64,000 bases of DNA, from assembly GCF_025380365.1 (NCBI RefSeq), contig NZ_JAOCQF010000001.1, forward strand, positions 62,001 to 126,000, written 5' to 3'. The first letter of the stretch is position 1; each line of letters opens with the position of its first letter. Shown here piece by piece: positions 1-64,000 of this stretch. This stretch comes from Albidovulum sediminis (GTDB taxonomy: Bacteria; Pseudomonadota; Alphaproteobacteria; Rhodobacterales; Rhodobacteraceae). A program made the position numbers and the translations under genes. The notes beneath the pieces are model-generated. The model was not told where the DNA came from, made no database searches, and was given only the letters and a program-made list of their open reading frames with translations.

Positions 1-147
1 CCATTGCATCCCAGCGTGATCGAGCGGTTCGGTGAAGCGAATGTTCTGCAACATGACATTGCAAAGCCCTATCGACCCACTGGATTGCAGCAGCACCAGA
101 AGGTCAAGTCCTTCTACGATCGGTCGGTGGCAGATCATAACTGCTGA
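1..147 (+). CDS. 3' end of an unrecognised gene (island-borne)
   Basis: Frame 1 is open from the first base of the window to a TGA at 145-147 and gives 48 residues. The composition looks like real protein (for example RFGEANVLQHDIAKPYRP, followed by a helix-like stretch ending SFYDRSVADHNC) rather than an antisense shadow. The start lies outside the window. I do not recognise the family. It lies on the same side of the attachment site as the integrase, so it is presumably island cargo. The 243 bases between its stop and the next gene show nothing I can support. Confidence 0.4.
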   Translation, partial: PLHPSVIERFGEANVLQHDIAKPYRPTGLQQHQKVKSFYDRSVADHNC

Positions 148-390
148 CCGCACCCGGCATCTTGTTGCTCAGCACCGAAATTCGACGCGGTCAGATCGTG
201 GTCGTGAAATCTCGGAAGTTGGTTCACCGAGGACTGGGTGTGGTTGTGATGGCCAAACGCCACCCAAGGGGTCTGTCGGGTCGGCTCCGCGCATGGCTCC
301 TCCCGCGTGACGACCCACAGGTCGAACGCCGCAGTCCAAACTCAAGGTCAGGTGGCCGGGTTGTGCACACCCGGCCACCTTTGCTCCTAT

Positions 391-588
391 TCAGGAGTGT
401 CGCTCAGGTGCTTCGCGGCAGTCCAGGCGCTCCTGCAGCCAATCCAGGACTTCCGCCTCAACCCATCCGACCCGGTTGGGACCGAGAATAACCCGCAGGG
501 GGAATGTCCCGGCCTTCTCCAGCCTCGCGATGTGTTGCGGTGAGTACAGGACCAACTCCTTCAGCTGGCGCTTTGAAAGTAGCCTCAT
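391..588 (-). CDS. AlpA-family helix-turn-helix regulator
   Basis: Small DNA-binding protein of 65 residues, of the AlpA/MerR-like type that prophages and islands use as excisionase or activator of the integrase. The family layout is visible: a basic lead (RLLSKRQLKE), a helix-turn-helix with YSPQHIARLEKAG near residues 14-26, a beta-wing region (RVILGPNRVGW) and a closing helix (EVLDWLQERL). The ATG at 588 is preceded by GGAGA at good spacing. An in-frame ATG at 615 would add nine residues but has no comparable ribosome site. It lies 73 bp downstream of the integrase on the same strand, the usual pairing in P4-like elements. The role in excision is inferred. Confidence 0.8.
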   Translation of the reverse strand: MRLLSKRQLKELVLYSPQHIARLEKAGTFPLRVILGPNRVGWVEAEVLDWLQERLDCREAPERHS

Positions 589-661
589 CACGATGTCTCC
601 ATGACTGAAGAGCATCGCGATGCCCTCGGTTACGACAGTACCCTCGGGTGACGTGATGGTA

Positions 662-1783
662 TCAATCGGCGGTCAGCTTGGCGAGATATTCGTCATGGAG
701 CATGAGGGCGGCCCGCATTTCGTCGAGGTAGGAGTAACGGTTGTATATCGCCGCGACACCGCTCACCGTGCCGGAGACGTGGTTCAAGAGCTTCTCGGTG
801 ACGTGGATGGGTGTCCCTAGCCGCGCCAGGTTGGAGCTGAAAGTCCGGCGCAGGTCGTGGAGCGTGTACGCGGCCACCTCAAGCGGCTTGTCGAACCGCT
901 CCTTCGATTTGCCCCAGCCGTTGAAGGGGTGATCCGGCACGCCACGGGCGGGAAAAAGCATGTCGCCGATCTCGGGCAATGCTTCGATCAGCCTCTGCGC
1001 CAATGGCGACAGCGGGCAACGGTGCTCCCGCTTGTTCTTGGTGAACCCGGCCGGAAACACGATCAGGTCGCCCTCGATCCAAGAGCGGCGCAGCGCCGCG
1101 ATCTCACCACGGCGCTGGCCGGACAGGATGAGGAGCTGGACGATGCTGCCGTAAGGATAGCCGGTGGCGACCGCTCGGTTATACACGGCCTTCAGGTCGG
1201 GGTCGGACAACACGTTCGACCTGGTTACGGACCGGAAGGTCAGGGCCGGGACCGGCGAGTGGTCAAGAATTCCCCGCTTCACACACCAGTTCATCATGGC
1301 GCGGACTGCAACGAACGCATGCTGCTGCTCCGAGGGTGTGGCGGCCAGTTTCTCGACCGCCGTCACGATATCGGCACGGGTGAGTGTATCCATGTCCTTG
1401 CTGAAGGAGAAGTGACGGCACAGCAGCCGGTCGTAGTCGGTGTGGGTACGCTCCTTGTGGCGCAACTTGCTGTCGGCGAGGAAGCGGTCCCTGGCGGTAT
1501 CGAAGGGCACCGGCTCATCGCGTGGCAGAGCGGCGATGGCGGTCGCGGCGTCGACCTGCACCCGCTTCGCCTCGCGACGAGCCTCAGCGAGCGAGAGGTC
1601 AGGGTACCGGCCGATCGTCTTCAGCCGTCGCCTGGTGCCGAACATGACGACGAATGACTTGGTTCCGCCCTGCGACACCCGCACGCCGAAGCCGGGCAGT
1701 GCGTCGTCGAAATGGGTCTTCTGGCCGGTCGCCGGGACCTTCAGACTTTTTATCAGAATGTCGGTTAGTCGCATCTTAGTCAC
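662..1783 (-). CDS. P4-type tyrosine recombinase (island integrase)
   Basis: Site-specific integrase of about 373 residues. The N-terminal arm-binding DUF4102-like domain (LTDILIKSLKVP, GFGVRVSQGGTKSFVV) is followed by a core-binding SAM-like domain around residues 95-175 and the catalytic domain. Catalytic residues are visible: Arg in LSGQRRGE, His-x-x-Arg in HDLRRTF, His in LLNHVSG, and the nucleophilic Tyr in the YNRYSYLDEMRAAL segment. The domain is complete and has no frameshift. The start is either GTG at 1783 (giving MTKMRLTD, which resembles relatives) or ATG at 1774; neither has a strong Shine-Dalgarno sequence. The N-terminus points at the tRNA-Phe-derived attachment copy 119 bp away, as expected for an integrase next to its att site. 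Confidence 0.92.
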   Translation of the reverse strand: MTKMRLTDILIKSLKVPATGQKTHFDDALPGFGVRVSQGGTKSFVVMFGTRRRLKTIGRYPDLSLAEARREAKRVQVDAATAIAALPRDEPVPFDTARDRFLADSKLRHKERTHTDYDRLLCRHFSFSKDMDTLTRADIVTAVEKLAATPSEQQHAFVAVRAMMNWCVKRGILDHSPVPALTFRSVTRSNVLSDPDLKAVYNRAVATGYPYGSIVQLLILSGQRRGEIAALRRSWIEGDLIVFPAGFTKNKREHRCPLSPLAQRLIEALPEIGDMLFPARGVPDHPFNGWGKSKERFDKPLEVAAYTLHDLRRTFSSNLARLGTPIHVTEKLLNHVSGTVSGVAAIYNRYSYLDEMRAALMLHDEYLAKLTAD

Positions 1784-1902
1784 TCAAATCTGAGGCGTAG
1801 GGGCGAAACTCTATGTTCCACCATGCGCAATACATATCATGAAAAACAGATGGTTACACGTATAGATGTGCAGCCATGATCTGCCCTGAAAAGCAAAAAT
1901 TT

Positions 1903-1951
1903 CGGATTGAAAATCCGCGTGTCGCTGGTTCGATTCCGGCTCTGGGCACCA
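1903..1951 (+). other. attachment site: duplicated 3' part of tRNA-Phe
   Basis: These 49 bases are the 3' part of a phenylalanine tRNA. The anticodon loop is TTGAAAA (GAA anticodon), the T-arm is 1924-1940 with TTCGATT in the loop, the 3' acceptor strand TCTGGGC is followed by discriminator A and an encoded CCA. The 5' half is absent: bases upstream of 1903 cannot form the D-arm or acceptor, and the outermost base pair of the anticodon stem is broken. This is the footprint left when an element integrates into a tRNA 3' end. The intact gene should lie beyond the left edge of the window, at the other end of the island. Confidence 0.85.
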
Positions 1952-2177
1952 CCTCCGCCGCCAAGCCCTTGAATGGCTTCAGCTTTGTCCTTGGGTAGAG
2001 CGAGCGTAGAGCATGGCGACCCCCATTGTTGCATGACGGGGTCTTCTCCTTCATCGAACGCGTCCCGAGCGCCCTTCAGCACCACGGCAACTTATCGAAA
2101 ATTTCGCTCCTTGATGGCACGGCCGGTCATCGTGCGCCACCCTCCCCGCGGCGCGGCGCCCTGCGCCTGTCGCCCTG
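1952..2177. other. non-coding spacer between island boundary and chromosomal backbone
   Basis: No convincing gene. Short frames here read through the tRNA fragment and give the RAGIEPATRGF peptide that is a known artefact of translating tRNA genes in reverse. With 1784-1902, this is the gap between the integrase and the downstream catabolic operon. Confidence 0.5.
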
Positions 2178-2978
2178 TCAGAACGACCGGTCGAACGCCT
2201 GCGCATCCCGGCTTGCCTTGAGCAGCTTAAGGAAGTCGGCAACCTGGGCGGCGTTGTCGGCGGCCATTGATCCATCGGCCCGGAACAGATTGTTCTCGAA
2301 CCCGATCCGCACCTTTCCGCCCGCCCTTCGCGCGGCCAGAAGGCAGGCGCTTTCCGCCGGACCGAAGGCACAGGCGGCCCAGTCGGGGGCGACCGCCAGT
2401 CCTGCCTGCGCGGCCAGTGGCGCCGCGAGGTCGGCAGGCGATGCCCGCTGGCCGGTCACATAGCGGCCGAGCACGTGGAGCACCTGCAGCCGGCCTGCGG
2501 GAAGGATGCCTTCCGCCTGCAGCGCGCCAAGGCGGGCAACGTCGCCGGCGTCGTAGAGGATGTGCTGGACGGCGATGCCGGCCTCGGCGCAGAAGGCGAA
2601 GAAGCGGCGGGTGATCGCCATGTCGGGCTCGGCCGCGATCTCCCTCAGCGCGACGGAGACGGACGGCGGCTTCAGCGTCTCGACCAGCGCGCGCTGGTCG
2701 CCCGGGCTGTAGCGGCCGGCGGCCTCGGTCGTGATCTGGACCTGCATCTGCGGCACGCGGGCGGCAAGTTCGGCCAGAAGCTCGGCGTAAAGGCCGGCGT
2801 CCAGCACGTGCCGCCCCGCGCCGTCGCGCACATGGGCGTGGAGGCCGTCCGCCCCCGACCGTGCGCAAGCCTCGGCGCAGGCGACGATTTCGGGGATCGT
2901 CACCGGCAGCGCCGGATGGTCGGCCCTGGTTCTGGTCGCCCCGTTCGGCGCAACCATCAGCGCGGGCAGCGGTCTCAT
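2178..2978 (-). CDS. beta-keto acid cleavage enzyme (BKACE, DUF849)
   Basis: Zn-dependent enzyme of the 3-keto-5-aminohexanoate cleavage (Kce) family. Such enzymes react a beta-keto acid with acetyl-CoA to give acetoacetate and a shorter CoA ester; the natural keto acid varies by subfamily and cannot be read here. The protein has 266 residues. The metal motif LHAHVRD is at residues 46-52 with His47 and His49 as probable ligands, and the TIM-barrel segments (VQITTEAAG, FGPAESACLLAA, VRIGFENNL) are recognisable. The start is ATG at 2978, overlapping the aminotransferase stop by 4 bp, so the two are translationally coupled. Upstream extension only runs through the aminotransferase in another frame. 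The pairing suggests the aminotransferase makes the keto acid that this enzyme cleaves (inference). Confidence 0.85.
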   Translation of the reverse strand: MRPLPALMVAPNGATRTRADHPALPVTIPEIVACAEACARSGADGLHAHVRDGAGRHVLDAGLYAELLAELAARVPQMQVQITTEAAGRYSPGDQRALVETLKPPSVSVALREIAAEPDMAITRRFFAFCAEAGIAVQHILYDAGDVARLGALQAEGILPAGRLQVLHVLGRYVTGQRASPADLAAPLAAQAGLAVAPDWAACAFGPAESACLLAARRAGGKVRIGFENNLFRADGSMAADNAAQVADFLKLLKASRDAQAFDRSF

Positions 2979-4303
2979 CCCGCCACTGCCTGACGGATCG
3001 CGCCGGAAAGCTTGCTCACCAGCTCGTCGATCTGGGTGTCCTCGATGATGAACGGCGGGGCGAGCAGGATGTGATCGCCCCGCTGGCCGTCGATCGTGCC
3101 GCCCATCGGATAGCAGATCAGCCCCGCCTCGAAGGCCAGCGCCTTGACCTTGCGGTGAACCCCCAGCGCCGGATCGAAGGGCGCCTTGGTTTCGCGGTCC
3201 GCGACAAGCTCGACCCCGCGGAAAAGACCGCGGCCCCGGATGTCGCCCACATGCGGGTGCTGGCTGAGGGCCGCCTCCAGCGCCGACTGGAGCCTGGCGC
3301 CCTGTTCGCGGACGCGCGGCAGCAGCCCGCGGCCGAGGATCGCGCCCAGCACCGCGTTGGCGGCGGCGGCGGCCATCGGGTGGCCCATGTAGGTGTGGCC
3401 GTGCTGGAAGAAGCCGGAACCCGCCGCGATGGCGTCGTAGATGCGCCCCGAGGCGAGAAGCGCCCCGATCGGCTGGTAACCCGCGCCAAGTCCCTTGGCG
3501 ATGGTGATCATGTCGGGGGCGATGCCATCTTCTTCGCAGGCGAAGAGGTGGCCGGTACGCCCCATGCCGCACATCACCTCGTCGAGGATCAGAAGGACGC
3601 CATGCCGGTCGCAGATCTCGCGGATGCGCCGGAAATAGCCCGGCACCGCCGGCAGCGCGCCGGCCGTGGCGCCCACGACCGGCTCTGCGATGAAGGCCAT
3701 GACGGTGTCGGGCCCGAGCCGCTGGATCTCGGCCTCCAGTTCGTCGGCGACGCGCAGGCCATAGGCCTCAGCGCTCTCCTCCGGCAGGCGGTCTCGGTAT
3801 TCGTAGCAGGGCGCGATGTGGCTGGTCTCCACCATGAGCGGCGCGAACTGACGGCGGCGCCAGGCGTTCCCACCCGCAGCCAGCGCGCCGAGCGTGTTGC
3901 CGTGATAGCTCTGCCGCCGGGCGATGACCCGGTGGCGCCGGGGCTCGCCGATCTCTAGGAAATACTGCCGCGCGAGCTTGATCGCGGCCTCCACCGCCTC
4001 GGAGCCGCCGGAGACGAGATAGACCCGCTCGATCCCCGCCGGCGCATGGGCGACGAGTGTGTCGGCAAGCGATTCGGCCGCGTCGGTGGTGAAAAAGCCG
4101 GTGTGGGCGAAGGCCAGCCGGTCGATCTGCGCGTGGAGTGCCGCGCGCACGTCCGGGTCGGAATGGCCAAGGCAGGACACCGCCGCGCCGCCCGATCCGT
4201 CGAGATACCGTTTTCCTTCCCGGTCAATCAGGTAGCAGCCGTCGCCCGCGACGGCGACGGGAAGCGCGCCCCTGGTTGAACGGCCGAAGACATGGTCGGG
4301 CAT
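2975..4303 (-). CDS. class III aminotransferase (PLP-dependent)
   Basis: Omega-amino-acid type aminotransferase, 442 residues, usual for the class. The PLP lysine is Lys270 in [14 protein letters not shown]. The preceding Asp lies in [15 protein letters not shown], and the phosphate-binding [15 protein letters not shown] segment and [10 protein letters not shown] are typical. The ATG at 4303 is preceded by AGGAG; the longer frame to 4555 crosses the divergent promoter and is not used. It is first in a two-gene operon with the BKACE gene and divergent from an amino acid ABC importer. The substrate is therefore likely an imported amino acid, or one released by the C45 hydrolase, whose keto acid is then cleaved. 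The exact substrate is not readable. Confidence 0.9.
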
Positions 4304-4333
4304 GGGTTCTCCTGATCCGCAGAGGAAGGTTAA

Positions 4334-4377
4334 GCAAAAGATTTGCATTTTGAATGACGTCATGCAAATGTTTTTGC
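4334..4377. promoter_or_regulatory. nested palindromic operator, probable RpiR-regulator site
   Basis: A perfect 8-bp inverted repeat, ATTTGCAT (4341-4348) and ATGCAAAT (4362-4369), is nested in an outer repeat GCAAAA (4334-4339) and TTTTGC (4372-4377). It lies midway between the divergent aminotransferase and binding-protein genes in an AT-rich island of otherwise GC-rich DNA. RpiR-family regulators bind inverted repeats at such shared promoters, and the rpiR-like gene is last in the rightward operon. Confidence 0.7.
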
Positions 4378-4427
4378 GTGATTGGCGCTGCTTGCCGTCG
4401 GTCACCCGTCCAACACAGGAGATCGCC

Positions 4428-5165
4428 ATGAAATCGCTTATCAGACTGGCGGGGGCCGCGGCCCTTGCTCTCGGCGCCACAATCGCCCAGGCCGAAGACC
4501 TGATCGTTGCCACCGATACGGCCTTCGTGCCCTTCGAGTTCAAGGAAGGCGACACCTATGTCGGTTTCGACATCGACATGTGGGATGCGATCGCGACCGA
4601 ACTGGGCGTCACCTACGAACTGCGCCCGATGGACTTTGCCGGCATCATTCCGGCGCTGCAGACGGGGCAGGTGGACGTGGCGCTTGCCGGCATCACCATC
4701 AAGCCGGAGCGCCAGGAGGTGATCGACTTTTCGGATGGCTACTATGACAGCGGCTTTCTTCTGATGGTGCCCGCCGACAGCACGATCACCGGCGGGAGCG
4801 ATCTTGCGGGCAAGTCGCTTGCCGTCAAGACCGGCACTTCGGCCTCGGACTATGCCGAGGCGAATTTCAAGGACACCGAACTGCGCAAGTTTCCCAACAT
4901 CGACAACGCCTATCTGGAACTGCGCGCGGGCGGTGTCGATGCGGCCATGCATGACACGCCGAACGTGCTTTACTACATCGCCACCGCCGGCGATGGCCAG
5001 GTCAAGGCCGTGGGGGCGCAGATGATGGCGCATGAATACGGCATCGGCTTTCCAAAGGGCAGCGAACTGACCTCGCGGGTGAATGAGGCGCTGGCCAACA
5101 TGAAGGCCGACGGGCGCTACGACGCCATCTACGAGAAGTGGTTCGGCACCAAGCCCGCCAGCTGA
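4428..5165 (+). CDS. polar amino acid ABC transporter substrate-binding protein
   Basis: Periplasmic binding protein of the GlnH/HisJ family (SBP_bac_3), 245 residues with a Sec signal peptide (MKSLIRL, hydrophobic core, AQA cleavage near residue 22). The fold signatures [28 protein letters not shown] and [21 protein letters not shown] are typical of amino acid or opine binders. The chosen ATG follows CAGGAGATCGCC; the longer open frame runs back through the operator and is rejected. It is first gene of a rightward operon with permease, ATPase, C45 hydrolase and regulator. The ligand is unknown, but the catabolic partners suggest an amino acid derivative. Confidence 0.9.
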
Positions 5166-5175
5166 TCCGACGATC

Positions 5176-5204
5176 GGGCGCGGCGGCGCTGCCCGCCCGC
5201 GCCC
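5176..5204 (+). promoter_or_regulatory. GC-rich hairpin between binding protein and permease
   Basis: GGGCGCGG (5176-5183) pairs perfectly with CCGCGCCC (5197-5204) around a 13-nt loop, with a pyrimidine-rich run after it. It sits just after the binding-protein stop. Such hairpins are commonly read as partial terminators or 3' mRNA stabilisers that keep binding protein in excess over permease. That role is inferred. Confidence 0.55.
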
Positions 5205-5231
5205 TTCCCCTTTCCGCCATCGGAGCGATCC

Positions 5232-5888
5232 ATGCAGACCGACTGGTCCGTCGTCCTGAATTTCCTTCCCCAGCTCATCGGCGGCGCGAAGATCACCGTG
5301 CAGATCACCGTGATCGGCCTTTTCGGCGGGCTGATCCTTGGCACGATGGCCGGGCTCATGCGCGCCTATGGCGGCCGAGTCCTGAACGCCATAGCCTTCA
5401 CCTATGTCGAACTGATCCGCGGCACGCCGATCGTCGTGCAGGTGATGTTCCTCTACTTCGCGATGCCGGTGCTGACCGGGCTGCGGGTCGATCCGATGTC
5501 GGCCGCGGTGCTGGCGATCATCGTCAACGCCGGCGCCTATATCGCCGAGATCGTGCGGGGCGCGTTCCTGTCGATCTCTCGCGGCCTCAGCGAGGCGGGG
5601 CTGGCGCTGGGCCTGCCGCAGTGGAAGGTGCTCGTCTACATCCTCGGGCCGCTCGCCTTCCGCCGCCTCATCCCGCCGCTTGGCAACCAGTTCATCGTCA
5701 GCCTCAAGGACACCTCGCTCTTCATCGTCATCGGCGTCGGGGAACTCACCCGGACCGGGCAGGAGATCATGGCCGCGAACTTTCGCGCGGTCGAGATATG
5801 GACCGCCGTCGCCGTCATCTACCTGATCCTGACCGGCACCATGAGCGTGGCGCTGCGCATGATCGAAAAACGCATGAGGATCCTGTGA
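5232..5888 (+). CDS. polar amino acid ABC transporter permease
   Basis: Inner-membrane permease of the HisM/GlnP type, 218 residues, with about five hydrophobic spans. The ABC-permease EAA loop is visible at [21 protein letters not shown] (SEAGLALGL), and [19 protein letters not shown] is the classic N-terminal signature of the family. A single permease gene is present, so the complex is presumably a homodimer. Its stop overlaps the GTG start of the ATPase gene, giving coupled translation. CGGAG precedes the start. Confidence 0.92.
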
Positions 5889-6613
5889 GCATCATCGAAT
5901 TCCGCAAGACCTCGAAGCATTTCGGCGACCTGAAGGTGCTGGACGAGGTCGATCTCCACATCGACGTGGGCGAGGTCGTGGTGCTGATCGGTCCGTCCGG
6001 TTCGGGCAAGTCCACGCTTCTGCGCTGCATCAACGGGCTGGAACAGATCTCCGGCGGCGATCTCGTGATGGACGGGATCAGCGTGCGCGCCGGCAAGAAG
6101 CAGCTCCGCCTGATCCGGCAGGAGGCCGGGATGGTGTTCCAGCAGTTCAACCTGTTTCCGCAGATGACGGCGCTGGAGAACGTGGCTTTCGGGCCGCGCA
6201 AGGTGCGCGGCGCGTCCGTGGCCGGGGCGCGCGAGCAGGCGCTGGCACTTCTGGAAAAGGTGGGCCTGAGCGACAAGGCCGGGCACTACCCGGCCGAGCT
6301 TTCGGGGGGCCAGCAGCAGCGCGTGGCGATTGCCCGCGCGCTTGCCGTGCGCCCGAAGGTCATGCTTTTCGACGAGCCGACCTCGGCGCTCGATCCCGAA
6401 CTGAAGCAGGAAGTGCTGACGGTGATGCGGCAACTGGCGCAGGAGGGGATGACGATGGTCGTCGTCACCCACGAGATGGCCTTTGCCAAGCAGGTGGGCA
6501 CGCGGCTGATCTTCATGGAACATGGCAAGATCTCGGTCGACGGCCATCCGCGCGAAGTGATCGAGAACCCGCCCAGCGAACGCCTGAGAGACTTCCTGCA
6601 ACATGTCGAATAA
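5885..6613 (+). CDS. polar amino acid ABC transporter ATP-binding protein
   Basis: ATPase of the GlnQ/HisP type, 242 residues. Walker [10 protein letters not shown], signature LSGGQQQR, Walker [15 protein letters not shown] and switch His in VVVTHEM are all intact. It starts with GTG inside the last codons of the permease gene (GTGA overlap); no ATG fits the family's N-terminus ([13 protein letters not shown]) better. The 3' end overlaps the C45 hydrolase gene by 11 bp, so importer and hydrolase are one transcriptional unit. Confidence 0.93.
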
Positions 6614-7625
6614 CGCGAAGGACCTGGGCTGGATCGCGGCCGGCGGCGATCCCCGGTCGATCGGCCGGGCTCTGGGCATGGCGGGGCGCGAGGCCGTGCA
6701 CCGGCACCTGCTTCGGTCAGCGATCTGGCACCGGGTGACCGATCCGGCGAATTCCGAAAGGGTTGCGATCCTGACCGCCTCGGTCAGGGCGTGCTTCCCG
6801 GAGATCTGGGCGGAAATCGAGGGCCTGGCCGAGGGCCTGCACCTGCCCGTCGATCAGGTGATGGCGTGGAACTGCCGCGGCGATCTTCTGGCCTCGGTGC
6901 CCGACGGCTGCACCACGGTGATGCTGCCTGGTCCGATGCCGGTTCTGGCCCACAACGAGGACGGGCTGCCCTTCTTCCGCGGCGCCTCATTCATCGCCGA
7001 GGTGACGCCAGAGCACGCGCCGGCGTTCCGCGCCTTCTGCTACCCGGGCTCGATCCCCGGACACACCTTCGCCTGGACGCGGGCCGGTCTGGTCCAGACC
7101 GTCAACAACATCCGACTGGTGGGGGTCCGCGCCGATATCCCCCGCATGGTGCTTGGCCGCGCGGTCCTGGCCGCGCCCGACATCGACGCAGCCCTTGCGG
7201 TGCTCAGGGCGCAATCGAACGCGGGCGGCTTTCACTTCGCGCTGTCGCATGTGACCGACCGTCGCATCGTCTCGGTGGAGTTCGGGCGCGGAGAGCTCTC
7301 CGTGACCGACATCGACGCGCCGTCGGTTCATGCCAACCACGCGCTCCATCTCGCCGGCGGCCGTGCGGAGCAGATCGTCACCGCATCCTCGCGCGATCGC
7401 CAGGCGCGCGGCGAGGCGCTGCTTGGCGCGGGCCTCGACGATCCGCTGGCCATCCTGCGCGACACCGTCGGCCCCGGCCTGCCGATCCGGCGCGACGCGG
7501 CCGACGACCCCGACGAAGAAAACACGCTTGCCACGGCGCTGTTCCGTGTCACACAGGACGGGATCGAATGGAGCGTTCATGACCAGGCATCCGGCCCCGC
7601 CGCCTACGCAGGCACAACCGCCTGA
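6603..7625 (+). CDS. C45-type Ntn hydrolase (acyltransferase/amidohydrolase)
   Basis: Member of the peptidase C45 family, whose best-known relative is fungal acyl-CoA:6-aminopenicillanic acid acyltransferase. Members self-cleave at a Gly-Cys bond and use the new N-terminal Cys as nucleophile on amides. Here DGCTTVM places the pair at Gly102-Cys103, followed by AHNEDG (Asn/Glu-Asp), GHTFAWTRAGLVQTVNNIR and a SHVTDRRIVSVE segment that fit the alpha-beta-beta-alpha core. The protein has 340 residues and no signal peptide, so a cytoplasmic role is likely. It sits between an amino acid importer and an RpiR regulator, and overlaps both neighbours. I infer it deacylates an imported N-acyl compound before transamination; acyl transfer is the alternative. 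Confidence 0.75.
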   Translation: MSNNAKDLGWIAAGGDPRSIGRALGMAGREAVHRHLLRSAIWHRVTDPANSERVAILTASVRACFPEIWAEIEGLAEGLHLPVDQVMAWNCRGDLLASVPDGCTTVMLPGPMPVLAHNEDGLPFFRGASFIAEVTPEHAPAFRAFCYPGSIPGHTFAWTRAGLVQTVNNIRLVGVRADIPRMVLGRAVLAAPDIDAALAVLRAQSNAGGFHFALSHVTDRRIVSVEFGRGELSVTDIDAPSVHANHALHLAGGRAEQIVTASSRDRQARGEALLGAGLDDPLAILRDTVGPGLPIRRDAADDPDEENTLATALFRVTQDGIEWSVHDQASGPAAYAGTTA

Positions 7626-8499
7626 AACACTGGACGCGCTGCGTGCGCTGATGGTCGCCATCGCGCGGGGCGAGGCGGCGATCAGCCTGGGGACGAAGGC
7701 GCGCGAGGCTCTGGGACGGATCCTCGACCTGACCGGCAATCCGGCCCTACTGTCGATCACCTCGCTGGCCGAGGTTCTGGGCGTCAACCCGTCGACCCTG
7801 ACGCGGCTTGCCCACAGCCTTGGCTATTCGGGGTTCCCGGCGTTCCAGCAGGTGCTTCTGACCGCCTCCATGGCGCCACCGGGGGAGTTCTATTCCCGCC
7901 AGGCCCGCGCCGCGCTGGCCGAAGGCCCCGGCGCACGCTCGCGCGCCGCCCAGCTTTGCCGGGAGAACCAGGCCAACATCGACCGCTTCGTCGAGCGGTT
8001 CGACACCGACGCCTTCGAGGCCGCCGTCGACCTGATCATGTCGGCGCCCCGGGTCGCCGTCTACGGCATCCGCCAGTTCCACGCGGTCGCCGCGTTCCTT
8101 GTTTACGGGCTCCGGATGATCCGGTCCGATGTCGCCCTTCTCGACGCCAACAACCTCGGGATCGCCGAAGGTCTGGCGATGCTCGGCAAGGGGGATGTGC
8201 TGATCGTGGCCAGCTGCGCGCCCTATTCGGCCCAGGTGGTCGAGGTTGCCCGGGCCGCGCGCGAAATCGGGCTCGCCTCCGTCGCCCTGACCGACCGGGC
8301 CAGTTCGCCCCTGGTCGACACGTCGCGCGCCGCGATCCTTGTCGGGCATGAGTCGAGCTTCATCTCGAACAGCATCGGCGCCTTCACGGTGGCGGCCGAG
8401 TGCCTCATCAACGCCTGCGCCGGCGCGAGGCCGGACCAGACGCGCAAGGCCCTGCTGGAGCGGGACCGGATGATCGAGCGGCTGGGCATCGAACGCTGA
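7579..8499 (+). CDS. RpiR-family transcriptional regulator
   Basis: Regulator of 306 residues. The N-terminal HTH_6 domain spans about residues 15-90 (LAEVLGVNPSTLTRLAHSLGYSG as recognition region, quoted only in part). The C-terminal SIS sugar-phosphate-type sensor spans about 135-270 (AVYGIRQFHAVAAFLVYGLR, VLIVASCAPYSAQVV, ALTDRASSPL). The chosen ATG lies inside the end of the C45 gene; the longer frame from 7330 is antisense-like and lacks a start site. SIS domains usually sense phosphosugars, but RpiR members also control amino acid catabolism. The palindrome in the divergent promoter at 4334-4377 is its likely target, making the locus autoregulated. Confidence 0.9.
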   Translation: MTRHPAPPPTQAQPPETLDALRALMVAIARGEAAISLGTKAREALGRILDLTGNPALLSITSLAEVLGVNPSTLTRLAHSLGYSGFPAFQQVLLTASMAPPGEFYSRQARAALAEGPGARSRAAQLCRENQANIDRFVERFDTDAFEAAVDLIMSAPRVAVYGIRQFHAVAAFLVYGLRMIRSDVALLDANNLGIAEGLAMLGKGDVLIVASCAPYSAQVVEVARAAREIGLASVALTDRASSPLVDTSRAAILVGHESSFISNSIGAFTVAAECLINACAGARPDQTRKALLERDRMIERLGIER

Positions 8500-8525
8500 G
8501 GCTTAATGCGCGGAGCCGGCGGAGT

Positions 8526-8553
8526 GGCGACCACGGCCCCGGCCGTGATCGCC
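8526..8553. terminator. bidirectional hairpin terminator
   Basis: CACGGC and GCCGTG pair around CCCG, extended past one mismatch by GGCGA and TCGCC, with TTT following on the + strand. It lies between the converging rpiR-like and oxidoreductase genes. Confidence 0.6.
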
Positions 8554-8573
8554 TTTCCGGTGTTCGCGGCCGG

Positions 8574-9956
8574 TCAGGCCGCCTGCGCCCCCTTGGCCGG
8601 GGTGGCCGCGGGCACCGCGCGCAGGAAGATGCCCTGCGGGTCGTAACGCTTCTGCATCGCGCGCAGTTTCTCCAGCGCCGCAGGGGCGTGGCAGGCGTTG
8701 CGCCGCTCGGGCCGCTCAAGATCCGCCTCGCCGACATAGTGGCCCAGCACGCTGGATGCCACGCCGTCGGTCGTCCGCCGTAGCCAGGCGAGGTTTTCGG
8801 CGTCGTCCTCCGGCTTTTCCCAGATCGTGTAGACACAGCCCCAGACCGGGCCGAACATCGAGAAGGCCGCGTCGGGCGGGGTCGGGCGGCTGGGCGACAG
8901 CACGGTGGCAAGCGCGAAGCTTTGCGCCGAAGGTGCTGCCGCGATGCCCTCTGCAAGACCCGCGACATAGTCCTCGGCCCCGTCCGCGGACCAGGCGGAG
9001 TCCACCGCGTAGCGATGCCCGACGGGGAAGAACTGTCCGATGATCTCGTAAAGAACGCCGATCGGGGTGGGCATTTCCGGCTGCACGTCGAACGCGCCTT
9101 CCGGGGCAAGCGCGGCGATCCGGCCATGGATGGCGCTGGCTTCGGCGGGGTCGTCGGCAAAGACGGTCGCGATGGCCAGAAGCACCTTGGCGCTGCCGTC
9201 GGAACCCGGCGCGCTCTGCATGGCGGCGGTGAACTCGACGAAGTTCGGCACCACATCCATGGCCGCCTTCATCCAGGCCACGACACCTTTCACCGCGGTC
9301 AGCGGGTAGACCCGCACGACGGTCGTGATGGCCCGCGGCAGCGGCTTGAGCCGAAGCCGGTAACCGACGACGACGCCGAAGAATTCCGGCCCCGCGCCGC
9401 GTGCCGCCCAGAAGATTTCGGCGTGCTCCGTTTCGCTGACGCGACGCAGGACCCCGTCGGCAAGCACCACGTCGATGCTTTCCACGTTGGAAAACCCATA
9501 GCCCCAGCTGCCGGAGTTCCAGCCGAAGCCCCCGCCAAGCAGATAGCCGCTCATCGGCACGCTGGCGCAGTGGCCGACGGGGAACGCAAGGCCCTGCGCC
9601 TCGAGCGCGCTGGCCAGATCGGCGTTGGTCGCGGCCGGCCCGACCTCGGCGATCCGCGCCGAGCGGTCGATCCAGATCCGGTTCAACGCGCCGAGGTCCA
9701 GAACGATCCCGTCCTGCTGGGCGATGCCGGAAAAGTTGTGGCCGCCGCCCCGGGGCGACACGCGCAGGCCCGCTTCGGCGGCGAAGCGGACGGTGGCGAT
9801 GACATCCGGGATGCAGGACGCCTTGACGATCAGTTGCGGTTGGGCGGACTGCTTGCGGCCGTTCCAGAGCAGGGCTTCGGTCGAAGCCTTGAAGGACGGA
9901 TCGAAGACGGGGATGACGGCGCCTTTGACGGCGGCCTTCAGTTTCTCGATATTCAT
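8574..9956 (-). CDS. FAD-linked oxidoreductase, berberine bridge enzyme type
   Basis: PCMH/VAO-superfamily flavoprotein of 460 residues. The FAD domain carries PRGGGHNFSG, where His73 is the usual 8-alpha-histidyl flavin attachment. VGHCASVPMSGYLLGGGFG has Cys130 placed for the second, 6-S-cysteinyl bond, so the flavin is probably bicovalent as in berberine bridge and glucooligosaccharide oxidases. The C-terminal BBE motif is present (RYDPQGIF). No signal peptide. Substrates in the family include sugars and alcohols; none can be assigned here. Start ATG follows AGGAG. It lies downstream of the GAF regulator gene on the same strand, and TGCTAA-type repeats occur upstream of its promoter. Confidence 0.85.
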   Translation of the reverse strand: MNIEKLKAAVKGAVIPVFDPSFKASTEALLWNGRKQSAQPQLIVKASCIPDVIATVRFAAEAGLRVSPRGGGHNFSGIAQQDGIVLDLGALNRIWIDRSARIAEVGPAATNADLASALEAQGLAFPVGHCASVPMSGYLLGGGFGWNSGSWGYGFSNVESIDVVLADGVLRRVSETEHAEIFWAARGAGPEFFGVVVGYRLRLKPLPRAITTVVRVYPLTAVKGVVAWMKAAMDVVPNFVEFTAAMQSAPGSDGSAKVLLAIATVFADDPAEASAIHGRIAALAPEGAFDVQPEMPTPIGVLYEIIGQFFPVGHRYAVDSAWSADGAEDYVAGLAEGIAAAPSAQSFALATVLSPSRPTPPDAAFSMFGPVWGCVYTIWEKPEDDAENLAWLRRTTDGVASSVLGHYVGEADLERPERRNACHAPAALEKLRAMQKRYDPQGIFLRAVPAATPAKGAQAA

Positions 9957-10083
9957 GGCGTGTCTCCTGACAGGGCCCGGCCGCAGTCGTCGGATCCCCG
10001 CGCGAAGGCGGGTCGATCCCGGACGGCGCGGGCGGCGGGCGTTTCGTATGAGGAGAACCTAGCCGGGCGCCGACCGGGGCGCC

Positions 10084-10124
10084 TGCTAAGTGTTTCTGCA
10101 AAGGATGCTAAGTTTATGCTAAAT
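10084..10124. repeat. array of four TGCTAA-like direct repeats, possible operator
   Basis: TGCTAAGT (10084), TGCAAAGG (10097), TGCTAAGT (10106) and TGCTAAAT (10117) lie in one orientation at 9-13 bp spacing. They begin about 130 bp upstream of the oxidoreductase start and run into the end of the GAF-regulator gene. The AT-rich composition stands out from the surroundings. Spacing near one helical turn fits a tandem activator site; the regulator is unknown. Confidence 0.4.
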
Positions 10125-11487
10125 CGGCCGACAGCGCGCCGTCGCCGGCGCATTCGAGGGTGATCGACCCGGCGATGCAGAGCCGCAACTGCCCGCGTCC
10201 GCACTTCTCCAGCCGGATCGGAGCATCGCGTTCCTCAAGCCGCTTGCGCAGCAGCACAAGCCGGGCGTCGAGGTTCTCGGCGTGCTGCGGCAGGCGCAGG
10301 GACGGGTCCAGACGCAGTTCGCGCGTGTTGAAGACGGTGCGCCCGGTTGCGACGTGTTCGCGCAGCAGGCGCCACAGGATGGCGCCCGCGACGCCCTTGA
10401 TCAGGTAATCGTGGCCGAGAAAGATGCTGTCGTCGCGCCCGAAGTGCCGAACCGCGAGGGGCTGCGCCGGGGCAGGGGCGGGCGGCGGTTCTTCAAGGGC
10501 TTCCGTCTCCGGCCCTTCCTGGGAGACGGACTGGATGCAGGTGCCGAGGACGTCGGCGATCACCGCCAATGCGTCCTCATCGTCGTGCCAGTAGCGCATC
10601 GCGACATCGCTTTCGACGAAGAGCACACCGAAGACGTTCGCGCCCGCGAGGATCGGGAGGGCGACCTGGCTCGAAGGGGCGTCTAGGCCCGGAAACGGAA
10701 TCTCGGTCGCGGCCTGCCATTCGATCCCGGTCCGGATGACCGCTTCGCGGATGGCGGCGCCGTAGCGATAGTCGGCGGTCAAGTGATTGATGCGGATCGG
10801 TGTCCGCTCGCGCGCGGCGACGCCGATGATGCCCTCGCCGATCATGATCTCCGATCCGGTGCCGGAACAGGGATAGCCGCGCGACGCCAGGGTGTAGAAA
10901 CGGTCGGCCTCCGGATCGAGCATCAGGATCATGCAATGCCCGATCGCGAACTGCTCGACGAGGCAATCCAGGGTGGCATCGAGCAGTTCGTTCAGATCGC
11001 CGCATCCCTTCAGCCGCGCGCAGGTCTTGCGCACGGCGCCGAGCAGGTCGCGCGGCCGCGACGGCTCCGCCAGGGTGACGCTGGGGACATGTTCGATCGC
11101 GCGCACGCGGAAAATGTCGGCGCCAAGCAGCCGGAAGACACCCTCCATGCCGCTGTGGGACGCAATGCCGGCCAGTTTCGCGCGCATGGACTCGAAGATC
11201 GCCCCGGAGCTTCGGGTTTCGAGAAACTCCAGCGAAAGCCGGTGCTGCGCGTTCGTGATCGGGTCGATCACCTCGACCGTCGCGCGGCGCGTCTCCAGCA
11301 TGTTCCGCCGGGTCTTGTTGAAGAACTGGTAGGACAGGGCCACATGCAGGTCATCGACATGGTGGACTTGCGATATCAGCGAGACGTTCGGCGTGCCCGC
11401 CACATCGCAAGTCGCGAGGGTGGCCGGCAGGATACCTTCAAGCGACCGTCGAATCCCGCCGATCGATACCGTCTCACGCTGGGTCAT
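10114..11487 (-). CDS. split-barrel flavin-binding / GAF / winged-helix-like regulator
   Basis: Three-part protein of 457 residues. Residues 1-135 resemble the pyridoxamine-5'-phosphate-oxidase split barrel (LPATLATCDVAGTPNVSLIS, then HVALSYQFFNKTRRNM). Residues 160-325 form a GAF domain (CMILMLDPEADRFYTLASRG, GEGIIGVAARERTPIRI, LPILAGANVFGVLFVE). After a Pro-rich linker, residues 365-445 look like a winged helix (ARLVLLRKRLEERDAPIRL, RGQLRLCI). Together these suggest a cytoplasmic regulator sensing a flavin, a redox cofactor or a small ligand. It overlaps the preceding split-barrel gene by 4 bp. The FAD oxidoreductase directly downstream is a plausible target. The DNA-binding assignment is my inference from pattern only. 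Confidence 0.65.
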   Translation of the reverse strand: MTQRETVSIGGIRRSLEGILPATLATCDVAGTPNVSLISQVHHVDDLHVALSYQFFNKTRRNMLETRRATVEVIDPITNAQHRLSLEFLETRSSGAIFESMRAKLAGIASHSGMEGVFRLLGADIFRVRAIEHVPSVTLAEPSRPRDLLGAVRKTCARLKGCGDLNELLDATLDCLVEQFAIGHCMILMLDPEADRFYTLASRGYPCSGTGSEIMIGEGIIGVAARERTPIRINHLTADYRYGAAIREAVIRTGIEWQAATEIPFPGLDAPSSQVALPILAGANVFGVLFVESDVAMRYWHDDEDALAVIADVLGTCIQSVSQEGPETEALEEPPPAPAPAQPLAVRHFGRDDSIFLGHDYLIKGVAGAILWRLLREHVATGRTVFNTRELRLDPSLRLPQHAENLDARLVLLRKRLEERDAPIRLEKCGRGQLRLCIAGSITLECAGDGALSADLA

Positions 11488-12038
11488 GTCGGCGTCAACG
11501 TGGTTCCGGCGCCCGGCCCGGGCGTCTGGACGAAGGCGTGCTCGGGCACGAACGCGATCACCGCCAGATCACCGTGCTCGCAGGACACATAGGCGTCGGA
11601 GAAGGCGCGGTCATAGCCGACAAGCACGAGTTGATCGCTGAGGCCAGCCCCCTGAACCAGTGCGGCGTCGCGGTCCGCGGGCTCGGGCTCGACAATCCTT
11701 GCCGAAGCCGACTTGAGCTGGATCGAGCGATGGTCCTCCGGGCGGCTGAAGGTCAAGGCAACCGGGTGCCCCCGGGACAATGCGCCCAGCAGGCGGGCAT
11801 AGGATTGCGCGATGATCGTGACCCGCACCATGCCCGAGGGGTCGACCCTGCATCCCTGGGCCTTGCCGGGAAGGGGGCTTCCGTCGTCATCGACGCTGGC
11901 AAGGATGATGCTGATGCCGCTTTGCATGAAAGCAGCCAGTTCGGCGGTCAGCGGATTGCGTGGCCCGTAATCCGGCCGGGCGTCACGCTGCCGGGCGACC
12001 TCGCCGATGGGTGATGCCGGATGGATGGCGCGGGGCAT
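11484..12038 (-). CDS. pyridoxamine-5'-phosphate-oxidase-like (split barrel) protein
   Basis: Single split-barrel flavin-binding domain, 184 residues. The segments GISIILASVDDDGSPLPGKAQG, VRVTIIAQSYARLLGAL and VALTFSRPEDHRSIQLKSASA (each only partly quoted as anchors) match the PNPOx-like family, which binds FMN, F420 or haem. No catalytic assignment is possible. The ATG at 12038 has only a weak upstream purine run and the frame stays open further upstream, so the start is uncertain. It is first gene of a coupled pair with the GAF regulator, which carries the same kind of domain. Confidence 0.7.
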   Translation of the reverse strand: MPRAIHPASPIGEVARQRDARPDYGPRNPLTAELAAFMQSGISIILASVDDDGSPLPGKAQGCRVDPSGMVRVTIIAQSYARLLGALSRGHPVALTFSRPEDHRSIQLKSASARIVEPEPADRDAALVQGAGLSDQLVLVGYDRAFSDAYVSCEHGDLAVIAFVPEHAFVQTPGPGAGTTLTPT

Positions 12039-12184
12039 TACTGGCCTCGGAACTGGACGGTGCGCACCATACAGGTCCTCGATCTGTCGATCAAACGGCT
12101 TGACGTAACGGAAGGAGATCACCCGCGCCCACACCGGGCAGCGGCGGGGCTGGCGAGGCCCGCGCGCCGCACCGCAAGCCGAAG

Positions 12185-15100
12185 TCAGGTCCGCAGCACC
12201 CGGTAGAGCGCGGGGATGACCAGAACCGTCAGCGCGGTCGAGGACGCAAGCCCGAACAGAAGCGAGATCGCCAGCCCCTGGAAGATCGGGTCGGTCAGGA
12301 TCACCGCCGCCCCGATCATGGCCGCCAGCGCGGTCAGGAGGATCGGCTTGAAGCGGATGGCGCCCGCCTCGATCAGCACCTCGGTCAGCGGCCGGTCTGG
12401 CGTGCGCGCATGGCGGATGAAATCGACAAGCAGGATCGAGTTGCGCACGATGATGCCCGCCAGCGCGATGAAGCCGATCATCGAGGTGGCCGAGAAGGGT
12501 GCGCCGAAGGCCCAGTGGCCCAGCAGGATGCCGATGAAGGTCAGGGGCACCGGCGTCAGGATCACCAGCGGCACCTTGAACGAGCCGAACTGCGCCACGA
12601 CAAGGATGTAGATGCCCAGGAGCGCCACGCCGAAGGCCGCGCCCATGTCGCGGAAGGTGACCCAGGTCACCTCCCACTCACCGTCCCACAGAAGGACCGG
12701 GGCGCTGTCGTCCTCGGGCTGGCCATGCAGCGCGATCTCCGGCTTCGTGAGGCCCGTCCAGTCCTGCGCCTCGAGCGCGTCGGAAACGGCGAGCATGCCG
12801 TAAAGCGGCGCCTCGAATTCGCCGGCCAGTTCGGCGGTCACCATCTCGGCGGGCCTGCCGTTGTGGCGGAAGATCGGGAACGAGGCGCGTTCCTCGGACT
12901 TGGTCACCACGTCGCCCAGTTCGACCACCCCGCGTGCGCCTGGCAGGACGTTGGCCGGGATCGGCGTGGTCAGGAAGCGTTCGTCCAGCACCCGGTCGCC
13001 CTTGGCGCGCTCCATCACGATGGGGATGGGTTGGCGGCCCTCGCCCCGGTGTGAATAGCCGACCGTCCGCCCGCCGTTCAGCATGGCGAGCGTGTCGAGC
13101 ACGTCGGACTCCTGCACCTGGAAGAACTCCGCCGCGTCGGTGGAGACGGTCAGCCGCAGGCGCCGCGCCGGATCGCCGAAGGAATTGTCCACATCGACGA
13201 CGAAGGGGACCGAGCGGAACGCCGCCTCCACCCTTTCGGCCACCGCGCGGCGCGTCTCTGGGTCGGGTCCGTAGATTTCAGCCAGCAGCGTGGCCAGGAC
13301 CGGCGGGCCGGGCGGCGGCTCCACCACCTTCAGGCTCGCGCCCACCGGCAGCTTCAGGTCGGCGAGTTTCGCCCGCAGTTCCAGCGCGATGTCGTGGCTG
13401 GTCCGCTCCCGCTCGCCCTTGGGCGAAAGGTTGACGGCGACCTCGCCCATTTCCGGCATGGCGCGCAGGTAGGTGTGGCGGACGAGGCCGTTGAAGTTGA
13501 AGGGCGCGGCGGTTCCGGCATGGGTCTGGGCCGAGATCACCTCGGGCAGGCTCAGCGCCACGGCGGCGGCGTCCTGCGCGACGCGGTCCGTCTCCTCGAC
13601 CGAGGTGCCTTCGGGCAGGTCGATCGTCACCGACAGTTCCGACTTGTTGTCGAAGGGCAGGAGCTTCACCGTCACATGCTTGGTGTAGAAGAGCGTGAGC
13701 GAGCCGAGCGTCAGGACCAGCACCAGCCCGAGGAAGCCCCAGCTGCGCGCCTTGGAGGCGAGGATCGGCCGCGCGACCGCCCCGTAGCCGCGCCCGAGCG
13801 CGCCACCCGGATGGCCGTGCGCGTCGCCGTGGCCATGGGCCGACATGTCGGCGCGCCCCGCGACCTTCAGCATCAGCCAGGGCGTGACCATGACTGCGAC
13901 GAAGAAGGAAAAGATCATCGCGGCCGAGGCGTTGGCGGGAATGGGGCTCATGTACGGCCCCATCAGGCCGGAGACGAAAAGCATGGGCAGAAGGGCCGCG
14001 ACTACCGTCAGCGTGGCAACGATGGTGGGGTTTCCGACCTCGGCCACCGCGTCGATGGCGGCCTGCCGCCGCGACCGCCCGTCGGCCATGGCCCAGTGCC
14101 GGGCGATGTTCTCGATCACCACGATTGCGTCGTCGACAAGGATGCCGATGGAGAAGATCAGCGCGAACAGCGACACCCGGTTCAGCGTGTAGCCCATGAT
14201 CCACGAAGCGAAGAGCGTGAGAAGGATCGTCACCGGAATGACGATGGCGACCACGAACGCCTCTTTCCGGCCGATCGTTGCCCAGACCAGCGCGATGATC
14301 GAGATGGTGGCAAGGCCGAGGTGGTAGAGCAGTTCGTTGGCCTTCTCGTTGGCGCTTTCGCCGTAGTCGCGGGTGATCTCGATCGCGACATCGTCGGGGA
14401 TGAGCCGGCCTTCGAGCGCCTGGGTCCGGTGCAGGATCTCCTCGGCCACCACCACGGCGTTGGCGCCCGCGCGCTTGGCGATGGCCAGGGTGACGGCCGG
14501 GACGCGCAGCGTGGCCTCGCCCTCGCGGGTGACGGAGGCGACGATGTGTTCCTCGGCGCCGGAGACGAAGCTCACCTCGGCCACGTCGCGGACATAGACC
14601 GGGCGGCCGTCGCGCGTGGTCAGGAGAAGGTTGCCGATCTCCTCGGGCGAGCGCAGCGTCTCGCCCACGGCAAGCTCGATCTGCTCGCCGCCGTCGCGCA
14701 GCCGCCCGGCGGGAAAGGCCGCGTTGGCGCCCTGCACCTTGCCGGCCAGCTGTTGCAGCGTCATGCCGTAAAGCGCCAGTTTCTCCGGGTCGGGGGCGAT
14801 GCGCAGCCGCTCGCTCGTCTCGCCGACGATGTAGGTCAGGCCCACGTCTTCGATCTTGGCGATCTCGGTCCTGAGTTCGCGCGCGATCCGGGTCAGGTCG
14901 TTCGCGGTCATCCGCCTCGCCGCCTCGGGCTTCGGCGTCAGCGTCAGCGACAGGATCGCCACGTCGTCGATGCCGCGCCCGACGATCAGGGGTTCGGGGA
15001 TGCCGACCGGGATGCGGTCCATGTTGGCGCGCAGCTTTTCATGCACGCGCAGGATCGCCGCGTCGGAGGAGGTGCCGACCAGGAACCGCGCCGTCACCAT

Positions 15101-15412
15101 CACCTGGTCGTCGCGGGTCTGGGAATAGACATGTTCGACCCCGTTGATCCCTTTGACAATGGTTTCAAGGGGTTCGGTGATCAACTTCACCGCGTCCTCG
15201 GCGCGCAGGCCGTCCGCGCGCAGGTGGATGTCCACCATCGGGACCGAGATCTGCGGCTCCTCCTCCCGCGGGAGGGAGACGAGCGCGACAAGGCCGAAGA
15301 CGAAGGCGGCGACAAGGAACAGGGGCGTCAGCGGCGAGGTGATGAAGGCACGCGTCAGCGCCCCGGCAAGGCCGGGTTTCAGGGGGCCCGGTTTCTGGGG
15401 CTCGGGGCTCAC
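12185..15412 (-). CDS. RND efflux pump inner-membrane permease
   Basis: AcrB/HAE1-type proton-driven transporter of 1075 residues, full length, with two six-helix halves and two large periplasmic loops. TM4 carries the proton-relay pair in GILVDDAIVVIENIARH. The N-terminus (LFLVAAFVFGLVALVSLPREEEPQI) and second-half motifs (LTPVPLTFIGILLGHWAFG) are typical. A His-rich loop (SAHGHGDAHGHP) near residues 522-535, between the halves, is unusual and could bind metal. It overlaps the adaptor gene by 4 bp. No outer-membrane channel gene is adjacent. The operon starts at a DUF2892 gene behind an SqrR-type operator, so sulfide or persulfide stress may induce it (inference). Confidence 0.92.
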   Translation of the reverse strand: MSPEPQKPGPLKPGLAGALTRAFITSPLTPLFLVAAFVFGLVALVSLPREEEPQISVPMVDIHLRADGLRAEDAVKLITEPLETIVKGINGVEHVYSQTRDDQVMVTARFLVGTSSDAAILRVHEKLRANMDRIPVGIPEPLIVGRGIDDVAILSLTLTPKPEAARRMTANDLTRIARELRTEIAKIEDVGLTYIVGETSERLRIAPDPEKLALYGMTLQQLAGKVQGANAAFPAGRLRDGGEQIELAVGETLRSPEEIGNLLLTTRDGRPVYVRDVAEVSFVSGAEEHIVASVTREGEATLRVPAVTLAIAKRAGANAVVVAEEILHRTQALEGRLIPDDVAIEITRDYGESANEKANELLYHLGLATISIIALVWATIGRKEAFVVAIVIPVTILLTLFASWIMGYTLNRVSLFALIFSIGILVDDAIVVIENIARHWAMADGRSRRQAAIDAVAEVGNPTIVATLTVVAALLPMLFVSGLMGPYMSPIPANASAAMIFSFFVAVMVTPWLMLKVAGRADMSAHGHGDAHGHPGGALGRGYGAVARPILASKARSWGFLGLVLVLTLGSLTLFYTKHVTVKLLPFDNKSELSVTIDLPEGTSVEETDRVAQDAAAVALSLPEVISAQTHAGTAAPFNFNGLVRHTYLRAMPEMGEVAVNLSPKGERERTSHDIALELRAKLADLKLPVGASLKVVEPPPGPPVLATLLAEIYGPDPETRRAVAERVEAAFRSVPFVVDVDNSFGDPARRLRLTVSTDAAEFFQVQESDVLDTLAMLNGGRTVGYSHRGEGRQPIPIVMERAKGDRVLDERFLTTPIPANVLPGARGVVELGDVVTKSEERASFPIFRHNGRPAEMVTAELAGEFEAPLYGMLAVSDALEAQDWTGLTKPEIALHGQPEDDSAPVLLWDGEWEVTWVTFRDMGAAFGVALLGIYILVVAQFGSFKVPLVILTPVPLTFIGILLGHWAFGAPFSATSMIGFIALAGIIVRNSILLVDFIRHARTPDRPLTEVLIEAGAIRFKPILLTALAAMIGAAVILTDPIFQGLAISLLFGLASSTALTVLVIPALYRVLRT

Positions 15413-16374
15413 GGCGCCACCACCCTGTCGCCGGGCACGAGTCCCGTCAGCACCTCGATCATCTCGGCGCCGTCAAGCGACACCGCCTCGCCCAGAACCA
15501 CGGCGCGTTCGCGGCCGTCCTCCAGCGTCACGAAGTCGATGCCGCCCCGCGTTGCCACGGCGCCTTCCGGCACCAGAAGCGCGGTCCGGCTGCCCACCGG
15601 CAGCGTGACCAGCAGGCGCAGCCCCACATAGGCGGTGGCCAGCCCCTCGACATCGACATCGGCGATGACGCGGCCGTTCTCGATCTGGGGATAGAGTTTC
15701 GCGATGCGGCCCCGCGCCTCGCCCGCGTCGGTGGCGATGCCAAGTTCCGCGCCCTCCTCCAGCGTGCCCGCATGGCGTTCGGGGATGGCGAGGCGGAGGA
15801 AGAAGCCGCCGCCGCCGATGGTTGCGACGGGTTCGCCCGGCAGGATCACCGCGCCCCGCGTCACCGGCACGGTGAGCACCCGGCCGGCGGCAGGCGCGAG
15901 CACCTGGCCCTCGGCGGCCTGCTGTTCCACGACCGCGCGCTGGGCGCGGGTGGCGGCGATCTGGCCACGCGCGACATCGACGGCGGTGCGCAACTGGTCA
16001 AGCCGCTGCACCGTGGCCACGCCACGCTCCACCAGTTCCTCGCCGCGCTTCAGTTCGGTTTCCGCGGTCGCCAGTTGCGCCTGGAGCGCCGCGATCTGCG
16101 CATCGAGTGCTGCGATCTGGAAGGCGATCTTGTCGTCATGCACGCGCGCAATCTCCTGCCCGGCCTCGACTGCATCGCCCTCCGACACGGAAAGCTCCGT
16201 CACCGTCCCGCCAATGCGGGCGCGGGCGGGCACGGTCTCCTTCGCCTCGACGCGGCCGTAGACGGGTTTCCACTCCGTCACCGGGCTTGGCTCGATGGTG
16301 ATCGTCTCGGCCAAGGCGGGAACGGCGAGAAGGGTGGAGGCTGACAGGGCCTGAGCAAAGAGGAACGCGCGCAA
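15409..16374 (-). CDS. RND periplasmic adaptor (membrane fusion protein)
   Basis: HlyD/AcrA-type adaptor, 321 residues. It has a cleavable signal peptide (MRAFLFAQAL..PALAE, about 22 residues) and no lipobox, so it is periplasmic rather than lipid-anchored. The order is biotinyl-lipoyl half (GGTVTELSVSEGDAVEAGQEIA), coiled-coil hairpin around residues 80-150 with heptad Ala/Leu/Glu repeats, second lipoyl half (GQVLAPAAGRVLTVPVTRG) and beta-barrel. The C-terminal membrane-proximal part is short. It lies 19 bp after the DUF2892 gene and overlaps the permease gene, forming a three-gene operon. Confidence 0.9.
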   Translation of the reverse strand: MRAFLFAQALSASTLLAVPALAETITIEPSPVTEWKPVYGRVEAKETVPARARIGGTVTELSVSEGDAVEAGQEIARVHDDKIAFQIAALDAQIAALQAQLATAETELKRGEELVERGVATVQRLDQLRTAVDVARGQIAATRAQRAVVEQQAAEGQVLAPAAGRVLTVPVTRGAVILPGEPVATIGGGGFFLRLAIPERHAGTLEEGAELGIATDAGEARGRIAKLYPQIENGRVIADVDVEGLATAYVGLRLLVTLPVGSRTALLVPEGAVATRGGIDFVTLEDGRERAVVLGEAVSLDGAEMIEVLTGLVPGDRVVAP

Positions 16375-16393
16375 GGTTCGGTCCTTTCCGGGG

Positions 16394-16594
16394 TCAGAAG
16401 GCGCAGCCGCGCTTGACGCCGAGTTTACGCAGAATTCCCGCGGCTGGACAGAAGCCGGTGAACGCCGATTGCAGCATGTTGGCGCCGACGAAGGCGGTCA
16501 GCCACATGAAATAGGGCGACACCCACAGGGTCAGGGCGAGTGAGAGAAGGATCATGCCGCCGGCAAAGGCGAACATCACGCGGTCGATGGTCAT
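16394..16594 (-). CDS. DUF2892 (YgaP-type) small membrane protein
   Basis: Membrane protein of 66 residues with two hydrophobic spans (FAFAGGMILLSLALTLWV and FMWLTAFVGANMLQSAF) and the family C-terminus TGFCPAAGILRKLGVKRGC. DUF2892 domains often occur with rhodanese or sulfur-handling proteins and in operons of BigR/SqrR persulfide sensors. Cys48 within GFC and Cys64 near the end could carry persulfide, which is speculative. It is the first gene of the pump operon, with GAAGCT-type weak ribosome site and a perfect SqrR-like palindrome 24 bp upstream of the start. Confidence 0.85.
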   Translation of the reverse strand: MTIDRVMFAFAGGMILLSLALTLWVSPYFMWLTAFVGANMLQSAFTGFCPAAGILRKLGVKRGCAF

Positions 16595-16617
16595 GGGAAG
16601 CTCCGATGGGATGAGTT

Positions 16618-16643
16618 AATACATTCGTAAATGTGAATGTATT
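16618..16643. promoter_or_regulatory. SqrR/BigR-type operator (ATTC-N8-GAAT)
   Basis: ATACATTC (16619-16626) and GAATGTAT (16635-16642) form a perfect inverted repeat around 8 bp, one more A/T pair extending it on each side. It contains exactly the ATTC-N8-GAAT core described for the persulfide-responsive repressor SqrR. It is positioned to block the promoter of the DUF2892-adaptor-RND operon, and the sqrR gene lies about 1.6 kb away. Confidence 0.8.
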
Positions 16644-16671
16644 GTGGGAATTGCAAGCCCTTTCGTCACGA

Positions 16672-16703
16672 CCCCGCCCGATCCTTGCCAAGATCCGGCG
16701 GGG
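16672..16703 (-). terminator. hairpin downstream of sqr
   Basis: CCCCGCCCGATC (16672-16683) pairs with GATCCGGCGGGG (16692-16703) with one mismatch and an 8-nt loop. It follows the sqr stop and precedes the pump operon promoter. No strong U-run follows, so it may be a weak or factor-assisted terminator. Confidence 0.5.
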
Positions 16704-16730
16704 CAGGGGGTGCCCAGGGCCATTCGGGGC

Positions 16731-18020
16731 CTATTCGGTCTCCACGCTGATTTCCTTCAGCTTCTGGATGCCAAGGACATGCAGCGCCAGCCGTTCGTAG
16801 AAGCCTTCGGCCTTGCCGGTGCGGACCTTGTGGAGAAAGTATTTCTCGAACCCGATCTTTGCGGCATGGACCCACTTGCCGGACGACGACCAGTTGACGT
16901 TGCGCGGCGGGATCTGCGGCTGGGCAACAAAGGCCACGCCACCATCGCCGAAATCGGCCAGGCAGACGGCGTTCCAGGTGCCCTCGGCATTGGGCTCCTT
17001 GCCCTCGATCAGGCGGGCGATGTTGTGGGTTGTCGCCGTGACCATGCTTTCGATCATGAAGCCGGTTTTCGGCACACCCACCGGCACCGGCGTCTTGCCC
17101 ATCGGCGGGATCGCCACGCAGACGCCGACCGAGAAAATCTCGGGGAAGGCGGGGTTGCGCTGGTGCTTGTCGACAAGGATGAAGCCGCGCGGGTTGGTCA
17201 GCCCCTCGATCCCCCGGACCGCCTCGACACCGCGGAAGGCGGGCAGCATCATGGTGAAGGTCTGCGGGATCTCGTGGGTCTTCGCGACGGTCCCGTCCTC
17301 GGCGATCTCCGAGACGTGGAGCTTGTCGGCCTCTACCCTGTCGAGCTTGGCGTTGCAGATCCACTTGATGTGATGCTGCCGCAGTTCGCTTTCCAGCAAC
17401 CCCTTGGTGTCGCCCACCCCGTCAAGGCCGAGGTGGCCGATATAGGGTTCGGAGGTGACAAAGGTCATCGGCACCCGGTCGCGCACCTTGGCATCGCGCA
17501 GCGCCTTGTCGAGGATGAAGGTGAACTCGTAGGCCGGGCCGAAGCAGGAGGCGCCCTGAACCGCGCCGATCACCACCGGGCCGGGGTTGGCCACCAGCCG
17601 GTCGAACGCCTCCTTCGCCTGAAGCGCGTGGCTGATGTGGCAGACCGACTGGGTATGGCCGGCCGGGCCGAAGCCCTCGATCTCGTCGAAGGCAAGGTCG
17701 GGGCCGGTCGCGATCACGAGGTAGTCGTAGCTGACCTGCGCCCCGTCATTCAGCTCGATGCGCTTTTCCTGAGGATGCACGCGCTTCGCGCCCTGCGCGT
17801 GAAGGGTGATGTTGCGCTTGGCAAGGACCGGCGCGAGGTCGACGCTGGTCGCCTCCTCGGTGCGCCAGCCGACCGCGACCCAGGGGTTCGAGGGTACGAA
17901 CTGATAGGTCGACCCCTTGTTGACGACGCTGATCCGGTGCGCCTTGCCCAGCTTGTCGGCCAGTTCATAGGCCATGATGGTGCCGCCGAGTCCGGCGCCG
18001 AGAACGACGATATCTGCCAT
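16731..18020 (-). CDS. sqr: sulfide:quinone oxidoreductase
   Basis: Peripheral membrane flavoprotein that oxidises sulfide to sulfane sulfur and passes electrons to quinone. It has 429 residues. The FAD-binding GxGxxG is at VVLGAGLGGTIMAYEL. The three cysteines needed for activity in Rhodobacter capsulatus SQR are present at the same numbers: Cys127, Cys159 and Cys353. PVGVPKTGFMIESMV contacts the flavin in relatives, and the C-terminal helices that anchor to the membrane are retained. The start ATG at 18020 follows GGGGAGATC; a longer frame to 18077 has no ribosome site. Its promoter region holds a perfect FNR box and a degenerate SqrR site, and the sqrR gene lies immediately upstream. Confidence 0.93.
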   Translation of the reverse strand: MADIVVLGAGLGGTIMAYELADKLGKAHRISVVNKGSTYQFVPSNPWVAVGWRTEEATSVDLAPVLAKRNITLHAQGAKRVHPQEKRIELNDGAQVSYDYLVIATGPDLAFDEIEGFGPAGHTQSVCHISHALQAKEAFDRLVANPGPVVIGAVQGASCFGPAYEFTFILDKALRDAKVRDRVPMTFVTSEPYIGHLGLDGVGDTKGLLESELRQHHIKWICNAKLDRVEADKLHVSEIAEDGTVAKTHEIPQTFTMMLPAFRGVEAVRGIEGLTNPRGFILVDKHQRNPAFPEIFSVGVCVAIPPMGKTPVPVGVPKTGFMIESMVTATTHNIARLIEGKEPNAEGTWNAVCLADFGDGGVAFVAQPQIPPRNVNWSSSGKWVHAAKIGFEKYFLHKVRTGKAEGFYERLALHVLGIQKLKEISVETE

Positions 18021-18118
18021 GTTGATCTCCCCCAAGGCCGGTCGCGCCGGCAAGCCTGAACGTGCGGCCGCAAGCACGGCGCATCTGGAAAGGATAGACC
18101 CATGCGGCCCGTCCGGAA

Positions 18119-18132
18119 TTGATCCGGATCAA
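18119..18132. promoter_or_regulatory. FNR-type box upstream of sqr
   Basis: TTGATCCGGATCAA is a perfect TTGAT-N4-ATCAA palindrome, the consensus for FNR/FnrL. It is about 100 bp upstream of the sqr start codon, which fits activation of sqr at low oxygen. The site is seen directly; the regulation is inferred. Confidence 0.75.
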
Positions 18133-18139
18133 AAGAGAT

Positions 18140-18155
18140 ATATAAAAGTATGAAT
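18140..18155. promoter_or_regulatory. degenerate SqrR-like half-site near sqr promoter
   Basis: The arrangement ATAT-N8-GAAT keeps one perfect GAAT half of the ATTC-N8-GAAT core while the other half is mismatched. It is embedded in an AT-rich tract 8 bp from the FNR box. A weaker SqrR operator is plausible but unproven. Confidence 0.35.
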
Positions 18156-18184
18156 ATGAGGTCCGGCTTCGCCGCTGGGCTGTC

Positions 18185-18529
18185 CTAGGCGTCGGGCGCG
18201 GCGCAGAAGAGACCGTAGAGCGTCTTGACCAGTTCGGCCGCGCGCTTGTCGGCGATGGCGTAGTAGATCGTCTTGCCGTCGCGCCGGCAGCCGACGAGTC
18301 CCTCCACCCTCAGCCGCGCGAGTTGCTGGCTGACCGCCGCCTGGCGCATTCCCAGCCGGTTCTCCAGTTCGGTGACCGAACATTCGCCCTCGGATAGGTA
18401 GCACAGGATCATCAGACGCCCTTCGTGCCCGAGCGCCTTGAGAAGGGCCGCCGCCTCGGTGGCGCGCGCCATCATGTCTTCGGCCGTCACCGGCGATTCG
18501 TCCGCGCGCTCGATCACTTCCGTGGTCAT
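18185..18529 (-). CDS. sqrR: ArsR-family persulfide-responsive repressor SqrR
   Basis: Winged-helix repressor of 114 residues. Helix-turn-helix is at VTELENRLGMRQAAVSQQL and wing at RRDGKTIYYAI. Cys43 (LMILCYL) and Cys109 (GLFCA) are 66 residues apart, the same spacing as Cys41 and Cys107 that form the tetrasulfide switch in R. capsulatus SqrR. The ELCVCDL metal site of SmtB/ArsR metal sensors is absent. Cys50 and Cys81 are additional. It lies 164 bp upstream of sqr on the same strand. A perfect TCATAT-N12-ATATGA repeat is upstream of its own start and might mark autoregulation. Likely targets are sqr and the DUF2892-RND operon. Confidence 0.88.
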   Translation of the reverse strand: MTTEVIERADESPVTAEDMMARATEAAALLKALGHEGRLMILCYLSEGECSVTELENRLGMRQAAVSQQLARLRVEGLVGCRRDGKTIYYAIADKRAAELVKTLYGLFCAAPDA

Positions 18530-18568
18530 CGACCCTTCTCCCGTCCAGGCCCCCTGCGGGGGAGCCTG

Positions 18569-18592
18569 TCATATAGGGCAAATCCGATATGA
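18569..18592. promoter_or_regulatory. inverted repeat upstream of sqrR
   Basis: TCATAT (18569-18574) and ATATGA (18587-18592) form a perfect 6-bp inverted repeat around 12 bp, between the divergent sqrR and glycerate kinase genes. It does not match the ATTC-N8-GAAT core, so its binder is unknown. Confidence 0.35.
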
Positions 18593-18705
18593 AATCGACC
18601 CTCTCGCGCGGGAATTCGGGCTCTCTGGGGTCGGGCGGTCGCGAAGATATGGCGAAGTGGCGGTTTCCGGCTGGTCATGCCCTGCCGATCGGCGATGGTG
18701 GGCGC

Positions 18706-19962
18706 ATGGACGAAGACGGCATTCACACCCTGCGCGCCCGTGCCCGCGCGATCTTCGACGCGGGCGTTGCCGCGGCCGATCCCGGCCGCGCGGTGGCGGG
18801 CTGGCTTGCGCGCGGCGAACTTGCGCCGCCGGGTCCGGGCGGGCGCGCTGTCGTCATCGCCGTTGGCAAGGCCGCGCTGCGCATGGCCGAGGCGGCGCAG
18901 GCGACCCTTGGCCCGGTCGAGACGCTTGTGGTCACCAACTACGAAAACGCCGTGCCGCATCCGGGAATGACGGTGCTGGCGGCGGGCCACCCGGTTCCCG
19001 ACGCGAACGGCGCTGCGGCCGCGCAAGAGGTGCTGGCCCGGCTGTCCCGCGCGGGGGAAGCGAACCATGTGCTGGCGCTCGTCTCCGGCGGCGGATCGGC
19101 GCTGCTGCCGGCGCCCGCCGACGACATCAGCCTGGCCGACAAGGCCGAGGTCAACCGCCTGCTCCTGGCCTCCGGCGCCGGGATCGAGGAGATGAACCTG
19201 GTCCGCCAGAACCTTTCCCGGCTGAAGGGGGGCGGCTTTGTCCGCGCCGCGTCCCCCGCGCGGGTCACCGCGCTGATCCTGTCGGATGTGGTGGGCGACG
19301 ACCTGCGCGTGATCGCGTCGGGGCCGACGGTCGCGCCGATCGGCGGGCGCGATGCTGCGCGTGCGGCGCTGCGCGCGCGCGGCCTTTGGGACCGGCTACC
19401 AGACGCAGTCCAGCGCCACCTGTCTGCGCCCGAGCCCGAGGCGACCCCCATGCCGGCCGCGCGGAACGTTCTGGTCGGGTCGAACGCGCTCTCGGTCGCG
19501 GCGATGGTCGCTGCCGGGGCGGTGGCCCATCCGCACCCCCTGGTCGGCGATGTCGCCGATGCGGCGGCCGAGGTGCTGGAGGCGGCCCTTGCGCTTCAGC
19601 CGGGGCAGGCGCTGGCCTTCGGGGGCGAGACGACCGTCACCCTCAGGGGCCATGGACTCGGCGGGCGCAACCAGGAACTGGCGCTGCGCGTGGCGCTGGC
19701 TGCCGCGGGCCGCGGCCTTTCGGGGAACTGGGCCTTTCTGGCCGGAGGCAGCGACGGGCGCGACGGCCCGACCGAGGCCGCGGGCGGGCTTGTCGATGCG
19801 GGCACCGCGGGGCGGATCGCGGCCGCCGGGCTCGACCCCGCCGCGCTGCTCGCCGACAACGACTCGAACCGTGCGCTGGCTGCGGCAGGCGATCTCGTCA
19901 TCACCGGCGCCACCGGCACCAATGTCGCCGACCTCGCCGTCTTCGTGCGCGCCGGCACCTAG
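18706..19962 (+). CDS. glycerate 2-kinase, MOFRL family
   Basis: Cytoplasmic kinase converting D-glycerate to 2-phosphoglycerate, linking glyoxylate, serine or hydroxypyruvate metabolism to glycolysis. It has 418 residues, standard for the GckA/TtuD family. The N-terminal DUF4147 domain carries VIAVGKAALRMAEAA and the catalytic loop LALVSGGGSALLPAPA. The C-terminal MOFRL domain carries GGETTVTLRGHGLGGRNQEL and GSDGRDGPTEAAGG. Start ATG at 18706 follows a GGTGGG run. A longer frame from 18589 would add 39 atypical residues. It is divergent from sqrR and its stop overlaps the converging flavin reductase gene by 4 bp. Confidence 0.9.
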   Translation: MDEDGIHTLRARARAIFDAGVAAADPGRAVAGWLARGELAPPGPGGRAVVIAVGKAALRMAEAAQATLGPVETLVVTNYENAVPHPGMTVLAAGHPVPDANGAAAAQEVLARLSRAGEANHVLALVSGGGSALLPAPADDISLADKAEVNRLLLASGAGIEEMNLVRQNLSRLKGGGFVRAASPARVTALILSDVVGDDLRVIASGPTVAPIGGRDAARAALRARGLWDRLPDAVQRHLSAPEPEATPMPAARNVLVGSNALSVAAMVAAGAVAHPHPLVGDVADAAAEVLEAALALQPGQALAFGGETTVTLRGHGLGGRNQELALRVALAAAGRGLSGNWAFLAGGSDGRDGPTEAAGGLVDAGTAGRIAAAGLDPAALLADNDSNRALAAAGDLVITGATGTNVADLAVFVRAGT

Positions 19963-20453
19963 CCGTGATGGATGAAGTCGCCGTAGCGCCCGCGCCAGAG
20001 CAGGAGCGGGTCGCCGTCGCGCATGGTCGCGCGCAGCGCCCGTCCGACAAGAATCGCGTGATCGCCTCCGTCATGCTGCGATTCCGCGGCGCAATCTATG
20101 CGCGCCAGGCAGCCGGGCAGGACGGGCATACCCTCGGGCGTGCGCTGGTCCCCGAAGGCGCTGAAATCCCCGCCCGAGCGTGCAAAGTGGCGGCAGACCG
20201 ACAACTGGTCGGCGGCCAGCACATGGATGGCATAGTGCCGGGCGCGCAGAAAGCTCTCGAATCGCTCCGAGCGCCGGGCCGCGCACCACAAGACCAGCGG
20301 CGGATCGAGCGAGACCGAGGTGAAGCTGTTGGCGGTGATTCCGACCGGGCCGCGTTCTCCAAGCGCGGTAACCACCACCACGCCGGTCGCGAAATGTCCC
20401 AGAACATCGCGAAACGCGCGCGAGCCTTCCGGGGTGATGGGGATTTCCTGCAT
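19959..20453 (-). CDS. flavin reductase family protein
   Basis: FMN-binding split-barrel reductase, 164 residues, of the HpaC/flavin reductase-like family that supplies reduced flavin to two-component monooxygenases. Signatures are FRDVLGHFATGVVVVTA at the start, GITANSFTSVSLDPPLVLWC in the flavin site, and the C-terminal GDPLLLWRGRYGDF. No monooxygenase is adjacent, so the partner is unknown. The 3' end overlaps the converging glycerate kinase gene. Confidence 0.88.
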   Translation of the reverse strand: MQEIPITPEGSRAFRDVLGHFATGVVVVTALGERGPVGITANSFTSVSLDPPLVLWCAARRSERFESFLRARHYAIHVLAADQLSVCRHFARSGGDFSAFGDQRTPEGMPVLPGCLARIDCAAESQHDGGDHAILVGRALRATMRDGDPLLLWRGRYGDFIHHG

Positions 20454-20533
20454 GTCCTGTCGCGCCGTCGGAAGCCTTGGTTCCCGAGGGAAATCACAAA
20501 TCGCGCGGCATGACCACCCGTTGTGAACCGCCG

Positions 20534-20683
20534 TCAGACGTCCTCGACGCCCGTGTCGATCAGCCAGCCGCCGGGGCCGGCGATCCGGTCGGGCAGGGAC
20601 AGGATCATTGCCTCGCGCAGGACGGCGCAGACCAGCAGGCTCATCACGATGTCGTCAAATGTGATCTGGGCAAGGTACTGCAT
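20534..20683 (-). CDS. small hypothetical protein (49 aa)
   Basis: Short frame with a GGAGA ribosome site six bases before its ATG. It has a mildly hydrophobic middle (DIVMSLLVCAVLREAMIL) and a polar tail ending DTGVEDV. The sequence looks protein-like, but I do not recognise it. It lies alone between the flavin reductase and DUF475 genes. It could be a chance frame. Confidence 0.4.
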   Translation of the reverse strand: MQYLAQITFDDIVMSLLVCAVLREAMILSLPDRIAGPGGWLIDTGVEDV

Positions 20684-20988
20684 CGGCTTCTCCGATCTCC
20701 GGTCTTGTCCATCCTCGCGCCAGAACGGGGCGTCAGTTTGACCCGGAAAAGGTAAAATGCCGTTCAATTCGTGCCCCAATGCCGCCCTTTGTGGCCCCGG
20801 GACGGCGAAATCCCACAACTTTGCCCCAATCGGCGCCGCGGACGGCACGGCAGACGGCGCGGCGGATCGCTGTAGCGGGGCAGGCACGCAGCCCTGCCCA
20901 AATTGCCCGATTGTCCCGTCGTGGCTTGCCCGCGGGAAGCCGGACACTTATGTGGCTAGGACCAAACGCCTTCCAGCCCGAGAGAGAC
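20684..20988. other. 305-bp intergenic region
   Basis: No gene is supported here. Frames crossing it run out of frame into DUF475. It must hold the promoter of the rightward DUF475 gene and of the small leftward frame. It contains repeated GGCGCGG/GGACGGC runs but no clear operator. Confidence 0.5.
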
Positions 20989-22026
20989 ATGGCCTCGACA
21001 CTATCCCATTTCCGCTGGGCGTTCATTGTCACCTTCGCGGGGCTTCTCGGGACCTTCTGGCTGGGCTGGAGCTACAATCACAATCTGGGCGGGGCGCTTT
21101 CCTTCTTCGTCATCGGGCTTGTCCTTGCCGCACTCGAGATTTCGCTCTCCTTCGACAATGCCATCGTCAATGCCAACAAGCTGAAGGACATGACGCCGGT
21201 CTGGCAGAAGCGGTTCCTGACCTGGGGCATCCTGATCGCGGTCTTCGGCATGCGGATCATCTTTCCGCTGCTCATCGTCGTGGTCGCGGCCGGCATCGGG
21301 CCCTTCGCCGCGCTGCACCTTGCCGTCGCACGCCCGGATGAATACGCCCGCATCGTCGGCGACGCGCACCTGACCATCGCGGCCTTTGGCGGCACCTTCC
21401 TGATGATGGTGGCGCTGCGCTACTTCATCGACGAGGGCAAGGAGGTGGACTGGATCCGCACGCTCGAGTGCCAGTTGCGTCGCTGCGCCTCGGTGCGCGG
21501 GCTCGAGATCGGCTTCGTCCTGTCGGTGGTGCTCCTCTTCGCCACCGTCCTGCCTGAGGCCGATGTCGCCCCGTTCCTCTTTGCCTCGGTCGCAGGCCTG
21601 CTGACCTTCCTCGGGGTCGAGGTCATCGGCCATTTCCTCGACCGCGGGGAAGCCGTGGGGCTGGCAGTGCGCGGGGGCCTTGGCGCGTTCCTCTATCTCG
21701 AGGTGCTCGACGCCTCGTTCAGCTTCGACGGCGTGATCGGCGCCTTCGCGCTGACCCACAACCTGTTCCTCATCGCCATCGGCCTTGGCATCGGCGCGAT
21801 GTATGTCCGCTCGATGACCATCATGCTGGTCGAGAAGAAGACCCTGGCCGAGTTCCGCTATCTTGAGCACGGGGCCTTCTATTCGATCCTCGTCCTCAGC
21901 GTGGTCATGTTCGCGCAGACTCTGATCCACGTGCATGAACTGATTACCGGCCTTCTCGGCGCGGGCTTCATCGGCGTGGCGCTCATCTCCTCGATCCGGC
22001 ACAACCGGCGCGAAGACGTGGCCTAG
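20989..22026 (+). CDS. DUF475 (TerC-related) integral membrane protein
   Basis: Polytopic inner-membrane protein of 345 residues with eight or nine hydrophobic spans. The two halves carry acidic in-membrane motifs characteristic of the family, LSFDNAIVNANKL and SFSFDGVIGAFALTHN, and these resemble TerC/Alx metal-transport motifs. Function is unproven; relatives of TerC are linked to Mn2+ export and tellurite tolerance. The chosen ATG follows a GAGAGAG run; an ATG at 20950 in frame would add 13 residues. Monocistronic. Confidence 0.85.
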   Translation: MASTLSHFRWAFIVTFAGLLGTFWLGWSYNHNLGGALSFFVIGLVLAALEISLSFDNAIVNANKLKDMTPVWQKRFLTWGILIAVFGMRIIFPLLIVVVAAGIGPFAALHLAVARPDEYARIVGDAHLTIAAFGGTFLMMVALRYFIDEGKEVDWIRTLECQLRRCASVRGLEIGFVLSVVLLFATVLPEADVAPFLFASVAGLLTFLGVEVIGHFLDRGEAVGLAVRGGLGAFLYLEVLDASFSFDGVIGAFALTHNLFLIAIGLGIGAMYVRSMTIMLVEKKTLAEFRYLEHGAFYSILVLSVVMFAQTLIHVHELITGLLGAGFIGVALISSIRHNRREDVA

Positions 22027-22224
22027 GCCGGGGTGTCGCGGCGCGCGGCACGTCGGTTGCCTGTCGCGGGAGCGCGGACGGCGGCTGAACAATCGCAAAG
22101 ATCTTCCCGGATTGCGGGAGAATCGACGCCAATCGCGGCCCATCTGCGCATTCCCCATGACAGCGCGGCATGACCGGGGCATGTATCAGGGCTACTGCAC
22201 AGTGCCCTTCGCCCGGAGTCCGAC

Positions 22225-23055
22225 ATGCCCACCGCCGTCTACCCGCTTGATCCCGTGACACTCGTGGCCCCGTCCGATGCCGCGCGCGAGGCGGCCAGAC
22301 CCCACGCGGCGGCCTATCAGAGCCAGACCCCCTACCATCACGGCGGCTTCGATAACTTCCTGCCGCCCGAGATACTCGAACGCGTGCGCGAGGAGCTGAA
22401 GGAGTTGCCCGAAGCCGAATCGAGCTTCGACCGCGATCAGGAAAAGCTGAAGTTCAGCTACCTGCCGGAGCGTCTGCCGCCTTACTCGCGCGCGCTGTTC
22501 CATGCCCTGAACTCGCGCGCCTTCATCCTGTTCCTGGAAGAGCTGACCGGCATCCAGGGCCTGATCCCCGATCCCTACTACATGGGCGGCGGCATCCATG
22601 TGGTCCGCAACGGCGGGCACCTCGACATCCACGCCGACTTCAACCACCACGGCAAGATGAACCTGGAACGCCGGCTGAACGTCCTCATCTACCTGAACAA
22701 GGACTGGAAGGAGGAGTGGGGCGGCTCGTTCGAGATCTGGGACCACGAGATGAAGCACAAGGTGAAAAGCTTCGTCCCGCTGTTCAACCGGATGGTCTGC
22801 TTCTCGACCGGGTCGGACACCTGGCACGGCAACCCCGAGCCGGTGAACTCGCCCACCGGAGAGCCGCGGATGTCGATCGCGCTCTACTACTACACCGCGA
22901 CCTGGGGACCGGACCGCAAGGAACACACGACGCTGTTCCGCCCGCGCCCGGGCACGCAGGACAAGGCCGACCGCAAGGTGGCGAGCATGCAGTTCTGGCA
23001 GGACATCCTGCCACCCGTTCTGTTTCGCAAGATCGTCTGGAAGATCTGGGGCTGA
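22225..23055 (+). CDS. 2-oxoglutarate/Fe(II)-dependent oxygenase (prolyl-hydroxylase type)
   Basis: Double-stranded beta-helix oxygenase, 276 residues. The iron facial triad is visible: His and Asp in IHADFNHHG and the distal His in DTWHGNPEP. Arg in EPRMSIALYYYT is the likely 2-oxoglutarate anchor. The overall pattern matches the 2OG-FeII_Oxy_3 type that hydroxylates prolyl or other residues in proteins or small substrates. No signal peptide. The start follows CGGAG. Stand-alone gene with no pathway context. Confidence 0.82.
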   Translation: MPTAVYPLDPVTLVAPSDAAREAARPHAAAYQSQTPYHHGGFDNFLPPEILERVREELKELPEAESSFDRDQEKLKFSYLPERLPPYSRALFHALNSRAFILFLEELTGIQGLIPDPYYMGGGIHVVRNGGHLDIHADFNHHGKMNLERRLNVLIYLNKDWKEEWGGSFEIWDHEMKHKVKSFVPLFNRMVCFSTGSDTWHGNPEPVNSPTGEPRMSIALYYYTATWGPDRKEHTTLFRPRPGTQDKADRKVASMQFWQDILPPVLFRKIVWKIWG

Positions 23056-23069
23056 GCGACCCGGATCGG

Positions 23070-23092
23070 CGGCGGGGTCATGCGCCCCGCCG
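23070..23092. terminator. bidirectional hairpin
   Basis: CGGCGGGG (23070-23077) pairs perfectly with CCCCGCCG (23085-23092) around seven bases, between the converging oxygenase and YegP-type genes. There is no marked U-run on either side. Confidence 0.5.
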
Positions 23093-23106
23093 GCCGCAAG
23101 GGTGTG

Positions 23107-23436
23107 TCAGATTTCCGCGACAGTCGCGTCGGGGGCGTTCTTCCTGACCGACTCGATCCCGTTGTCGCGGGCGGATTCGCTCTCGTAGCTTTCGCTGGTG
23201 CCGACCACCTGGCCGTTGGTGGCCTTGAGGTTGAACATGTGCTTGCCCGACTTGGTTTCCTTGCGCTCGAAGCGTGCCTCTGTCGCCGCGTTGCGCCGGA
23301 CGGATTCGATCCCCTTGCGGGCGCTGGCCATCGTCTTGTAGCCCTCGCTCGCGAGGATGGTCTGTCCGTTGCCTGCCTTCAGACGAAAGCGGAACTCGCC
23401 GCCGTTGTCCTTGTAAAGCTCGAACTTGCCTGCCAT
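23107..23436 (-). CDS. YegP-family protein (DUF1508 tandem)
   Basis: Small protein of 109 residues made of two consecutive DUF1508 repeats. The first is at about residues 3-50 (FELYKDNGGEFRFRLKAGNG, ILASEGYKTMASARKGIESV). The second is at about 55-103 (FNLKATNGQVVGTSESYESE, NGIESVRKNA). The fold is known structurally, but cellular function is not established. An ideal GGGAGGAAG ribosome site precedes the ATG; the longer frame to 23502 is not needed. Confidence 0.9.
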   Translation of the reverse strand: MAGKFELYKDNGGEFRFRLKAGNGQTILASEGYKTMASARKGIESVRRNAATEARFERKETKSGKHMFNLKATNGQVVGTSESYESESARDNGIESVRKNAPDATVAEI

Positions 23437-23838
23437 CGCACTTCCTCCCGTTGACTGATACGCTTTGGTTTCCCGATCCCTCGCGGGGCGGCGTCTCCAC
23501 AACCGGAAGACTGCGTTACAAGTCGGGGCTTGGCAACCCGGATGATCGGGTGGGCTTCGATTGTGCGCCGCCGCATCCGGGGCAGCGCGCCGTGCCCGCT
23601 GACCTGATCCCGGCCCGATTCCCGAAACGGGCCCTGATACGGGCGGCGTGTCGCGCGGGCGCTTATCCTTTTGAGCGGGTGGACAGGCGGGTGCGATCCG
23701 TACACCCTGAAAGACGGCACGGCATCGGGCGGATCGTTCGATGGGACAAGATGTCCTGACACTTGTCCCGATTGCCGGGGTTCTTCATCTGCCGGCCGCA
23801 CGGGCGCCGGCACTGCGTTCACAAAGCGGATTCGGAAG
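23437..23838. other. intergenic region upstream of the nos operon
   Basis: About 400 bases with no supported gene. Small frames in several phases lack ribosome sites and family features. It contains the promoter of the YegP gene and, at its right end, leads into the FNR-type box of the nos operon. Confidence 0.5.
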
Positions 23839-23852
23839 TTGACTATTATCAA
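23839..23852. promoter_or_regulatory. FNR/NNR-type box of the nos operon
   Basis: TTGACTATTATCAA is a TTGAC-N4-ATCAA site, one base from the perfect FNR palindrome and typical of CRP/FNR-type denitrification regulators (FnrL, NNR/DNR). It ends 34 bp before the first ATG of the nos operon, so the start of transcription must lie very close to the gene. Confidence 0.75.
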
Positions 23853-23886
23853 GGATGTGTCCGGCCATCCGCGGCATTCGGGGGCC

Positions 23887-24396
23887 ATGAAACGCGCGAC
23901 AAGGCCCTTTCTGATTCTGCTGACCGTGGTGGCGCTCTGCCTCTACGGGCTGGTGGCGTCTGCCGGAAGGCTGTCGGCCGGAACCGCGTTCGAAATGGTC
24001 ATCTGCGCCGAGGATGGCCCTGAAACGATCTGGCTTGATGCCGGGGGCACGCCCGTCGAGGCCCCCGCCAAGACCCCGGCAAAGTGTTGCGACTGCCAGG
24101 ACTGCCTGTCTTTCGCCCCTGCCGCAGTGCTGACGCGCGTCTTCGCCGCCCCGATGCGGCTCCCGGTACCGTCCCGCGCCGCGACGTCCCTCCGCACGAT
24201 GCCGATCGCCCATCCTGCCCTGACCCTGCCCCTGTCCCGCGGCCCCCCGACCCATCCGGCGGATGTCGCGACCCTTTCGCCTGCCCGCGCGGGCCATGGG
24301 TTCGGGGCGTCCGTGTCGCCGGCTCCGGTGTCCGTTGAGGACAACGGCCACGGCGCTGCACAAGCCTGTCGGGCGAATCACGAGGTTGCCCGATGA
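23887..24396 (+). CDS. small secreted Cys-motif protein leading the nos operon (DUF2946-like)
   Basis: 169 residues beginning with a signal or anchor helix (RPFLILLTVVALCLYGLVAS). A central segment FEMVICAEDGPETIWLD is followed by the cysteine cluster CCDCQDC and a Pro/Ala-rich tail. Similar small proteins grouped under DUF2946 occur near copper-handling genes, and the cluster could bind copper; that is inference. Its stop overlaps the nosR start (ATGA), and the FNR-type box is just upstream, so it is the first gene of the nos operon. I see no assigned nos letter for it. Confidence 0.65.
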   Translation: MKRATRPFLILLTVVALCLYGLVASAGRLSAGTAFEMVICAEDGPETIWLDAGGTPVEAPAKTPAKCCDCQDCLSFAPAAVLTRVFAAPMRLPVPSRAATSLRTMPIAHPALTLPLSRGPPTHPADVATLSPARAGHGFGASVSPAPVSVEDNGHGAAQACRANHEVAR

Positions 24397-26582
24397 CCGT
24401 CTTCTCCCGCCTGTTCCTTTCGCTCGCCCTGGCCGTCATCCTGGCCTTCCCGCTGCGGGCGGAGCCCTTCCTTCCCACCTATCTGAAGGACGTTGCCGCC
24501 GCCGACCTCGTGCCGGGGGCCGAAGGCTACGGCGCCATCCGCGACGACATGCCCGTGGCGCCGATCCTGAAGGGTGGCGAAACCGTCGGCTGGGCCTTCA
24601 TCACCTCCGACTTCGTGTCCACCACCGGCTACTCCGGCAAGCCCATCCATACGCTCGTGGCCGTGGACCCCGACGCAAAGGTGATCGGTGTCCGGCTGGT
24701 CAAGCATTCCGAACCCATCGTCCTCATCGGCATTCCCGACGCGAAGATGAAGGCCCTGGCCGAGGGTTATGCCGGGCTCGACCTCGTGGCCGAGGCGCAG
24801 TCGGGCGGGACGTCGCATGAGCTCGACATCATCTCGGGCGCGACCGTCACCGTGATGGTGATCGACGATTCGATCGTGCGCTCCGGGCTCAAGGTGGCGC
24901 GCGCGCTGGGGCTTGGCGGGCTTGCCCCCGACACGGCCGCCAAGGGGCCGCAGTTCGAGTTGAACCCCGAGGCCACCGCGCCCGGGGACTGGATAACGCT
25001 TGAGGGCGACGGCACGCTGCGCCGGCTTGCGCTGGACGTGGGCCAGGTCAACGCCGCCTTCGCGGCGCTGGGCGATCCGCGCTCGGAAGCGCGCGCGCTG
25101 ACCGAGGCGCCCGAGACGACCTTCATCGAGATGCAGGCCGCCCTCGTCTCGCACCCCGCCATCGCCGCCGCCGTCCTGGGTGAGGCAGAAGCGAGGAACC
25201 TCGGATCATGGCTTGCCGCCGGGGAACACGCCATCGCCATCGTCGGGCGCGGGCTCTACAGCTTCAAGGGATCGGGCTATGTGCGCGGCGGCATCTTCGA
25301 CCGCATCGTGCTGATCCAGGACGATGTCTCGGTGCGCTTCCGCGACCGGATGCACAAGCGCATCGTCGCCCTCGCACCCGCCGACGCGCCTGCCTTCACC
25401 GAGGCCGACCTGTTCAAGATCCCGGCCGACGTCGGCTTCGACCCGGCCAAACCCTTCCGCATCCAGCTTCTGGTCCAGCGCGAGGTCGGGCCGATCGAGA
25501 AGCTCTTCACCACCTTCGATCTCGGCTACCAGTTGCCGCAGAAATACCTGCGCGCGGTCGCCCCCGCCGCCCCGACCGAGGCCGCAGCGGCCGTCGCGGA
25601 GGTGGCATCGCAGGATGAAACCGCGGCGCACCAGGCGCTCTGGAAGCGGATCTGGCTCGACAAGAAGGCCGCGATCGTGGTGACGGCTGCGATGCTCGGC
25701 GTGCTGACGCTCGTCTTCTTCTTCCAGAGCTTCGCGACCCGGAATGCCCGCGCCTTCTTCTGGTTCCGCATGTCCTTCCTGACGGTCACGCTCGTCTTCC
25801 TCGGCTGGTATGCCAATGCGCAACTGTCGGTCGTCAACCTCATGGCGCTGTTCGGGGCGCTGGTGGCGGGCTTCTCATGGCAGGCGTTCCTGCTCGATCC
25901 GCTGACCTTCATCCTGTGGTTCGCGGTCGCGGCGGCGCTGTTGTTCTGGGGACGCGGCGCCTATTGCGGCTGGCTCTGCCCCTTCGGCGCGCTGCAGGAG
26001 ATCACCAACCGCATCGCCCGCGCGCTCCATGTTCCGCAATGGACCCTGCCCTGGGGCCTGCACGAACGGCTCTGGCCGATCAAGTACATGATCTTCCTCG
26101 GACTGTTCGGCGTGTCGCTGATGAGCATCGAACAGGCGGAGCATCTGGCCGAGGTGGAGCCGTTCAAGACCGCGATCGTGCTGAAGTTCGTGCGCGCCTG
26201 GCCCTTCGTCGCCTATGCCGCCGCCCTTCTCATGGCCGGGCTCTTCGTCGAACGCTTCTACTGCCGCTATCTCTGCCCGCTTGGCGCCGCCCTGGCGATC
26301 CCGGCGCGGCTGCGCATGTTCGACTGGCTGAAGCGGTACCGCGAATGCGGCAACCCCTGCCAGACCTGCGCCAACCAGTGCCCCGTTCAGGCGATCCATC
26401 CGACCGGAGAGATCAACCCGAACGAATGCGTCAACTGCCTGCATTGCCAGGTTCTCTACCAATCCAAGACCATCTGCCCGGTTGTCATCAAGAAGATGAA
26501 GCGTCGCGATACCGTGGGCACGGCAGCGCCGCGCGACCTGACCGGGCATCCGAATTCACCCAGATCCCAACCTGCTGAATGA
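24393..26582 (+). CDS. nosR: nitrous oxide reductase regulatory/electron-transfer protein NosR
   Basis: Membrane flavo-iron-sulfur protein needed for nosZ expression and for electron supply to N2O reductase. It has 729 residues. The signal peptide is followed by a periplasmic FMN-binding domain with the covalent attachment motif DIISGATVT, then transmembrane helices. Cys motifs follow at [11 protein letters not shown] and [11 protein letters not shown]. The C-terminal ferredoxin-like part has [13 protein letters not shown] and [11 protein letters not shown]. It is complete and in the standard order before nosZ. GAGG precedes the ATG, which overlaps the upstream small gene. Confidence 0.95.
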
Positions 26583-26593
26583 AAGGACAGGCC

Positions 26594-28516
26594 ATGTCTG
26601 ACAGACTGAAACCAGGAATTACGAGGCGCGGAATGCTCGGCGCGACCGCCGGGGGGGCTGCCCTTGCCGGCGCACTCGGAGGACGGGCCGTCCTGACCGG
26701 GGGCGCGGTCGGTGCCGCGACGCTTGCAGGCGCGACGGCATCCCGCGCGTCCGAGGCCGTGACGGTAGCGCCCGGCCAGCTTGACGAGTACTACGGCTTC
26801 TGGTCCTCGGGCCAGACCGGCGAAATGCGCATCCTTGGCATCCCCTCGATGCGCGAGCTTATGCGGGTGCCCGTCTTCAACATCTGCTCGGCCACCGGCT
26901 GGGGGATCACCAACGAATCGAAGAAGATCCTGACCGAAGGTTTGACCGAGAAGACGAAGAAGTACCTTGCCGCGAACGGGCTCGAATTCCCGAGGAACGG
27001 CGACCTGCACCACGTCCACATGTCCTTCACCGAGGGCAAGTATGACGGCCGCTTCCTCTTCATGAACGACAAGGCCAACACCCGCGTCGCCCGCGTGCGC
27101 TGCGACGTGATGAAGACCGACAAGATCATCGAGATCCCGAACGCCAAGGGCATCCACGGCCTGCGCCCGCAGAAATGGCCGCGCACCAACTACGTCTTCG
27201 CCAACGGCGAGGATGAGGTGCCGATGGTCAACGACGGCAAGGTGCTCGACGATCCGTCGCAATACGTGAACTTCTACACCGCGATCAACGCCGACGACAT
27301 GACCATCGCCTGGCAGGTGATGGTGTCGGGCAACCTCGACAACACCGACGCGGACTACGATGGCAAGTACGCCTTCTCGACCTCCTACAACTCCGAAATG
27401 GGTATGACGCTGGCCGACATGACGGCCTCGGACATGGACCATGTCGTGGTCTACAACATCGCCGAGATCGAGAAGGGCATCGCCGAAGGCGACTTCACCG
27501 AACTGAACGGCGTCAAGGTGATCGACGGCCGCAAGGGGGCGGAAAAGAACTACGTCCGCTACATCCCGATCCCGAACAACCCGCACGGCTGCAACATGGC
27601 GCCCGACAAGATCCACCTGTGCATCGGGGGCAAGCTGTCGCCCACCGTCTCGGTGATCGACGTGCGCAAGCTCGACGACGTGTTCTACAATGGCGCCGAT
27701 CCGCGCTCGGCGGTGGTCGCTGAGCCGGAACTGGGCCTCGGGCCCCTTCACACCGCCTTCGACGGGCAGGGGCGTGCCTACACCACCCTCTTCCTCGACA
27801 GCCAGGTGGTGCAGTGGGACATCGAGAAAGCGGTGAAGGGCGAGGACCCGATCATCTCCAAGACCGACGTCCACTACCAGCCCGGCCACAACTCCACGGC
27901 CGAGGGCGAGACGCTCGATGCATCGGCGAAGTTCTACATCTCGATGAACAAGTTCTCGAAGGACCGGTTCCTGAACGTCGGCCCCTTGAAGCCCGAGAAC
28001 GAGCAGGTCTTCGTGATCGAGGGCGACAAGCTGACGCTGGTGCATGATGGCCCGACCTTCGCCGAACCGCACGATTCGATCGTCGTCCACGCCTCGAAGG
28101 TGAACCCGCTCAGCGTGTGGAACCGGCAGGACCCGATGTGGGCCGAGACCCGCAAGCAGGCCGAGGCGGACGGCGTCGATCTGGACGGCTGGCAGGACAC
28201 GGTGATCCGCGATGGCAACAAGGTGCGCGTCTACATGTCGAGCCAGGCGCCGCAGTTCGCGATCGAGACCTTCACCGTGAACGAAGGCGACGAGGTGACG
28301 GTGACGGTCACCAACCTCGACGATATTGACGACCTGACCCACGGCTTCACCATGGGCAACCATGGGGTCGCGATGGAGATCGGGCCGCAAGCCACGAGTT
28401 CCGTCACTTTCATCGCCGGACAACCGGGTGTCTACTGGTACTACTGCCAGTGGTTCTGCCACGCGCTCCACATGGAGATGCGCGGCCGCATGTTCGTCGA
28501 ACCGAAAGGTGCCTGA
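26594..28516 (+). CDS. nosZ: nitrous oxide reductase, clade I (Tat-exported)
   Basis: Periplasmic multicopper enzyme reducing N2O to N2, 640 residues. The N-terminus has a Tat signal ([18 protein letters not shown]), marking clade I. The beta-propeller holding the CuZ cluster carries the expected His residues ([35 protein letters not shown]). The C-terminal cupredoxin has the CuA set: Cys618, Trp620, Cys622, His626 and Met629 in [12 protein letters not shown], the same numbers as Pseudomonas stutzeri NosZ. An AAAGGA site supports ATG 26594; an ATG at 26579 in frame is less likely. Expression presumably follows the FNR-type box at 23839. Confidence 0.97.
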
Positions 28517-28519
28517 GCC

Positions 28520-29851
28520 ATGATCCCGCGTCTGGCCCTGATCCTTGCCCTGCTCCTCCCGCTGCCCCTCGGGGCGGCGGAGGTGACGGTTGAGCCGGGG
28601 CCCGGCGCGCTGCAACGGGCCATCGCCGGGGCTCTCCCCGGCGATGTGCTGATCCTCTCCCCCGGCCTCCATCCGGGCGCGATCACCATCGACCGCAGCC
28701 TAACCCTGACCGGCACGGGCGAGGCGGTCATCGACGGCGGGGGGCTTGGCACCGTCGTCACCATCGCCGCGCCGGACGTCACGGTGCGGGGGCTGACGGT
28801 CACCGGCTCCGGCCATGACGGCACGATGCTCGACGCCGGCATCAAGATCCTGAAGGGCGCGGACCGCGCGCGGATCGAGGCGAACCGCCTGCTGGGCAAC
28901 CTGCACGGGATCGACGTGCACGGCGGGCGTGACGCGCGGGTGACCGGGAATGCCATCGAAGGCACGCAAGGCCCGAAGATGAACGAACGCGGCAACGGCA
29001 TCTACGTCTGGAACAGCCCCGGCGCGGTGATCGAGGGCAACAGCGTGCGCTGGGGTCGCGACGGCGTCTTCGCCAACGCTTCGCGCGAGAACGTGTTCCG
29101 CAACAACACTTTCCGCGACCTGCGCTTTGCCGTTCACTACATGTACACCAACGACTCCGAGGTCTCGGGCAACGTCTCGATCGGCAACCACCTCGGCTTC
29201 GCGATCATGTTCTCGAACCGCGTCGTGGTGAAGGACAACCTCAGCCTCGGCGACCGCTCGAACGGGGTGATGCTGAACTACGCCAACAACGGCGACGTTT
29301 CGGGCAACCTTGTCCGCGGCGGGGCCGAGAAGTGCCTGTTCATCTACAACGCCCACAAGAACCTGATCTACGACAACCGTTTCCAGGACTGCGGCACCGG
29401 CATCCACTTCACCGCCGGGTCGGAGCGCAACGTGCTGACCGGAAACGCCTTTCTGGGCAACCAGGAGCAGGTGAAATATGTCGGCACCCGGCAAGTGGAG
29501 TGGAGCTTCGAAGATCGCGGCAACTTCTGGTCCGACCATCCCGCCTTCGACCTGAACGGCGACGGCATCGCCGACGGCGCTTTCCGCCCCAACGACCTGA
29601 TGGACCATATCCTGTGGTCCCAGCCCGCCGCCCGGCTCCTGACCGGGTCGCCCGCGGTCCAGCTGATCCGCTGGTCGCAATCCTCCTTCCCCGCGATGCT
29701 GCCGGGGGGTGTCACCGACAGTCACCCCCTGATGCAACCGCTGACCATTCCCGTTCCCGACGACCTTGCCGCGGATGAAGCCGCGGTGGCAGGGCGTTGG
29801 GCGAAAGGCACAGACGATGACTTCGACCTTGACGATCTCGGGTCTCACTAA
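28520..29851 (+). CDS. nosD: NosD, periplasmic copper-site maturation protein
   Basis: Periplasmic right-handed beta-helix protein needed to build the CuZ centre of NosZ. It has 443 residues with a Sec signal peptide (MIPRLALILALLLPLPLGAA). Successive parallel-beta-helix (CASH/NosD) rungs run through residues 30-350, such as VRGLTVTGSGHDG, GIDVHGGRDARVTGN, GVMLNYANNGDVSGN and NLIYDNRFQDCGTGIHF. It starts 3 bp after nosZ and its end overlaps nosF by 35 bp. It delivers with the NosFY ABC complex. Confidence 0.94.
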   Translation: MIPRLALILALLLPLPLGAAEVTVEPGPGALQRAIAGALPGDVLILSPGLHPGAITIDRSLTLTGTGEAVIDGGGLGTVVTIAAPDVTVRGLTVTGSGHDGTMLDAGIKILKGADRARIEANRLLGNLHGIDVHGGRDARVTGNAIEGTQGPKMNERGNGIYVWNSPGAVIEGNSVRWGRDGVFANASRENVFRNNTFRDLRFAVHYMYTNDSEVSGNVSIGNHLGFAIMFSNRVVVKDNLSLGDRSNGVMLNYANNGDVSGNLVRGGAEKCLFIYNAHKNLIYDNRFQDCGTGIHFTAGSERNVLTGNAFLGNQEQVKYVGTRQVEWSFEDRGNFWSDHPAFDLNGDGIADGAFRPNDLMDHILWSQPAARLLTGSPAVQLIRWSQSSFPAMLPGGVTDSHPLMQPLTIPVPDDLAADEAAVAGRWAKGTDDDFDLDDLGSH

Positions 29852-30713
29852 ACGGTTCGAGGGGGTTACGGCCCTTGCGGACGTCAGCCTGACCGTCGCC
29901 CCCGGAGAGCGGGTGGCGCTTCTCGGCCACAACGGCGCGGGCAAGTCGACGATGATGAAGATCATCCTCGGCCTCATTCCCGCGACCGAGGGCCGGGTCG
30001 AGGTCTGCGGCGCGGCCCCCGGCTCGCCCGAGGCGCGGCGGCAGGTGGCCTACCTGCCGGAGAACGCCGCCTTCCACCCCGCTCTGACCGGCGAGGAGCA
30101 ACTGCGCCACTACCTGCGCCTGAGGGGCGAGGACCCCGCCGGGGCATCCGCGCTGCTGGAGCGTGTGGGTCTTGGCGGCGCGGCCCGGCGCCGGATTGGC
30201 ACCTATTCCAAGGGGATGCGGCAGCGCGTCGGCCTTGCCCAGGCGCTGATCGGGCATCCGCGGCTTCTGGTCCTGGACGAGCCGACCAGCGGGCTTGACC
30301 CGGTGTCGCGGCGCGACTTCTACGCGCTTCTCGATGCGCTCGCCGCCGAGGGGGCGGCGATCCTGCTGTCGAGCCATGCCCTGACCGAGGTCGAGGCGCG
30401 GACCGACCGCATCCTGATCCTCTCGGGCGGGCGGCTGGTCGCCGAAGGAAGCCTGACCGACCTGCGCCGCAGCGCCGCCCTGCCGGTGGCGATGCATGTC
30501 ACCGCCCGCAACGGCCACGCGGTGCAGATCGCGGCCGCCCTGCCTGGTGCAATCGCGGCCGGCGGACTTGTCCACCTGACCTGCGCGCAGTCCGAAAAGC
30601 TCGACGTGCTTGGCCGCATCGCCGGGCTTGGCGACAAGGTCGCCGACCTCGAGGTGCTGCCGCCAAGCCTTGAGGACATCTATAGCCATTACAGCCGGAG
30701 GGACGGGCAATGA
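29817..30713 (+). CDS. nosF: NosF, ABC ATPase for NosZ maturation
   Basis: ATP-binding subunit of the NosDFY complex, 298 residues. Walker A GHNGAGKST, Walker B LLVLDEPTSGLD and switch His in LLSSHALTEVE are intact. The signature loop reads YSKGMRQRVGLAQAL in place of canonical LSGGQ, as is common in this subfamily. ATG 29817 lies within the 3' end of nosD, and the stop overlaps nosY by 4 bp. A longer frame from 29766 would only extend into nosD. Confidence 0.94.
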   Translation: MTSTLTISGLTKRFEGVTALADVSLTVAPGERVALLGHNGAGKSTMMKIILGLIPATEGRVEVCGAAPGSPEARRQVAYLPENAAFHPALTGEEQLRHYLRLRGEDPAGASALLERVGLGGAARRRIGTYSKGMRQRVGLAQALIGHPRLLVLDEPTSGLDPVSRRDFYALLDALAAEGAAILLSSHALTEVEARTDRILILSGGRLVAEGSLTDLRRSAALPVAMHVTARNGHAVQIAAALPGAIAAGGLVHLTCAQSEKLDVLGRIAGLGDKVADLEVLPPSLEDIYSHYSRRDGQ

Positions 30714-31531
30714 GCCGCATCCTTGCCACTGCCGCCAGCGAATTCCGCATCGCGCTGCGCAACCGCTGGGTGGCGATCGCCCTTGTCCTGATGGCGGTGT
30801 TCTCGCTCGTCCTGTCCTTTGCGGGCTCCGCGCCCTCGGGCGGACTTGGTGCCGACCGGCTGTCGGTCACCGTCGCCTCGCTCACCTCGCTGGCCGTCTA
30901 CCTGGTGCCGCTCCTCGCGCTGCTGATGAGCTTCGATGCCGTCGCGGGCGAGGTGGAGCGCGGCACGCTGCCGCTTCTGCTGACCTATCCGGTGTCGCGG
31001 GCCGAGGTTCTGCTGGGCAAGCTGGCCGCGCATCTGGGCATCCTCGCGCTGGCCATGACGCTCGGCTACGGGCTGGCGGCGGGGGTGACCTTCGCCTTCG
31101 ACGCCCGCTCTGTCGAGGGGCTGCCCGCGCTCTGGCGGCTCGGCTGGTCGTCGGTCGCGCTCGGTGCCACCTTCCTCGGCGCGGGCTATGCGGTCTCCGC
31201 GATCGCGCGTCGGCCCTCGGGCGCGGCGGGGCTGGCGATCGGGCTCTGGCTCGGCCTCGTCGTCCTTTACGACCTTGCCCTTCTGGCCGCGGTCGTGGCC
31301 GACAACGGCGGCTGGTTCACGACCGAGGCCTTCCCCTTCGCGCTCCTCGCCAACCCCGCCGATGCGTTCCGGCTTTTCAACCTCGCCGCCTCGGGGGCGA
31401 GCGGGGTGTCAGGCGGGGTCGGCGGTGCCGCCTCGGTGATCCCGGTCTGGCAGTCGCTGGTCCCCGTCCTCCTCTGGCCCGCCGCGGCCATGTCCCTTGC
31501 CATTCTCGCCTTCCGGAGGGTTACGCCATGA
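30710..31531 (+). CDS. nosY: NosY, ABC permease for NosZ maturation
   Basis: Inner-membrane permease of the NosDFY complex, 273 residues with about six spans. The family start RILATAASEFRIALRNRWVA and the VAGEVERGTLPLLLTYPVSR coupling region are present. It overlaps nosF before it and nosL after it by 4 bp each, giving strict coupling. Confidence 0.93.
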   Translation: MSRILATAASEFRIALRNRWVAIALVLMAVFSLVLSFAGSAPSGGLGADRLSVTVASLTSLAVYLVPLLALLMSFDAVAGEVERGTLPLLLTYPVSRAEVLLGKLAAHLGILALAMTLGYGLAAGVTFAFDARSVEGLPALWRLGWSSVALGATFLGAGYAVSAIARRPSGAAGLAIGLWLGLVVLYDLALLAAVVADNGGWFTTEAFPFALLANPADAFRLFNLAASGASGVSGGVGGAASVIPVWQSLVPVLLWPAAAMSLAILAFRRVTP

Positions 31532-32085
31532 AACGCGCCCTGATCCTTGCCCTGCTTCTGGCTGCCTGCCGGGAGGAAGTCGCACAGGCGACCGACCCCA
31601 TGCCGCTGACGGCAGAGGCAGTGGGTTATTTCTGCCAGATGAACCTCTTGGAGCACGAGGGGCCGAAGGCGCAGGTGCATCTGGACGGGCTTCCGGGCGC
31701 CCCGCTCTTCTTCAGCCAGGTGCGCGACGCGGTCGCCTATGCCCGCCTGCCCGAACAGAGCCACCCGATCCTGAAGATCTGGGTGAACGACATGGGTGCG
31801 CCGGGCGCGACCTGGGCCGCCCCCGGAACCGACAACTGGATCGCGGCAGAGGCTGCGCATTTCGTCGTGGGTTCCGCCATCGCCGGCGGCATGGGCGCGC
31901 CGGAACTCGTGCCCTTCGCGCGGGCGGAGGACGCTGCGGCCTTCGTGCGTGACAACGGCGGCGTGGTCATGGACCTTGCCGCGATCCCGGACGATCAGGT
32001 GATCGCGCCGGTTGCGGAAGACGCGGGCGAGGACGCCGATTTCGCGCGCCGGCTCCAGGCGCTGTCGCAGAAGGCCGGAGGGTAA
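31528..32085 (+). CDS. nosL: NosL, copper-chaperone lipoprotein
   Basis: Lipoprotein of 185 residues that delivers Cu(I) to NosZ through the NosDFY complex. The lipobox LLAAC puts the lipidated Cys at position 14. YFCQMNLLEHEG is the conserved family copper-site region, followed by KAQVHLDG and FFSQVRDAVAY. The C-terminal tail is acidic. ATG 31528 follows GGAGG at suitable spacing and overlaps the nosY stop; the long upstream frame is a shadow of nosY. Confidence 0.93.
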   Translation: MKRALILALLLAACREEVAQATDPMPLTAEAVGYFCQMNLLEHEGPKAQVHLDGLPGAPLFFSQVRDAVAYARLPEQSHPILKIWVNDMGAPGATWAAPGTDNWIAAEAAHFVVGSAIAGGMGAPELVPFARAEDAAAFVRDNGGVVMDLAAIPDDQVIAPVAEDAGEDADFARRLQALSQKAGG

Positions 32086-32086
32086 G

Positions 32087-32995
32087 ATGCTGAACCGTCG
32101 CCGTTTCCTGTCGATCGCCGCCGCGGCCAGCCTCGCGCCGGGTCTGGCCCGCGCCGCCCCTCTCCATGTCGAGACCGGCGTAGCCATGGGCGCGCGCGTC
32201 ACCCTGCGGCTGGCGCATCCCGACGCGCCCGCCCTTGCCGCTGCCGCGATGGAGGAGATCCGCCGGCTGGAACGGATCTTCAGCCTTTACCTGCCCGGTT
32301 CGGCGCTCGTCCGGCTGAACGAGACCGGCCGGGCCGAGGCGCCCGCCTTCGAGCTTCTGGACTGCCTGACGGTCGCCGGGGCGGTCCACGGGGCTAGCGG
32401 CGGGCGCTTCGATCCGACCGTGCAGACCCTTTGGCAGGCCGAGGCGCGCGCGCGGGAACGGGGCGCGGCACTGACCCCCGCCGAACGGCAGGACGCGCTG
32501 GCGCGGACGGGATGGGCGGGCGTGACCCTCGATGCCGGCGCGATCACCCTGCGCCCCGGCGTGGCGCTGACGCTCAACGGCATCGCGCAGGGCTATGTCG
32601 CCGACCGCGTGGCCGCTTTCCTCGCCGCGCGGGGCCTTGAGGAGGCGCTGATCGACACTGGCGAGATGGTGGCGCTGGCGGGCGGTCCGGACCCTGACGG
32701 CTGGCCGGTCCGGCTGTCCGAGGGAGGTACCGTCGCGCTCCGTCGCCGCGCGCTTGCCACCTCGGCCCCGCTCGGGATGACCTTCGGCGGCGATGGCCGG
32801 ACCAGCCACATCCTCGACCCGATCGGGGGAGGGCCGGTACAGCCGCTCTGGCGGGCCGTCAGCATCTCTGCCACGCGCGCCGCGGTGGCCGACGCGCTGT
32901 CGACCGCGGCTTGCCTCATGCCGGATGCCGATGCCGTGGCGCGTCTTTGCCGAAGGTTCCCCGGTGCGCACGTCGAGGCGGCCGTGCCTGCCTGA
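32087..32995 (+). CDS. nosX: NosX, FAD:protein FMN transferase (ApbE family)
   Basis: Periplasmic flavin transferase that attaches FMN to Thr of NosR. It has 302 residues. A Tat-like signal (MLNRRRFLSIAAAASLAPGL) precedes the ApbE domain, recognisable by MGARVTLRL, SGGRFDPTVQTLW, LTLNGIAQGYVADRV, LIDTGEMVALAG and the C-terminal TSHILDPIGG and ADALSTAACLM. It starts 1 bp after the nosL stop, with GGAGGG as ribosome site. It is the last gene of the nos operon. Confidence 0.93.
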   Translation: MLNRRRFLSIAAAASLAPGLARAAPLHVETGVAMGARVTLRLAHPDAPALAAAAMEEIRRLERIFSLYLPGSALVRLNETGRAEAPAFELLDCLTVAGAVHGASGGRFDPTVQTLWQAEARARERGAALTPAERQDALARTGWAGVTLDAGAITLRPGVALTLNGIAQGYVADRVAAFLAARGLEEALIDTGEMVALAGGPDPDGWPVRLSEGGTVALRRRALATSAPLGMTFGGDGRTSHILDPIGGGPVQPLWRAVSISATRAAVADALSTAACLMPDADAVARLCRRFPGAHVEAAVPA

Positions 32996-33061
32996 CCTGC
33001 TGGCGAGGCGAGGGCAGCGCGCCGGCGCCGGGGTGAGGATGCCGTTCGACCCGCGGTCGTG

Positions 33062-33232
33062 CTAACCGGCCGAGAAGAGGAAATCGTTCGGGCCAAGCCG
33101 TTGTGCCAGCCGGTAGCCATGCCGCGCAAGGATGGCCGCCGCCGGATCGTACTCCTGCTTCTGGGCGCGCAACTCGATCCAGATCACCGGCCGCACCTCG
33201 GTCATGAGCCGGCCGGCGCCCGCAACTGTCAG
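33062..33232 (-). pseudogene. 3' remnant of an FkbM-type methyltransferase
   Basis: An open stretch of 56 codons follows the stop of the GSCFA gene in the same frame and ends at 33062. Its reading VRPVIWIELRAQ, then AAAILARHGYRLAQRLGPND, resembles the C-terminus of FkbM-family SAM methyltransferases found in polysaccharide loci. The N-terminal SAM domain is absent. It may be a deletion remnant, or a short ORF from ATG 33205. The family call rests on pattern only. Confidence 0.4.
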
Positions 33233-34588
33233 CTAGACCCAGCTGATCCTGCCCCGGAATTCCGAACGCTTCGGAAAGCGCTGAGCATGGAGATCAAGCA
33301 GTCGTGCCGCATCTTCCCGGCGTCTTAACGGGCGGCAGAGCGAGATCAGCCTTTCCAGCGCGACTGGCCGCGCCGGATCGACCTTGACCGCGGTTGCCAG
33401 CCTGTCCCAGGCATCCGCGTCGCGCCCGAGTTGGCGCAAAGACGCCGCCTCAAGCATCAGCAGCTCGCCGTCGCCATCGGCGATGGCGCGATTTACCTCA
33501 ATCAATTCGGTAAGCTGTTGATGCTCTTCAAGCTTGGAAAGCATCCGTGCGGTCGATAGCAGGGCCTCTGACGTCAACGTTGGCAACTCCCCTGACTCGC
33601 TTTCCGGATCCGACTCGACATAGTTCAGCAGGACGTCCGACATGATCCGGTTGACGACATCCGGCGAGACGTGTCGGTAGTCGCCACGTGACCAGGCGAT
33701 GGTGGGGTTCGAAAGCGTCACGAACTCGAAGGACGGGAAGTAATCGACGCCGGGCTTGCCACGCACGAATTCGTCGAGCGCCGCACGCTGCACAGACTTG
33801 GAATAGGCGTTGGCGACCAGGACATCCATGTTGCGGAATGTCGCCAGCAACGGAACGGGTGAAACGGTCACCAGCATCTTCAAAGGCTTTGTGCGGTGCC
33901 GTATGAGAAGGGCGTAGAACTCCTCCAGCCCCTGCAGGACGTCCGCATAACTCAGTACGCGGAACTCGAACCGCTCCGGCGCGTTCTTGACCAGACGCAC
34001 AGGCGGCGCGACGTTCAGGTAAAGGCCAAGCTCACGGTCATACCACGTCTCGACGTAGCCCAGAGTCAGGATAACCACATCGGCAGTCGCGACCTGGGCG
34101 ATAGTGTCGAGATAGCGGTGACGGAAGGCCAGGATATCCTCGATCGGATGTTCCAGCTTTGCCAGGCCCAGTTGGCAGTCGCTGTAGCTCTGGCGCCCGG
34201 TCTCGTAAAACAACCGCGCGCCGGGGAAGCTGTCACGCTCCAGCGCCCAGCGAACTTCGTTGATGACGGAATGGATCGAGTACTTGTTGAAGAAGTTTGC
34301 AGCGTCGCCAAGGCTCTCACCGATCGCACCCAGATCAAAATTCCGGCTGAGCACGACCTTTCCTGCCGTCGCAAGCGCGCGTTCCACGTTGCGCGCGAAA
34401 CACGACCCGATGGCGAAAATCGTATCGCTGGGGCCGATCTTGAAGGTAGGGGTGCAATGCGGTGCGGCAAGTGGATACAGGCGGTCACCATCGCGATCGG
34501 GTGAAGGGTAGCGGCGCAAGTCGTTGTCCGAAGCGCGCGCAAGGGCGTCGGCGGCACTTGTTACTTCGATCGGCCGGTCGCTTGCCAT
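33233..34588 (-). CDS. GSCFA-domain protein (surface polysaccharide associated)
   Basis: 451 residues. The defining motif GSCFARNVERAL is at about residues 61-72. The SGNH-hydrolase-like core follows (VVILTLGYVETW, MLVTVSPVPLLATF, YFPSFEFVT, YRHVSPDVVNRIM with the catalytic-type His). A C-terminal helical region of about 110 residues has TPR-like spacing (LMLEAASLRQLGRDADAWDRL). GSCFA proteins are frequent in capsule and polysaccharide loci; a carbohydrate-esterase role is presumed, not shown. No signal peptide. It is divergent from a GT61 gene and followed by a methyltransferase remnant, so the block looks acquired. GC content is visibly lower than in flanking genes. Confidence 0.82.
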   Translation of the reverse strand: MASDRPIEVTSAADALARASDNDLRRYPSPDRDGDRLYPLAAPHCTPTFKIGPSDTIFAIGSCFARNVERALATAGKVVLSRNFDLGAIGESLGDAANFFNKYSIHSVINEVRWALERDSFPGARLFYETGRQSYSDCQLGLAKLEHPIEDILAFRHRYLDTIAQVATADVVILTLGYVETWYDRELGLYLNVAPPVRLVKNAPERFEFRVLSYADVLQGLEEFYALLIRHRTKPLKMLVTVSPVPLLATFRNMDVLVANAYSKSVQRAALDEFVRGKPGVDYFPSFEFVTLSNPTIAWSRGDYRHVSPDVVNRIMSDVLLNYVESDPESESGELPTLTSEALLSTARMLSKLEEHQQLTELIEVNRAIADGDGELLMLEAASLRQLGRDADAWDRLATAVKVDPARPVALERLISLCRPLRRREDAARLLDLHAQRFPKRSEFRGRISWV

Positions 34589-34763
34589 GATTGCGTTTCT
34601 GCCTCCCTTGTTCCGGCTCGGACCATAGGTGAGCCGCCCTGCAACTTCAACCGGCGCGCGATACTACCGTGGGATGAATCCCCGCGCACGCTCAAGGTGT
34701 GTGGACATTGCATGCGTCGCGCGACAGTATCCGCCGCAAATCCGCAAACAAAGGTAAATACCG

Positions 34764-35867
34764 TTGACACCAGACCTGAACGAGCGAATTGCGGACAAGA
34801 TAGACTATCTCGAGCGCGCCATTGTGGTGCCGCCGGCGAAAGGTCTTGGCAACCAATCCGTGCAAAAGTCCGGTGTCCTGACGGCTGGCGGCGAACATGT
34901 CGTCAACTCGATCACCTGGCGAGGGACCAGCCAGGTCTCTGTCCGCCCGGCGATGCCGTCGGCTGAGAGCATACAAGAACTCGCCGGAACGCATCTGTTC
35001 CTTGGCCCCCTGTTCGGTCATTTCGGTCATTTTCTGGTCGAGAGCATCTGCCGGATATGGGCGGTGGACCAGTTGCGGGACAAAATCGATGGCGTTGTCT
35101 ACGTGCCCAAGTTCCAGAACCGACCGGAGCATGTCGCATCGGTCTACCGGCCGTTTCTGGAGGAATTGGGGGTCGATCTGCCGATGCGCAATCTGGATGA
35201 ACCGACGCGCGTCGAGAGCCTCTATGTGCCGCAGCAGGGTTTCGGCATGTTTCAGATGATCGAAGGCGCGCCTGAGTTCAGGGAATTCGTGCGCCGCCAT
35301 GCCGGCAAGCGCGTCGAGGCGAAGGGGCCGGAGAAGATCTACATCTCGCGTTCCGGCCTGCCGCCGGTGCGTGGCAGCATCCTGTGCGAAAGGATGCTTG
35401 AGGCCGCGCTCGAGGCGGATGGCTATGTTGTTTTCCATCCCCAGAAGCACTCTCACGCTGAACAGATCGCCGCCTACAAGGCCGCGCGCCAGATCGTTTC
35501 GGTCGACTGCTCGCCTCTGCATCTCCTCGCGCTGGTTGGCGACAGTGGGCAGAATGTCGGGATCATCGCGCGCCGTGGCGGCGGGTTGGACCAGTATTTC
35601 GCACGCCAGATCCGGGCGTTCCAGGAAGCGAAGGCCCATACGTTCGGCGGCCTTTGCGGAAACTGGATCGAGAAATCTTCACATCGCCCGGACCGGACCT
35701 CCTGGGGTCAGGTCGACTTCGACGTGCTTGGCCGCGGCCTGAAGGACGCAGGGCTTCTCAGCCCGGATGCAAGCTGGCCCGTGATCGGGCCCGACGAGAT
35801 CGCCCAGGAGATTGCGCGCCTTGAGGCGGCTCTGGGTATCGAGATGCGTCGGTTCGAGGATGGTTGA
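34764..35867 (+). CDS. glycosyltransferase family 61 protein
   Basis: DUF563/GT61-type glycosyltransferase of 367 residues. The central signatures GPLFGHFGHFLVESICRIWA, KIYISRSGLPPVRG, and VVFHPQKHSHAEQIAAYKAAR (anchors partly quoted) are typical of bacterial GT61 members that modify capsule or lipopolysaccharide. No signal peptide; a cytoplasmic or membrane-associated role. It starts at TTG 34764 behind AAAGG, because no ATG exists near the conserved N-terminus. It is divergent from the GSCFA gene across a 175-bp promoter region and ends at a strong hairpin before soxG. Confidence 0.82.
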   Translation: MTPDLNERIADKIDYLERAIVVPPAKGLGNQSVQKSGVLTAGGEHVVNSITWRGTSQVSVRPAMPSAESIQELAGTHLFLGPLFGHFGHFLVESICRIWAVDQLRDKIDGVVYVPKFQNRPEHVASVYRPFLEELGVDLPMRNLDEPTRVESLYVPQQGFGMFQMIEGAPEFREFVRRHAGKRVEAKGPEKIYISRSGLPPVRGSILCERMLEAALEADGYVVFHPQKHSHAEQIAAYKAARQIVSVDCSPLHLLALVGDSGQNVGIIARRGGGLDQYFARQIRAFQEAKAHTFGGLCGNWIEKSSHRPDRTSWGQVDFDVLGRGLKDAGLLSPDASWPVIGPDEIAQEIARLEAALGIEMRRFEDG

Positions 35868-35890
35868 ACGGGCGGCGCGTGGCCGCCCGT
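35868..35890. terminator. bidirectional hairpin terminator
   Basis: ACGGGCGGC (35868-35876) pairs perfectly with GCCGCCCGT (35882-35890) around GCGTG. It starts one base after the GT61 stop and lies 11 bp from the converging soxG stop. Confidence 0.65.
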
Positions 35891-35900
35891 CTTGCGCGGA

Positions 35901-36461
35901 TCACGCCGGGAAGAGCTCGCTGCCCTTGCGGCTGGAGACTTCGAGAAGCCCCATGACGTAGCCCGCGACCGAGCGGAAGGAGACGAGGGTGAACTCCTCC
36001 GCACCGGATTTCCAGAAGGCAGCGGCGACCTGGGCGGCGCGGGTGCGGCGGATCTCGCCTTCGGCGAGTGTCGCGAAATCGACCGGGCAGAGCTTCATCA
36101 GAACCTCGGCCGCCTTCGCGCCCCGGACGGTGAAGACCGCGCGGGCGTCGGAGACATCGGCGACCAGGTGGTGTTCGCCCGCAAGCGCCTTTTCGAGCGC
36201 GGCGACCGCGTCCTGGGCGGCGGCGTAGGGGACCATGACCAGAAGCTCGTCCGGCGACATCCAGGCCACGGCCCTGTCGCCTGCGATCTCGATCCGGCGG
36301 GGGGCCGGCACTGCCGTCCCGGTCGCCGCCTTCACCGCCTTCTTCATCGCCGCCGACGACAGGTCGCCCCGCACGGTGATCATGCCGCGCAGGCCGGCCT
36401 CTGCCACTTCGGCGAAGCCCTGGTGGGATACGCCGCCCAACGCGCTGACAGCCTTAGACAT
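35901..36461 (-). CDS. soxG: sarcosine oxidase subunit gamma
   Basis: Small subunit of the heterotetrameric sarcosine oxidase, which demethylates sarcosine to glycine with formation of 5,10-methylene-tetrahydrofolate and H2O2. It has 186 residues. The family features GLRGMITVRGDLSSAAMKKAV, AWMSPDELLVMVPY and VSDARAVFTVRGAKAAEVLMKLCPVD (anchors partly quoted) are present. GGGGAGAAG precedes ATG 36461, which overlaps the soxA stop by 8 bp; the longer frame is not used. Last gene of soxBDAG. Confidence 0.92.
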   Translation of the reverse strand: MSKAVSALGGVSHQGFAEVAEAGLRGMITVRGDLSSAAMKKAVKAATGTAVPAPRRIEIAGDRAVAWMSPDELLVMVPYAAAQDAVAALEKALAGEHHLVADVSDARAVFTVRGAKAAEVLMKLCPVDFATLAEGEIRRTRAAQVAAAFWKSGAEEFTLVSFRSVAGYVMGLLEVSSRKGSELFPA

Positions 36462-39435
36462 TCTGCTTCTCCCCATCCTTGTCGTAGAAGACCGGATCGA
36501 CGATCCGCGCCTTGACGACCCTGCCGTTGTCCACCGGGAAGTCGAGCACTTCGCCCATCCGGTCGGGGCCATGTTTCACCAGCCCCATGGCGATGCCCTT
36601 GTTCAGCGTCGGCGAATGGTAGGTGGAGGTCACGCGGCCCTGCATGTTGCGCTGCCCGTTCGCGTTCACGCCTTCGGCCACCGCATAGGCGCCATCCGGG
36701 ATCACGCTGCCGTCGAGCGTTTCAAGCCCCACGAGCTTCCAGCGGTCGGGCGAGGCCATGTGGCTGCGTTCCTGCGCACGCTTGCCGAGGTAGTCCGCCT
36801 TCTTCTTGGAAATCGCCCAGTGCAGGTTGAGGTCCTGCGGGATCACCGTGCCGTCGGTTTCGTCGCCGATCATGATGAAGCCCTTCTCGGCCCGCATGAT
36901 GTGCATGGCCTCGGTGCCATAGGGCGCCACGCCGAACTCCTCGCCCGCCGCGATCAGCGCCTCCCAGAAGGCGCGGCCTTCGGAGGCGGGCACCGCGACC
37001 TCGAACGACAATTCGCCGGAGAAGGAGATGCGGTAGACCCGCGCGCGGAAGCCGCCCAGCGTGCCCTCGCGCCATTCCATGAAGGGCAGGGCCTCTTTCG
37101 AGACATCCATGCCACCCAGCTTTTCCAGCACCTTGCGGGCGTTCGGGCCGGCGACGGCCACTTGCGCATATTCCTCGGTCACGTTGGCGGTATAGACCTT
37201 CCAGTCCCACCATTCGCACTGGAGCCAGTCTTCCATCCAGCCGTGGATGCGGTCCGCGCCCCCGGTGGTGGTATGGCAAAGCCAGGTATCGTCCGAAAGC
37301 CGGACCACCACACCGTCATCGCTCAGGAAGCCGTTTTCGCTGCACATCAGGCCGTAACGGCATTTGCCCACGGGAAGCGTCGACATCATGTTGGTGTAGA
37401 GCATGTCGAGGAATTTCCCCGCATCCGGCCCCTTCACGATGATCTTGCCAAGCGTGGAGGCGTCGAGCAGGCCCGCCGCGTTGCGCACGGTGCGGATCTC
37501 GCGGTGGACGGCGTCGTGCACGCCCTCGCCATGGCGCAGGAAGCAGTAGGCGCGCCGCCAGAGGCCGACCGGTTCCCAGTGCGCGCCATGCGTCTCGTGC
37601 CATTCGTGCATCGGCGTGCGGCGCAGCGGCTGGAAGATTTCCCCCCGCGCCTCGCCCGCGATCGCGCCGAGCGAGATCGGCGTGTAGGGCGGGCGGAAGG
37701 TCGTCGTGCCGGTTTCCGGGATCGGACGGTGGAGCGCGTCGGAGAGGATTGCCAGGCCGTTGATGTTCGACATCTTGCCCTGGTCGGTCGCCATGCCGAG
37801 CGTGGTGTAGCGCTTGGTGTGCTCGACGCTTTCATAGCCCTCGCGCGCGGCAAGCTGCACGTCCGACACCTTCACGTCGTTCTGCGGGTCGAGCCACATC
37901 TTCATGCGAAGCGCCGGGCCCGCGCCCTGCGGCATGATCCAGACCGGCAGCAGCGGCGCCTCGGCCGCGGAGGCGGCAGAGGGGGCCTTGCCCTTGCCGC
38001 CGGCGGCCTTGTGGGCGTCGGCCAGAACTTCGTCCGCGGTCAGGCAGCCATTGGCCGACCCCGCCGCTGTCACCATCGCCGCGCCGTCCGCACCCGTCGC
38101 CGGGCGCGCCGGATCGGGGCGGAACATCGCGCGTTCCTCGTCCCAGACCAGCTTGCCGCCGCAGTGCGACCAGAGGTGCACCACCGGCGACCAGCCGCCC
38201 GACATCGCGACCGCGTCGCAGGCGATGGTCTCAAGCTCCGCGCCCTCGCCGGCCTGCACGCAGACGGAAACGCCGGTGACGCGCTTGGCGCCCTTGACCT
38301 TGGCGATGCCGTGGCCCGCGAGGATGCGGACGCCGCGCGCTCGGACGGCCTCGGGCAGGGCGCCCGTCACCTCGGGCCGTGCGTCGATGACGGCGGGAAC
38401 CAGAAGGCCCGCGTCCAGAAGGGCGAGCGCCGTGCGGTAGGCGTCGTCGTTGTTGGTCACGACAACGGTGCGGTCGCCGGGGCTGACCGCCCAGTTCACC
38501 ACGTAGTCGCGCACCGCCGAGGCGAGCATCACGCCCGGAATGTCGTTGCCCGCGAAGGAGAGCGAGCGTTCGATCGCACCGGTTGCGGTGATGACATGGC
38601 CCGCGCGAATGCGCCACAGCCGGTGGCGCGGGCGGCCGTCGCCGGGCGTGTGGTCGGCCACGCGCTCATAGCCCATGATGTAGCCATGGTCGAAAAGGCC
38701 GGACGCCATGGTGCGCGTGCGCAGCGTGACATTGTCCATCTTGCCAAGGGTTTCGATGGTTTCGTTCACCCAGGATTCGGCCGGCTCGCCGTCGATCTCG
38801 ACCCCGTCGACCACCGCGCGCCCGCCCCAGTGGGCGGTCTGTTCCATCAGCCAGACGCGCTTGCCGGCCTTCGCGGCAGCGAGCGCCGCCGTCAGGCCCG
38901 CGATACCGCCGCCCACGACGACGACATCGGCGAAGGCATAGGCGTATTCGTAGCGGTCCGCGTCGCGCGCCACCGGCGCCTTGCCGAGACCCGCGGACTG
39001 GCGGATGATCGGCTCGAACACGTGTTTCCAGGCAAAGCGCGGGAACATGAAGGTCTTGTAGTAGAACCCGCCGGGCAGGAAGCGCCCGAAGGTGTTGTTG
39101 ACCGCGCCGATGTCGAAGTCGAGGCTCGGCCAGTGGTTCTGGCTGGTCGTCGCCGCGCCCTCGAACAGCTCGGTCGTGGTGGCGCGCTGGTTCGGCTCGA
39201 ACCGCGCGCCCTCGCCCAGGCCCAGAAGTGCGTTCGGCTCCTCCGCGCCGCTCGCGACCAGACCGCGCGGGCGGTGATACTTGAAGGAGCGCCCGACCAG
39301 CATCTGGTCCGCGCCGAGAAGGGCCGAGGCCAGCGTGTCGCCCGCAAAGCCCGCCATCCGGCGGCCGTTGAAGGTGAAGTTCAGGGGTTTCGCGCGGTCG
39401 ATCAGGCGGCCGCCACGGGACAGACGGGTGCTCAC
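36454..39435 (-). CDS. soxA: sarcosine oxidase subunit alpha
   Basis: Largest subunit, 993 residues. The N-terminal 2Fe-2S-type ferredoxin-like fold (TFNGRRMAGFAGDTLASALL) is followed by the NAD-binding Rossmann domain (VVVVGGGIAGLTAALAAAKAG) and the C-terminal aminomethyltransferase (GcvT-like) folate domain from about residue 600. In that domain YGLMCSENGFLSDDGVVVRL and AEKGFIMIGDETDGT are typical. The start is GTG at 39435, overlapping the soxD stop (GTGA), and the N-terminus STRLSRGGRLIDRAKPLNF matches relatives. The 100-codon upstream extension is out-of-frame soxD. Confidence 0.95.
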   Translation of the reverse strand: MSTRLSRGGRLIDRAKPLNFTFNGRRMAGFAGDTLASALLGADQMLVGRSFKYHRPRGLVASGAEEPNALLGLGEGARFEPNQRATTTELFEGAATTSQNHWPSLDFDIGAVNNTFGRFLPGGFYYKTFMFPRFAWKHVFEPIIRQSAGLGKAPVARDADRYEYAYAFADVVVVGGGIAGLTAALAAAKAGKRVWLMEQTAHWGGRAVVDGVEIDGEPAESWVNETIETLGKMDNVTLRTRTMASGLFDHGYIMGYERVADHTPGDGRPRHRLWRIRAGHVITATGAIERSLSFAGNDIPGVMLASAVRDYVVNWAVSPGDRTVVVTNNDDAYRTALALLDAGLLVPAVIDARPEVTGALPEAVRARGVRILAGHGIAKVKGAKRVTGVSVCVQAGEGAELETIACDAVAMSGGWSPVVHLWSHCGGKLVWDEERAMFRPDPARPATGADGAAMVTAAGSANGCLTADEVLADAHKAAGGKGKAPSAASAAEAPLLPVWIMPQGAGPALRMKMWLDPQNDVKVSDVQLAAREGYESVEHTKRYTTLGMATDQGKMSNINGLAILSDALHRPIPETGTTTFRPPYTPISLGAIAGEARGEIFQPLRRTPMHEWHETHGAHWEPVGLWRRAYCFLRHGEGVHDAVHREIRTVRNAAGLLDASTLGKIIVKGPDAGKFLDMLYTNMMSTLPVGKCRYGLMCSENGFLSDDGVVVRLSDDTWLCHTTTGGADRIHGWMEDWLQCEWWDWKVYTANVTEEYAQVAVAGPNARKVLEKLGGMDVSKEALPFMEWREGTLGGFRARVYRISFSGELSFEVAVPASEGRAFWEALIAAGEEFGVAPYGTEAMHIMRAEKGFIMIGDETDGTVIPQDLNLHWAISKKKADYLGKRAQERSHMASPDRWKLVGLETLDGSVIPDGAYAVAEGVNANGQRNMQGRVTSTYHSPTLNKGIAMGLVKHGPDRMGEVLDFPVDNGRVVKARIVDPVFYDKDGEKQNV

Positions 39436-39755
39436 TTGTAGCCCTCCCAGTTCGGGCGCTTCGCCCTGATTTTGGCCTGAAGGTCGGCCGGCGGTTCCTT
39501 GGACTGCGCCGGATAGGTGCCGAAGACCTCGAGTGTGGCGGTGCAGCGCGCGGCAAGGAACCACTTGCCGCAGCCGTAGGCATGGCGCCAGCGTTCGAAA
39601 TGCACGCCCTTGGGGTTCTTGCGGCTGAACATGTAGCCGTCGAATTCCTCGTCGGTCGAGCCCGGCCCGTAGCGCTTCAGATGCGCCTCGCCGCCGGCCT
39701 GAAGTTCGGTTTCCTCGGCCTTCACGCCGCAACAGGGGCATTCAAGGGTCAGCAT
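39432..39755 (-). CDS. soxD: sarcosine oxidase subunit delta
   Basis: Zinc-binding small subunit, 107 residues. The zinc ligands are visible: CPCC at residues 6-9 and the HAYGC pair further on. FDGYMFSRKNPKGVHFERW and the terminal KRPNWEGYK are family hallmarks. It is coupled to soxA by a GTGA overlap. The intergenic gap to soxB is filled by a GC-rich hairpin repeat. Confidence 0.94.
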   Translation of the reverse strand: MLTLECPCCGVKAEETELQAGGEAHLKRYGPGSTDEEFDGYMFSRKNPKGVHFERWRHAYGCGKWFLAARCTATLEVFGTYPAQSKEPPADLQAKIRAKRPNWEGYK

Positions 39756-39773
39756 GCGTTCGTCCTTTCGGAA

Positions 39774-39827
39774 GCCGGCCGGGGGCGCTGCCCCCGGACC
39801 CCCGGGATATTTGGGAAAAGAAGAAGG
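39774..39827. repeat. Rhodobacteraceae-type intergenic hairpin repeat, copy 1
   Basis: A GC-rich dyad with core GGGGGC-GCTG-CCCCC is followed by CCCCCGGGATATTTGGGAAA and AGAAGAAG. It lies between soxB and soxD. A near-identical copy in opposite chromosomal orientation is at 54638-54690, but both read the same way in their host transcripts. The hairpin could affect mRNA stability between operon genes. Confidence 0.8.
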
Positions 39828-39831
39828 GGCA

Positions 39832-41082
39832 TCAATGCGCCACCCCGGCCGCGACGCTTTCGTCGATGAACTTGCCCTCGCGGAAGCGGTACATGGAGAA
39901 TTCCTCGGTCAGGGGCGAGTGGCCGCGCGCCATCAGCTCCGCCATCGCCCAGCCCGAACCGGGGATCGCCTTGAAGCCGCCGGTGCCCCAGCCGCAGTTG
40001 ACGAAGATGCCCTCCACGGGCGTCTTCGACAGGATCGGCGAGCGGTCGCCGGTCATGTCGACGATGCCGCCCCACTGGCGCAGCTGCTTGAGGCGCGAGA
40101 TCATCGGGAAGGTCTCGATCAGGGCGCGGACGGTTTCCTCGATATGGTGGAAGCTGCCGCGCTGGGTGTAGTTGTTGAACCCGTCGGTGCCGCCGCCGAT
40201 CACCATCTCGCCCTTGTCGGACTGGCTCATGTAGCCGTGCACGGTGTTGGCCATCACGACCACGTCCATGCAGGGCTTGATCGGTTCGGAGACCATGGCC
40301 TGAAGTGCCAGGCTTTCGATCGGCAGGCGGAAGCCCGCCTGTTCGGCCAGCACGCTCGCGTGGCCCGCGACGACCATGCCGAGCTTGTCGCAGCCGATGA
40401 AACCCTTCGTCGTCTCGACGCCGGTGACGCGGCCGCCCTCGGTCTTCACGCCGGTGACCTCGCACTGCTGGATCACGTCCATGCCCATCGCCGAGCAGGC
40501 GCGTGCATAGCCCCAGGCCACCGCATCGTGGCGGGCGGTGCCGCCACGGGCCTGGTAGAGCGCGCCGAGCACCGGATAGCGCGGCCCGTCGATGTTGATG
40601 ATCGGGACCAGCTTCTTGACCTCGTCAGGGCCGATCCAGCGGGTTTCGACGCCCTGCAGGTTGTTGGCGTAGACGGTGCGCTTGTAGCCCCGGACCTCGT
40701 GTTCGGTCTGGCCGAGCATCAGGAGCCCGCGGGGGGAGAACATGACGTTGTAGTTCAGGTCCTGGCTCATCGTCTCGTAGAGCGAGCGGGCCTTTTCGTA
40801 GATGGCGGCCGAGGGGTCCTGGAGGTAGTTGGAGCGGATGATGGTGGTGTTGCGGCCCGTGTTGCCGCCGCCGAGCCAGCCCTTCTCGATGATGGCGACG
40901 TTGGTGATGCCGTAGTTCTTGCCAAGATAGTAGGCGGTGGCGAGCCCGTGGCCGCCGGCGCCGACGATGATCACGTCGTATTTCTTCTTTGGTTGCGGCG
41001 AACCCCAGGCACGTTCCCAGCCGAGGTGATAGCTCATCGCCTGCCGGGCGATGGCAAAAGCCGAGTAGCGTTTCATGGCCAT
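39832..41082 (-). CDS. soxB: sarcosine oxidase subunit beta
   Basis: Flavin-bearing catalytic subunit, 416 residues. The FAD Rossmann motif is VIIVGAGGHGLATAYYL. The conserved RNTTIIRSNYL, FSPRGLLMLGQ and RHDAVAWGYARA (His of the FMN attachment region in relatives) are present, as is the C-terminal GIFVNCGWGTGGFKAIPGSG. ATG 41082 follows AAGGGATTCGC; the 43-codon upstream extension is not protein-like. First gene of the soxBDAG operon. No glyA or folate gene follows in this window. Confidence 0.95.
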   Translation of the reverse strand: MAMKRYSAFAIARQAMSYHLGWERAWGSPQPKKKYDVIIVGAGGHGLATAYYLGKNYGITNVAIIEKGWLGGGNTGRNTTIIRSNYLQDPSAAIYEKARSLYETMSQDLNYNVMFSPRGLLMLGQTEHEVRGYKRTVYANNLQGVETRWIGPDEVKKLVPIINIDGPRYPVLGALYQARGGTARHDAVAWGYARACSAMGMDVIQQCEVTGVKTEGGRVTGVETTKGFIGCDKLGMVVAGHASVLAEQAGFRLPIESLALQAMVSEPIKPCMDVVVMANTVHGYMSQSDKGEMVIGGGTDGFNNYTQRGSFHHIEETVRALIETFPMISRLKQLRQWGGIVDMTGDRSPILSKTPVEGIFVNCGWGTGGFKAIPGSGWAMAELMARGHSPLTEEFSMYRFREGKFIDESVAAGVAH

Positions 41083-41294
41083 GCGAATCCCTTCCCGATG
41101 GTCCGGCATCTGTCGTTCGCTTGATGGAACGGCGGGCGGGTGTCGACCGTCCGTCAAACGCCGCAATCGCGACAAATGCGACATTCCCCGTCGGGAAGGC
41201 GGCCGCGGCATGCCCGGCCTGCGGCAACTTGGCCGGTCTTTGGGCTTTTGTGGCCGGGGGGGACGCTTTATATCGGGCCGGACAAGGAGGCGCG

Positions 41295-42497
41295 ATGCTG
41301 TTCTGGATCTTCGCCGCGGCGCTCGCGGCTCTCGTCCTGGCGACGCTGTGGCGCGCCTCTGCGGGTGGCGCGGGACCGCTTGGCAGTGCCGAGCGTGACC
41401 TGACCGTCTACCGCGACCAGTTGGCCGAGGTCGACCGCGACCTTGCGCGCGGCGTGATCGGGCCGGAGGAGGCGGGGCGCGCGCGCGTCGAGATCTCGCG
41501 CCGCATCCTGGCCGCGGACAAGGCCCGCGCGGCGGGCGGCGCGGCGGGCCGCGGGCCGGGGCTGGCGGTGCCGGTCCTGGCGCTTCTGGCGCTGGCGGGG
41601 GCAGGTGCGCTCTACCTTCGCCTTGGCACGCCCGAGATGCCCGACATGCCGATGTCTACCCGCCTTGCCGCGGCCGAGGCGCTGAAGGCGGAGCGTCCGA
41701 CCCAGGCCGAGGCGGAGGCGGCGGTGCCGCCCCAGGGTGCTGCGCCCGATCCGGAATTCGCCGCCCTGATGGACCGGCTGCGCGCCTCGACCGAAGAGCG
41801 CCCGGACGTGGCCGAGGGGTTCCGGCTGCTGGCCACCTACGAGGCGCGGCTGAGCAATTTCGCCGCCGCCGCGCGGGCGAAGGCTCGGTTCATCGCGCTC
41901 TTGCCGCCGGCGGAGGTGCGCGCCGACGATCACGCCGAACTGGCCGATCTTCTCATCCGCGCGGCAGGTGGCCTCGTCACCGCCGAGGCCGAGGCGGCGC
42001 TGGGCGCCACGCTGGCGCGCGATCCCGCGAACGGCACGGCGCGCTTCTACCTGGGCCTGATGGAGTTCCAGACAGGCCGGCCGGACCGGTCCTTCGGCCT
42101 CTGGCGCGCGCTTCTGGAAAACGGGCCGCAGGACGCGCCCTGGATCCCCTACCTGCGCGAGAATATCGCGACCGTCGCGGCCCTGGCGGGGGTGGACTAT
42201 GCGCCGCCCGCCGCCCTTCCGGGGCCGAGTGCCGCCGACATGGCCGCCGCCTCCGAGATGTCGGCCGAGGACCGCGCGGCGATGATCCGCACCATGGTGG
42301 AGGGGTTGGAGACGCGCCTGGGCGCGGAGGGGGGCGAGGCCGCGGAATGGGCACGCCTGATCGGCGCCCTGGGCGTGCTGGGAGAAAGCGATCGCGCCCG
42401 GGCCGCCTGGGATGCCGCCCGCAAGGCCCATGCCGCCGACCCCGCCGCGCTGGCGGAAATCGACGCGGCCGCGCAGGGCGCGGGGATCGCCGAATGA
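41295..42497 (+). CDS. ccmI: cytochrome c biogenesis protein CcmI (CycH)
   Basis: Membrane-anchored apocytochrome c chaperone, 400 residues. Two N-terminal transmembrane helices ([19 protein letters not shown] and [20 protein letters not shown]) flank a cytoplasmic loop with a leucine-zipper-like stretch ([20 protein letters not shown]). The large periplasmic TPR domain follows, from about residue 150. An ideal AAGGAGG precedes the ATG; the frame upstream is antisense to soxB. It overlaps ruvX by 4 bp, and is separate from the ccmABCDG block 12 kb away. Confidence 0.92.
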
Positions 42498-42970
42498 TCT
42501 GCGACACGATCGAAGATCTTGCAGCGGCGCTCGCGCCGATGCGCGCCGTCGCGGGCCTTGACCTGGGCGAAAAGACCATCGGGGTCGCGGTCTCGGACCC
42601 GATGCTGTCGGTCGCAAGCCCGCTCCAGACGATCCGGCGCACCAAGTTCACCAAGGACGCCGAGGCGCTTCTGGCGCTGGTCGCGTCGCGCAGCCTTGGC
42701 GGCCTGATCCTTGGCCTGCCGCGCAACATGGACGGCTCCGAAGGGCCGCGCTGCCAGTCCACCCGCGCCTTCGCGCGCAACCTGTCGCGGCTAACGGAGA
42801 TTCCGATCGGCTTCTGGGACGAACGCCTTTCCACCGTCGCCGCCGAACGCGCGCTGCTTGAGGCGGATACGTCACGAAAGCGTCGCTCCGAGGTGATCGA
42901 CCATGTCGCGGCGGGCTATATTCTGCAAGGCGCGCTCGACCGGATCGGGCATCTGAGGCGGCAGACATGA
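42494..42970 (+). CDS. ruvX: YqgF/RuvX family RNase H-like nuclease
   Basis: Putative pre-16S rRNA processing nuclease/Holliday resolvase homologue, 158 residues. The RNase H-like core [16 protein letters not shown] has the first catalytic Asp. [13 protein letters not shown], then [16 protein letters not shown] with the second acidic pair, and the terminal [15 protein letters not shown] with the last Asp are all present. It overlaps ccmI and the DUF1289 gene by 4 bp. Confidence 0.93.
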
Positions 42971-43197
42971 CCGACGACGTCTGGAAGCGGAACGAGATCG
43001 ACAGCCCCTGCATCAAGATCTGCTCGGTGCACCCCGAGGCGCGCATCTGCATCGGTTGCCATCGCACCATCGACGAGATAGCCGGCTGGAGCCGTATGAC
43101 GCCCGAACGGCGGCGCGAGGTGATGGCGGAACTGCCCGGCCGCTCCAGCCTTCTGCGCCAGCGGCGCGGCGGGCGGGCGGCCCGGCTGGGCGGCTGA
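42967..43197 (+). CDS. DUF1289 Cys-rich small protein
   Basis: 76 residues with the family metal-site pattern [11 protein letters not shown], then CIGCHRT, giving four cysteines, followed by the conserved [20 protein letters not shown]. The C-terminal tail is Arg-rich. Function is unknown; relatives are often described as putative Fe-S or zinc proteins. Coupled to ruvX by ATGA. Confidence 0.9.
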
Positions 43198-43209
43198 CGC
43201 GGGCCGGTT

Positions 43210-43983
43210 CTAGGCCCGGTTCACCCAGTCTTCGACCGAACCCAGAAGCGGACGGAAATAGGCGGTGGCGCGGCCCTCCGGCGGGGCTTCGGCACCGTTT
43301 ACCCAGGGGCTGATCCCATGGAGCGTCATGCGGTGCATCAGGATCGTCTCGCCCTGGCGCAGCGGCACCAGCCGCCGGGGACAGGTGGCGAAAATCTCCC
43401 GGCGCGTGGCGTTGTAGCACTCGGTCAGGTCGACATCGCCCCAGTCCTTCGGGTCCGCACCCGCCAGAGCATCCCGGAAGGCGCGGGCGACGATGCGGTG
43501 GCTACCTTCCCATACGGCGAGCGGGGCGGCGCCCGGGTCCGGGTCGTTGAGGCCGATCCCGAGGATGAACGCATGCGGTTCGTGCAGCATCCTTTGCCGC
43601 GCGGCGCCGACGGCGAGAAGCCCGTCGACATGGGCCGCATCCCGGCGCAGACGGTAGCCGAATGAGGCCTCGGCCTCGTCAGGGCCCCGGCGCGGATAGC
43701 CCGGCCGCGCGACGGAAATCTGCGCCCGGTGCCAGGTTTGCGGGCCGAAGGCCGCGGCCACAGTCTGCGCCGCCTGTCCGGCCAGCGGCACGCCGTCCAC
43801 CGACCCGTCGACGGCATTGGGCAGCGCCTCGAGCCCGACCATCCAGGTCGCGTCCGATCGCCAGTCGGCGCCGGGGTGAAGAACGGCGGCCTTCGCATGG
43901 GCGAGCGCCGCGGCCGCCCAGGCGCGCGTCGCGGCCTCGGCCGGGAAGGCCGCCCAGCCGGCCGGATCGAGCGGCCCTACCAT
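43210..43983 (-). CDS. PhyH-like 2-oxoglutarate/Fe(II) oxygenase
   Basis: 257 residues. The region from FILGIGLNDPDP through PLAVWEGSHRIV to MHRMTLHGISPW and RATAYFRPLL matches the phytanoyl-CoA dioxygenase-like fold: GSH turn, distal iron His in TLHG and the oxoglutarate Arg. The proximal metal pair is less obvious (HEPHAF), so activity is uncertain. ATG 43983 overlaps the TauE gene's end, so the pair is coupled. Substrate unknown. Confidence 0.6.
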   Translation of the reverse strand: MVGPLDPAGWAAFPAEAATRAWAAAALAHAKAAVLHPGADWRSDATWMVGLEALPNAVDGSVDGVPLAGQAAQTVAAAFGPQTWHRAQISVARPGYPRRGPDEAEASFGYRLRRDAAHVDGLLAVGAARQRMLHEPHAFILGIGLNDPDPGAAPLAVWEGSHRIVARAFRDALAGADPKDWGDVDLTECYNATRREIFATCPRRLVPLRQGETILMHRMTLHGISPWVNGAEAPPEGRATAYFRPLLGSVEDWVNRA

Positions 43984-44795
43984 CCCGCCGCCTTGCGCAG
44001 CATGTTGAGCGCGACCACGGCGAGGAAGGCCGCGAAGACCCGGCGCAGGGGGCCCGGGTCCATCGCGTGGGCGATCCTGACGCCCAGGGGGGTGGTCACC
44101 AGCGTCATCGCGATGACAAGGGCGAAGGCCGGCAGGTTGACCGATCCGAGGGTGAAGGGCGGCGCGCCCTCGACCGCCGTCAGCAGGAAGATCGCGACCG
44201 ATGGCACGGCGATCAGCACGCCGAATCCGGCGGCGGTGGCGACGGCGCGGTGAATCGGGGTGTTGTAAAGGCTCATCAGCGGCACGCCGAAGCTGCCCCC
44301 GCCGATGCCCATCAGCACCGACAGGAACCCGACAATCGGCGACAGCGCGGCGCGCGGCGCGCCGGTGGGCATGGCGGGGCCAAGCCGCCAGCCCGCGCGC
44401 CCGAAGCCCAGATAGGCGGCGACCACAAGCGCGAGGGTGCCGAAGATCGCCTGCAGCGCAGGCGTGCGCAGCGCCGCCACCACGAGGACGCCGCAGACCG
44501 CGCCCACCGCGATGCCGGGCCCCCAGCCCCTGAGGATCGCCCAGTCCACCGCGCCCTTGCGGTGGTGGGCATGGACCGAGCGCAGCGAGGTGACGATGAT
44601 AGTGGCGAGCGACGTGGCCACGCAGACCTGCATCAGGTCGGCGCCGCCGTAGCCGAGGACGGTGAAGGCGTAGAAGAAGGCCGGGACCAGCACGATCCCG
44701 CCGCCCACGCCCAGTAGCCCGGCGATGATGCCGGCGAAGGCCCCGATGGCCAGCAGCAGCGCCGCCATGGTCATGAGTTGGTCCGGTTCGGGCAT
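43977..44795 (-). CDS. TauE/SafE family anion exporter
   Basis: Integral membrane protein of 272 residues with about eight spans. The two family repeats are GIIAGLLGVGGGIVLVPAFF in the first half and VLMGIGGGSFGVPLMSLYNT in the second. The family exports sulfite, sulfoacetate or related organosulfonates. An excellent GGAGGAAACC precedes ATG 44795; the extension to 44981 is a shadow of dusA. No sulfonate catabolic gene is adjacent, so the substrate is open. Confidence 0.9.
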   Translation of the reverse strand: MPEPDQLMTMAALLLAIGAFAGIIAGLLGVGGGIVLVPAFFYAFTVLGYGGADLMQVCVATSLATIIVTSLRSVHAHHRKGAVDWAILRGWGPGIAVGAVCGVLVVAALRTPALQAIFGTLALVVAAYLGFGRAGWRLGPAMPTGAPRAALSPIVGFLSVLMGIGGGSFGVPLMSLYNTPIHRAVATAAGFGVLIAVPSVAIFLLTAVEGAPPFTLGSVNLPAFALVIAMTLVTTPLGVRIAHAMDPGPLRRVFAAFLAVVALNMLRKAAGW

Positions 44796-44850
44796 GGTTT
44801 CCTCCGCTGTCGCGGGTTTGGTAGCGGCTTCGGCGCCGCACCGGAAGGGG

Positions 44851-45846
44851 TCACGCCGCGAGGCGGCGTACCTCGGACAACGCCGCGTCGAGAATGTCGA
44901 GCCCGGCCTCGGCCCCGTGCCCGCGTTCGGACAGGACCCGGCGCCAGCCGCGCGCGCCCGGCCTGCCGTGGAACAGGCCAAGCATGTGCCGGGTGATCTG
45001 GTGCAGGCGCCCGCCGCGCGACAGATGGTCCGCGATATAGGGCTTCATCCGCTCCGCGACCTCGAACGGGTCGGGGCCGGGGGCGGCGTCGAAAATGACC
45101 TCGTCCGCCCGGCCGAGGATGTCCCAGGGTTCATGATAGGCGGCCCGCCCGACCATCGCGCCGTCCAGCTCGTCCGCAAGGAAGCCCCGCGCCTGATCGA
45201 GCGTCTGCACCCCGCCGTTGACCGAGATGTGGAGGTGCGGGAAGGCGCGCTTCATCTCGCGCACGAGGGAATAGTCGAGCGGCGGAACCTCGCGGTTTTC
45301 CTTCGGGCTCAATCCCTGGAGCCAGGCCTTGCGGGCATGGATCGCGAAGCGGGTGACACCTGCTTGGGAGACGGTTTCGAGGAAGGCGGGCAGCACATCC
45401 TCCGGCACCTGGTCATCGACGCCGATGCGGCATTTCACCGTCACCTCGACCGGCGCGACCGCAATCATCGCCGAGACGCAGCCGGCGACCAGCGCGGGCC
45501 GTTCCATCAGGACCGCGCCGAAGCAGCCCGACTGCACCCGGTCCGAGGGGCAGCCGACGTTCAGGTTGATCTCGTCATAACCGTAGCCGGCGGCGATCCG
45601 CGTGGCCGCCGCCAGTTCCGCGGGCTCCGACCCGCCCAGTTGCAGCGCCACCGGATGCTCCGCCGCGTCGAAACCCAGGAGCCGGTCGCGGTCGCCGTGG
45701 ATCACCGCGGGCGCCGTCACCATCTCGGTGTAAAGCAGCGCATGACGCGACATGAGGCGGTGGAAGAACCGGCAGTGCCGATCCGTCCAGTCCATCATGG
45801 GCGCCACGGACAACCGCGCCGCCCGGCGTATCGCGTCCCTGCTCAT
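44851..45846 (-). CDS. dusA: tRNA-dihydrouridine(20/20a) synthase DusA
   Basis: FMN-dependent tRNA reductase forming dihydrouridine in the D-loop, 331 residues. LSVAPMMDWTDRHCRFFHR at the N-terminus is the DusA signature. INLNVGCPSDRVQSGCFGAVLM carries the catalytic Cys, and VNGGVQTLDQ and MVGRAAYHEPW bind FMN. The C-terminal helical tRNA-binding domain is complete. GGAG precedes the start. Confidence 0.95.
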   Translation of the reverse strand: MSRDAIRRAARLSVAPMMDWTDRHCRFFHRLMSRHALLYTEMVTAPAVIHGDRDRLLGFDAAEHPVALQLGGSEPAELAAATRIAAGYGYDEINLNVGCPSDRVQSGCFGAVLMERPALVAGCVSAMIAVAPVEVTVKCRIGVDDQVPEDVLPAFLETVSQAGVTRFAIHARKAWLQGLSPKENREVPPLDYSLVREMKRAFPHLHISVNGGVQTLDQARGFLADELDGAMVGRAAYHEPWDILGRADEVIFDAAPGPDPFEVAERMKPYIADHLSRGGRLHQITRHMLGLFHGRPGARGWRRVLSERGHGAEAGLDILDAALSEVRRLAA

Positions 45847-45905
45847 GGGGGCTCCGTTCCGGTGGGCCCCCAACATAGGCGTTCGGTTTGCGCTCCGCCA
45901 GCCTT

Positions 45906-46838
45906 TCAGCCCGCGTCGCGCCGGAGTGCCTGCGCCATGCAGTGGATGCCGCCGCCGGTCTTGGAAATTTCGTCTGTCTCGACCGCCGCGACCTCGAATC
46001 CGCGCGCCTTCAGCTGCCCGATCAGCACGCGCGAGGAGGCCGGCGCGATGATCTTGTCGTGGCCAAGGCTCATGAAGTTGCAGCCAAGCGCCATGGTGTC
46101 GCGGAAGGGCACGTCGATGATCTCGTGCCCCTTGGCCTTCAGCCAGTCGACGATCCAGGGATCGGTGCAATCGAGGCACACGGCCGTCAGCTTCGGCGCG
46201 ACCGGCACCACCATCAGGTCGATATGGACGTAGTATTCGTCGATGAAGGCCAGTTTGACCTCCCAGCCTTCCTTCTCGAACCAGCCGGCGACCTGGCGCG
46301 CGCCTTCCTCCTGTGTGCGGGCGCCGCCGCAGCCGATCAGCACGCAACCCTCCTCGATCACGTTGAAGTCGCCGCCCTCGAAGGTGCCGGCCGTCACCAT
46401 GTCATAGATCGGGATGCCCATCGCCTCATAGGCGCGGATCGCGGCATAGTTCTCGCCCCGCCGCCACCAGTTCGCCATCGCGGTGATGACGGGGCCATAG
46501 GGCGTCATCACGCTCGAATCGCGGGTGTAGACCTGCATTGTCAGTTCCGGTTCGGCCGGCAGCATGTGCACCTTCACCCCGAAATGTTCGTAGGCCGCGA
46601 CCAGTTCGGCATGCTGCGCCTGCGCCACCTGGATGTTGCAGGGCGCCTCGCGCAGGTGCTTGCGCGACAGCGACGAGGTCGCGCGGTGCTTGAGATGGGC
46701 GGGAGAGCCCAGAAGCACGTCGGTCAGGGGATCGGTCTCGTTGCGGAAACCCCAGTGGGCCAGCGGCTTCGTGCCGCCGGCGGGATTGCGGCGCTGAAGC
46801 GAGAAGCCTTCGGCGTGGGGCAGTCGGTCAAGGGCCAT
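45906..46838 (-). CDS. amidinohydrolase/amidinotransferase-family enzyme (DDAH/ADI-like)
   Basis: Beta/alpha-propeller guanidino-modifying enzyme, 310 residues. Expected active-site segments are TRDSSVMTPYG, GTFEGGDFNVI (acidic pair), VHIDLMVVP (catalytic His) and the C-terminal GGGIHCM with nucleophile Cys300. The family includes arginine deiminases, dimethylarginine hydrolases and amidinotransferases; the motif set does not fix which. It is downstream of an M20 amidohydrolase on the same strand and next to a PotABCD-like importer, so a guanidino compound released by the amidohydrolase is a plausible substrate (inference). Confidence 0.82.
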   Translation of the reverse strand: MALDRLPHAEGFSLQRRNPAGGTKPLAHWGFRNETDPLTDVLLGSPAHLKHRATSSLSRKHLREAPCNIQVAQAQHAELVAAYEHFGVKVHMLPAEPELTMQVYTRDSSVMTPYGPVITAMANWWRRGENYAAIRAYEAMGIPIYDMVTAGTFEGGDFNVIEEGCVLIGCGGARTQEEGARQVAGWFEKEGWEVKLAFIDEYYVHIDLMVVPVAPKLTAVCLDCTDPWIVDWLKAKGHEIIDVPFRDTMALGCNFMSLGHDKIIAPASSRVLIGQLKARGFEVAAVETDEISKTGGGIHCMAQALRRDAG

Positions 46839-46854
46839 GGGTCACTCCTTCGGG

Positions 46855-48447
46855 TCAGGCGCCGGGCAGGGCGGAGGGGATCCACCAGTCCCGCCCGCGC
46901 GGGGTTTCGACATATTCGGGCCAGCGGAAATGGATCGGCGGGTCGTAGTCGCAAAGTGGCGGCAACCAGGAGCTGCCGCCGACCCCGCCGCCGGTGCGGT
47001 CGCGGAATTCGGTCATCGCGGCATCGCGTGCCCCTGCGTCTTCCAGAAGGCGCACAGCCGAGGCGGCAAGAACCTTGGCCGCCGTGGTCACCATCGGGTC
47101 GATGGTCGCCGGGATGCCGCCCAGCGCGTTCATCACCCAGTTCGGATAGGCATAGCCCGCCGGCGCCTTCAGCGCGGGACGGGCGATGTAGAACCGGGCG
47201 GTCGGCGCGTGCCAGCACATGTCGGTGTAGTCGTCCGAGGTCGAATGGCCTTGCGACGGCGGCAGGTCGCGGCGCAGGATCGCCTCGGCCGCGTCTGGGT
47301 CGATCAGCCGCTCCATCTCCTCGATGAAGGGCGCCTCCATGGGATGAAGCCCCAGCCCGGACTGGATCTCGCGCGCGACGGCGCGGGCCTCCTCGCCCCA
47401 GCGCGGCGCGCCGACGGCCTGCATCGCCTCCCAGACCAGCCGCGCCATGGCGTGATTGGCCAGGCCCGGGCGCGACTTGCAGACCCAGCGGCGTTCCCAG
47501 CGGCAGCCCGACATCATCGCTGCCGCCTCGGCGTTGCGGTCGAGGACGGCGGTGATCTGTTCGGCCATCGCCACGGTGGGCGTGCGCATCATATACTGGA
47601 TCTCGGCCAGGCCCGCGGGCAGGTTGTCGGCGGTCGCCTGCCCCGCGGTCAGGATCGCCTCCGATACCGACCAGCCGCCCTGATGCGGCAGCATCGCCTC
47701 GCGCAGCGCCTTCGAGGACTGGTACATGAGCATCAGCGCGTCGTTGGCGCCCGGCGCGCGCACCGCCGAATGCGACTGCGGGATCGGCGCGCCGTCTGCG
47801 CGGCCCCAGGCCTCGGGAGCGTCGCAGATAAAGCGGTAGACCATCGCATAGGCCGCGCCGCAGTGGGTGTCCCAGCGGACGGTATTGCACATAGGCAGCA
47901 TGTAGAACGGATGGAACGACAGCATCGCCGCCAACCCGTCGTAGTAGCCCTTCGCGGCATGGATGGGTTTTGACCCGCGCACCTTCTCGGCCGGTTCGCC
48001 GGTGAACCTCAGGCCGCCCCGGATCCCGTGCCTTTCCATCGCCGCCTTGGTGGCCAGAAGCCCGCCGAGCGCGCCGATGCCAAGGCCGGAGTGCGGGTCG
48101 GTGTGCCCGCCCGCCTGATAGCCCAGCCCCGCGCGCGGCTCGCGCCGGGTGCTGGCCGCCTGGCAGTTGCCGGGCACCGCATCGTATTCGCCATACATGC
48201 CGATGACGGGCCCGTCACCGTTCGACCATTCGGCGCAGAAGGCGGTGGGCATCCCGCCCGATCCTTCCTCGACCGCGAAGCCCTCGGCCCTCAACCGCGC
48301 GACGTACCATTCGGCCGATCGGTATTCGCGCCAGGCGGTTTCGCCGAAATCGAAGATCGTCGCGCACCAGTCCGAAAGCGCGCCCGCGCGGGCGTCGACG
48401 GCGGCAAGGGCATCCCTCTGGGCGGCGGTCAGGATCGGTGCGGGCAT
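46855..48447 (-). CDS. M20 family amidohydrolase (AbgB-like)
   Basis: Metal-dependent amidohydrolase, 530 residues, longer than AbgB. VIGMYGEYDAVPG, GGHTDPHSGLGIGALGG with the metal-type His, LRFTGEPAEKVRGSKP with the catalytic Glu, and QGHSTSDDYTDMCWHAPTA (anchors) follow the p-aminobenzoyl-glutamate hydrolase pattern. The dimerisation domain lies around residues 200-330. ATG 48447 follows AGAGG. It precedes the amidinohydrolase gene by 16 bp, and is divergent from the LysR gene. It likely splits an amide bond of an imported compound; the actual substrate is unknown. Confidence 0.85.
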   Translation of the reverse strand: MPAPILTAAQRDALAAVDARAGALSDWCATIFDFGETAWREYRSAEWYVARLRAEGFAVEEGSGGMPTAFCAEWSNGDGPVIGMYGEYDAVPGNCQAASTRREPRAGLGYQAGGHTDPHSGLGIGALGGLLATKAAMERHGIRGGLRFTGEPAEKVRGSKPIHAAKGYYDGLAAMLSFHPFYMLPMCNTVRWDTHCGAAYAMVYRFICDAPEAWGRADGAPIPQSHSAVRAPGANDALMLMYQSSKALREAMLPHQGGWSVSEAILTAGQATADNLPAGLAEIQYMMRTPTVAMAEQITAVLDRNAEAAAMMSGCRWERRWVCKSRPGLANHAMARLVWEAMQAVGAPRWGEEARAVAREIQSGLGLHPMEAPFIEEMERLIDPDAAEAILRRDLPPSQGHSTSDDYTDMCWHAPTARFYIARPALKAPAGYAYPNWVMNALGGIPATIDPMVTTAAKVLAASAVRLLEDAGARDAAMTEFRDRTGGGVGGSSWLPPLCDYDPPIHFRWPEYVETPRGRDWWIPSALPGA

Positions 48448-48557
48448 CGCGGACCTCTGGACGTCGGGGCGGGGCCGTCGCCGGACGTCGTGCCGACGCA
48501 AGGCGGTCGCCCCGTCCTTATCGCTACACGCCTTCGGGCCGCCGGCGGTAGTGAAAC

Positions 48558-48580
48558 CTTTTCCCGACTTCGGCAAATCC
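48558..48580. promoter_or_regulatory. candidate LysR operator, copy 1
   Basis: TTTCCCG-ACTT-CGGCAAA is an imperfect inverted repeat between the divergent M20 and LysR genes. The same core recurs, inverted and with a spacer one base shorter, at 49566-49585 before the ABC importer. Shared motif at both promoter regions suggests one regulator. Confidence 0.55.
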
Positions 48581-48649
48581 CATTCACCATTTCGCTGGAT
48601 TCGGGGGCAGGGCGGGCTAGACTTGCGCGGTCACAGCAAGCGGGGCCGG

Positions 48650-49528
48650 ATGGCGCGCATACCCTCCACGCAGGCGCTCAGGGCGCTTGAAAGCTTTGCC
48701 CGTCTCGGCACGGTCTGGCAGGCGGCAGACGAACTGAACGTCACGCGCAGTGCGGTCAGCCACCAGTTGCGCCTTCTGGAGCAGGACCTGGGCTTTCCGC
48801 TTTACACCCGCGTCGGCACCCGGATCGAGCTGACCGTGCGCGGGCGCGCCTATGCCAGCGACGTGCGCAAGGCGCTGTCGGTCATCGCCGGGTCGGCCTC
48901 GCGCAATGCCGGACGCGGGCTTTCGGGGCAATTGACGCTCTCCTGCACGCCGGGATTTGCCGCCGCATGGCTGTCCACCAAGATCGGACGTTTCCGCGCG
49001 ATCTGCCCCGATGTGCAGCTGTCGGTCATCACCCCGCGCCGGCTTGACGACGTGTCGAACCCCGACGCCGACCTTTTCATCGCCTTCGGCACCGGCAACT
49101 TCCCCGGCGGGCAGACGGAGCTTCTGAAGGAGGTGGAGTTCACCCCCCTCATCAGCCCGATCCTGCTGAACCGGCTGGGCGGGATGAAGGACTTCGCCGA
49201 TGTGCAGCGCGGCGATCTTCTCCACCTCGTCAACCGCTCCGACTGGGTCGACTGGCTCAGGCTTGCCGGGCTTGGCGAGGATATCGCCGCCGGCGGGCTG
49301 ACATTTTGCGACATGAACCTGGTCTACGCCGCGGCGATGAACGCGCAGGGCATCGCCATGGGCGACGGTTTCATCTGCCGCGAGGCGATGGAGGGCGGGC
49401 AGCTCGTGCGCCCCTTCGAACTGGCGGTGCGTTCGCCCAAGTCCTATTATCTTGTCATTCCAGAGGAAAAGGCCGCGATTCCGGCGGTGACCGAGTTCCG
49501 TGCCTGGATCCGGGAGGAACTGCCCTGA
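48650..49528 (+). CDS. LysR-family transcriptional regulator
   Basis: 292 residues. The N-terminal helix-turn-helix (ALESFARLGTVWQAADELNV, SAVSHQLRLLEQDLG) is followed by a type 2 periplasmic-binding-protein-like effector domain (LTLSCTPGFAAAWLSTKI onward). GcvA-like layout. It is located between the divergent M20/amidinohydrolase pair and the ABC importer, and is therefore the likely pathway regulator. ATG 48650 fits the family N-terminus; the upstream frame is a shadow. Confidence 0.92.
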   Translation: MARIPSTQALRALESFARLGTVWQAADELNVTRSAVSHQLRLLEQDLGFPLYTRVGTRIELTVRGRAYASDVRKALSVIAGSASRNAGRGLSGQLTLSCTPGFAAAWLSTKIGRFRAICPDVQLSVITPRRLDDVSNPDADLFIAFGTGNFPGGQTELLKEVEFTPLISPILLNRLGGMKDFADVQRGDLLHLVNRSDWVDWLRLAGLGEDIAAGGLTFCDMNLVYAAAMNAQGIAMGDGFICREAMEGGQLVRPFELAVRSPKSYYLVIPEEKAAIPAVTEFRAWIREELP

Positions 49529-49565
49529 GCCGCCGCGCCGCGAATGGCGGCAACGACAAAATTCC

Positions 49566-49585
49566 TTTGCCGAAGCGGGAAAAAC
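49566..49585. promoter_or_regulatory. candidate LysR operator, copy 2
   Basis: TTTGCCGAAGCGGGAAAAAC, the reverse complement of the motif at 48558-48580 apart from one spacer base and the flanks. It lies 55 bp upstream of the ABC ATPase start. Confidence 0.55.
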
Positions 49586-49639
49586 ATTTCGATTGCCGCC
49601 CTGCCGCGCCTGCCCATACCTTCCGCCAAGGAGGACCCC

Positions 49640-50710
49640 ATGCCCACCCCCCAGGCCGCCGAACTCACCGCCCGGTCGATCCGCAAGGAATTCGGTGAGT
49701 TCGTGGCGCTCGACGATGTGTCGCTGACCATCGGGCGGGGGGCGTTCGTCACCCTTCTGGGGCCGTCGGGATCGGGCAAGACCACGTTTCTCATGGTGCT
49801 GGCCGGCTTCCTGCCGCCCACGGCGGGCGAGGTGCATCAGGACGGCCGCGACATCACGGCACTTCCGCCCGAGGCGCGGGGCTTCGGCATGGTCTTTCAG
49901 GGCTATGCGCTGTTCCCGCACATGACTGTGGCCGAGAACATCGCCTTTCCCTTGAAGGTCAGCCGCCGGTCGGGTGCCGAGATCCGGCGCCGGGTCGCGG
50001 AGATGATCGAGATGGTGGGCCTTTCCGGGCATGGCCACAAGCGCCCGGCGGCGCTGTCGGGCGGGCAGCAGCAGCGCGTGGCGCTGGCGCGGGCGCTGGC
50101 TTGCGAACCCGCGGTCCTGCTTCTGGACGAACCCTTCTCCGCGCTCGACAAGAACCTGCGCGGCCAGATGCAGGACGAGGTGCGCCGCCTCCACCGGGAG
50201 ATCGGCACCACCTTCGTCTTCGTCACCCACGACCAGTCCGAGGCGCTGGCGCTGTCCAGCACGGTGGCCATCTTCGACCACGGGCGGCTTCAGCAGGCCG
50301 GCGGCCCGCAAGAGGTCTACGAGCGGCCGGCGAACCGCTTCGTCGCCGAATTCCTGGGCGATATCAACATTCTGCCGATTTCCGGGGCCGAAGCGCAGGG
50401 GGGCGTCGGCCACGGCCGCTTCGAAGGCCGCGCGATCCGGGCGTCATGCGGCGCGGCCGGTGCCACGGCGGCACTGGCGGTCCGGCCCGAACACATGCGG
50501 CTGGAACTGGGCGAGCCTGCCGGAGGAAATGCCATTCCCCTCTCCGTCACCGATCTGACCTACATGGGGGCCGAGACACGGCTTCACCTAGTCTCGGGCG
50601 GCGGAACGCCCGTGATCCTGTCCGTTCCGACCGCGGCGATGCCTGCCGCGGTCACCCCCGGTGCCGCCGTGTGGGCGGCCTGGGCCGAAGACCGCGGTTT
50701 CTTTCTCTAG
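49640..50710 (+). CDS. ABC transporter ATP-binding protein (PotA-like)
   Basis: ATPase of the spermidine/putrescine-type importer family, 356 residues. Walker A GPSGSGKTT, signature LSGGQQQR, Walker B VLLLDEPFSALDK and switch FVTHDQSEAL are intact. A C-terminal TOBE domain is present from about residue 270 (AVRPEHMRLELGE, LSVTDLTYMGAETRLHL). AAGGAGG precedes ATG 49640. First gene of a four-gene importer operon. Confidence 0.92.
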   Translation: MPTPQAAELTARSIRKEFGEFVALDDVSLTIGRGAFVTLLGPSGSGKTTFLMVLAGFLPPTAGEVHQDGRDITALPPEARGFGMVFQGYALFPHMTVAENIAFPLKVSRRSGAEIRRRVAEMIEMVGLSGHGHKRPAALSGGQQQRVALARALACEPAVLLLDEPFSALDKNLRGQMQDEVRRLHREIGTTFVFVTHDQSEALALSSTVAIFDHGRLQQAGGPQEVYERPANRFVAEFLGDINILPISGAEAQGGVGHGRFEGRAIRASCGAAGATAALAVRPEHMRLELGEPAGGNAIPLSVTDLTYMGAETRLHLVSGGGTPVILSVPTAAMPAAVTPGAAVWAAWAEDRGFFL

Positions 50711-50744
50711 CCAACACCAGCCACCTCGACACAGGGAGGAAAAG

Positions 50745-51857
50745 ATGAACGGCCACTTCCAGGAAGACTGCCTGCAAATCCTTGCCGAACGCGCCCGGCG
50801 CGGAGAGATCTCGCGCCGCCGCTTCACCCAGTTGGCCATCGGCCTGATGGGGGCGGCTGCGGTCGCCGCGCGCGGCACGCCGGTTCTGGCCCAGTCGGGC
50901 GAACTGGTCTTCGTCAACTGGGGCGGCGACGCGATGACCGCCTACGACCAGGCCTATGGCCAGCCCTTCCAGGCCGAAACCGGCGTCGTCGTGAAGCAGG
51001 ACGGATCGGGCCCGACCGAAGGTGCGATGCAGGCCCAGTTCGAAAGCGGCAAACCCACCTGGGACATCTGCGACGCCGACCCGTTCTCGGCCCAGGCGCT
51101 GGGGCGCAAGGGCATGTGCGAGCCGATCGACTACGCCATCGTCGACAAGGCCAAGATGCGCGAGGGGTTCGGCTGGGAATACGCCGCCTCCTCCTACTTC
51201 TTCAGCTATGTCATCGCCTACGATTCGACCAAGTTCGACACCGCCCCCACCGGCATGGCCGACTTCTTCGACGTGGAGAAATTCCCCGGCAAGCGCGCGA
51301 TGTACAAATGGGGCGCCGCCATGTGGGAGGCGCTTCTGCTGGGCGACGGGGTGGCGCGCGACGCGCTCTATCCGCTCGACCTCAAGCGCGCGCATGACAA
51401 GCTTGCGGCCTTCAAGGAACATGTTGTGGCCTTCTGGGGCGGCGGCGCGGAAAGCCAGTCGCTGCTTCTGAACGGCGATGCGTCGATGGCGCTGGTCTGG
51501 TCCACCCGTGCACGCCTGCTGGAGCAGGACTCGGGCGGCGACATCAAGTTCATCTGGGCCGACGGTCTTCTCTCGCCGGGCGCGATGGCGGTGATCAAGG
51601 GCAACCCGGGCGGCGCCGAGACCGCGATGAAGTTCATCGCCTCTGCCCAGGACCCGGCACGACAGGTGGTGATCTTCGACCTTCTGGGGCAGGGGCCTGC
51701 GAACCCCGCGGCAGACGCGCTGATCGCGCCGGACGCCGCGCGCTTCAACCCCGTCGATCCCGCGAACATGCCCCAGCAGGTCGCGCTCGACATGGCCTGG
51801 TACGAGGAAAACTACGGCCCCGCGCTGGACGAATTCCTCAAGATCGTCTCCGCCTGA
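50745..51857 (+). CDS. ABC transporter substrate-binding protein (PotD-like, Tat signal)
   Basis: Periplasmic binding protein of SBP_bac_8 type, 370 residues. The N-terminus has a Tat signal (ISRRRFTQLAIGLMGAAAV), so it is exported folded. LVFVNWGGDAMTAYDQAYGQ and the acidic pocket segments (WDICDADPFS, MYKWGAAMWEALL, STRARLL) resemble polyamine or amino-compound binders. GGGAGGAAAAG precedes the ATG. The ligand is not determined. A hairpin follows the stop. Confidence 0.9.
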   Translation: MNGHFQEDCLQILAERARRGEISRRRFTQLAIGLMGAAAVAARGTPVLAQSGELVFVNWGGDAMTAYDQAYGQPFQAETGVVVKQDGSGPTEGAMQAQFESGKPTWDICDADPFSAQALGRKGMCEPIDYAIVDKAKMREGFGWEYAASSYFFSYVIAYDSTKFDTAPTGMADFFDVEKFPGKRAMYKWGAAMWEALLLGDGVARDALYPLDLKRAHDKLAAFKEHVVAFWGGGAESQSLLLNGDASMALVWSTRARLLEQDSGGDIKFIWADGLLSPGAMAVIKGNPGGAETAMKFIASAQDPARQVVIFDLLGQGPANPAADALIAPDAARFNPVDPANMPQQVALDMAWYEENYGPALDEFLKIVSA

Positions 51858-51864
51858 TCCCCTT

Positions 51865-51893
51865 CGCCGCCGTCCCGCCCTGACGGGGCGGCG
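51865..51893 (+). promoter_or_regulatory. hairpin between binding protein and permease
   Basis: CCGTC and GACGG pair around CCGCCCT, extended beyond a two-base bulge by CGCCG and CGGCG. It begins a few bases after the binding-protein stop, and may stabilise that transcript or attenuate the permease genes (inferred). Confidence 0.5.
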
Positions 51894-51912
51894 GCCCGAT
51901 ACGGAGTGCCCG

Positions 51913-52734
51913 ATGCGCCAGATCACCCGCAGCCTCGTCCTGCTCGGGCCGCTGCTGATCCTGCTGGCGCTTGCCTATATCCTGCCCTTCCTCGGCATCC
52001 TGCGCTGGAGCGTGACACTGCCCGAGCCCGGCCTTGGCCAGTATCGCGCCGCGCTGAGCGATCCGCTGATCCTGTCGGTCTTCTGGCGCACCCTCCGTAT
52101 CTGCGCGGTCGTCACCGTGCTCAGCGTCTCTGCCGGCTACGCGGTCGCCCTCCTCTGGGTGTGGGGCGGGCCGGTCGCGCGGCTTCTGACCGAGTTGTGC
52201 ATCTTCATCCCGTTCTGGATCTCGGTCCTGACGCGCGCCTTCGGCTGGCTGTCGATCCTGTCGAACCGCGGGCTGGTGAACAGCTGGCTTGAAGGCGCGG
52301 GGCTGATCGCCGAGCCGCTGGCCCTCGTGCGCAACGAATTCGGCGTCATCGTCGGGATGACCCATTTCCTCATCCCCTTCGCGGTCTTTCCCATTGCCTC
52401 GGCCATGCGCAGCGTGGACGAACGCGTGCTGATGGCCGCGCGCGGGATGGGGGCGGGACGGGCGCGCATCTTCTGGCAGGTGTTCCTGCCGATGACGCTG
52501 CCCGGCGTCCTTGGCGCCGCCCTTCTCGTCTTCGTCTTCTCGATCGGCTTTTTCGTGACGCCCGCGATCCTCGGCGGCGGGCGCAGCGTCATGGTGGCCG
52601 AACTGATCTACCTGCGCATATTCCAGAGCCCCGACTGGGGACTGGCCGCCGCGGTCAGCGTGATCCTGATGATCGCGATCGCGGGCTTCCTCGCCCTGCT
52701 CCTGCGAAAGATGACGCCGGGGGATGCGCGATGA
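51913..52734 (+). CDS. ABC transporter permease (PotB-like)
   Basis: First membrane subunit, 273 residues with about six spans. The EAA loop is AARGMGAGRARIFWQVFLPMTLPG. SVTLPEPGLGQYRAAL and LCIFIPFWISVLTRAFGWL (periplasmic and membrane segments) match the PotB type. CGGAG precedes the start, and the stop overlaps the next permease by 4 bp. Confidence 0.92.
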   Translation: MRQITRSLVLLGPLLILLALAYILPFLGILRWSVTLPEPGLGQYRAALSDPLILSVFWRTLRICAVVTVLSVSAGYAVALLWVWGGPVARLLTELCIFIPFWISVLTRAFGWLSILSNRGLVNSWLEGAGLIAEPLALVRNEFGVIVGMTHFLIPFAVFPIASAMRSVDERVLMAARGMGAGRARIFWQVFLPMTLPGVLGAALLVFVFSIGFFVTPAILGGGRSVMVAELIYLRIFQSPDWGLAAAVSVILMIAIAGFLALLLRKMTPGDAR

Positions 52735-53543
52735 TCCTCCAGCGCCCCGGCCGACTTGCCATCACACTCGCGATCATCGTCTCGCTGTTCCTCCTCCTGC
52801 CGCTTCTGGCGGTGGTGCCGGTGTCGTTCACGCCCAAGCGCTTCCTCTCCCTCCCCGAGGGGGAATGGTCGCTGCGCCACTACCGCGCGCTGGTCGAGAA
52901 CCCGGCCTGGGGCGCGGGCCTGTGGCTGTCGATCCGCATCGGGCTGATCAGCGCGGCGCTGGCCACCACACTCGCCACGCTCTTCAGTCTCGGCATGTGG
53001 ATGCTGCGCCCGCGCTTCGGCGGGGTGCTGATGGGGGTGGCGCTCCTGCCGATGGTGGCGCCGCCGGTCGTCTCGGCGCTGACGCTCTACTTCTTCCTCA
53101 TCACCCTCGGCCAGGCGAATGACCTTGTCGCCTACGACACGCTCGCCGGCGTCGCGCTGGCCCATACGGTGATGATCGCACCCTTCGCGGTCGTCCTGAT
53201 CTCGGTCGCGCTGGCGCAGGTCGACCGGCGGATCGACCTGGCCGCGCGCGCCATGGGGGCCGGGGTGGCGCGGCGCATCTTCCAGGTGATCCTGCCCAAC
53301 ATCCGCTTCGGCCTCGTCTCCGCCTTCTTCCTCACCTTCGTCCTCAGCTGGGAGGAGATTGCGGTCACGCTCTTCATCACCTCGGTCGATGCCGTCACGC
53401 TGCCCAGGCTGATGTGGATGGGGCTGAGGGACAACATCGACCCCGCCATCGCCGCGATCTCGGTCCTCCTGATCGTGCTGGTGACGCTGGTGGCGGTGTC
53501 GCGCGCCCTTCACGCGGCATGGCGCGGGCGCAAGGCCGGCTGA
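52731..53543 (+). CDS. ABC transporter permease (PotC-like)
   Basis: Second membrane subunit, 270 residues with six spans. The EAA loop is AARAMGAGVARRIFQVILPN. VSFTPKRFLSLPEGEWSLRHY after the first helix is typical of PotC. It is coupled to the first permease by ATGA and followed by a terminator hairpin, closing the operon. Confidence 0.92.
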   Translation: MILQRPGRLAITLAIIVSLFLLLPLLAVVPVSFTPKRFLSLPEGEWSLRHYRALVENPAWGAGLWLSIRIGLISAALATTLATLFSLGMWMLRPRFGGVLMGVALLPMVAPPVVSALTLYFFLITLGQANDLVAYDTLAGVALAHTVMIAPFAVVLISVALAQVDRRIDLAARAMGAGVARRIFQVILPNIRFGLVSAFFLTFVLSWEEIAVTLFITSVDAVTLPRLMWMGLRDNIDPAIAAISVLLIVLVTLVAVSRALHAAWRGRKAG

Positions 53544-53555
53544 TCCGGCCCTTGG

Positions 53556-53574
53556 CCCCGCCCGCCTGGCGGGG
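53556..53574 (+). terminator. hairpin terminator of the ABC importer operon
   Basis: CCCCGCC (53556-53562) pairs perfectly with GGCGGGG (53568-53574) around CGCCT, followed by TAATCTCTC. It lies 12 bp after the last permease stop. Confidence 0.6.
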
Positions 53575-53615
53575 TAATCTCTCAGGGCTTGCGGGACAAG
53601 GAAAGGCGCCGCCTC

Positions 53616-53972
53616 GTGAACCTCAGCGAAATCGACTTCGGACAGGCCCGGCCCATCGACGGCTACGGCCCCGGCTTCTTCCGGATCGCGGGCCAGGCGC
53701 TGCAGGGCGCGGTTATCGTCACCCGGACCGGCGCGCGCACCTGGCAGGGCTACGGCGATCCTGCGCCACTGCTGGCACTCGCCGGGCAGGTCGACGTGCT
53801 TTTCGTCGGCACCGGGCGGCAGATCGCGCATCTGCCCGCTGACCTGCGCGCGACCCTCGAGGGCGCGGGCCTCGGCGTCGAGATCATGGACAGCCCCGCC
53901 GCCTGCCGCACCTACAACGTCCTACTCTCCGAGGGGCGGCGCATCGCCGCGGCCCTCCTGCCCGTCGACTGA
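53616..53972 (+). CDS. Mth938-like domain protein (DUF498)
   Basis: 118 residues of the Mth938/NDUFAF3-like fold. The family core is visible: INFGxxxx-type start (SEIDFGQARPIDGYGPGFFRI), LFVGTGRQIAHLP and the C-terminal MDSPAACRTYNVLLSEGRRI. Mitochondrial relatives assist respiratory complex I assembly; the bacterial role is not established. GTG 53616 with AAGGAAAGG upstream is preferred; TTG 53589 would add nine basic residues. It sits directly upstream of ccmA. Confidence 0.82.
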   Translation: MNLSEIDFGQARPIDGYGPGFFRIAGQALQGAVIVTRTGARTWQGYGDPAPLLALAGQVDVLFVGTGRQIAHLPADLRATLEGAGLGVEIMDSPAACRTYNVLLSEGRRIAAALLPVD

Positions 53973-54011
53973 GGCTTTGCGCTTGTCCGCGGCATCGGCT
54001 AACCCCGCATC

Positions 54012-54635
54012 ATGGACCTGACCGTCACCGACCTCGCCATCGCCCGCGGCGGCATCCCCGTGCTCGCCCATGTCTCGCTGACCCTGCGTCCGGGGCGGGC
54101 GCTGGTCCTGCGCGGGCCGAACGGGATCGGCAAGACGACGCTCTTGCGCACCATCGCGGGCCTGCAGCCGCCGCTTGCGGGCGCCATCGGCCTGCCGGCC
54201 GAGGATATCGCCTATGCAGGCCACGCGGACGGGCTCAAGGCGACGCTCAGCGTGGCGGAAAACCTGCGCTTCTGGGCGCGCATCTTCGGCACCGGCGACA
54301 TTGCCGCAGCCCTTGCCGCGATGGATCTCAAGGGGCTGGCGGACCGCCCGGCGCACAGCCTTTCGGCCGGGCAGAAACGCCGGCTCGGCCTCGCCCGCCT
54401 TCTTGTCACCGGGCGCCGCTTCTGGCTTCTCGATGAACCGACCGTCTCGCTCGACGCGGCCTCGGTCGCGCTCTTCGCCGCGGCCGTGCGCGCCCATCTG
54501 GCGCGGGGCGGTGCGGCGCTGATGGCCACCCACATCGACCTCGGCATCGCGGAGGCGGAGGTGCTCGACCTCACCCCGTTCCGCGCCGCGCCCACCGCGC
54601 CGGCGCCGGGCGGGTTCGAGGAGGCCTTCGCATGA
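54012..54635 (+). CDS. ccmA: haem exporter/CcmABC ATPase CcmA
   Basis: ATPase that drives release of holo-CcmE from the CcmABCD complex during cytochrome c maturation. It has 207 residues. Walker A is GPNGIGKTT, signature [14 protein letters not shown] and Walker [13 protein letters not shown]. It is followed after 3 bp by a GC-rich hairpin repeat and then ccmB. Its ribosome site is weak. Confidence 0.94.
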
Positions 54636-54637
54636 TC

Positions 54638-54690
54638 TTCTTCTTTTCCCAAGTATCCCGGGGGCCCGGGGGCAGCGCCCCCGGCGGCCG
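54638..54690. repeat. Rhodobacteraceae-type intergenic hairpin repeat, copy 2
   Basis: Read on the minus strand this matches copy 1 at 39774-39827: GGGGGC-GCTG-CCCCC dyad, CCCCCGGGATACTTGGGAAA, AGAAGAA. It separates ccmA from ccmB. In the mRNA it is oriented the same way as copy 1, with the pyrimidine tract first and the hairpin last. Confidence 0.8.
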
Positions 54691-54711
54691 GTTGCGTTCG
54701 GGGCGGCCGGC

Positions 54712-55368
54712 ATGATGGCGCTCCTCTCCCGCGATCTGGCGCTTGCCTTCCGCGCCGGCGGCGGCTTCGGGCTGAGCCTCGCCTTCTTCCTCATCGTCAC
54801 CGTGCTCGTCCCCTTCGGCGTCGGGCCGGAGGGGGGCACACTGGCCCGCATCGCCCCCGGCATCCTCTGGGTCGGCGCGCTCCTGGCCTGCCTTCTCTCG
54901 CTCGACCGCATCTTCGCGCTCGATCACGAGGACGGGACGCTCGACCTGCTCGCCACCGCGCCTATCCCGCTCGAGACCGTCGCGGCGACCAAGGCGCTGG
55001 CGCACTGGCTGACGACGGGCCTGCCGCTGACGCTGGCAGCACCCGTTCTGGCCATCCTCCTCAACCTGCCGCCGTCGGGGTTCTTCTGGCTCACCGCATC
55101 GCTCGCGCTCGGCACGCCGGCGCTCTCCATGATCGGCGCCTTCGGGGCCGCGCTGACGGTGGGACTGAAACGCGGCGGGCTGCTTCTCTCGCTTCTCGTC
55201 CTGCCGCTTTACATCCCGACGCTGATCTTCGGCGCCGAATGCGCCCGCCGCGGGGCCGAGGGGCTGGCGACCGCCACGCCGGTCCTGATGCTGCTGGGCA
55301 TCACGCTCGGCTCGCTCGCGCTCTTGCCCTTCGCCGCGGCTGCGGCAATCCGCGTCAACCTGAGATAG
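54712..55368 (+). CDS. ccmB: haem exporter membrane subunit CcmB
   Basis: Integral membrane subunit of CcmABCD, 218 residues with six spans. The N-terminus RDLALAFRAGGGFGLSLAFF, the DHEDGTLDLLATAPIPLE loop and LPLYIPTLIFGAE are typical. Start ATGATG immediately after the hairpin repeat. Confidence 0.94.
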   Translation: MMALLSRDLALAFRAGGGFGLSLAFFLIVTVLVPFGVGPEGGTLARIAPGILWVGALLACLLSLDRIFALDHEDGTLDLLATAPIPLETVAATKALAHWLTTGLPLTLAAPVLAILLNLPPSGFFWLTASLALGTPALSMIGAFGAALTVGLKRGGLLLSLLVLPLYIPTLIFGAECARRGAEGLATATPVLMLLGITLGSLALLPFAAAAAIRVNLR

Positions 55369-55390
55369 TGCCGTTCATGTTAAGCCTATT

Positions 55391-55402
55391 GTGAGCGCTC
55401 AC
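55391..55402. promoter_or_regulatory. 12-bp perfect palindrome upstream of ccmC
   Basis: GTGAGCGCTCAC lies 21 bp before the ccmC start, in the only sizeable AT-rich gap of the ccm cluster. The sequence with a central CG step is the shape of LacI-family operators and matches the centre of the ideal lac operator. No LacI-type gene is in this window, so its use is unknown. Confidence 0.4.
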
Positions 55403-55423
55403 CGGAACATTTAGTCAGTCGCC

Positions 55424-56152
55424 ATGTCGATCTGGGAATACGCCAACCCGAAGAAGTTCATGCAGACCTCGGCCTGGGCGTTGCCCTGGGTGACGGGGCT
55501 GGCCGTGCTGACCCTTCTTGGCGGGCTGGTCTGGGGCTTCTTCTTCACGCCCGACGATTTCCGCATGGGATCGACCGTCAAGATCATCTACATCCATGTC
55601 CCGGCCGCGATCATGGCGACGGGGACCTGGTTCATGATGCTGGCCGCCTCGCTCGTCTGGCTGATCCGTCGCCACCATGTCTCGGTCCTGGCCGCGAAGG
55701 CGGCGGCGCCCGTCGGCATGACCATGACGCTGATCGGGCTTTTTACCGGGGCCATCTGGGGCCAGCCGATGTGGGGCACCTGGTGGGCCTGGGACCCGCG
55801 GCTGACCGCCTTCCTGATCCTGTTCCTCTTCTACCTCGGCTACATGGCCCTGTGGGAGGCGATCGAGAACCCCGACACCGCCGCCGACCTGACCTCTGTC
55901 CTCTGCCTCGTGGGTTCGGTCTTTGCCGTCATCTCGCGCTATGCGGTGTTATTCTGGAACCAGGGGCTGCACCAGGGGTCGTCCCTGTCCATGGACCAGG
56001 AAGAGCATGTGGCAGATGTCTATGCCTGGCCGCTCTGGACGGCGATCGTGGGATTCGGGCTGCTCTTCGTCTCGCTCCTCCTCATCCGCACCCGGACCGA
56101 GATTCGGGCGCGGCGTCTGCGCGCGCTCGAGGCGCGGGAAAGGATGGCGTGA
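55424..56152 (+). CDS. ccmC: haem transporter CcmC
   Basis: Membrane protein that loads haem onto CcmE, 242 residues with six spans. The tryptophan-rich WWD motif lies at MWGTWWAWDPRLTA. The flanking His ligands are in IYIHVPAA and the periplasmic NQGLHQGSS segment. The stop overlaps the ccmD start. Confidence 0.95.
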   Translation: MSIWEYANPKKFMQTSAWALPWVTGLAVLTLLGGLVWGFFFTPDDFRMGSTVKIIYIHVPAAIMATGTWFMMLAASLVWLIRRHHVSVLAAKAAAPVGMTMTLIGLFTGAIWGQPMWGTWWAWDPRLTAFLILFLFYLGYMALWEAIENPDTAADLTSVLCLVGSVFAVISRYAVLFWNQGLHQGSSLSMDQEEHVADVYAWPLWTAIVGFGLLFVSLLLIRTRTEIRARRLRALEARERMA

Positions 56153-56307
56153 TGGTGGAGCTTGGCAAGTACGCGGTCACCGTGCTGGCCGCCTATGGCG
56201 TGACGATCCTGCTGGTTCTGGGTCTCGTCGCGCTGTCCCTGCGGAAGGGGACCCGGGTCAAGCGCGCGCTCGAGGTGCAGGAAAGGCGGATGGCGAAGAA
56301 TGGCTAG
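56152..56307 (+). CDS. ccmD: haem exporter small subunit CcmD
   Basis: Small membrane protein of 51 residues: short periplasmic N-terminus, a single span (AVTVLAAYGVTILLVLGLVAL) and a basic cytoplasmic tail (SLRKGTRVKRALEVQERRM). It completes the CcmABCD complex and promotes holo-CcmE release. It is overlapped by ccmC at its start and ccmG at its end. Confidence 0.9.
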   Translation: MVELGKYAVTVLAAYGVTILLVLGLVALSLRKGTRVKRALEVQERRMAKNG

Positions 56308-56845
56308 ACTCTCCCCCCTCGTGATGCTGCCGCCGGTGATCTTCGCGGCCCTGGCGGCGACCTTCTACTGGGGAATGGGGCGGCAGAACCCGGACGAACT
56401 GCCCTCGACCTTCATCGGGCAGCAGGCGCCCGAACTCGGCGGCGCGGCACTGGCCGGGTTCCCCTTCGCGACGGATGCGGACCTGCGCTCGGGCGAGGTG
56501 ACGCTGGTCAACTTCTGGGCCACCTGGTGCCCGCCGTGCCGGGCCGAACATCCGAACCTGAACGCGATGGCCGCGAACGGCATCCGCATCGTCGGCGTGA
56601 ACATCCGCGACGACGACGCCAAGGCGACGGCCTACCTGACCGAGGAGGGCAACCCCTTCATCGGCGTCGTGTCCGACCCGACCGGGCGGCGATCGATCGA
56701 CTGGGGCGTGACCGCGCCGCCCGAAACCTTCATCATCGGCGGTGATGGCACCGTGCTTTTCAAGTTCATCGGCCCGCTCGTGGGGTCCGACTACCAGCAG
56801 CGGTTCATGCCGGAACTGGAAAAGGCGCTGGGCAAGGCGGAATAG
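56300..56845 (+). CDS. ccmG: thiol:disulfide interchange protein CcmG/DsbE
   Basis: Membrane-anchored periplasmic thioredoxin reducing apocytochrome c, 181 residues. One N-terminal anchor (LVMLPPVIFAALAATFYW) precedes the thioredoxin fold with active site WCPPC in FWATWCPPCRAEHP. The conserved Glu and GVTAPPETFII (cis-Pro) are present. Last gene of ccmABCDG; a hairpin follows. Confidence 0.95.
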   Translation: MARLSPLVMLPPVIFAALAATFYWGMGRQNPDELPSTFIGQQAPELGGAALAGFPFATDADLRSGEVTLVNFWATWCPPCRAEHPNLNAMAANGIRIVGVNIRDDDAKATAYLTEEGNPFIGVVSDPTGRRSIDWGVTAPPETFIIGGDGTVLFKFIGPLVGSDYQQRFMPELEKALGKAE

Positions 56846-56983
56846 GCGGGAAGAGGAAGGCCGCCGCGGCCTGAATTTCCGCGACGGCCACGCCACCCGC
56901 GCGACGCGCCCGGACGGGTCCGGGCCGCGCCCCACCGCGCAGACAGCCCCATGACACTAACCGAATCCCTCGCACGGAAAAGA

Positions 56984-57008
56984 AAAGCCCGGCGCGCGGC
57001 CGGGCTTT
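56984..57008. terminator. terminator between ccmG and acnA
   Basis: AAAGCCCGGC pairs perfectly with GCCGGGCTTT around GCGCG. On the minus strand a T-rich run follows, so it is an intrinsic terminator for acnA; it may also end ccmG transcripts. Confidence 0.8.
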
Positions 57009-57032
57009 CACGAGAAATTCAACGTTTCCGGA

Positions 57033-59783
<2,751 letters not shown>

Positions 59784-59876
59784 GTCGGTCTCCCTCCTGA
59801 GGACAGGGTATCGCTCGCATGGCTAATGCCGCAACGGAAGTCGCGGATCAAGAGGGGGGTGACGTTTTTGTATACC

Positions 59877-59888
59877 ATTGTGCACAAT
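59877..59888. promoter_or_regulatory. palindrome in the acnA promoter region
   Basis: ATTGTGCACAAT is a perfect 12-bp palindrome about 94 bp upstream of the acnA start. On the minus strand it directly precedes GGTATACA, a plausible -10 hexamer, so a bound protein would lie between -35 and -10. The regulator is unknown. Confidence 0.45.
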
Positions 59889-59997
59889 TTGCCGTGTGGC
59901 GGTGGCGACCCGGTTGAAAGAAAGTCTCGCGCATCCTTGATTGGCAAATGTCTGCGCCAGGGCATACCAAGACCCAAACGGATACGGGACCCCGACC

Positions 59998-60702
59998 ATG
60001 CGCCAGAAGCCAGTGACCGCAGCCTGCGTTGCACTCACCCTCGTGTCGGCGCCCATCGCCCGGGCCGACGACAGTCCGATCGTGATCGAACTGTTCACCT
60101 CGCAGGGCTGCTCCTCCTGCCCGCCGGCGGATGAACTGCTCGGCTCGCTTGCCAACCGGACCGACGTGCTGCCGCTGGCGCTGCATGTCGACTACTGGGA
60201 CTACATCGGCTGGAAGGACACCTTCGGCAGCCCCGCCCATTCCGAACGCCAGCGTGCCTACGCCCAGCATGCGGGGGTGCGCATGGTCTACACGCCGCAG
60301 ATGATCGTCGGTGGGATGGAGCATCTCGTGGGCGTAAAGCCCGAGGCGATGGAACAGGCGATCCGGATGGAGGCGGCGATGCCGCATCTCGTCTCGCTCA
60401 CGCTGGAACGGTCGGGCGACAGCGTGGCCATCAGCGCCCGGCCGCTCGGCCAGCTTCCCGAGGACACGATGGTGCAGCTAGTCCGCGTCCGCCCCTCCGC
60501 CACCGTCGAGATCGGCAGGGGGGAGAATGCGGGCCGGACCTTCACCTATTCCCATATCGTGACGGACTGGACGCAGCTTGGAGACTGGGACGGACACGAA
60601 CCCTTCCGCCAGACGGTCGCGGCGCCGGGCGCGGACGATGTTGTTGTGATCGTGCAGGAACCGGGCCCGGGACGTATCCTGGCCGCCGCGGTCATGCACT
60701 GA
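59998..60702 (+). CDS. DUF1223 secreted thioredoxin-like protein
   Basis: 234 residues with a signal peptide (VTAACVALTLVSAPIARA). A thioredoxin-like fold follows, with a CxxC at LFTSQGCSSCPPAD, VDYWDYIGWKDTFGSPAHSE and MVYTPQMIVGG (cis-Pro). Function of DUF1223 is unknown. ATG 59998 gives a proper signal; the longer start at 59941 would not. Divergent from acnA. Confidence 0.88.
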   Translation: MRQKPVTAACVALTLVSAPIARADDSPIVIELFTSQGCSSCPPADELLGSLANRTDVLPLALHVDYWDYIGWKDTFGSPAHSERQRAYAQHAGVRMVYTPQMIVGGMEHLVGVKPEAMEQAIRMEAAMPHLVSLTLERSGDSVAISARPLGQLPEDTMVQLVRVRPSATVEIGRGENAGRTFTYSHIVTDWTQLGDWDGHEPFRQTVAAPGADDVVVIVQEPGPGRILAAAVMH

Positions 60703-60777
60703 TCCGCGCGGGGGGCGCGGGCCCTTGCGGCGGTGTTCCCCTGCGCGCGGGCGACTGCGCGGCCCAAGGCGAAGCCA

Positions 60778-61818
60778 TCAGTCGTCCTCCTCCATCCTCA
60801 GCCGGATATCCCCCGCGTCGGCAAGATCGCGGATGGCACCGACGATTTCGGTCTGTGCGGCCTCGGCATCCTTTTCCCTGACCTTGCCCAGGGCCGCGAC
60901 TTCCTCCCTCAGCGTGGCGGCCATGCGCTGCGACATCGCCGAAAGCAGGAACTCCGCGACCCGTTCCAGCGGCCCGGTCGCACCGGCGAGGGCGCGCACC
61001 AGAACCGCCTGATCGACACCGCGCAGCGCCTTGGGCACATCGCGCGGGTCAAGGCGTTCGGGCACATGCGCGAAGGTGAAGATCGCCTTGCGCACGGCGG
61101 CCGCAAACACCGTATCCTCGGCGTCGAGCGCGCTCAGCACCTCGTCGCGGATGGCCGCGGCCGACAGGTTCAGGATCGCCCCCATCCGCGCGTCCGGATC
61201 GGTTTCAAAAGCGCGCGGCGGCTGCGTCTCAAGCTCCTGCGCCAGCGCCAGGCCGATGCGGCGCACGGTTTCGGGCGCGACCGATCCGGTCCGCGCGACC
61301 GCATGGGCAAGACGCCTCGCGCGATCGCCCGGCAGCATGCCCAGAAGTTCGGCCGCGCGCGCCACCGGCAGCTTGGACAGCATGATTGCGCCAACCTCGG
61401 GTGCTTCGCGCTCAAGCACCGGGAGAAGCCGTTGGGACTCGAGGCCCGAGATCCGGTCCCAGGGGTCGGCCCGGGTCGAGGCGCTGGAAAGCCGCCGCAG
61501 CCGATTCGCCGCATTGGCCGAGATATGCCCGTCGAGCATGGTCAGCGCCCCGTCGATGCCGCCGGGAAAGGACAGGCCGATCGCGTCGATGCGCGCGCAA
61601 AAATCTTCCACCACCGCGCGGAGCGTCTTGCGATCGACGGTGCGCATGCGCCCGATCTGTTCGGTCAGCGCCGCCTGAACGTGCTCGGGCAGCGATTGCA
61701 GCGGCGGCTCCGCCCCCTCGGACAGGAGGAGTCGGACGATCACGGCCGCCTTTTCGCGCCCGGACAAGGCCACTTCGCCTGCGCCCTTCGGCGCGGCTGC
61801 AGGGGCGATGGCTGACAT
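60778..61818 (-). CDS. FliG-like flagellar motor switch protein (orphan)
   Basis: 346 residues resembling FliG. The N-terminal part begins LSGREKAAVIVRLLLSEG. The middle domain carries APEVGAIMLSKLPVARAAELLGMLP. The C-terminal torque domain has DDVPKAL-type helix (DPRDVPKALRGVDQAVLVRAL), LLSAMSQRMAATLREEVAALG, VREKDAEAAQTEIV and the terminal GDIRL. FliG forms the rotor switch contacting the MotA stator. No other flagellar gene is in the window, and the middle-domain EHPQ motif is altered, so it may be a paralogue. GGAGGAAG supports ATG 61818 over 61836. Confidence 0.72.
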   Translation of the reverse strand: MSAIAPAAAPKGAGEVALSGREKAAVIVRLLLSEGAEPPLQSLPEHVQAALTEQIGRMRTVDRKTLRAVVEDFCARIDAIGLSFPGGIDGALTMLDGHISANAANRLRRLSSASTRADPWDRISGLESQRLLPVLEREAPEVGAIMLSKLPVARAAELLGMLPGDRARRLAHAVARTGSVAPETVRRIGLALAQELETQPPRAFETDPDARMGAILNLSAAAIRDEVLSALDAEDTVFAAAVRKAIFTFAHVPERLDPRDVPKALRGVDQAVLVRALAGATGPLERVAEFLLSAMSQRMAATLREEVAALGKVREKDAEAAQTEIVGAIRDLADAGDIRLRMEEDD

Positions 61819-61879
61819 GACTTCCTCCGCCTTCAACGCAGGCAGAGGGTTTCATGGTCCGGTTAAGCCACGGTTACCT

Positions 61880-62047
61880 TCAGCTTGAAACCACGATGCA
61901 GCGCTGGGTCGCCTCGTCCCAGGTCGTGCCTTCGGCGCAGGTGATCTGGGCGCTGCGCTGATCGTGGCCGCAACTGTCGGATGAAGCGAGCGCAGGCGAA
62001 ATCCCCGCGATCAAGGCGAGGGCAGCGACAAAGGCCCTTGTCGTCAT
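61880..62047 (-). CDS. small secreted Cys-containing protein (55 aa)
   Basis: A signal peptide (MTTRAFVAALALIAGISPALA) is followed by about 34 mature residues with three cysteines and a DSCGHDQRSAQITCAEGTTW, EATQRCIV pattern. This resembles the core of chitin-binding type 2 (CBM14) domains. A strong AAGGAGGACACC site supports the start. Function unknown; it lies between purB and the fliG-like gene on the same strand. Confidence 0.65.
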   Translation of the reverse strand: MTTRAFVAALALIAGISPALASSDSCGHDQRSAQITCAEGTTWDEATQRCIVVSS

Positions 62048-62147
62048 GGTGTCCTCCTTCCCAATGCGGAAAGTGTGGCACCGGCCCGCCCGGTCGGGCA
62101 ACGATTTCCGCCCGGCCGCCCCTCCGATCACGCGAACGTGAGCGGCG

Positions 62148-63452
62148 TCACGCGCCGAAGACCCGCGCGAAGATCGTGTCGACGTGCTTCGTGTGATAGC
62201 CGAGGTCGAATTTCTCCTCGATCTCGGCGGGCGAAAGGGCGGCCGTGACCTCGGGATCGGCCAGCAGTTCCTCACGGAAATCCGCGCCCTTCTCCCAGAC
62301 CTTCATCGCGTTGCGCTGCACCAGGCGATAGGCATCCTCGCGGCTGACGCCGGCTTGCGTCAGTGCCAGAAGCACCCGCTGACTCATCACCAGGCCCTTG
62401 AACTTGTTCATGTTCTTCAACATGTTCTCGGGATAGATCACCAGTTTCTCGATCACGCCCGCCAGCCGGTTCAGCGCGAAGTCGAGGTGGATGGTCGCAT
62501 CCGGCCCGATCCCGCGCTCCACGCTCGAATGGCTGATGTCGCGCTCGTGCCAGAGCGCCACGTTCTCCAGCGCGGGGGTCACCGCGCTGCGCACCAGCCG
62601 CGCCAGCCCGGTCAGGTTCTCCGTCAGCACCGGGTTCCTTTTGTGCGGCATCGCCGACGATCCCTTCTGGCCGGGGGAGAAATACTCCTCCGCCTCCAGC
62701 ACCTCGGTGCGCTGCATGTGGCGGACCTCGATGGCGATGTTCTCGATGCCCGAGGCGATGACGCCGAGGGTGGCGAAGAACATCGCGTGGCGGTCGCGCG
62801 GGATCACTTGCGTGCTGATCGGTTCGGGGGTCAGGCCCATCCTTTCGCAGACATGCGCCTCGACTGCCGGGTCGATGTTGGCGAAGGTGCCGACCGCGCC
62901 CGAAATTGCCCCCGTCGCCACCTCTTCCCGCGCCGCCTGCAGACGGCGGCGGTTGCGGTCCATCTCGGCGTAGAAGCGGGCGAAGGTCAGGCCCATCGTC
63001 GTCGGTTCGGCATGGATGCCGTGGCTGCGGCCGATGCGCACCGTGTCCTTGTGCTCGTAGGCACGTTTCTTCAGCGCCGCCAGCACGCGGTCGAGATCGG
63101 CCAGCAGGATGTCGGCGGCGCGGACAAGCTGGATGTTCAGCGTGGTATCGAGCACGTCGGACGATGTCATGCCCTGGTGGACAAAGCGGGCGTCCTCGGA
63201 CCCGATGTGTTCGGCGAGATGCGTGAGAAAGGCGATGACGTCGTGCTTGGTCACCGCCTCGATCTCGTCGATGCGGGCGACGTCGAACTCCACGTCCTTC
63301 GCGCGCCAGACCGCCTCGGCGTTGGCCTTCGGGATCACGCCAAGGGCGGCCTGCGCGTCGCAGGCATGGGCCTCGATCTCGTACCAGATGCGAAAGCGGG
63401 TCTCGGGCGACCAGATGGCGACCATTTCGGGGCGGGCGTAGCGGGGGATCAT
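62148..63452 (-). CDS. purB: adenylosuccinate lyase
   Basis: Purine biosynthesis enzyme cleaving SAICAR and adenylosuccinate, 434 residues. The fumarase/aspartase-superfamily signature GSSAMPHKRNP carries the catalytic Ser loop. TSSDVLDTTLN and GRSHGIHAEPTTMG (catalytic His) are present. ATG 63452 gives the usual MIPRYARPEMVAIW start with AAGAGG upstream; ATG 63467 would add five residues. Confidence 0.95.
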   Translation of the reverse strand: MIPRYARPEMVAIWSPETRFRIWYEIEAHACDAQAALGVIPKANAEAVWRAKDVEFDVARIDEIEAVTKHDVIAFLTHLAEHIGSEDARFVHQGMTSSDVLDTTLNIQLVRAADILLADLDRVLAALKKRAYEHKDTVRIGRSHGIHAEPTTMGLTFARFYAEMDRNRRRLQAAREEVATGAISGAVGTFANIDPAVEAHVCERMGLTPEPISTQVIPRDRHAMFFATLGVIASGIENIAIEVRHMQRTEVLEAEEYFSPGQKGSSAMPHKRNPVLTENLTGLARLVRSAVTPALENVALWHERDISHSSVERGIGPDATIHLDFALNRLAGVIEKLVIYPENMLKNMNKFKGLVMSQRVLLALTQAGVSREDAYRLVQRNAMKVWEKGADFREELLADPEVTAALSPAEIEEKFDLGYHTKHVDTIFARVFGA

Positions 63453-63527
63453 CGCGGCCTCTTGCATGTCCTGGCAATCGCGGCTCTCCTAGACCGCATG
63501 GACCGGGGTGGCAATGGGCGAGGAGCG

Positions 63528-63890
63528 ATGAAACCTGCGCTGATCACGATTCTTCTTGTGGCCGTCACCGTCCTCTGCGCGACCGGGGCGGAGGCGCAGG
63601 AGTCCTGGAAGCGCCTGAAGGAGGGGCAGTTGAACAACGCCCTCGTCACCCAGCGGCTGCGCTTCGAGGATGGTGCGACGCAAAGCTTTGCCGAGGACGG
63701 CTCCACCCGCCATGCGGCGGAGCAGACGCGCCGCGGCTACTGGAAGATCGAGGACGACAAACTGTGCATGGCCTGGCCGCCGGCGGGGGACTGGACCTGT
63801 TCCCGCGTCCACCGGAGCGGTGACGGCAAGCGGCTGCGCTTTACCGCCGACGACGGGGGCACGAAGGTCGGCACCTACATGTCGCGATGA
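63528..63890 (+). CDS. small secreted hypothetical protein (120 aa)
   Basis: A signal peptide (ALITILLVAVTVLCATGAEA) precedes about 97 residues of mature protein. Residues LRFEDGATQSFAEDGSTRH, GYWKIEDDKLCMAWPP and GDWTCSRV suggest a small beta-rich domain with one Cys pair. I do not recognise a named family. GAGGAG precedes the ATG. The stop overlaps the next gene by 4 bp, so they are coupled. Confidence 0.75.
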   Translation: MKPALITILLVAVTVLCATGAEAQESWKRLKEGQLNNALVTQRLRFEDGATQSFAEDGSTRHAAEQTRRGYWKIEDDKLCMAWPPAGDWTCSRVHRSGDGKRLRFTADDGGTKVGTYMSR

Positions 63891-64000
63891 CCGCGCCCAC
63901 GCTTGCCGATTTCGCGGGGCTCTGGCGGGTCGAGCGGGCGATCATCGATCACCGCGCAGGGCTTGCAGGCCGATTCACCGGCACCGCCGTGTTCGTGCCG
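63887..64000 (+). CDS. DUF6314 family protein, 5' part (runs off the window)
   Basis: The first 38 codons are present. LADFAGLWRVERAIIDHRAG, then GRFTGTAVFVP matches the N-terminus of the DUF6314 family common in Rhodobacteraceae, of unknown function. Starts by ATGA overlap with the preceding secreted protein gene; the rest lies beyond the right edge. Confidence 0.7.
   Translation, partial: MTAPTLADFAGLWRVERAIIDHRAGLAGRFTGTAVFVP

What the first reader, a model, noticed from the sequence alone, without database searches (positions are those of the whole stretch)
12185..16643. SqrR-type operator in front of a DUF2892-adaptor-RND operon: a persulfide-inducible efflux pump?
A perfect 26-bp dyad containing exactly ATTC-N8-GAAT lies at the start of the DUF2892-MFP-RND operon. 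sqr and a SqrR with correctly spaced Cys43/Cys109 are next door. This puts an RND pump under apparent sulfide/persulfide control, which suggests export of a toxic sulfur species or a persulfidated compound.
Basis: partly seen in the sequence, partly recalled or inferred. Interest (0 to 1): 0.78.

Follow-up and report, generated by a model that had tools for sequence, protein, structure and literature searches.

The report
Sulfide-sensor-controlled RND efflux pump
Next to a bacterium's sulfide sensor and sulfide-oxidising enzyme sits an export pump that carries the sensor's DNA switch, and the same pairing recurs in related bacteria, which suggests a dedicated pump for coping with sulfide or its reactive products; what it exports is not known.

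Summary
The dyad AATACATTC-N8-GAATGTATT lies at 16618-16643, 23 bp upstream of the DUF2892-adaptor-RND operon. The ATTC-N8-GAAT core alone means little in one window. Comparison supports the regulatory idea. The core, enriched only at the 8-base spacing, precedes the pump in 15 of 42 family loci (shuffles on 41: mean 0.17) and sqr in 7 of 29 (0.22). The adaptor co-occurs with sqr: 23 of 42 genomes with it, 6 of 107 without. The 7 top-ranked named relatives of Rhodobacter capsulatus SqrR all lie beside this pump; none of the next 73 do, though 30 of those are cut by contig ends. Across the class, SqrR, DUF2892 or rhodanese genes flank 20 of 26 orthologs and 0 of 30 other RND loci. So this is probably an old pump of the sulfide regulon, repressed by a SqrR/BigR-type sensor. 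Against: 27 of 42 family pumps lack the exact site, and 32 of 42 have no SqrR gene nearby. The cargo is unproven; the permease is cysteine-free in 57 of 66 orthologs, which fits sulfane-sulfur handling but proves nothing. One 2025 paper already mentions RND genes beside such regulators.

The parts
18185..18529 (-). SqrR-type ArsR-family repressor, 114 aa, Cys43 and Cys109
   Evidence: 68% identical over 95 aa to the R. capsulatus SqrR segment; best solved-structure match 13ct/6o8l-6o8o, E 1.2e-37 (6O8N is named as SqrR in PMC9774590, passage); the NCBIfam BigR model matches at 110 bits, below its cut-off of 155
16731..18020 (-). sqr, sulfide:quinone oxidoreductase, 429 aa
   Evidence: match over nearly the whole length to solved sulfide-quinone reductases, E 3.7e-139
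18138..18157 (.). degenerate dyad upstream of sqr (plus strand ATATAT-N8-GAATAT)
   Evidence: read from the sequence; 6 of 8 core letters
16672..16703 (-). GC-rich hairpin between sqr and the dyad, possible attenuator
   Evidence: inverted repeat I2, 12 nt arms, 92% complementary; the terminator scan found none in 16560-18200
16618..16643 (.). SqrR-type operator AATACATTC-N8-GAATGTATT
   Evidence: perfect dyad; only perfect site for the extended pattern in the genome (pattern chosen after seeing it); same core upstream of orthologous pumps
16394..16594 (-). DUF2892 / YgaP-like transmembrane protein, 66 aa, with the FCPAA motif
   Evidence: PF11127, 45 bits against a cut-off of 25; translation; orthologs in other pump operons
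15409..16374 (-). RND periplasmic adaptor (MFP), 321 aa, TTG start
   Evidence: TIGR01730, 131 bits against a cut-off of 95
12185..15412 (-). RND permease, 1075 aa, no cysteine, Asp427-Asp428, Arg990
   Evidence: PF00873, 483 bits; residue counts

Best explanation
The DUF2892-adaptor-RND operon is a dedicated efflux module of the sulfide regulon. At low sulfane sulfur, reduced SqrR binds the dyad at 16618-16643, close to or over the promoter, and silences the operon. When sulfide is oxidised by SQR to persulfides and polysulfides, these link Cys43 and Cys109, SqrR leaves the DNA, and the pump is made together with SQR and a rhodanese. The pump then exports an excess product of sulfide oxidation, most likely a low-molecular-weight persulfide, a polysulfane or a related thiol-reactive compound. 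The DUF2892 membrane protein may act as a sulfur carrier or partner at the membrane. Shown here: gene identities, the dyad, its conservation and spacing, and the linkage and co-occurrence. Inferred from published SqrR work: the sensing chemistry. Inferred only: promoter overlap, cargo and the role of DUF2892. I put control by a SqrR/BigR-type regulator at about 0.85 and export of a sulfane-sulfur species at about 0.4.
For: Operator: exact ATTC-N8-GAAT within -150..+20 of the first pump gene in 15 of 41 family loci (the window is one of the 15), shuffles mean 0.17 and at most 2 in 300 rounds; up to one mismatch 26 of 41 against 3.7 (at most 9); of spacings 0 to 20, spacing 8 gives 15 loci and no other more than 2. 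The same core precedes sqr in 7 of 29 loci, shuffles 0.22; no other spacing gives more than 2. In the own genome the only one-mismatch extended site lies upstream of a rhodanese gene; in R. capsulatus sqr and a rhodanese gene are SqrR targets (PMC9995734, passages), and the printed primer at the start of trxC, another SqrR target induced over 20-fold, contains ATATTC-N8-GAATAT (PMC10044876, passages; my reading of the primer). Linkage: the 7 top-ranked of 80 named relatives of R. capsulatus SqrR all sit beside the pump, 0 of the other 73 do, and all 7 pumps carry the exact core. The 7 matches at E 1e-42 in 394 family genomes are pump-linked too: G205, G225, G252, G016, G024, G046, G254 by shared contig length and position with L130. 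Co-occurrence with sqr: 23 of 42 against 6 of 107, p 1.3e-10. Class: SqrR-like beside 16 of 26 orthologs, DUF2892 19, SQR 7; SqrR, DUF2892 or rhodanese within 1.5 kb of the permease in 20 of 26 against 0 of 30 other RND loci. No cysteine in the permease in 38 of 40 and 19 of 26 orthologs.
Against: 27 of 42 family pumps lack the exact core in the stretch searched, and 7 of 41 have no more than 5 of 8 core letters there. In fetched stretches SqrR is linked in only 10 of 42 family loci, SQR in 5 and DUF2892 in 11. In the class only 2 of 26 have the exact core and 5 of 26 the general form ATTx-N8-x'AAT; there spacing 2 is raised as well, 4 of 26 against 0.4. The window's sqr has only a degenerate site. 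The tree leaves the window's SqrR unresolved on a long branch. SqrR falls below the NCBIfam BigR cut-off. A SoxR-type paralog exists in the genome, so which regulator uses the dyad is not proven. The promoter scan finds none on the minus strand at the dyad. Co-occurrence was not corrected for phylogeny. All cargo arguments are indirect.
Confidence: 0.65

Rival explanations
1. The pump is a general multidrug or biocide exporter that has been put under the sulfide sensor, so sulfide gives cross-tolerance; its natural cargo has no sulfur.
For: Solved relatives are mostly multidrug pumps: adaptor nearest 6vej and MexJ, permease nearest 7wlv and 7cz9 over its length and MexK for its C-terminal part. 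A SqrR/BigR homolog of E. coli affects antibiotic tolerance (PMC9774250, title and passages).
Against: Linkage to SqrR, DUF2892 or rhodanese was absent from 30 other RND loci; a general pump would not be expected to track sqr.
Confidence: 0.35
2. The dyad is bound by another ArsR-family protein of the same subfamily, such as the SoxR-type paralog at G000:C11:549813, and the operon answers to thiosulfate oxidation rather than to sulfide.
For: A SoxR-type paralog lies in a sox cluster of this genome and has both cysteines.
Against: None of the 17 core sites of the genome lies in the soxS-soxV intergenic region. G016, G024, G046 and G114 have a single homolog at E 1e-15; it lies beside the pump, and the pump carries the exact core.
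Confidence: 0.1
3. The dyad is a chance or non-functional repeat and the pump is co-transcribed from the sqr promoter or constitutive.
For: The core alone is found in about half of shuffled windows; in some relatives sqr runs almost directly into DUF2892 with no exact core between (L081 and L084, L335).
Against: Conservation of position, core and spacing in relatives.
Confidence: 0.05

Closest known systems
SqrR regulon of Rhodobacter capsulatus
   Same: Two-cysteine ArsR-type repressor, published deduced site ATTC-N8-GAAT (PMC9774250, passage), sqr and a rhodanese gene as targets (PMC9995734, passages)
   Different: Here the regulator lies beside sqr and the pump. The 2017 R. capsulatus paper is not held and I did not see its target table, so an RND target may already be listed there.
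RND genes beside sulfane-sulfur-responsive ArsR regulators (PMC12423496, 2025; section 2.1 read)
   Same: The paper states that such regulators appear to act on RND efflux pumps, from gene neighbourhood
   Different: The section read gives no operator, pump family or conservation test; its Table S1 and Figure S2 were not seen (no supplement look-ups allowed, none tried)
bigR operon of Xylella and Agrobacterium (PMC5823870, passages)
   Same: Same repressor family, sulfide response, a membrane transporter in the operon
   Different: The transporter is TauE-related and the enzyme a DUF442-ETHE1 fusion, not RND and SQR
MexJK and the 6vej RND pump (the name TriABC for 6vej is recalled)
   Same: Best solved matches of the adaptor (6vej, MexJ) and of the permease C-terminal part (MexK, which shares the Arg at the position of Arg990)
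   Different: Over its length the permease matches other solved pumps better; no sulfur-gene context of these pumps was examined here

Membership tests
SqrR/BigR sulfane-sulfur-responsive ArsR family | Two conserved cysteines 66 residues apart | tested here: met
   Cys43 and Cys109; both present in 121 of 121 matched loci, some of them the same gene twice, so not discriminating within the set
SqrR/BigR sulfane-sulfur-responsive ArsR family | NCBIfam equivalog BigR (NF040642) above cut-off | tested here: not met
   110.2 bits against 155; I therefore call it SqrR-type and do not file it as BigR
SqrR/BigR sulfane-sulfur-responsive ArsR family | Orthology with R. capsulatus SqrR in a tree | tested here: inconclusive
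   68% identity but the tree leaves the window's SqrR unresolved
SqrR/BigR sulfane-sulfur-responsive ArsR family | Tetrasulfide formation and release from DNA | not testable with these tools
   needs purified protein
SqrR operator | ATTC-N8-GAAT dyad at target promoters | tested here: met
   present at the pump and enriched before pumps and sqr of the family; the window's own sqr has only 6 of 8 letters
RND efflux permease (PF00873) | Family score and Asp pair in TM4 | tested here: met
   483.5 bits; Asp-Asp in 66 of 66 orthologs; that the pair lies in TM4 is recalled
Multidrug RND permease subfamilies (NF033617, NF000282, TIGR00915) | NCBIfam cut-off | tested here: not met
   405, 323 and 258 bits against 1250, 1250 and 940
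Heavy-metal RND (CusA/CzcA, TIGR00914) | NCBIfam cut-off | tested here: not met
   239 bits against 701
RND periplasmic adaptor (TIGR01730) | NCBIfam cut-off | tested here: met
   131.2 bits against 94.9
Tripartite RND system | Outer-membrane channel gene in the operon | not tested
   no gene lies between the five described, but neighbouring frames and the genome were not searched for a channel

The most novel reading that the evidence does not exclude
This is a distinct, class-wide branch of RND pumps that evolved to export reactive sulfane sulfur (persulfides, polysulfanes or S-thiolated products). It has shed its cysteines so as not to react with its own cargo, and it works with a DUF2892 sulfur carrier as the efflux arm of bacterial sulfide oxidation.
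Probability: 0.3. Interest if true: 0.85.

Novelty: new variant of a known kind. Interest (0 to 1): 0.58.

Why it matters
How bacteria rid the cell of excess persulfides and polysulfides is, to my knowledge, open: the R. capsulatus work speaks of eventual efflux of polysulfides and says the mechanism is not known (PMC9995734, passage). A conserved pump of the sulfide regulon gives a candidate. It would also offer a route by which sulfide could induce an efflux pump and so affect drug tolerance. Loci with the pump beside SqrR, DUF2892, SQR or rhodanese genes were seen in 18 families of the class, the window's own included, so a test in one tractable species may carry over.

Tried and rejected
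Chance dyad: rejected by conservation in relatives. Heavy-metal RND: rejected by score. A tree to prove orthology of the window's SqrR was unresolved. Arg990 as a special feature was dropped because MexK has it too. A first count of sqr operators was wrong for minus-strand loci and was redone. The start of DUF2892 was set one base off, which makes its distance for the window one too large. Papers: the listings (titles and abstract beginnings only, listing 30 of 43 and listing 20 of 21) showed PMC12423496 as the one paper that joins RND pumps to such regulators.

Limits of the counts: the adaptor search found 42 of 149 genomes; 40 relatives were fetched first, and G022 later, so shuffles cover 41 of 42. 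Of the 73 named SqrR loci without the pump, 30 are shorter than 20 kb because the contig ends, and one of them (L134, 5 kb) is 77% identical to the query, as high as some of the top seven. The 30 other RND loci come from another genome sample, several per genome. The cysteine control used the same 30 loci: 5 gave no motif match and were dropped, and in one (L328) the frame taken was not RND, leaving 2 of 24 cysteine-free; its frames run from stop to stop and may include extra residues, while the ortholog counts use aligned segments only. The ortholog count covers 40 of 41 family loci, L046 being split. L283, L291, L300 and L303 are cut by contig ends or fetched short.
Full report
What is there. 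On the minus strand, in transcription order, lie SqrR (18529-18185), sqr (18020-16731), DUF2892 (from 16594), an RND adaptor (16374-15409) and an RND permease (15412-12185). A perfect 26-bp dyad lies at 16618-16643 between sqr and DUF2892. A GC-rich hairpin lies between the end of sqr and the dyad; the terminator scan found none, so read-through from sqr is possible.

Is it more than chance? The core ATTC-N8-GAAT alone is not: 49 of 100 shuffled windows contain one, and the genome holds 17. The extended form TAYATTC-N8-GAATRTA has a single perfect site in 4.29 Mb, this one, against 0.0018 expected from composition; the pattern was written after seeing the site, so this is post hoc. The only one-mismatch site, at G000:C11:733585, lies about 55 bp upstream of a single-domain rhodanese gene. 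At up to three mismatches there are 50 sites against 25 for the reversed control pattern, so many weaker sites are noise. In R. capsulatus sqr and a rhodanese gene are regulated by SqrR in response to sulfide (PMC9995734, passages), and the deduced SqrR site is ATTC-N8-GAAT (PMC9774250, passage). The printed primer at the start of R. capsulatus trxC, a gene raised over 20-fold by sulfide and by loss of sqrR, contains ATATTC-N8-GAATAT (PMC10044876, passages; my reading).

Conservation of the operator. The adaptor occurs in 42 of 149 genomes of the family, in 41 genera. In 41 fetched loci, the window among them, the exact core occurs within 150 bp upstream to 20 bp downstream of the first gene in 15; dinucleotide shuffles give 0.17 on average and at most 2 in 300 rounds. 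With one mismatch allowed it is 26 against 3.7 (at most 9). Spacing 8 gives 15 loci and no other spacing from 0 to 20 more than 2. The 42nd locus, G022, has no such site before the pump; there sqr, DUF2892, adaptor, permease and SqrR form one cluster. Seven of the 41 have at most 5 of 8 core letters in the stretch; one of these, L059, has an exact core further up, at -201. In front of 29 sqr genes of the family the exact core occurs in 7 (shuffles 0.22) and with one mismatch in 17 (3.6); no other spacing gives more than 2. The pump and sqr thus share one operator type. In several loci, read by eye, a TTG-type -35 element sits about 17 bp before a -10 position that falls within the dyad, which would fit repression by occlusion; the consensus scan did not find such a promoter in the window.

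Linkage. I took the R. capsulatus SqrR segment from its solved structure and searched named genomes. Of the 80 best loci, the seven top-ranked (L125-L131, 72-81% identity) all carry this adaptor and permease within 10 kb; none of the other 73 do, though 30 of these are cut short by contig ends. All seven pumps have the exact core. Several of these are the same genomes as in the family set. In the family set itself SqrR lies in the fetched stretch in 10 of 42 loci, SQR in 5 and DUF2892 in 11, so most family pumps stand apart from their presumed regulator. The two cysteines are present in all 121 matched loci, so they do not separate SqrR from its paralogs. Genomes G016, G024, G046 and G114 hold a single homolog at E 1e-15, which sits beside the pump, and their pump carries the exact core; this argues that SqrR itself uses the site. 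In the window's genome there is a second homolog in a sox cluster.

Co-occurrence. All 42 genomes with the adaptor have a SqrR-like gene at E 1e-15, against 88 of 107 without (p 0.0018); 23 of 42 have sqr at E 1e-100, against 6 of 107 (p 1.3e-10). Phylogeny was not corrected for, though the sample holds 149 genomes of 148 genera.

Across the class. Orthologs of the permease (59-73% identity) occur in 26 further genomes of 20 other families among 337 genomes searched. In the fetched stretches SqrR-like genes accompany 16 of 26, DUF2892 19, SQR 7, and at least one of these 20. Within 1.5 kb of the permease, 20 of 26 have SqrR, DUF2892 or rhodanese matches against 0 of 30 other RND loci. The exact core is found in 2 of 26 and with one mismatch in 6. 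The general form ATTx-N8-x'AAT is found in 5 of 26, with shuffles at 0.4 and at most 2; three of these have ATTAG/CTAAT half sites. Spacing 2 is raised too, 4 of 26 against 0.4. So the linkage is wider than this operator.

The pump. The adaptor passes the RND adaptor model; the permease passes Pfam but no NCBIfam multidrug or heavy-metal subfamily cut-off. Nearest solved relatives are 6vej and MexJ for the adaptor, 7wlv and 7cz9 for the whole permease and MexK for its C-terminal part. The Asp pair is kept in 66 of 66 orthologs, and Arg990 in all 65 that cover it; MexK shares the arginine. The permease has no cysteine in 38 of 40 family and 19 of 26 class orthologs, against 2 of 24 usable other RND permeases. 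Shared ancestry inflates this contrast. It fits a pump that meets thiol-reactive sulfur but is no proof.

Mechanism. The most likely course: SQR turns sulfide into persulfide and polysulfide, these oxidise SqrR, the dyad is freed, and the pump is made to remove an excess reactive sulfur product. The cargo could instead be an unrelated toxic compound. DUF2892 keeps one cysteine in the motif CPA in the intact pump-operon copies (read by eye), which would suit a sulfur carrier; this is a guess.

Novelty. One paper states that sulfane-sulfur-responsive ArsR regulators appear to act on RND pumps, from gene neighbourhood (PMC12423496, section 2.1 read). The 2017 SqrR paper was not held, so a known RND target there cannot be excluded. 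In the listings I saw no operator analysis and no experiment on such a pump. I rate it a new variant of a known kind.

Noticed in passing
window 12185-15412; L046-L085; L279-L304: The permease is cysteine-free in 57 of 66 orthologs, against 2 of 24 usable other RND permeases.
   Followed up: partly
G000:C11:733585 (L206, 1501-1522): Second-best match to the extended dyad pattern in the genome, upstream of a single-domain rhodanese gene.
   Followed up: yes
window 16672-16703: GC-rich hairpin just after sqr; may separate sqr from the pump transcript.
   Followed up: no
window 18569-18592: Imperfect dyad TCATATAGG-N6-CCGATATGA upstream of sqrR, possibly for another regulator or autoregulation.
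   Followed up: no
L057, L061, L063, L065, L070: Variant pump sites of the form ATTC-N8-GCAT at about the same place, 45-52 bp upstream of the adaptor.
   Followed up: no
L296, L298, L300: In other families the pump is preceded by ATTAG/CTAAT dyads with the same overall spacing.
   Followed up: partly
L123 8730-13057: A sox-type cluster with a SoxR-type regulator, a YeeE-family transporter and a SoxS-like protein lies in the same genome (the sox names are recalled).
   Followed up: partly
window 10114-11487: A 457-aa protein with weak matches to the N-terminal parts of NifA and a PTS protein (GAF-type, recalled) lies downstream of the pump on the same strand.
   Followed up: no
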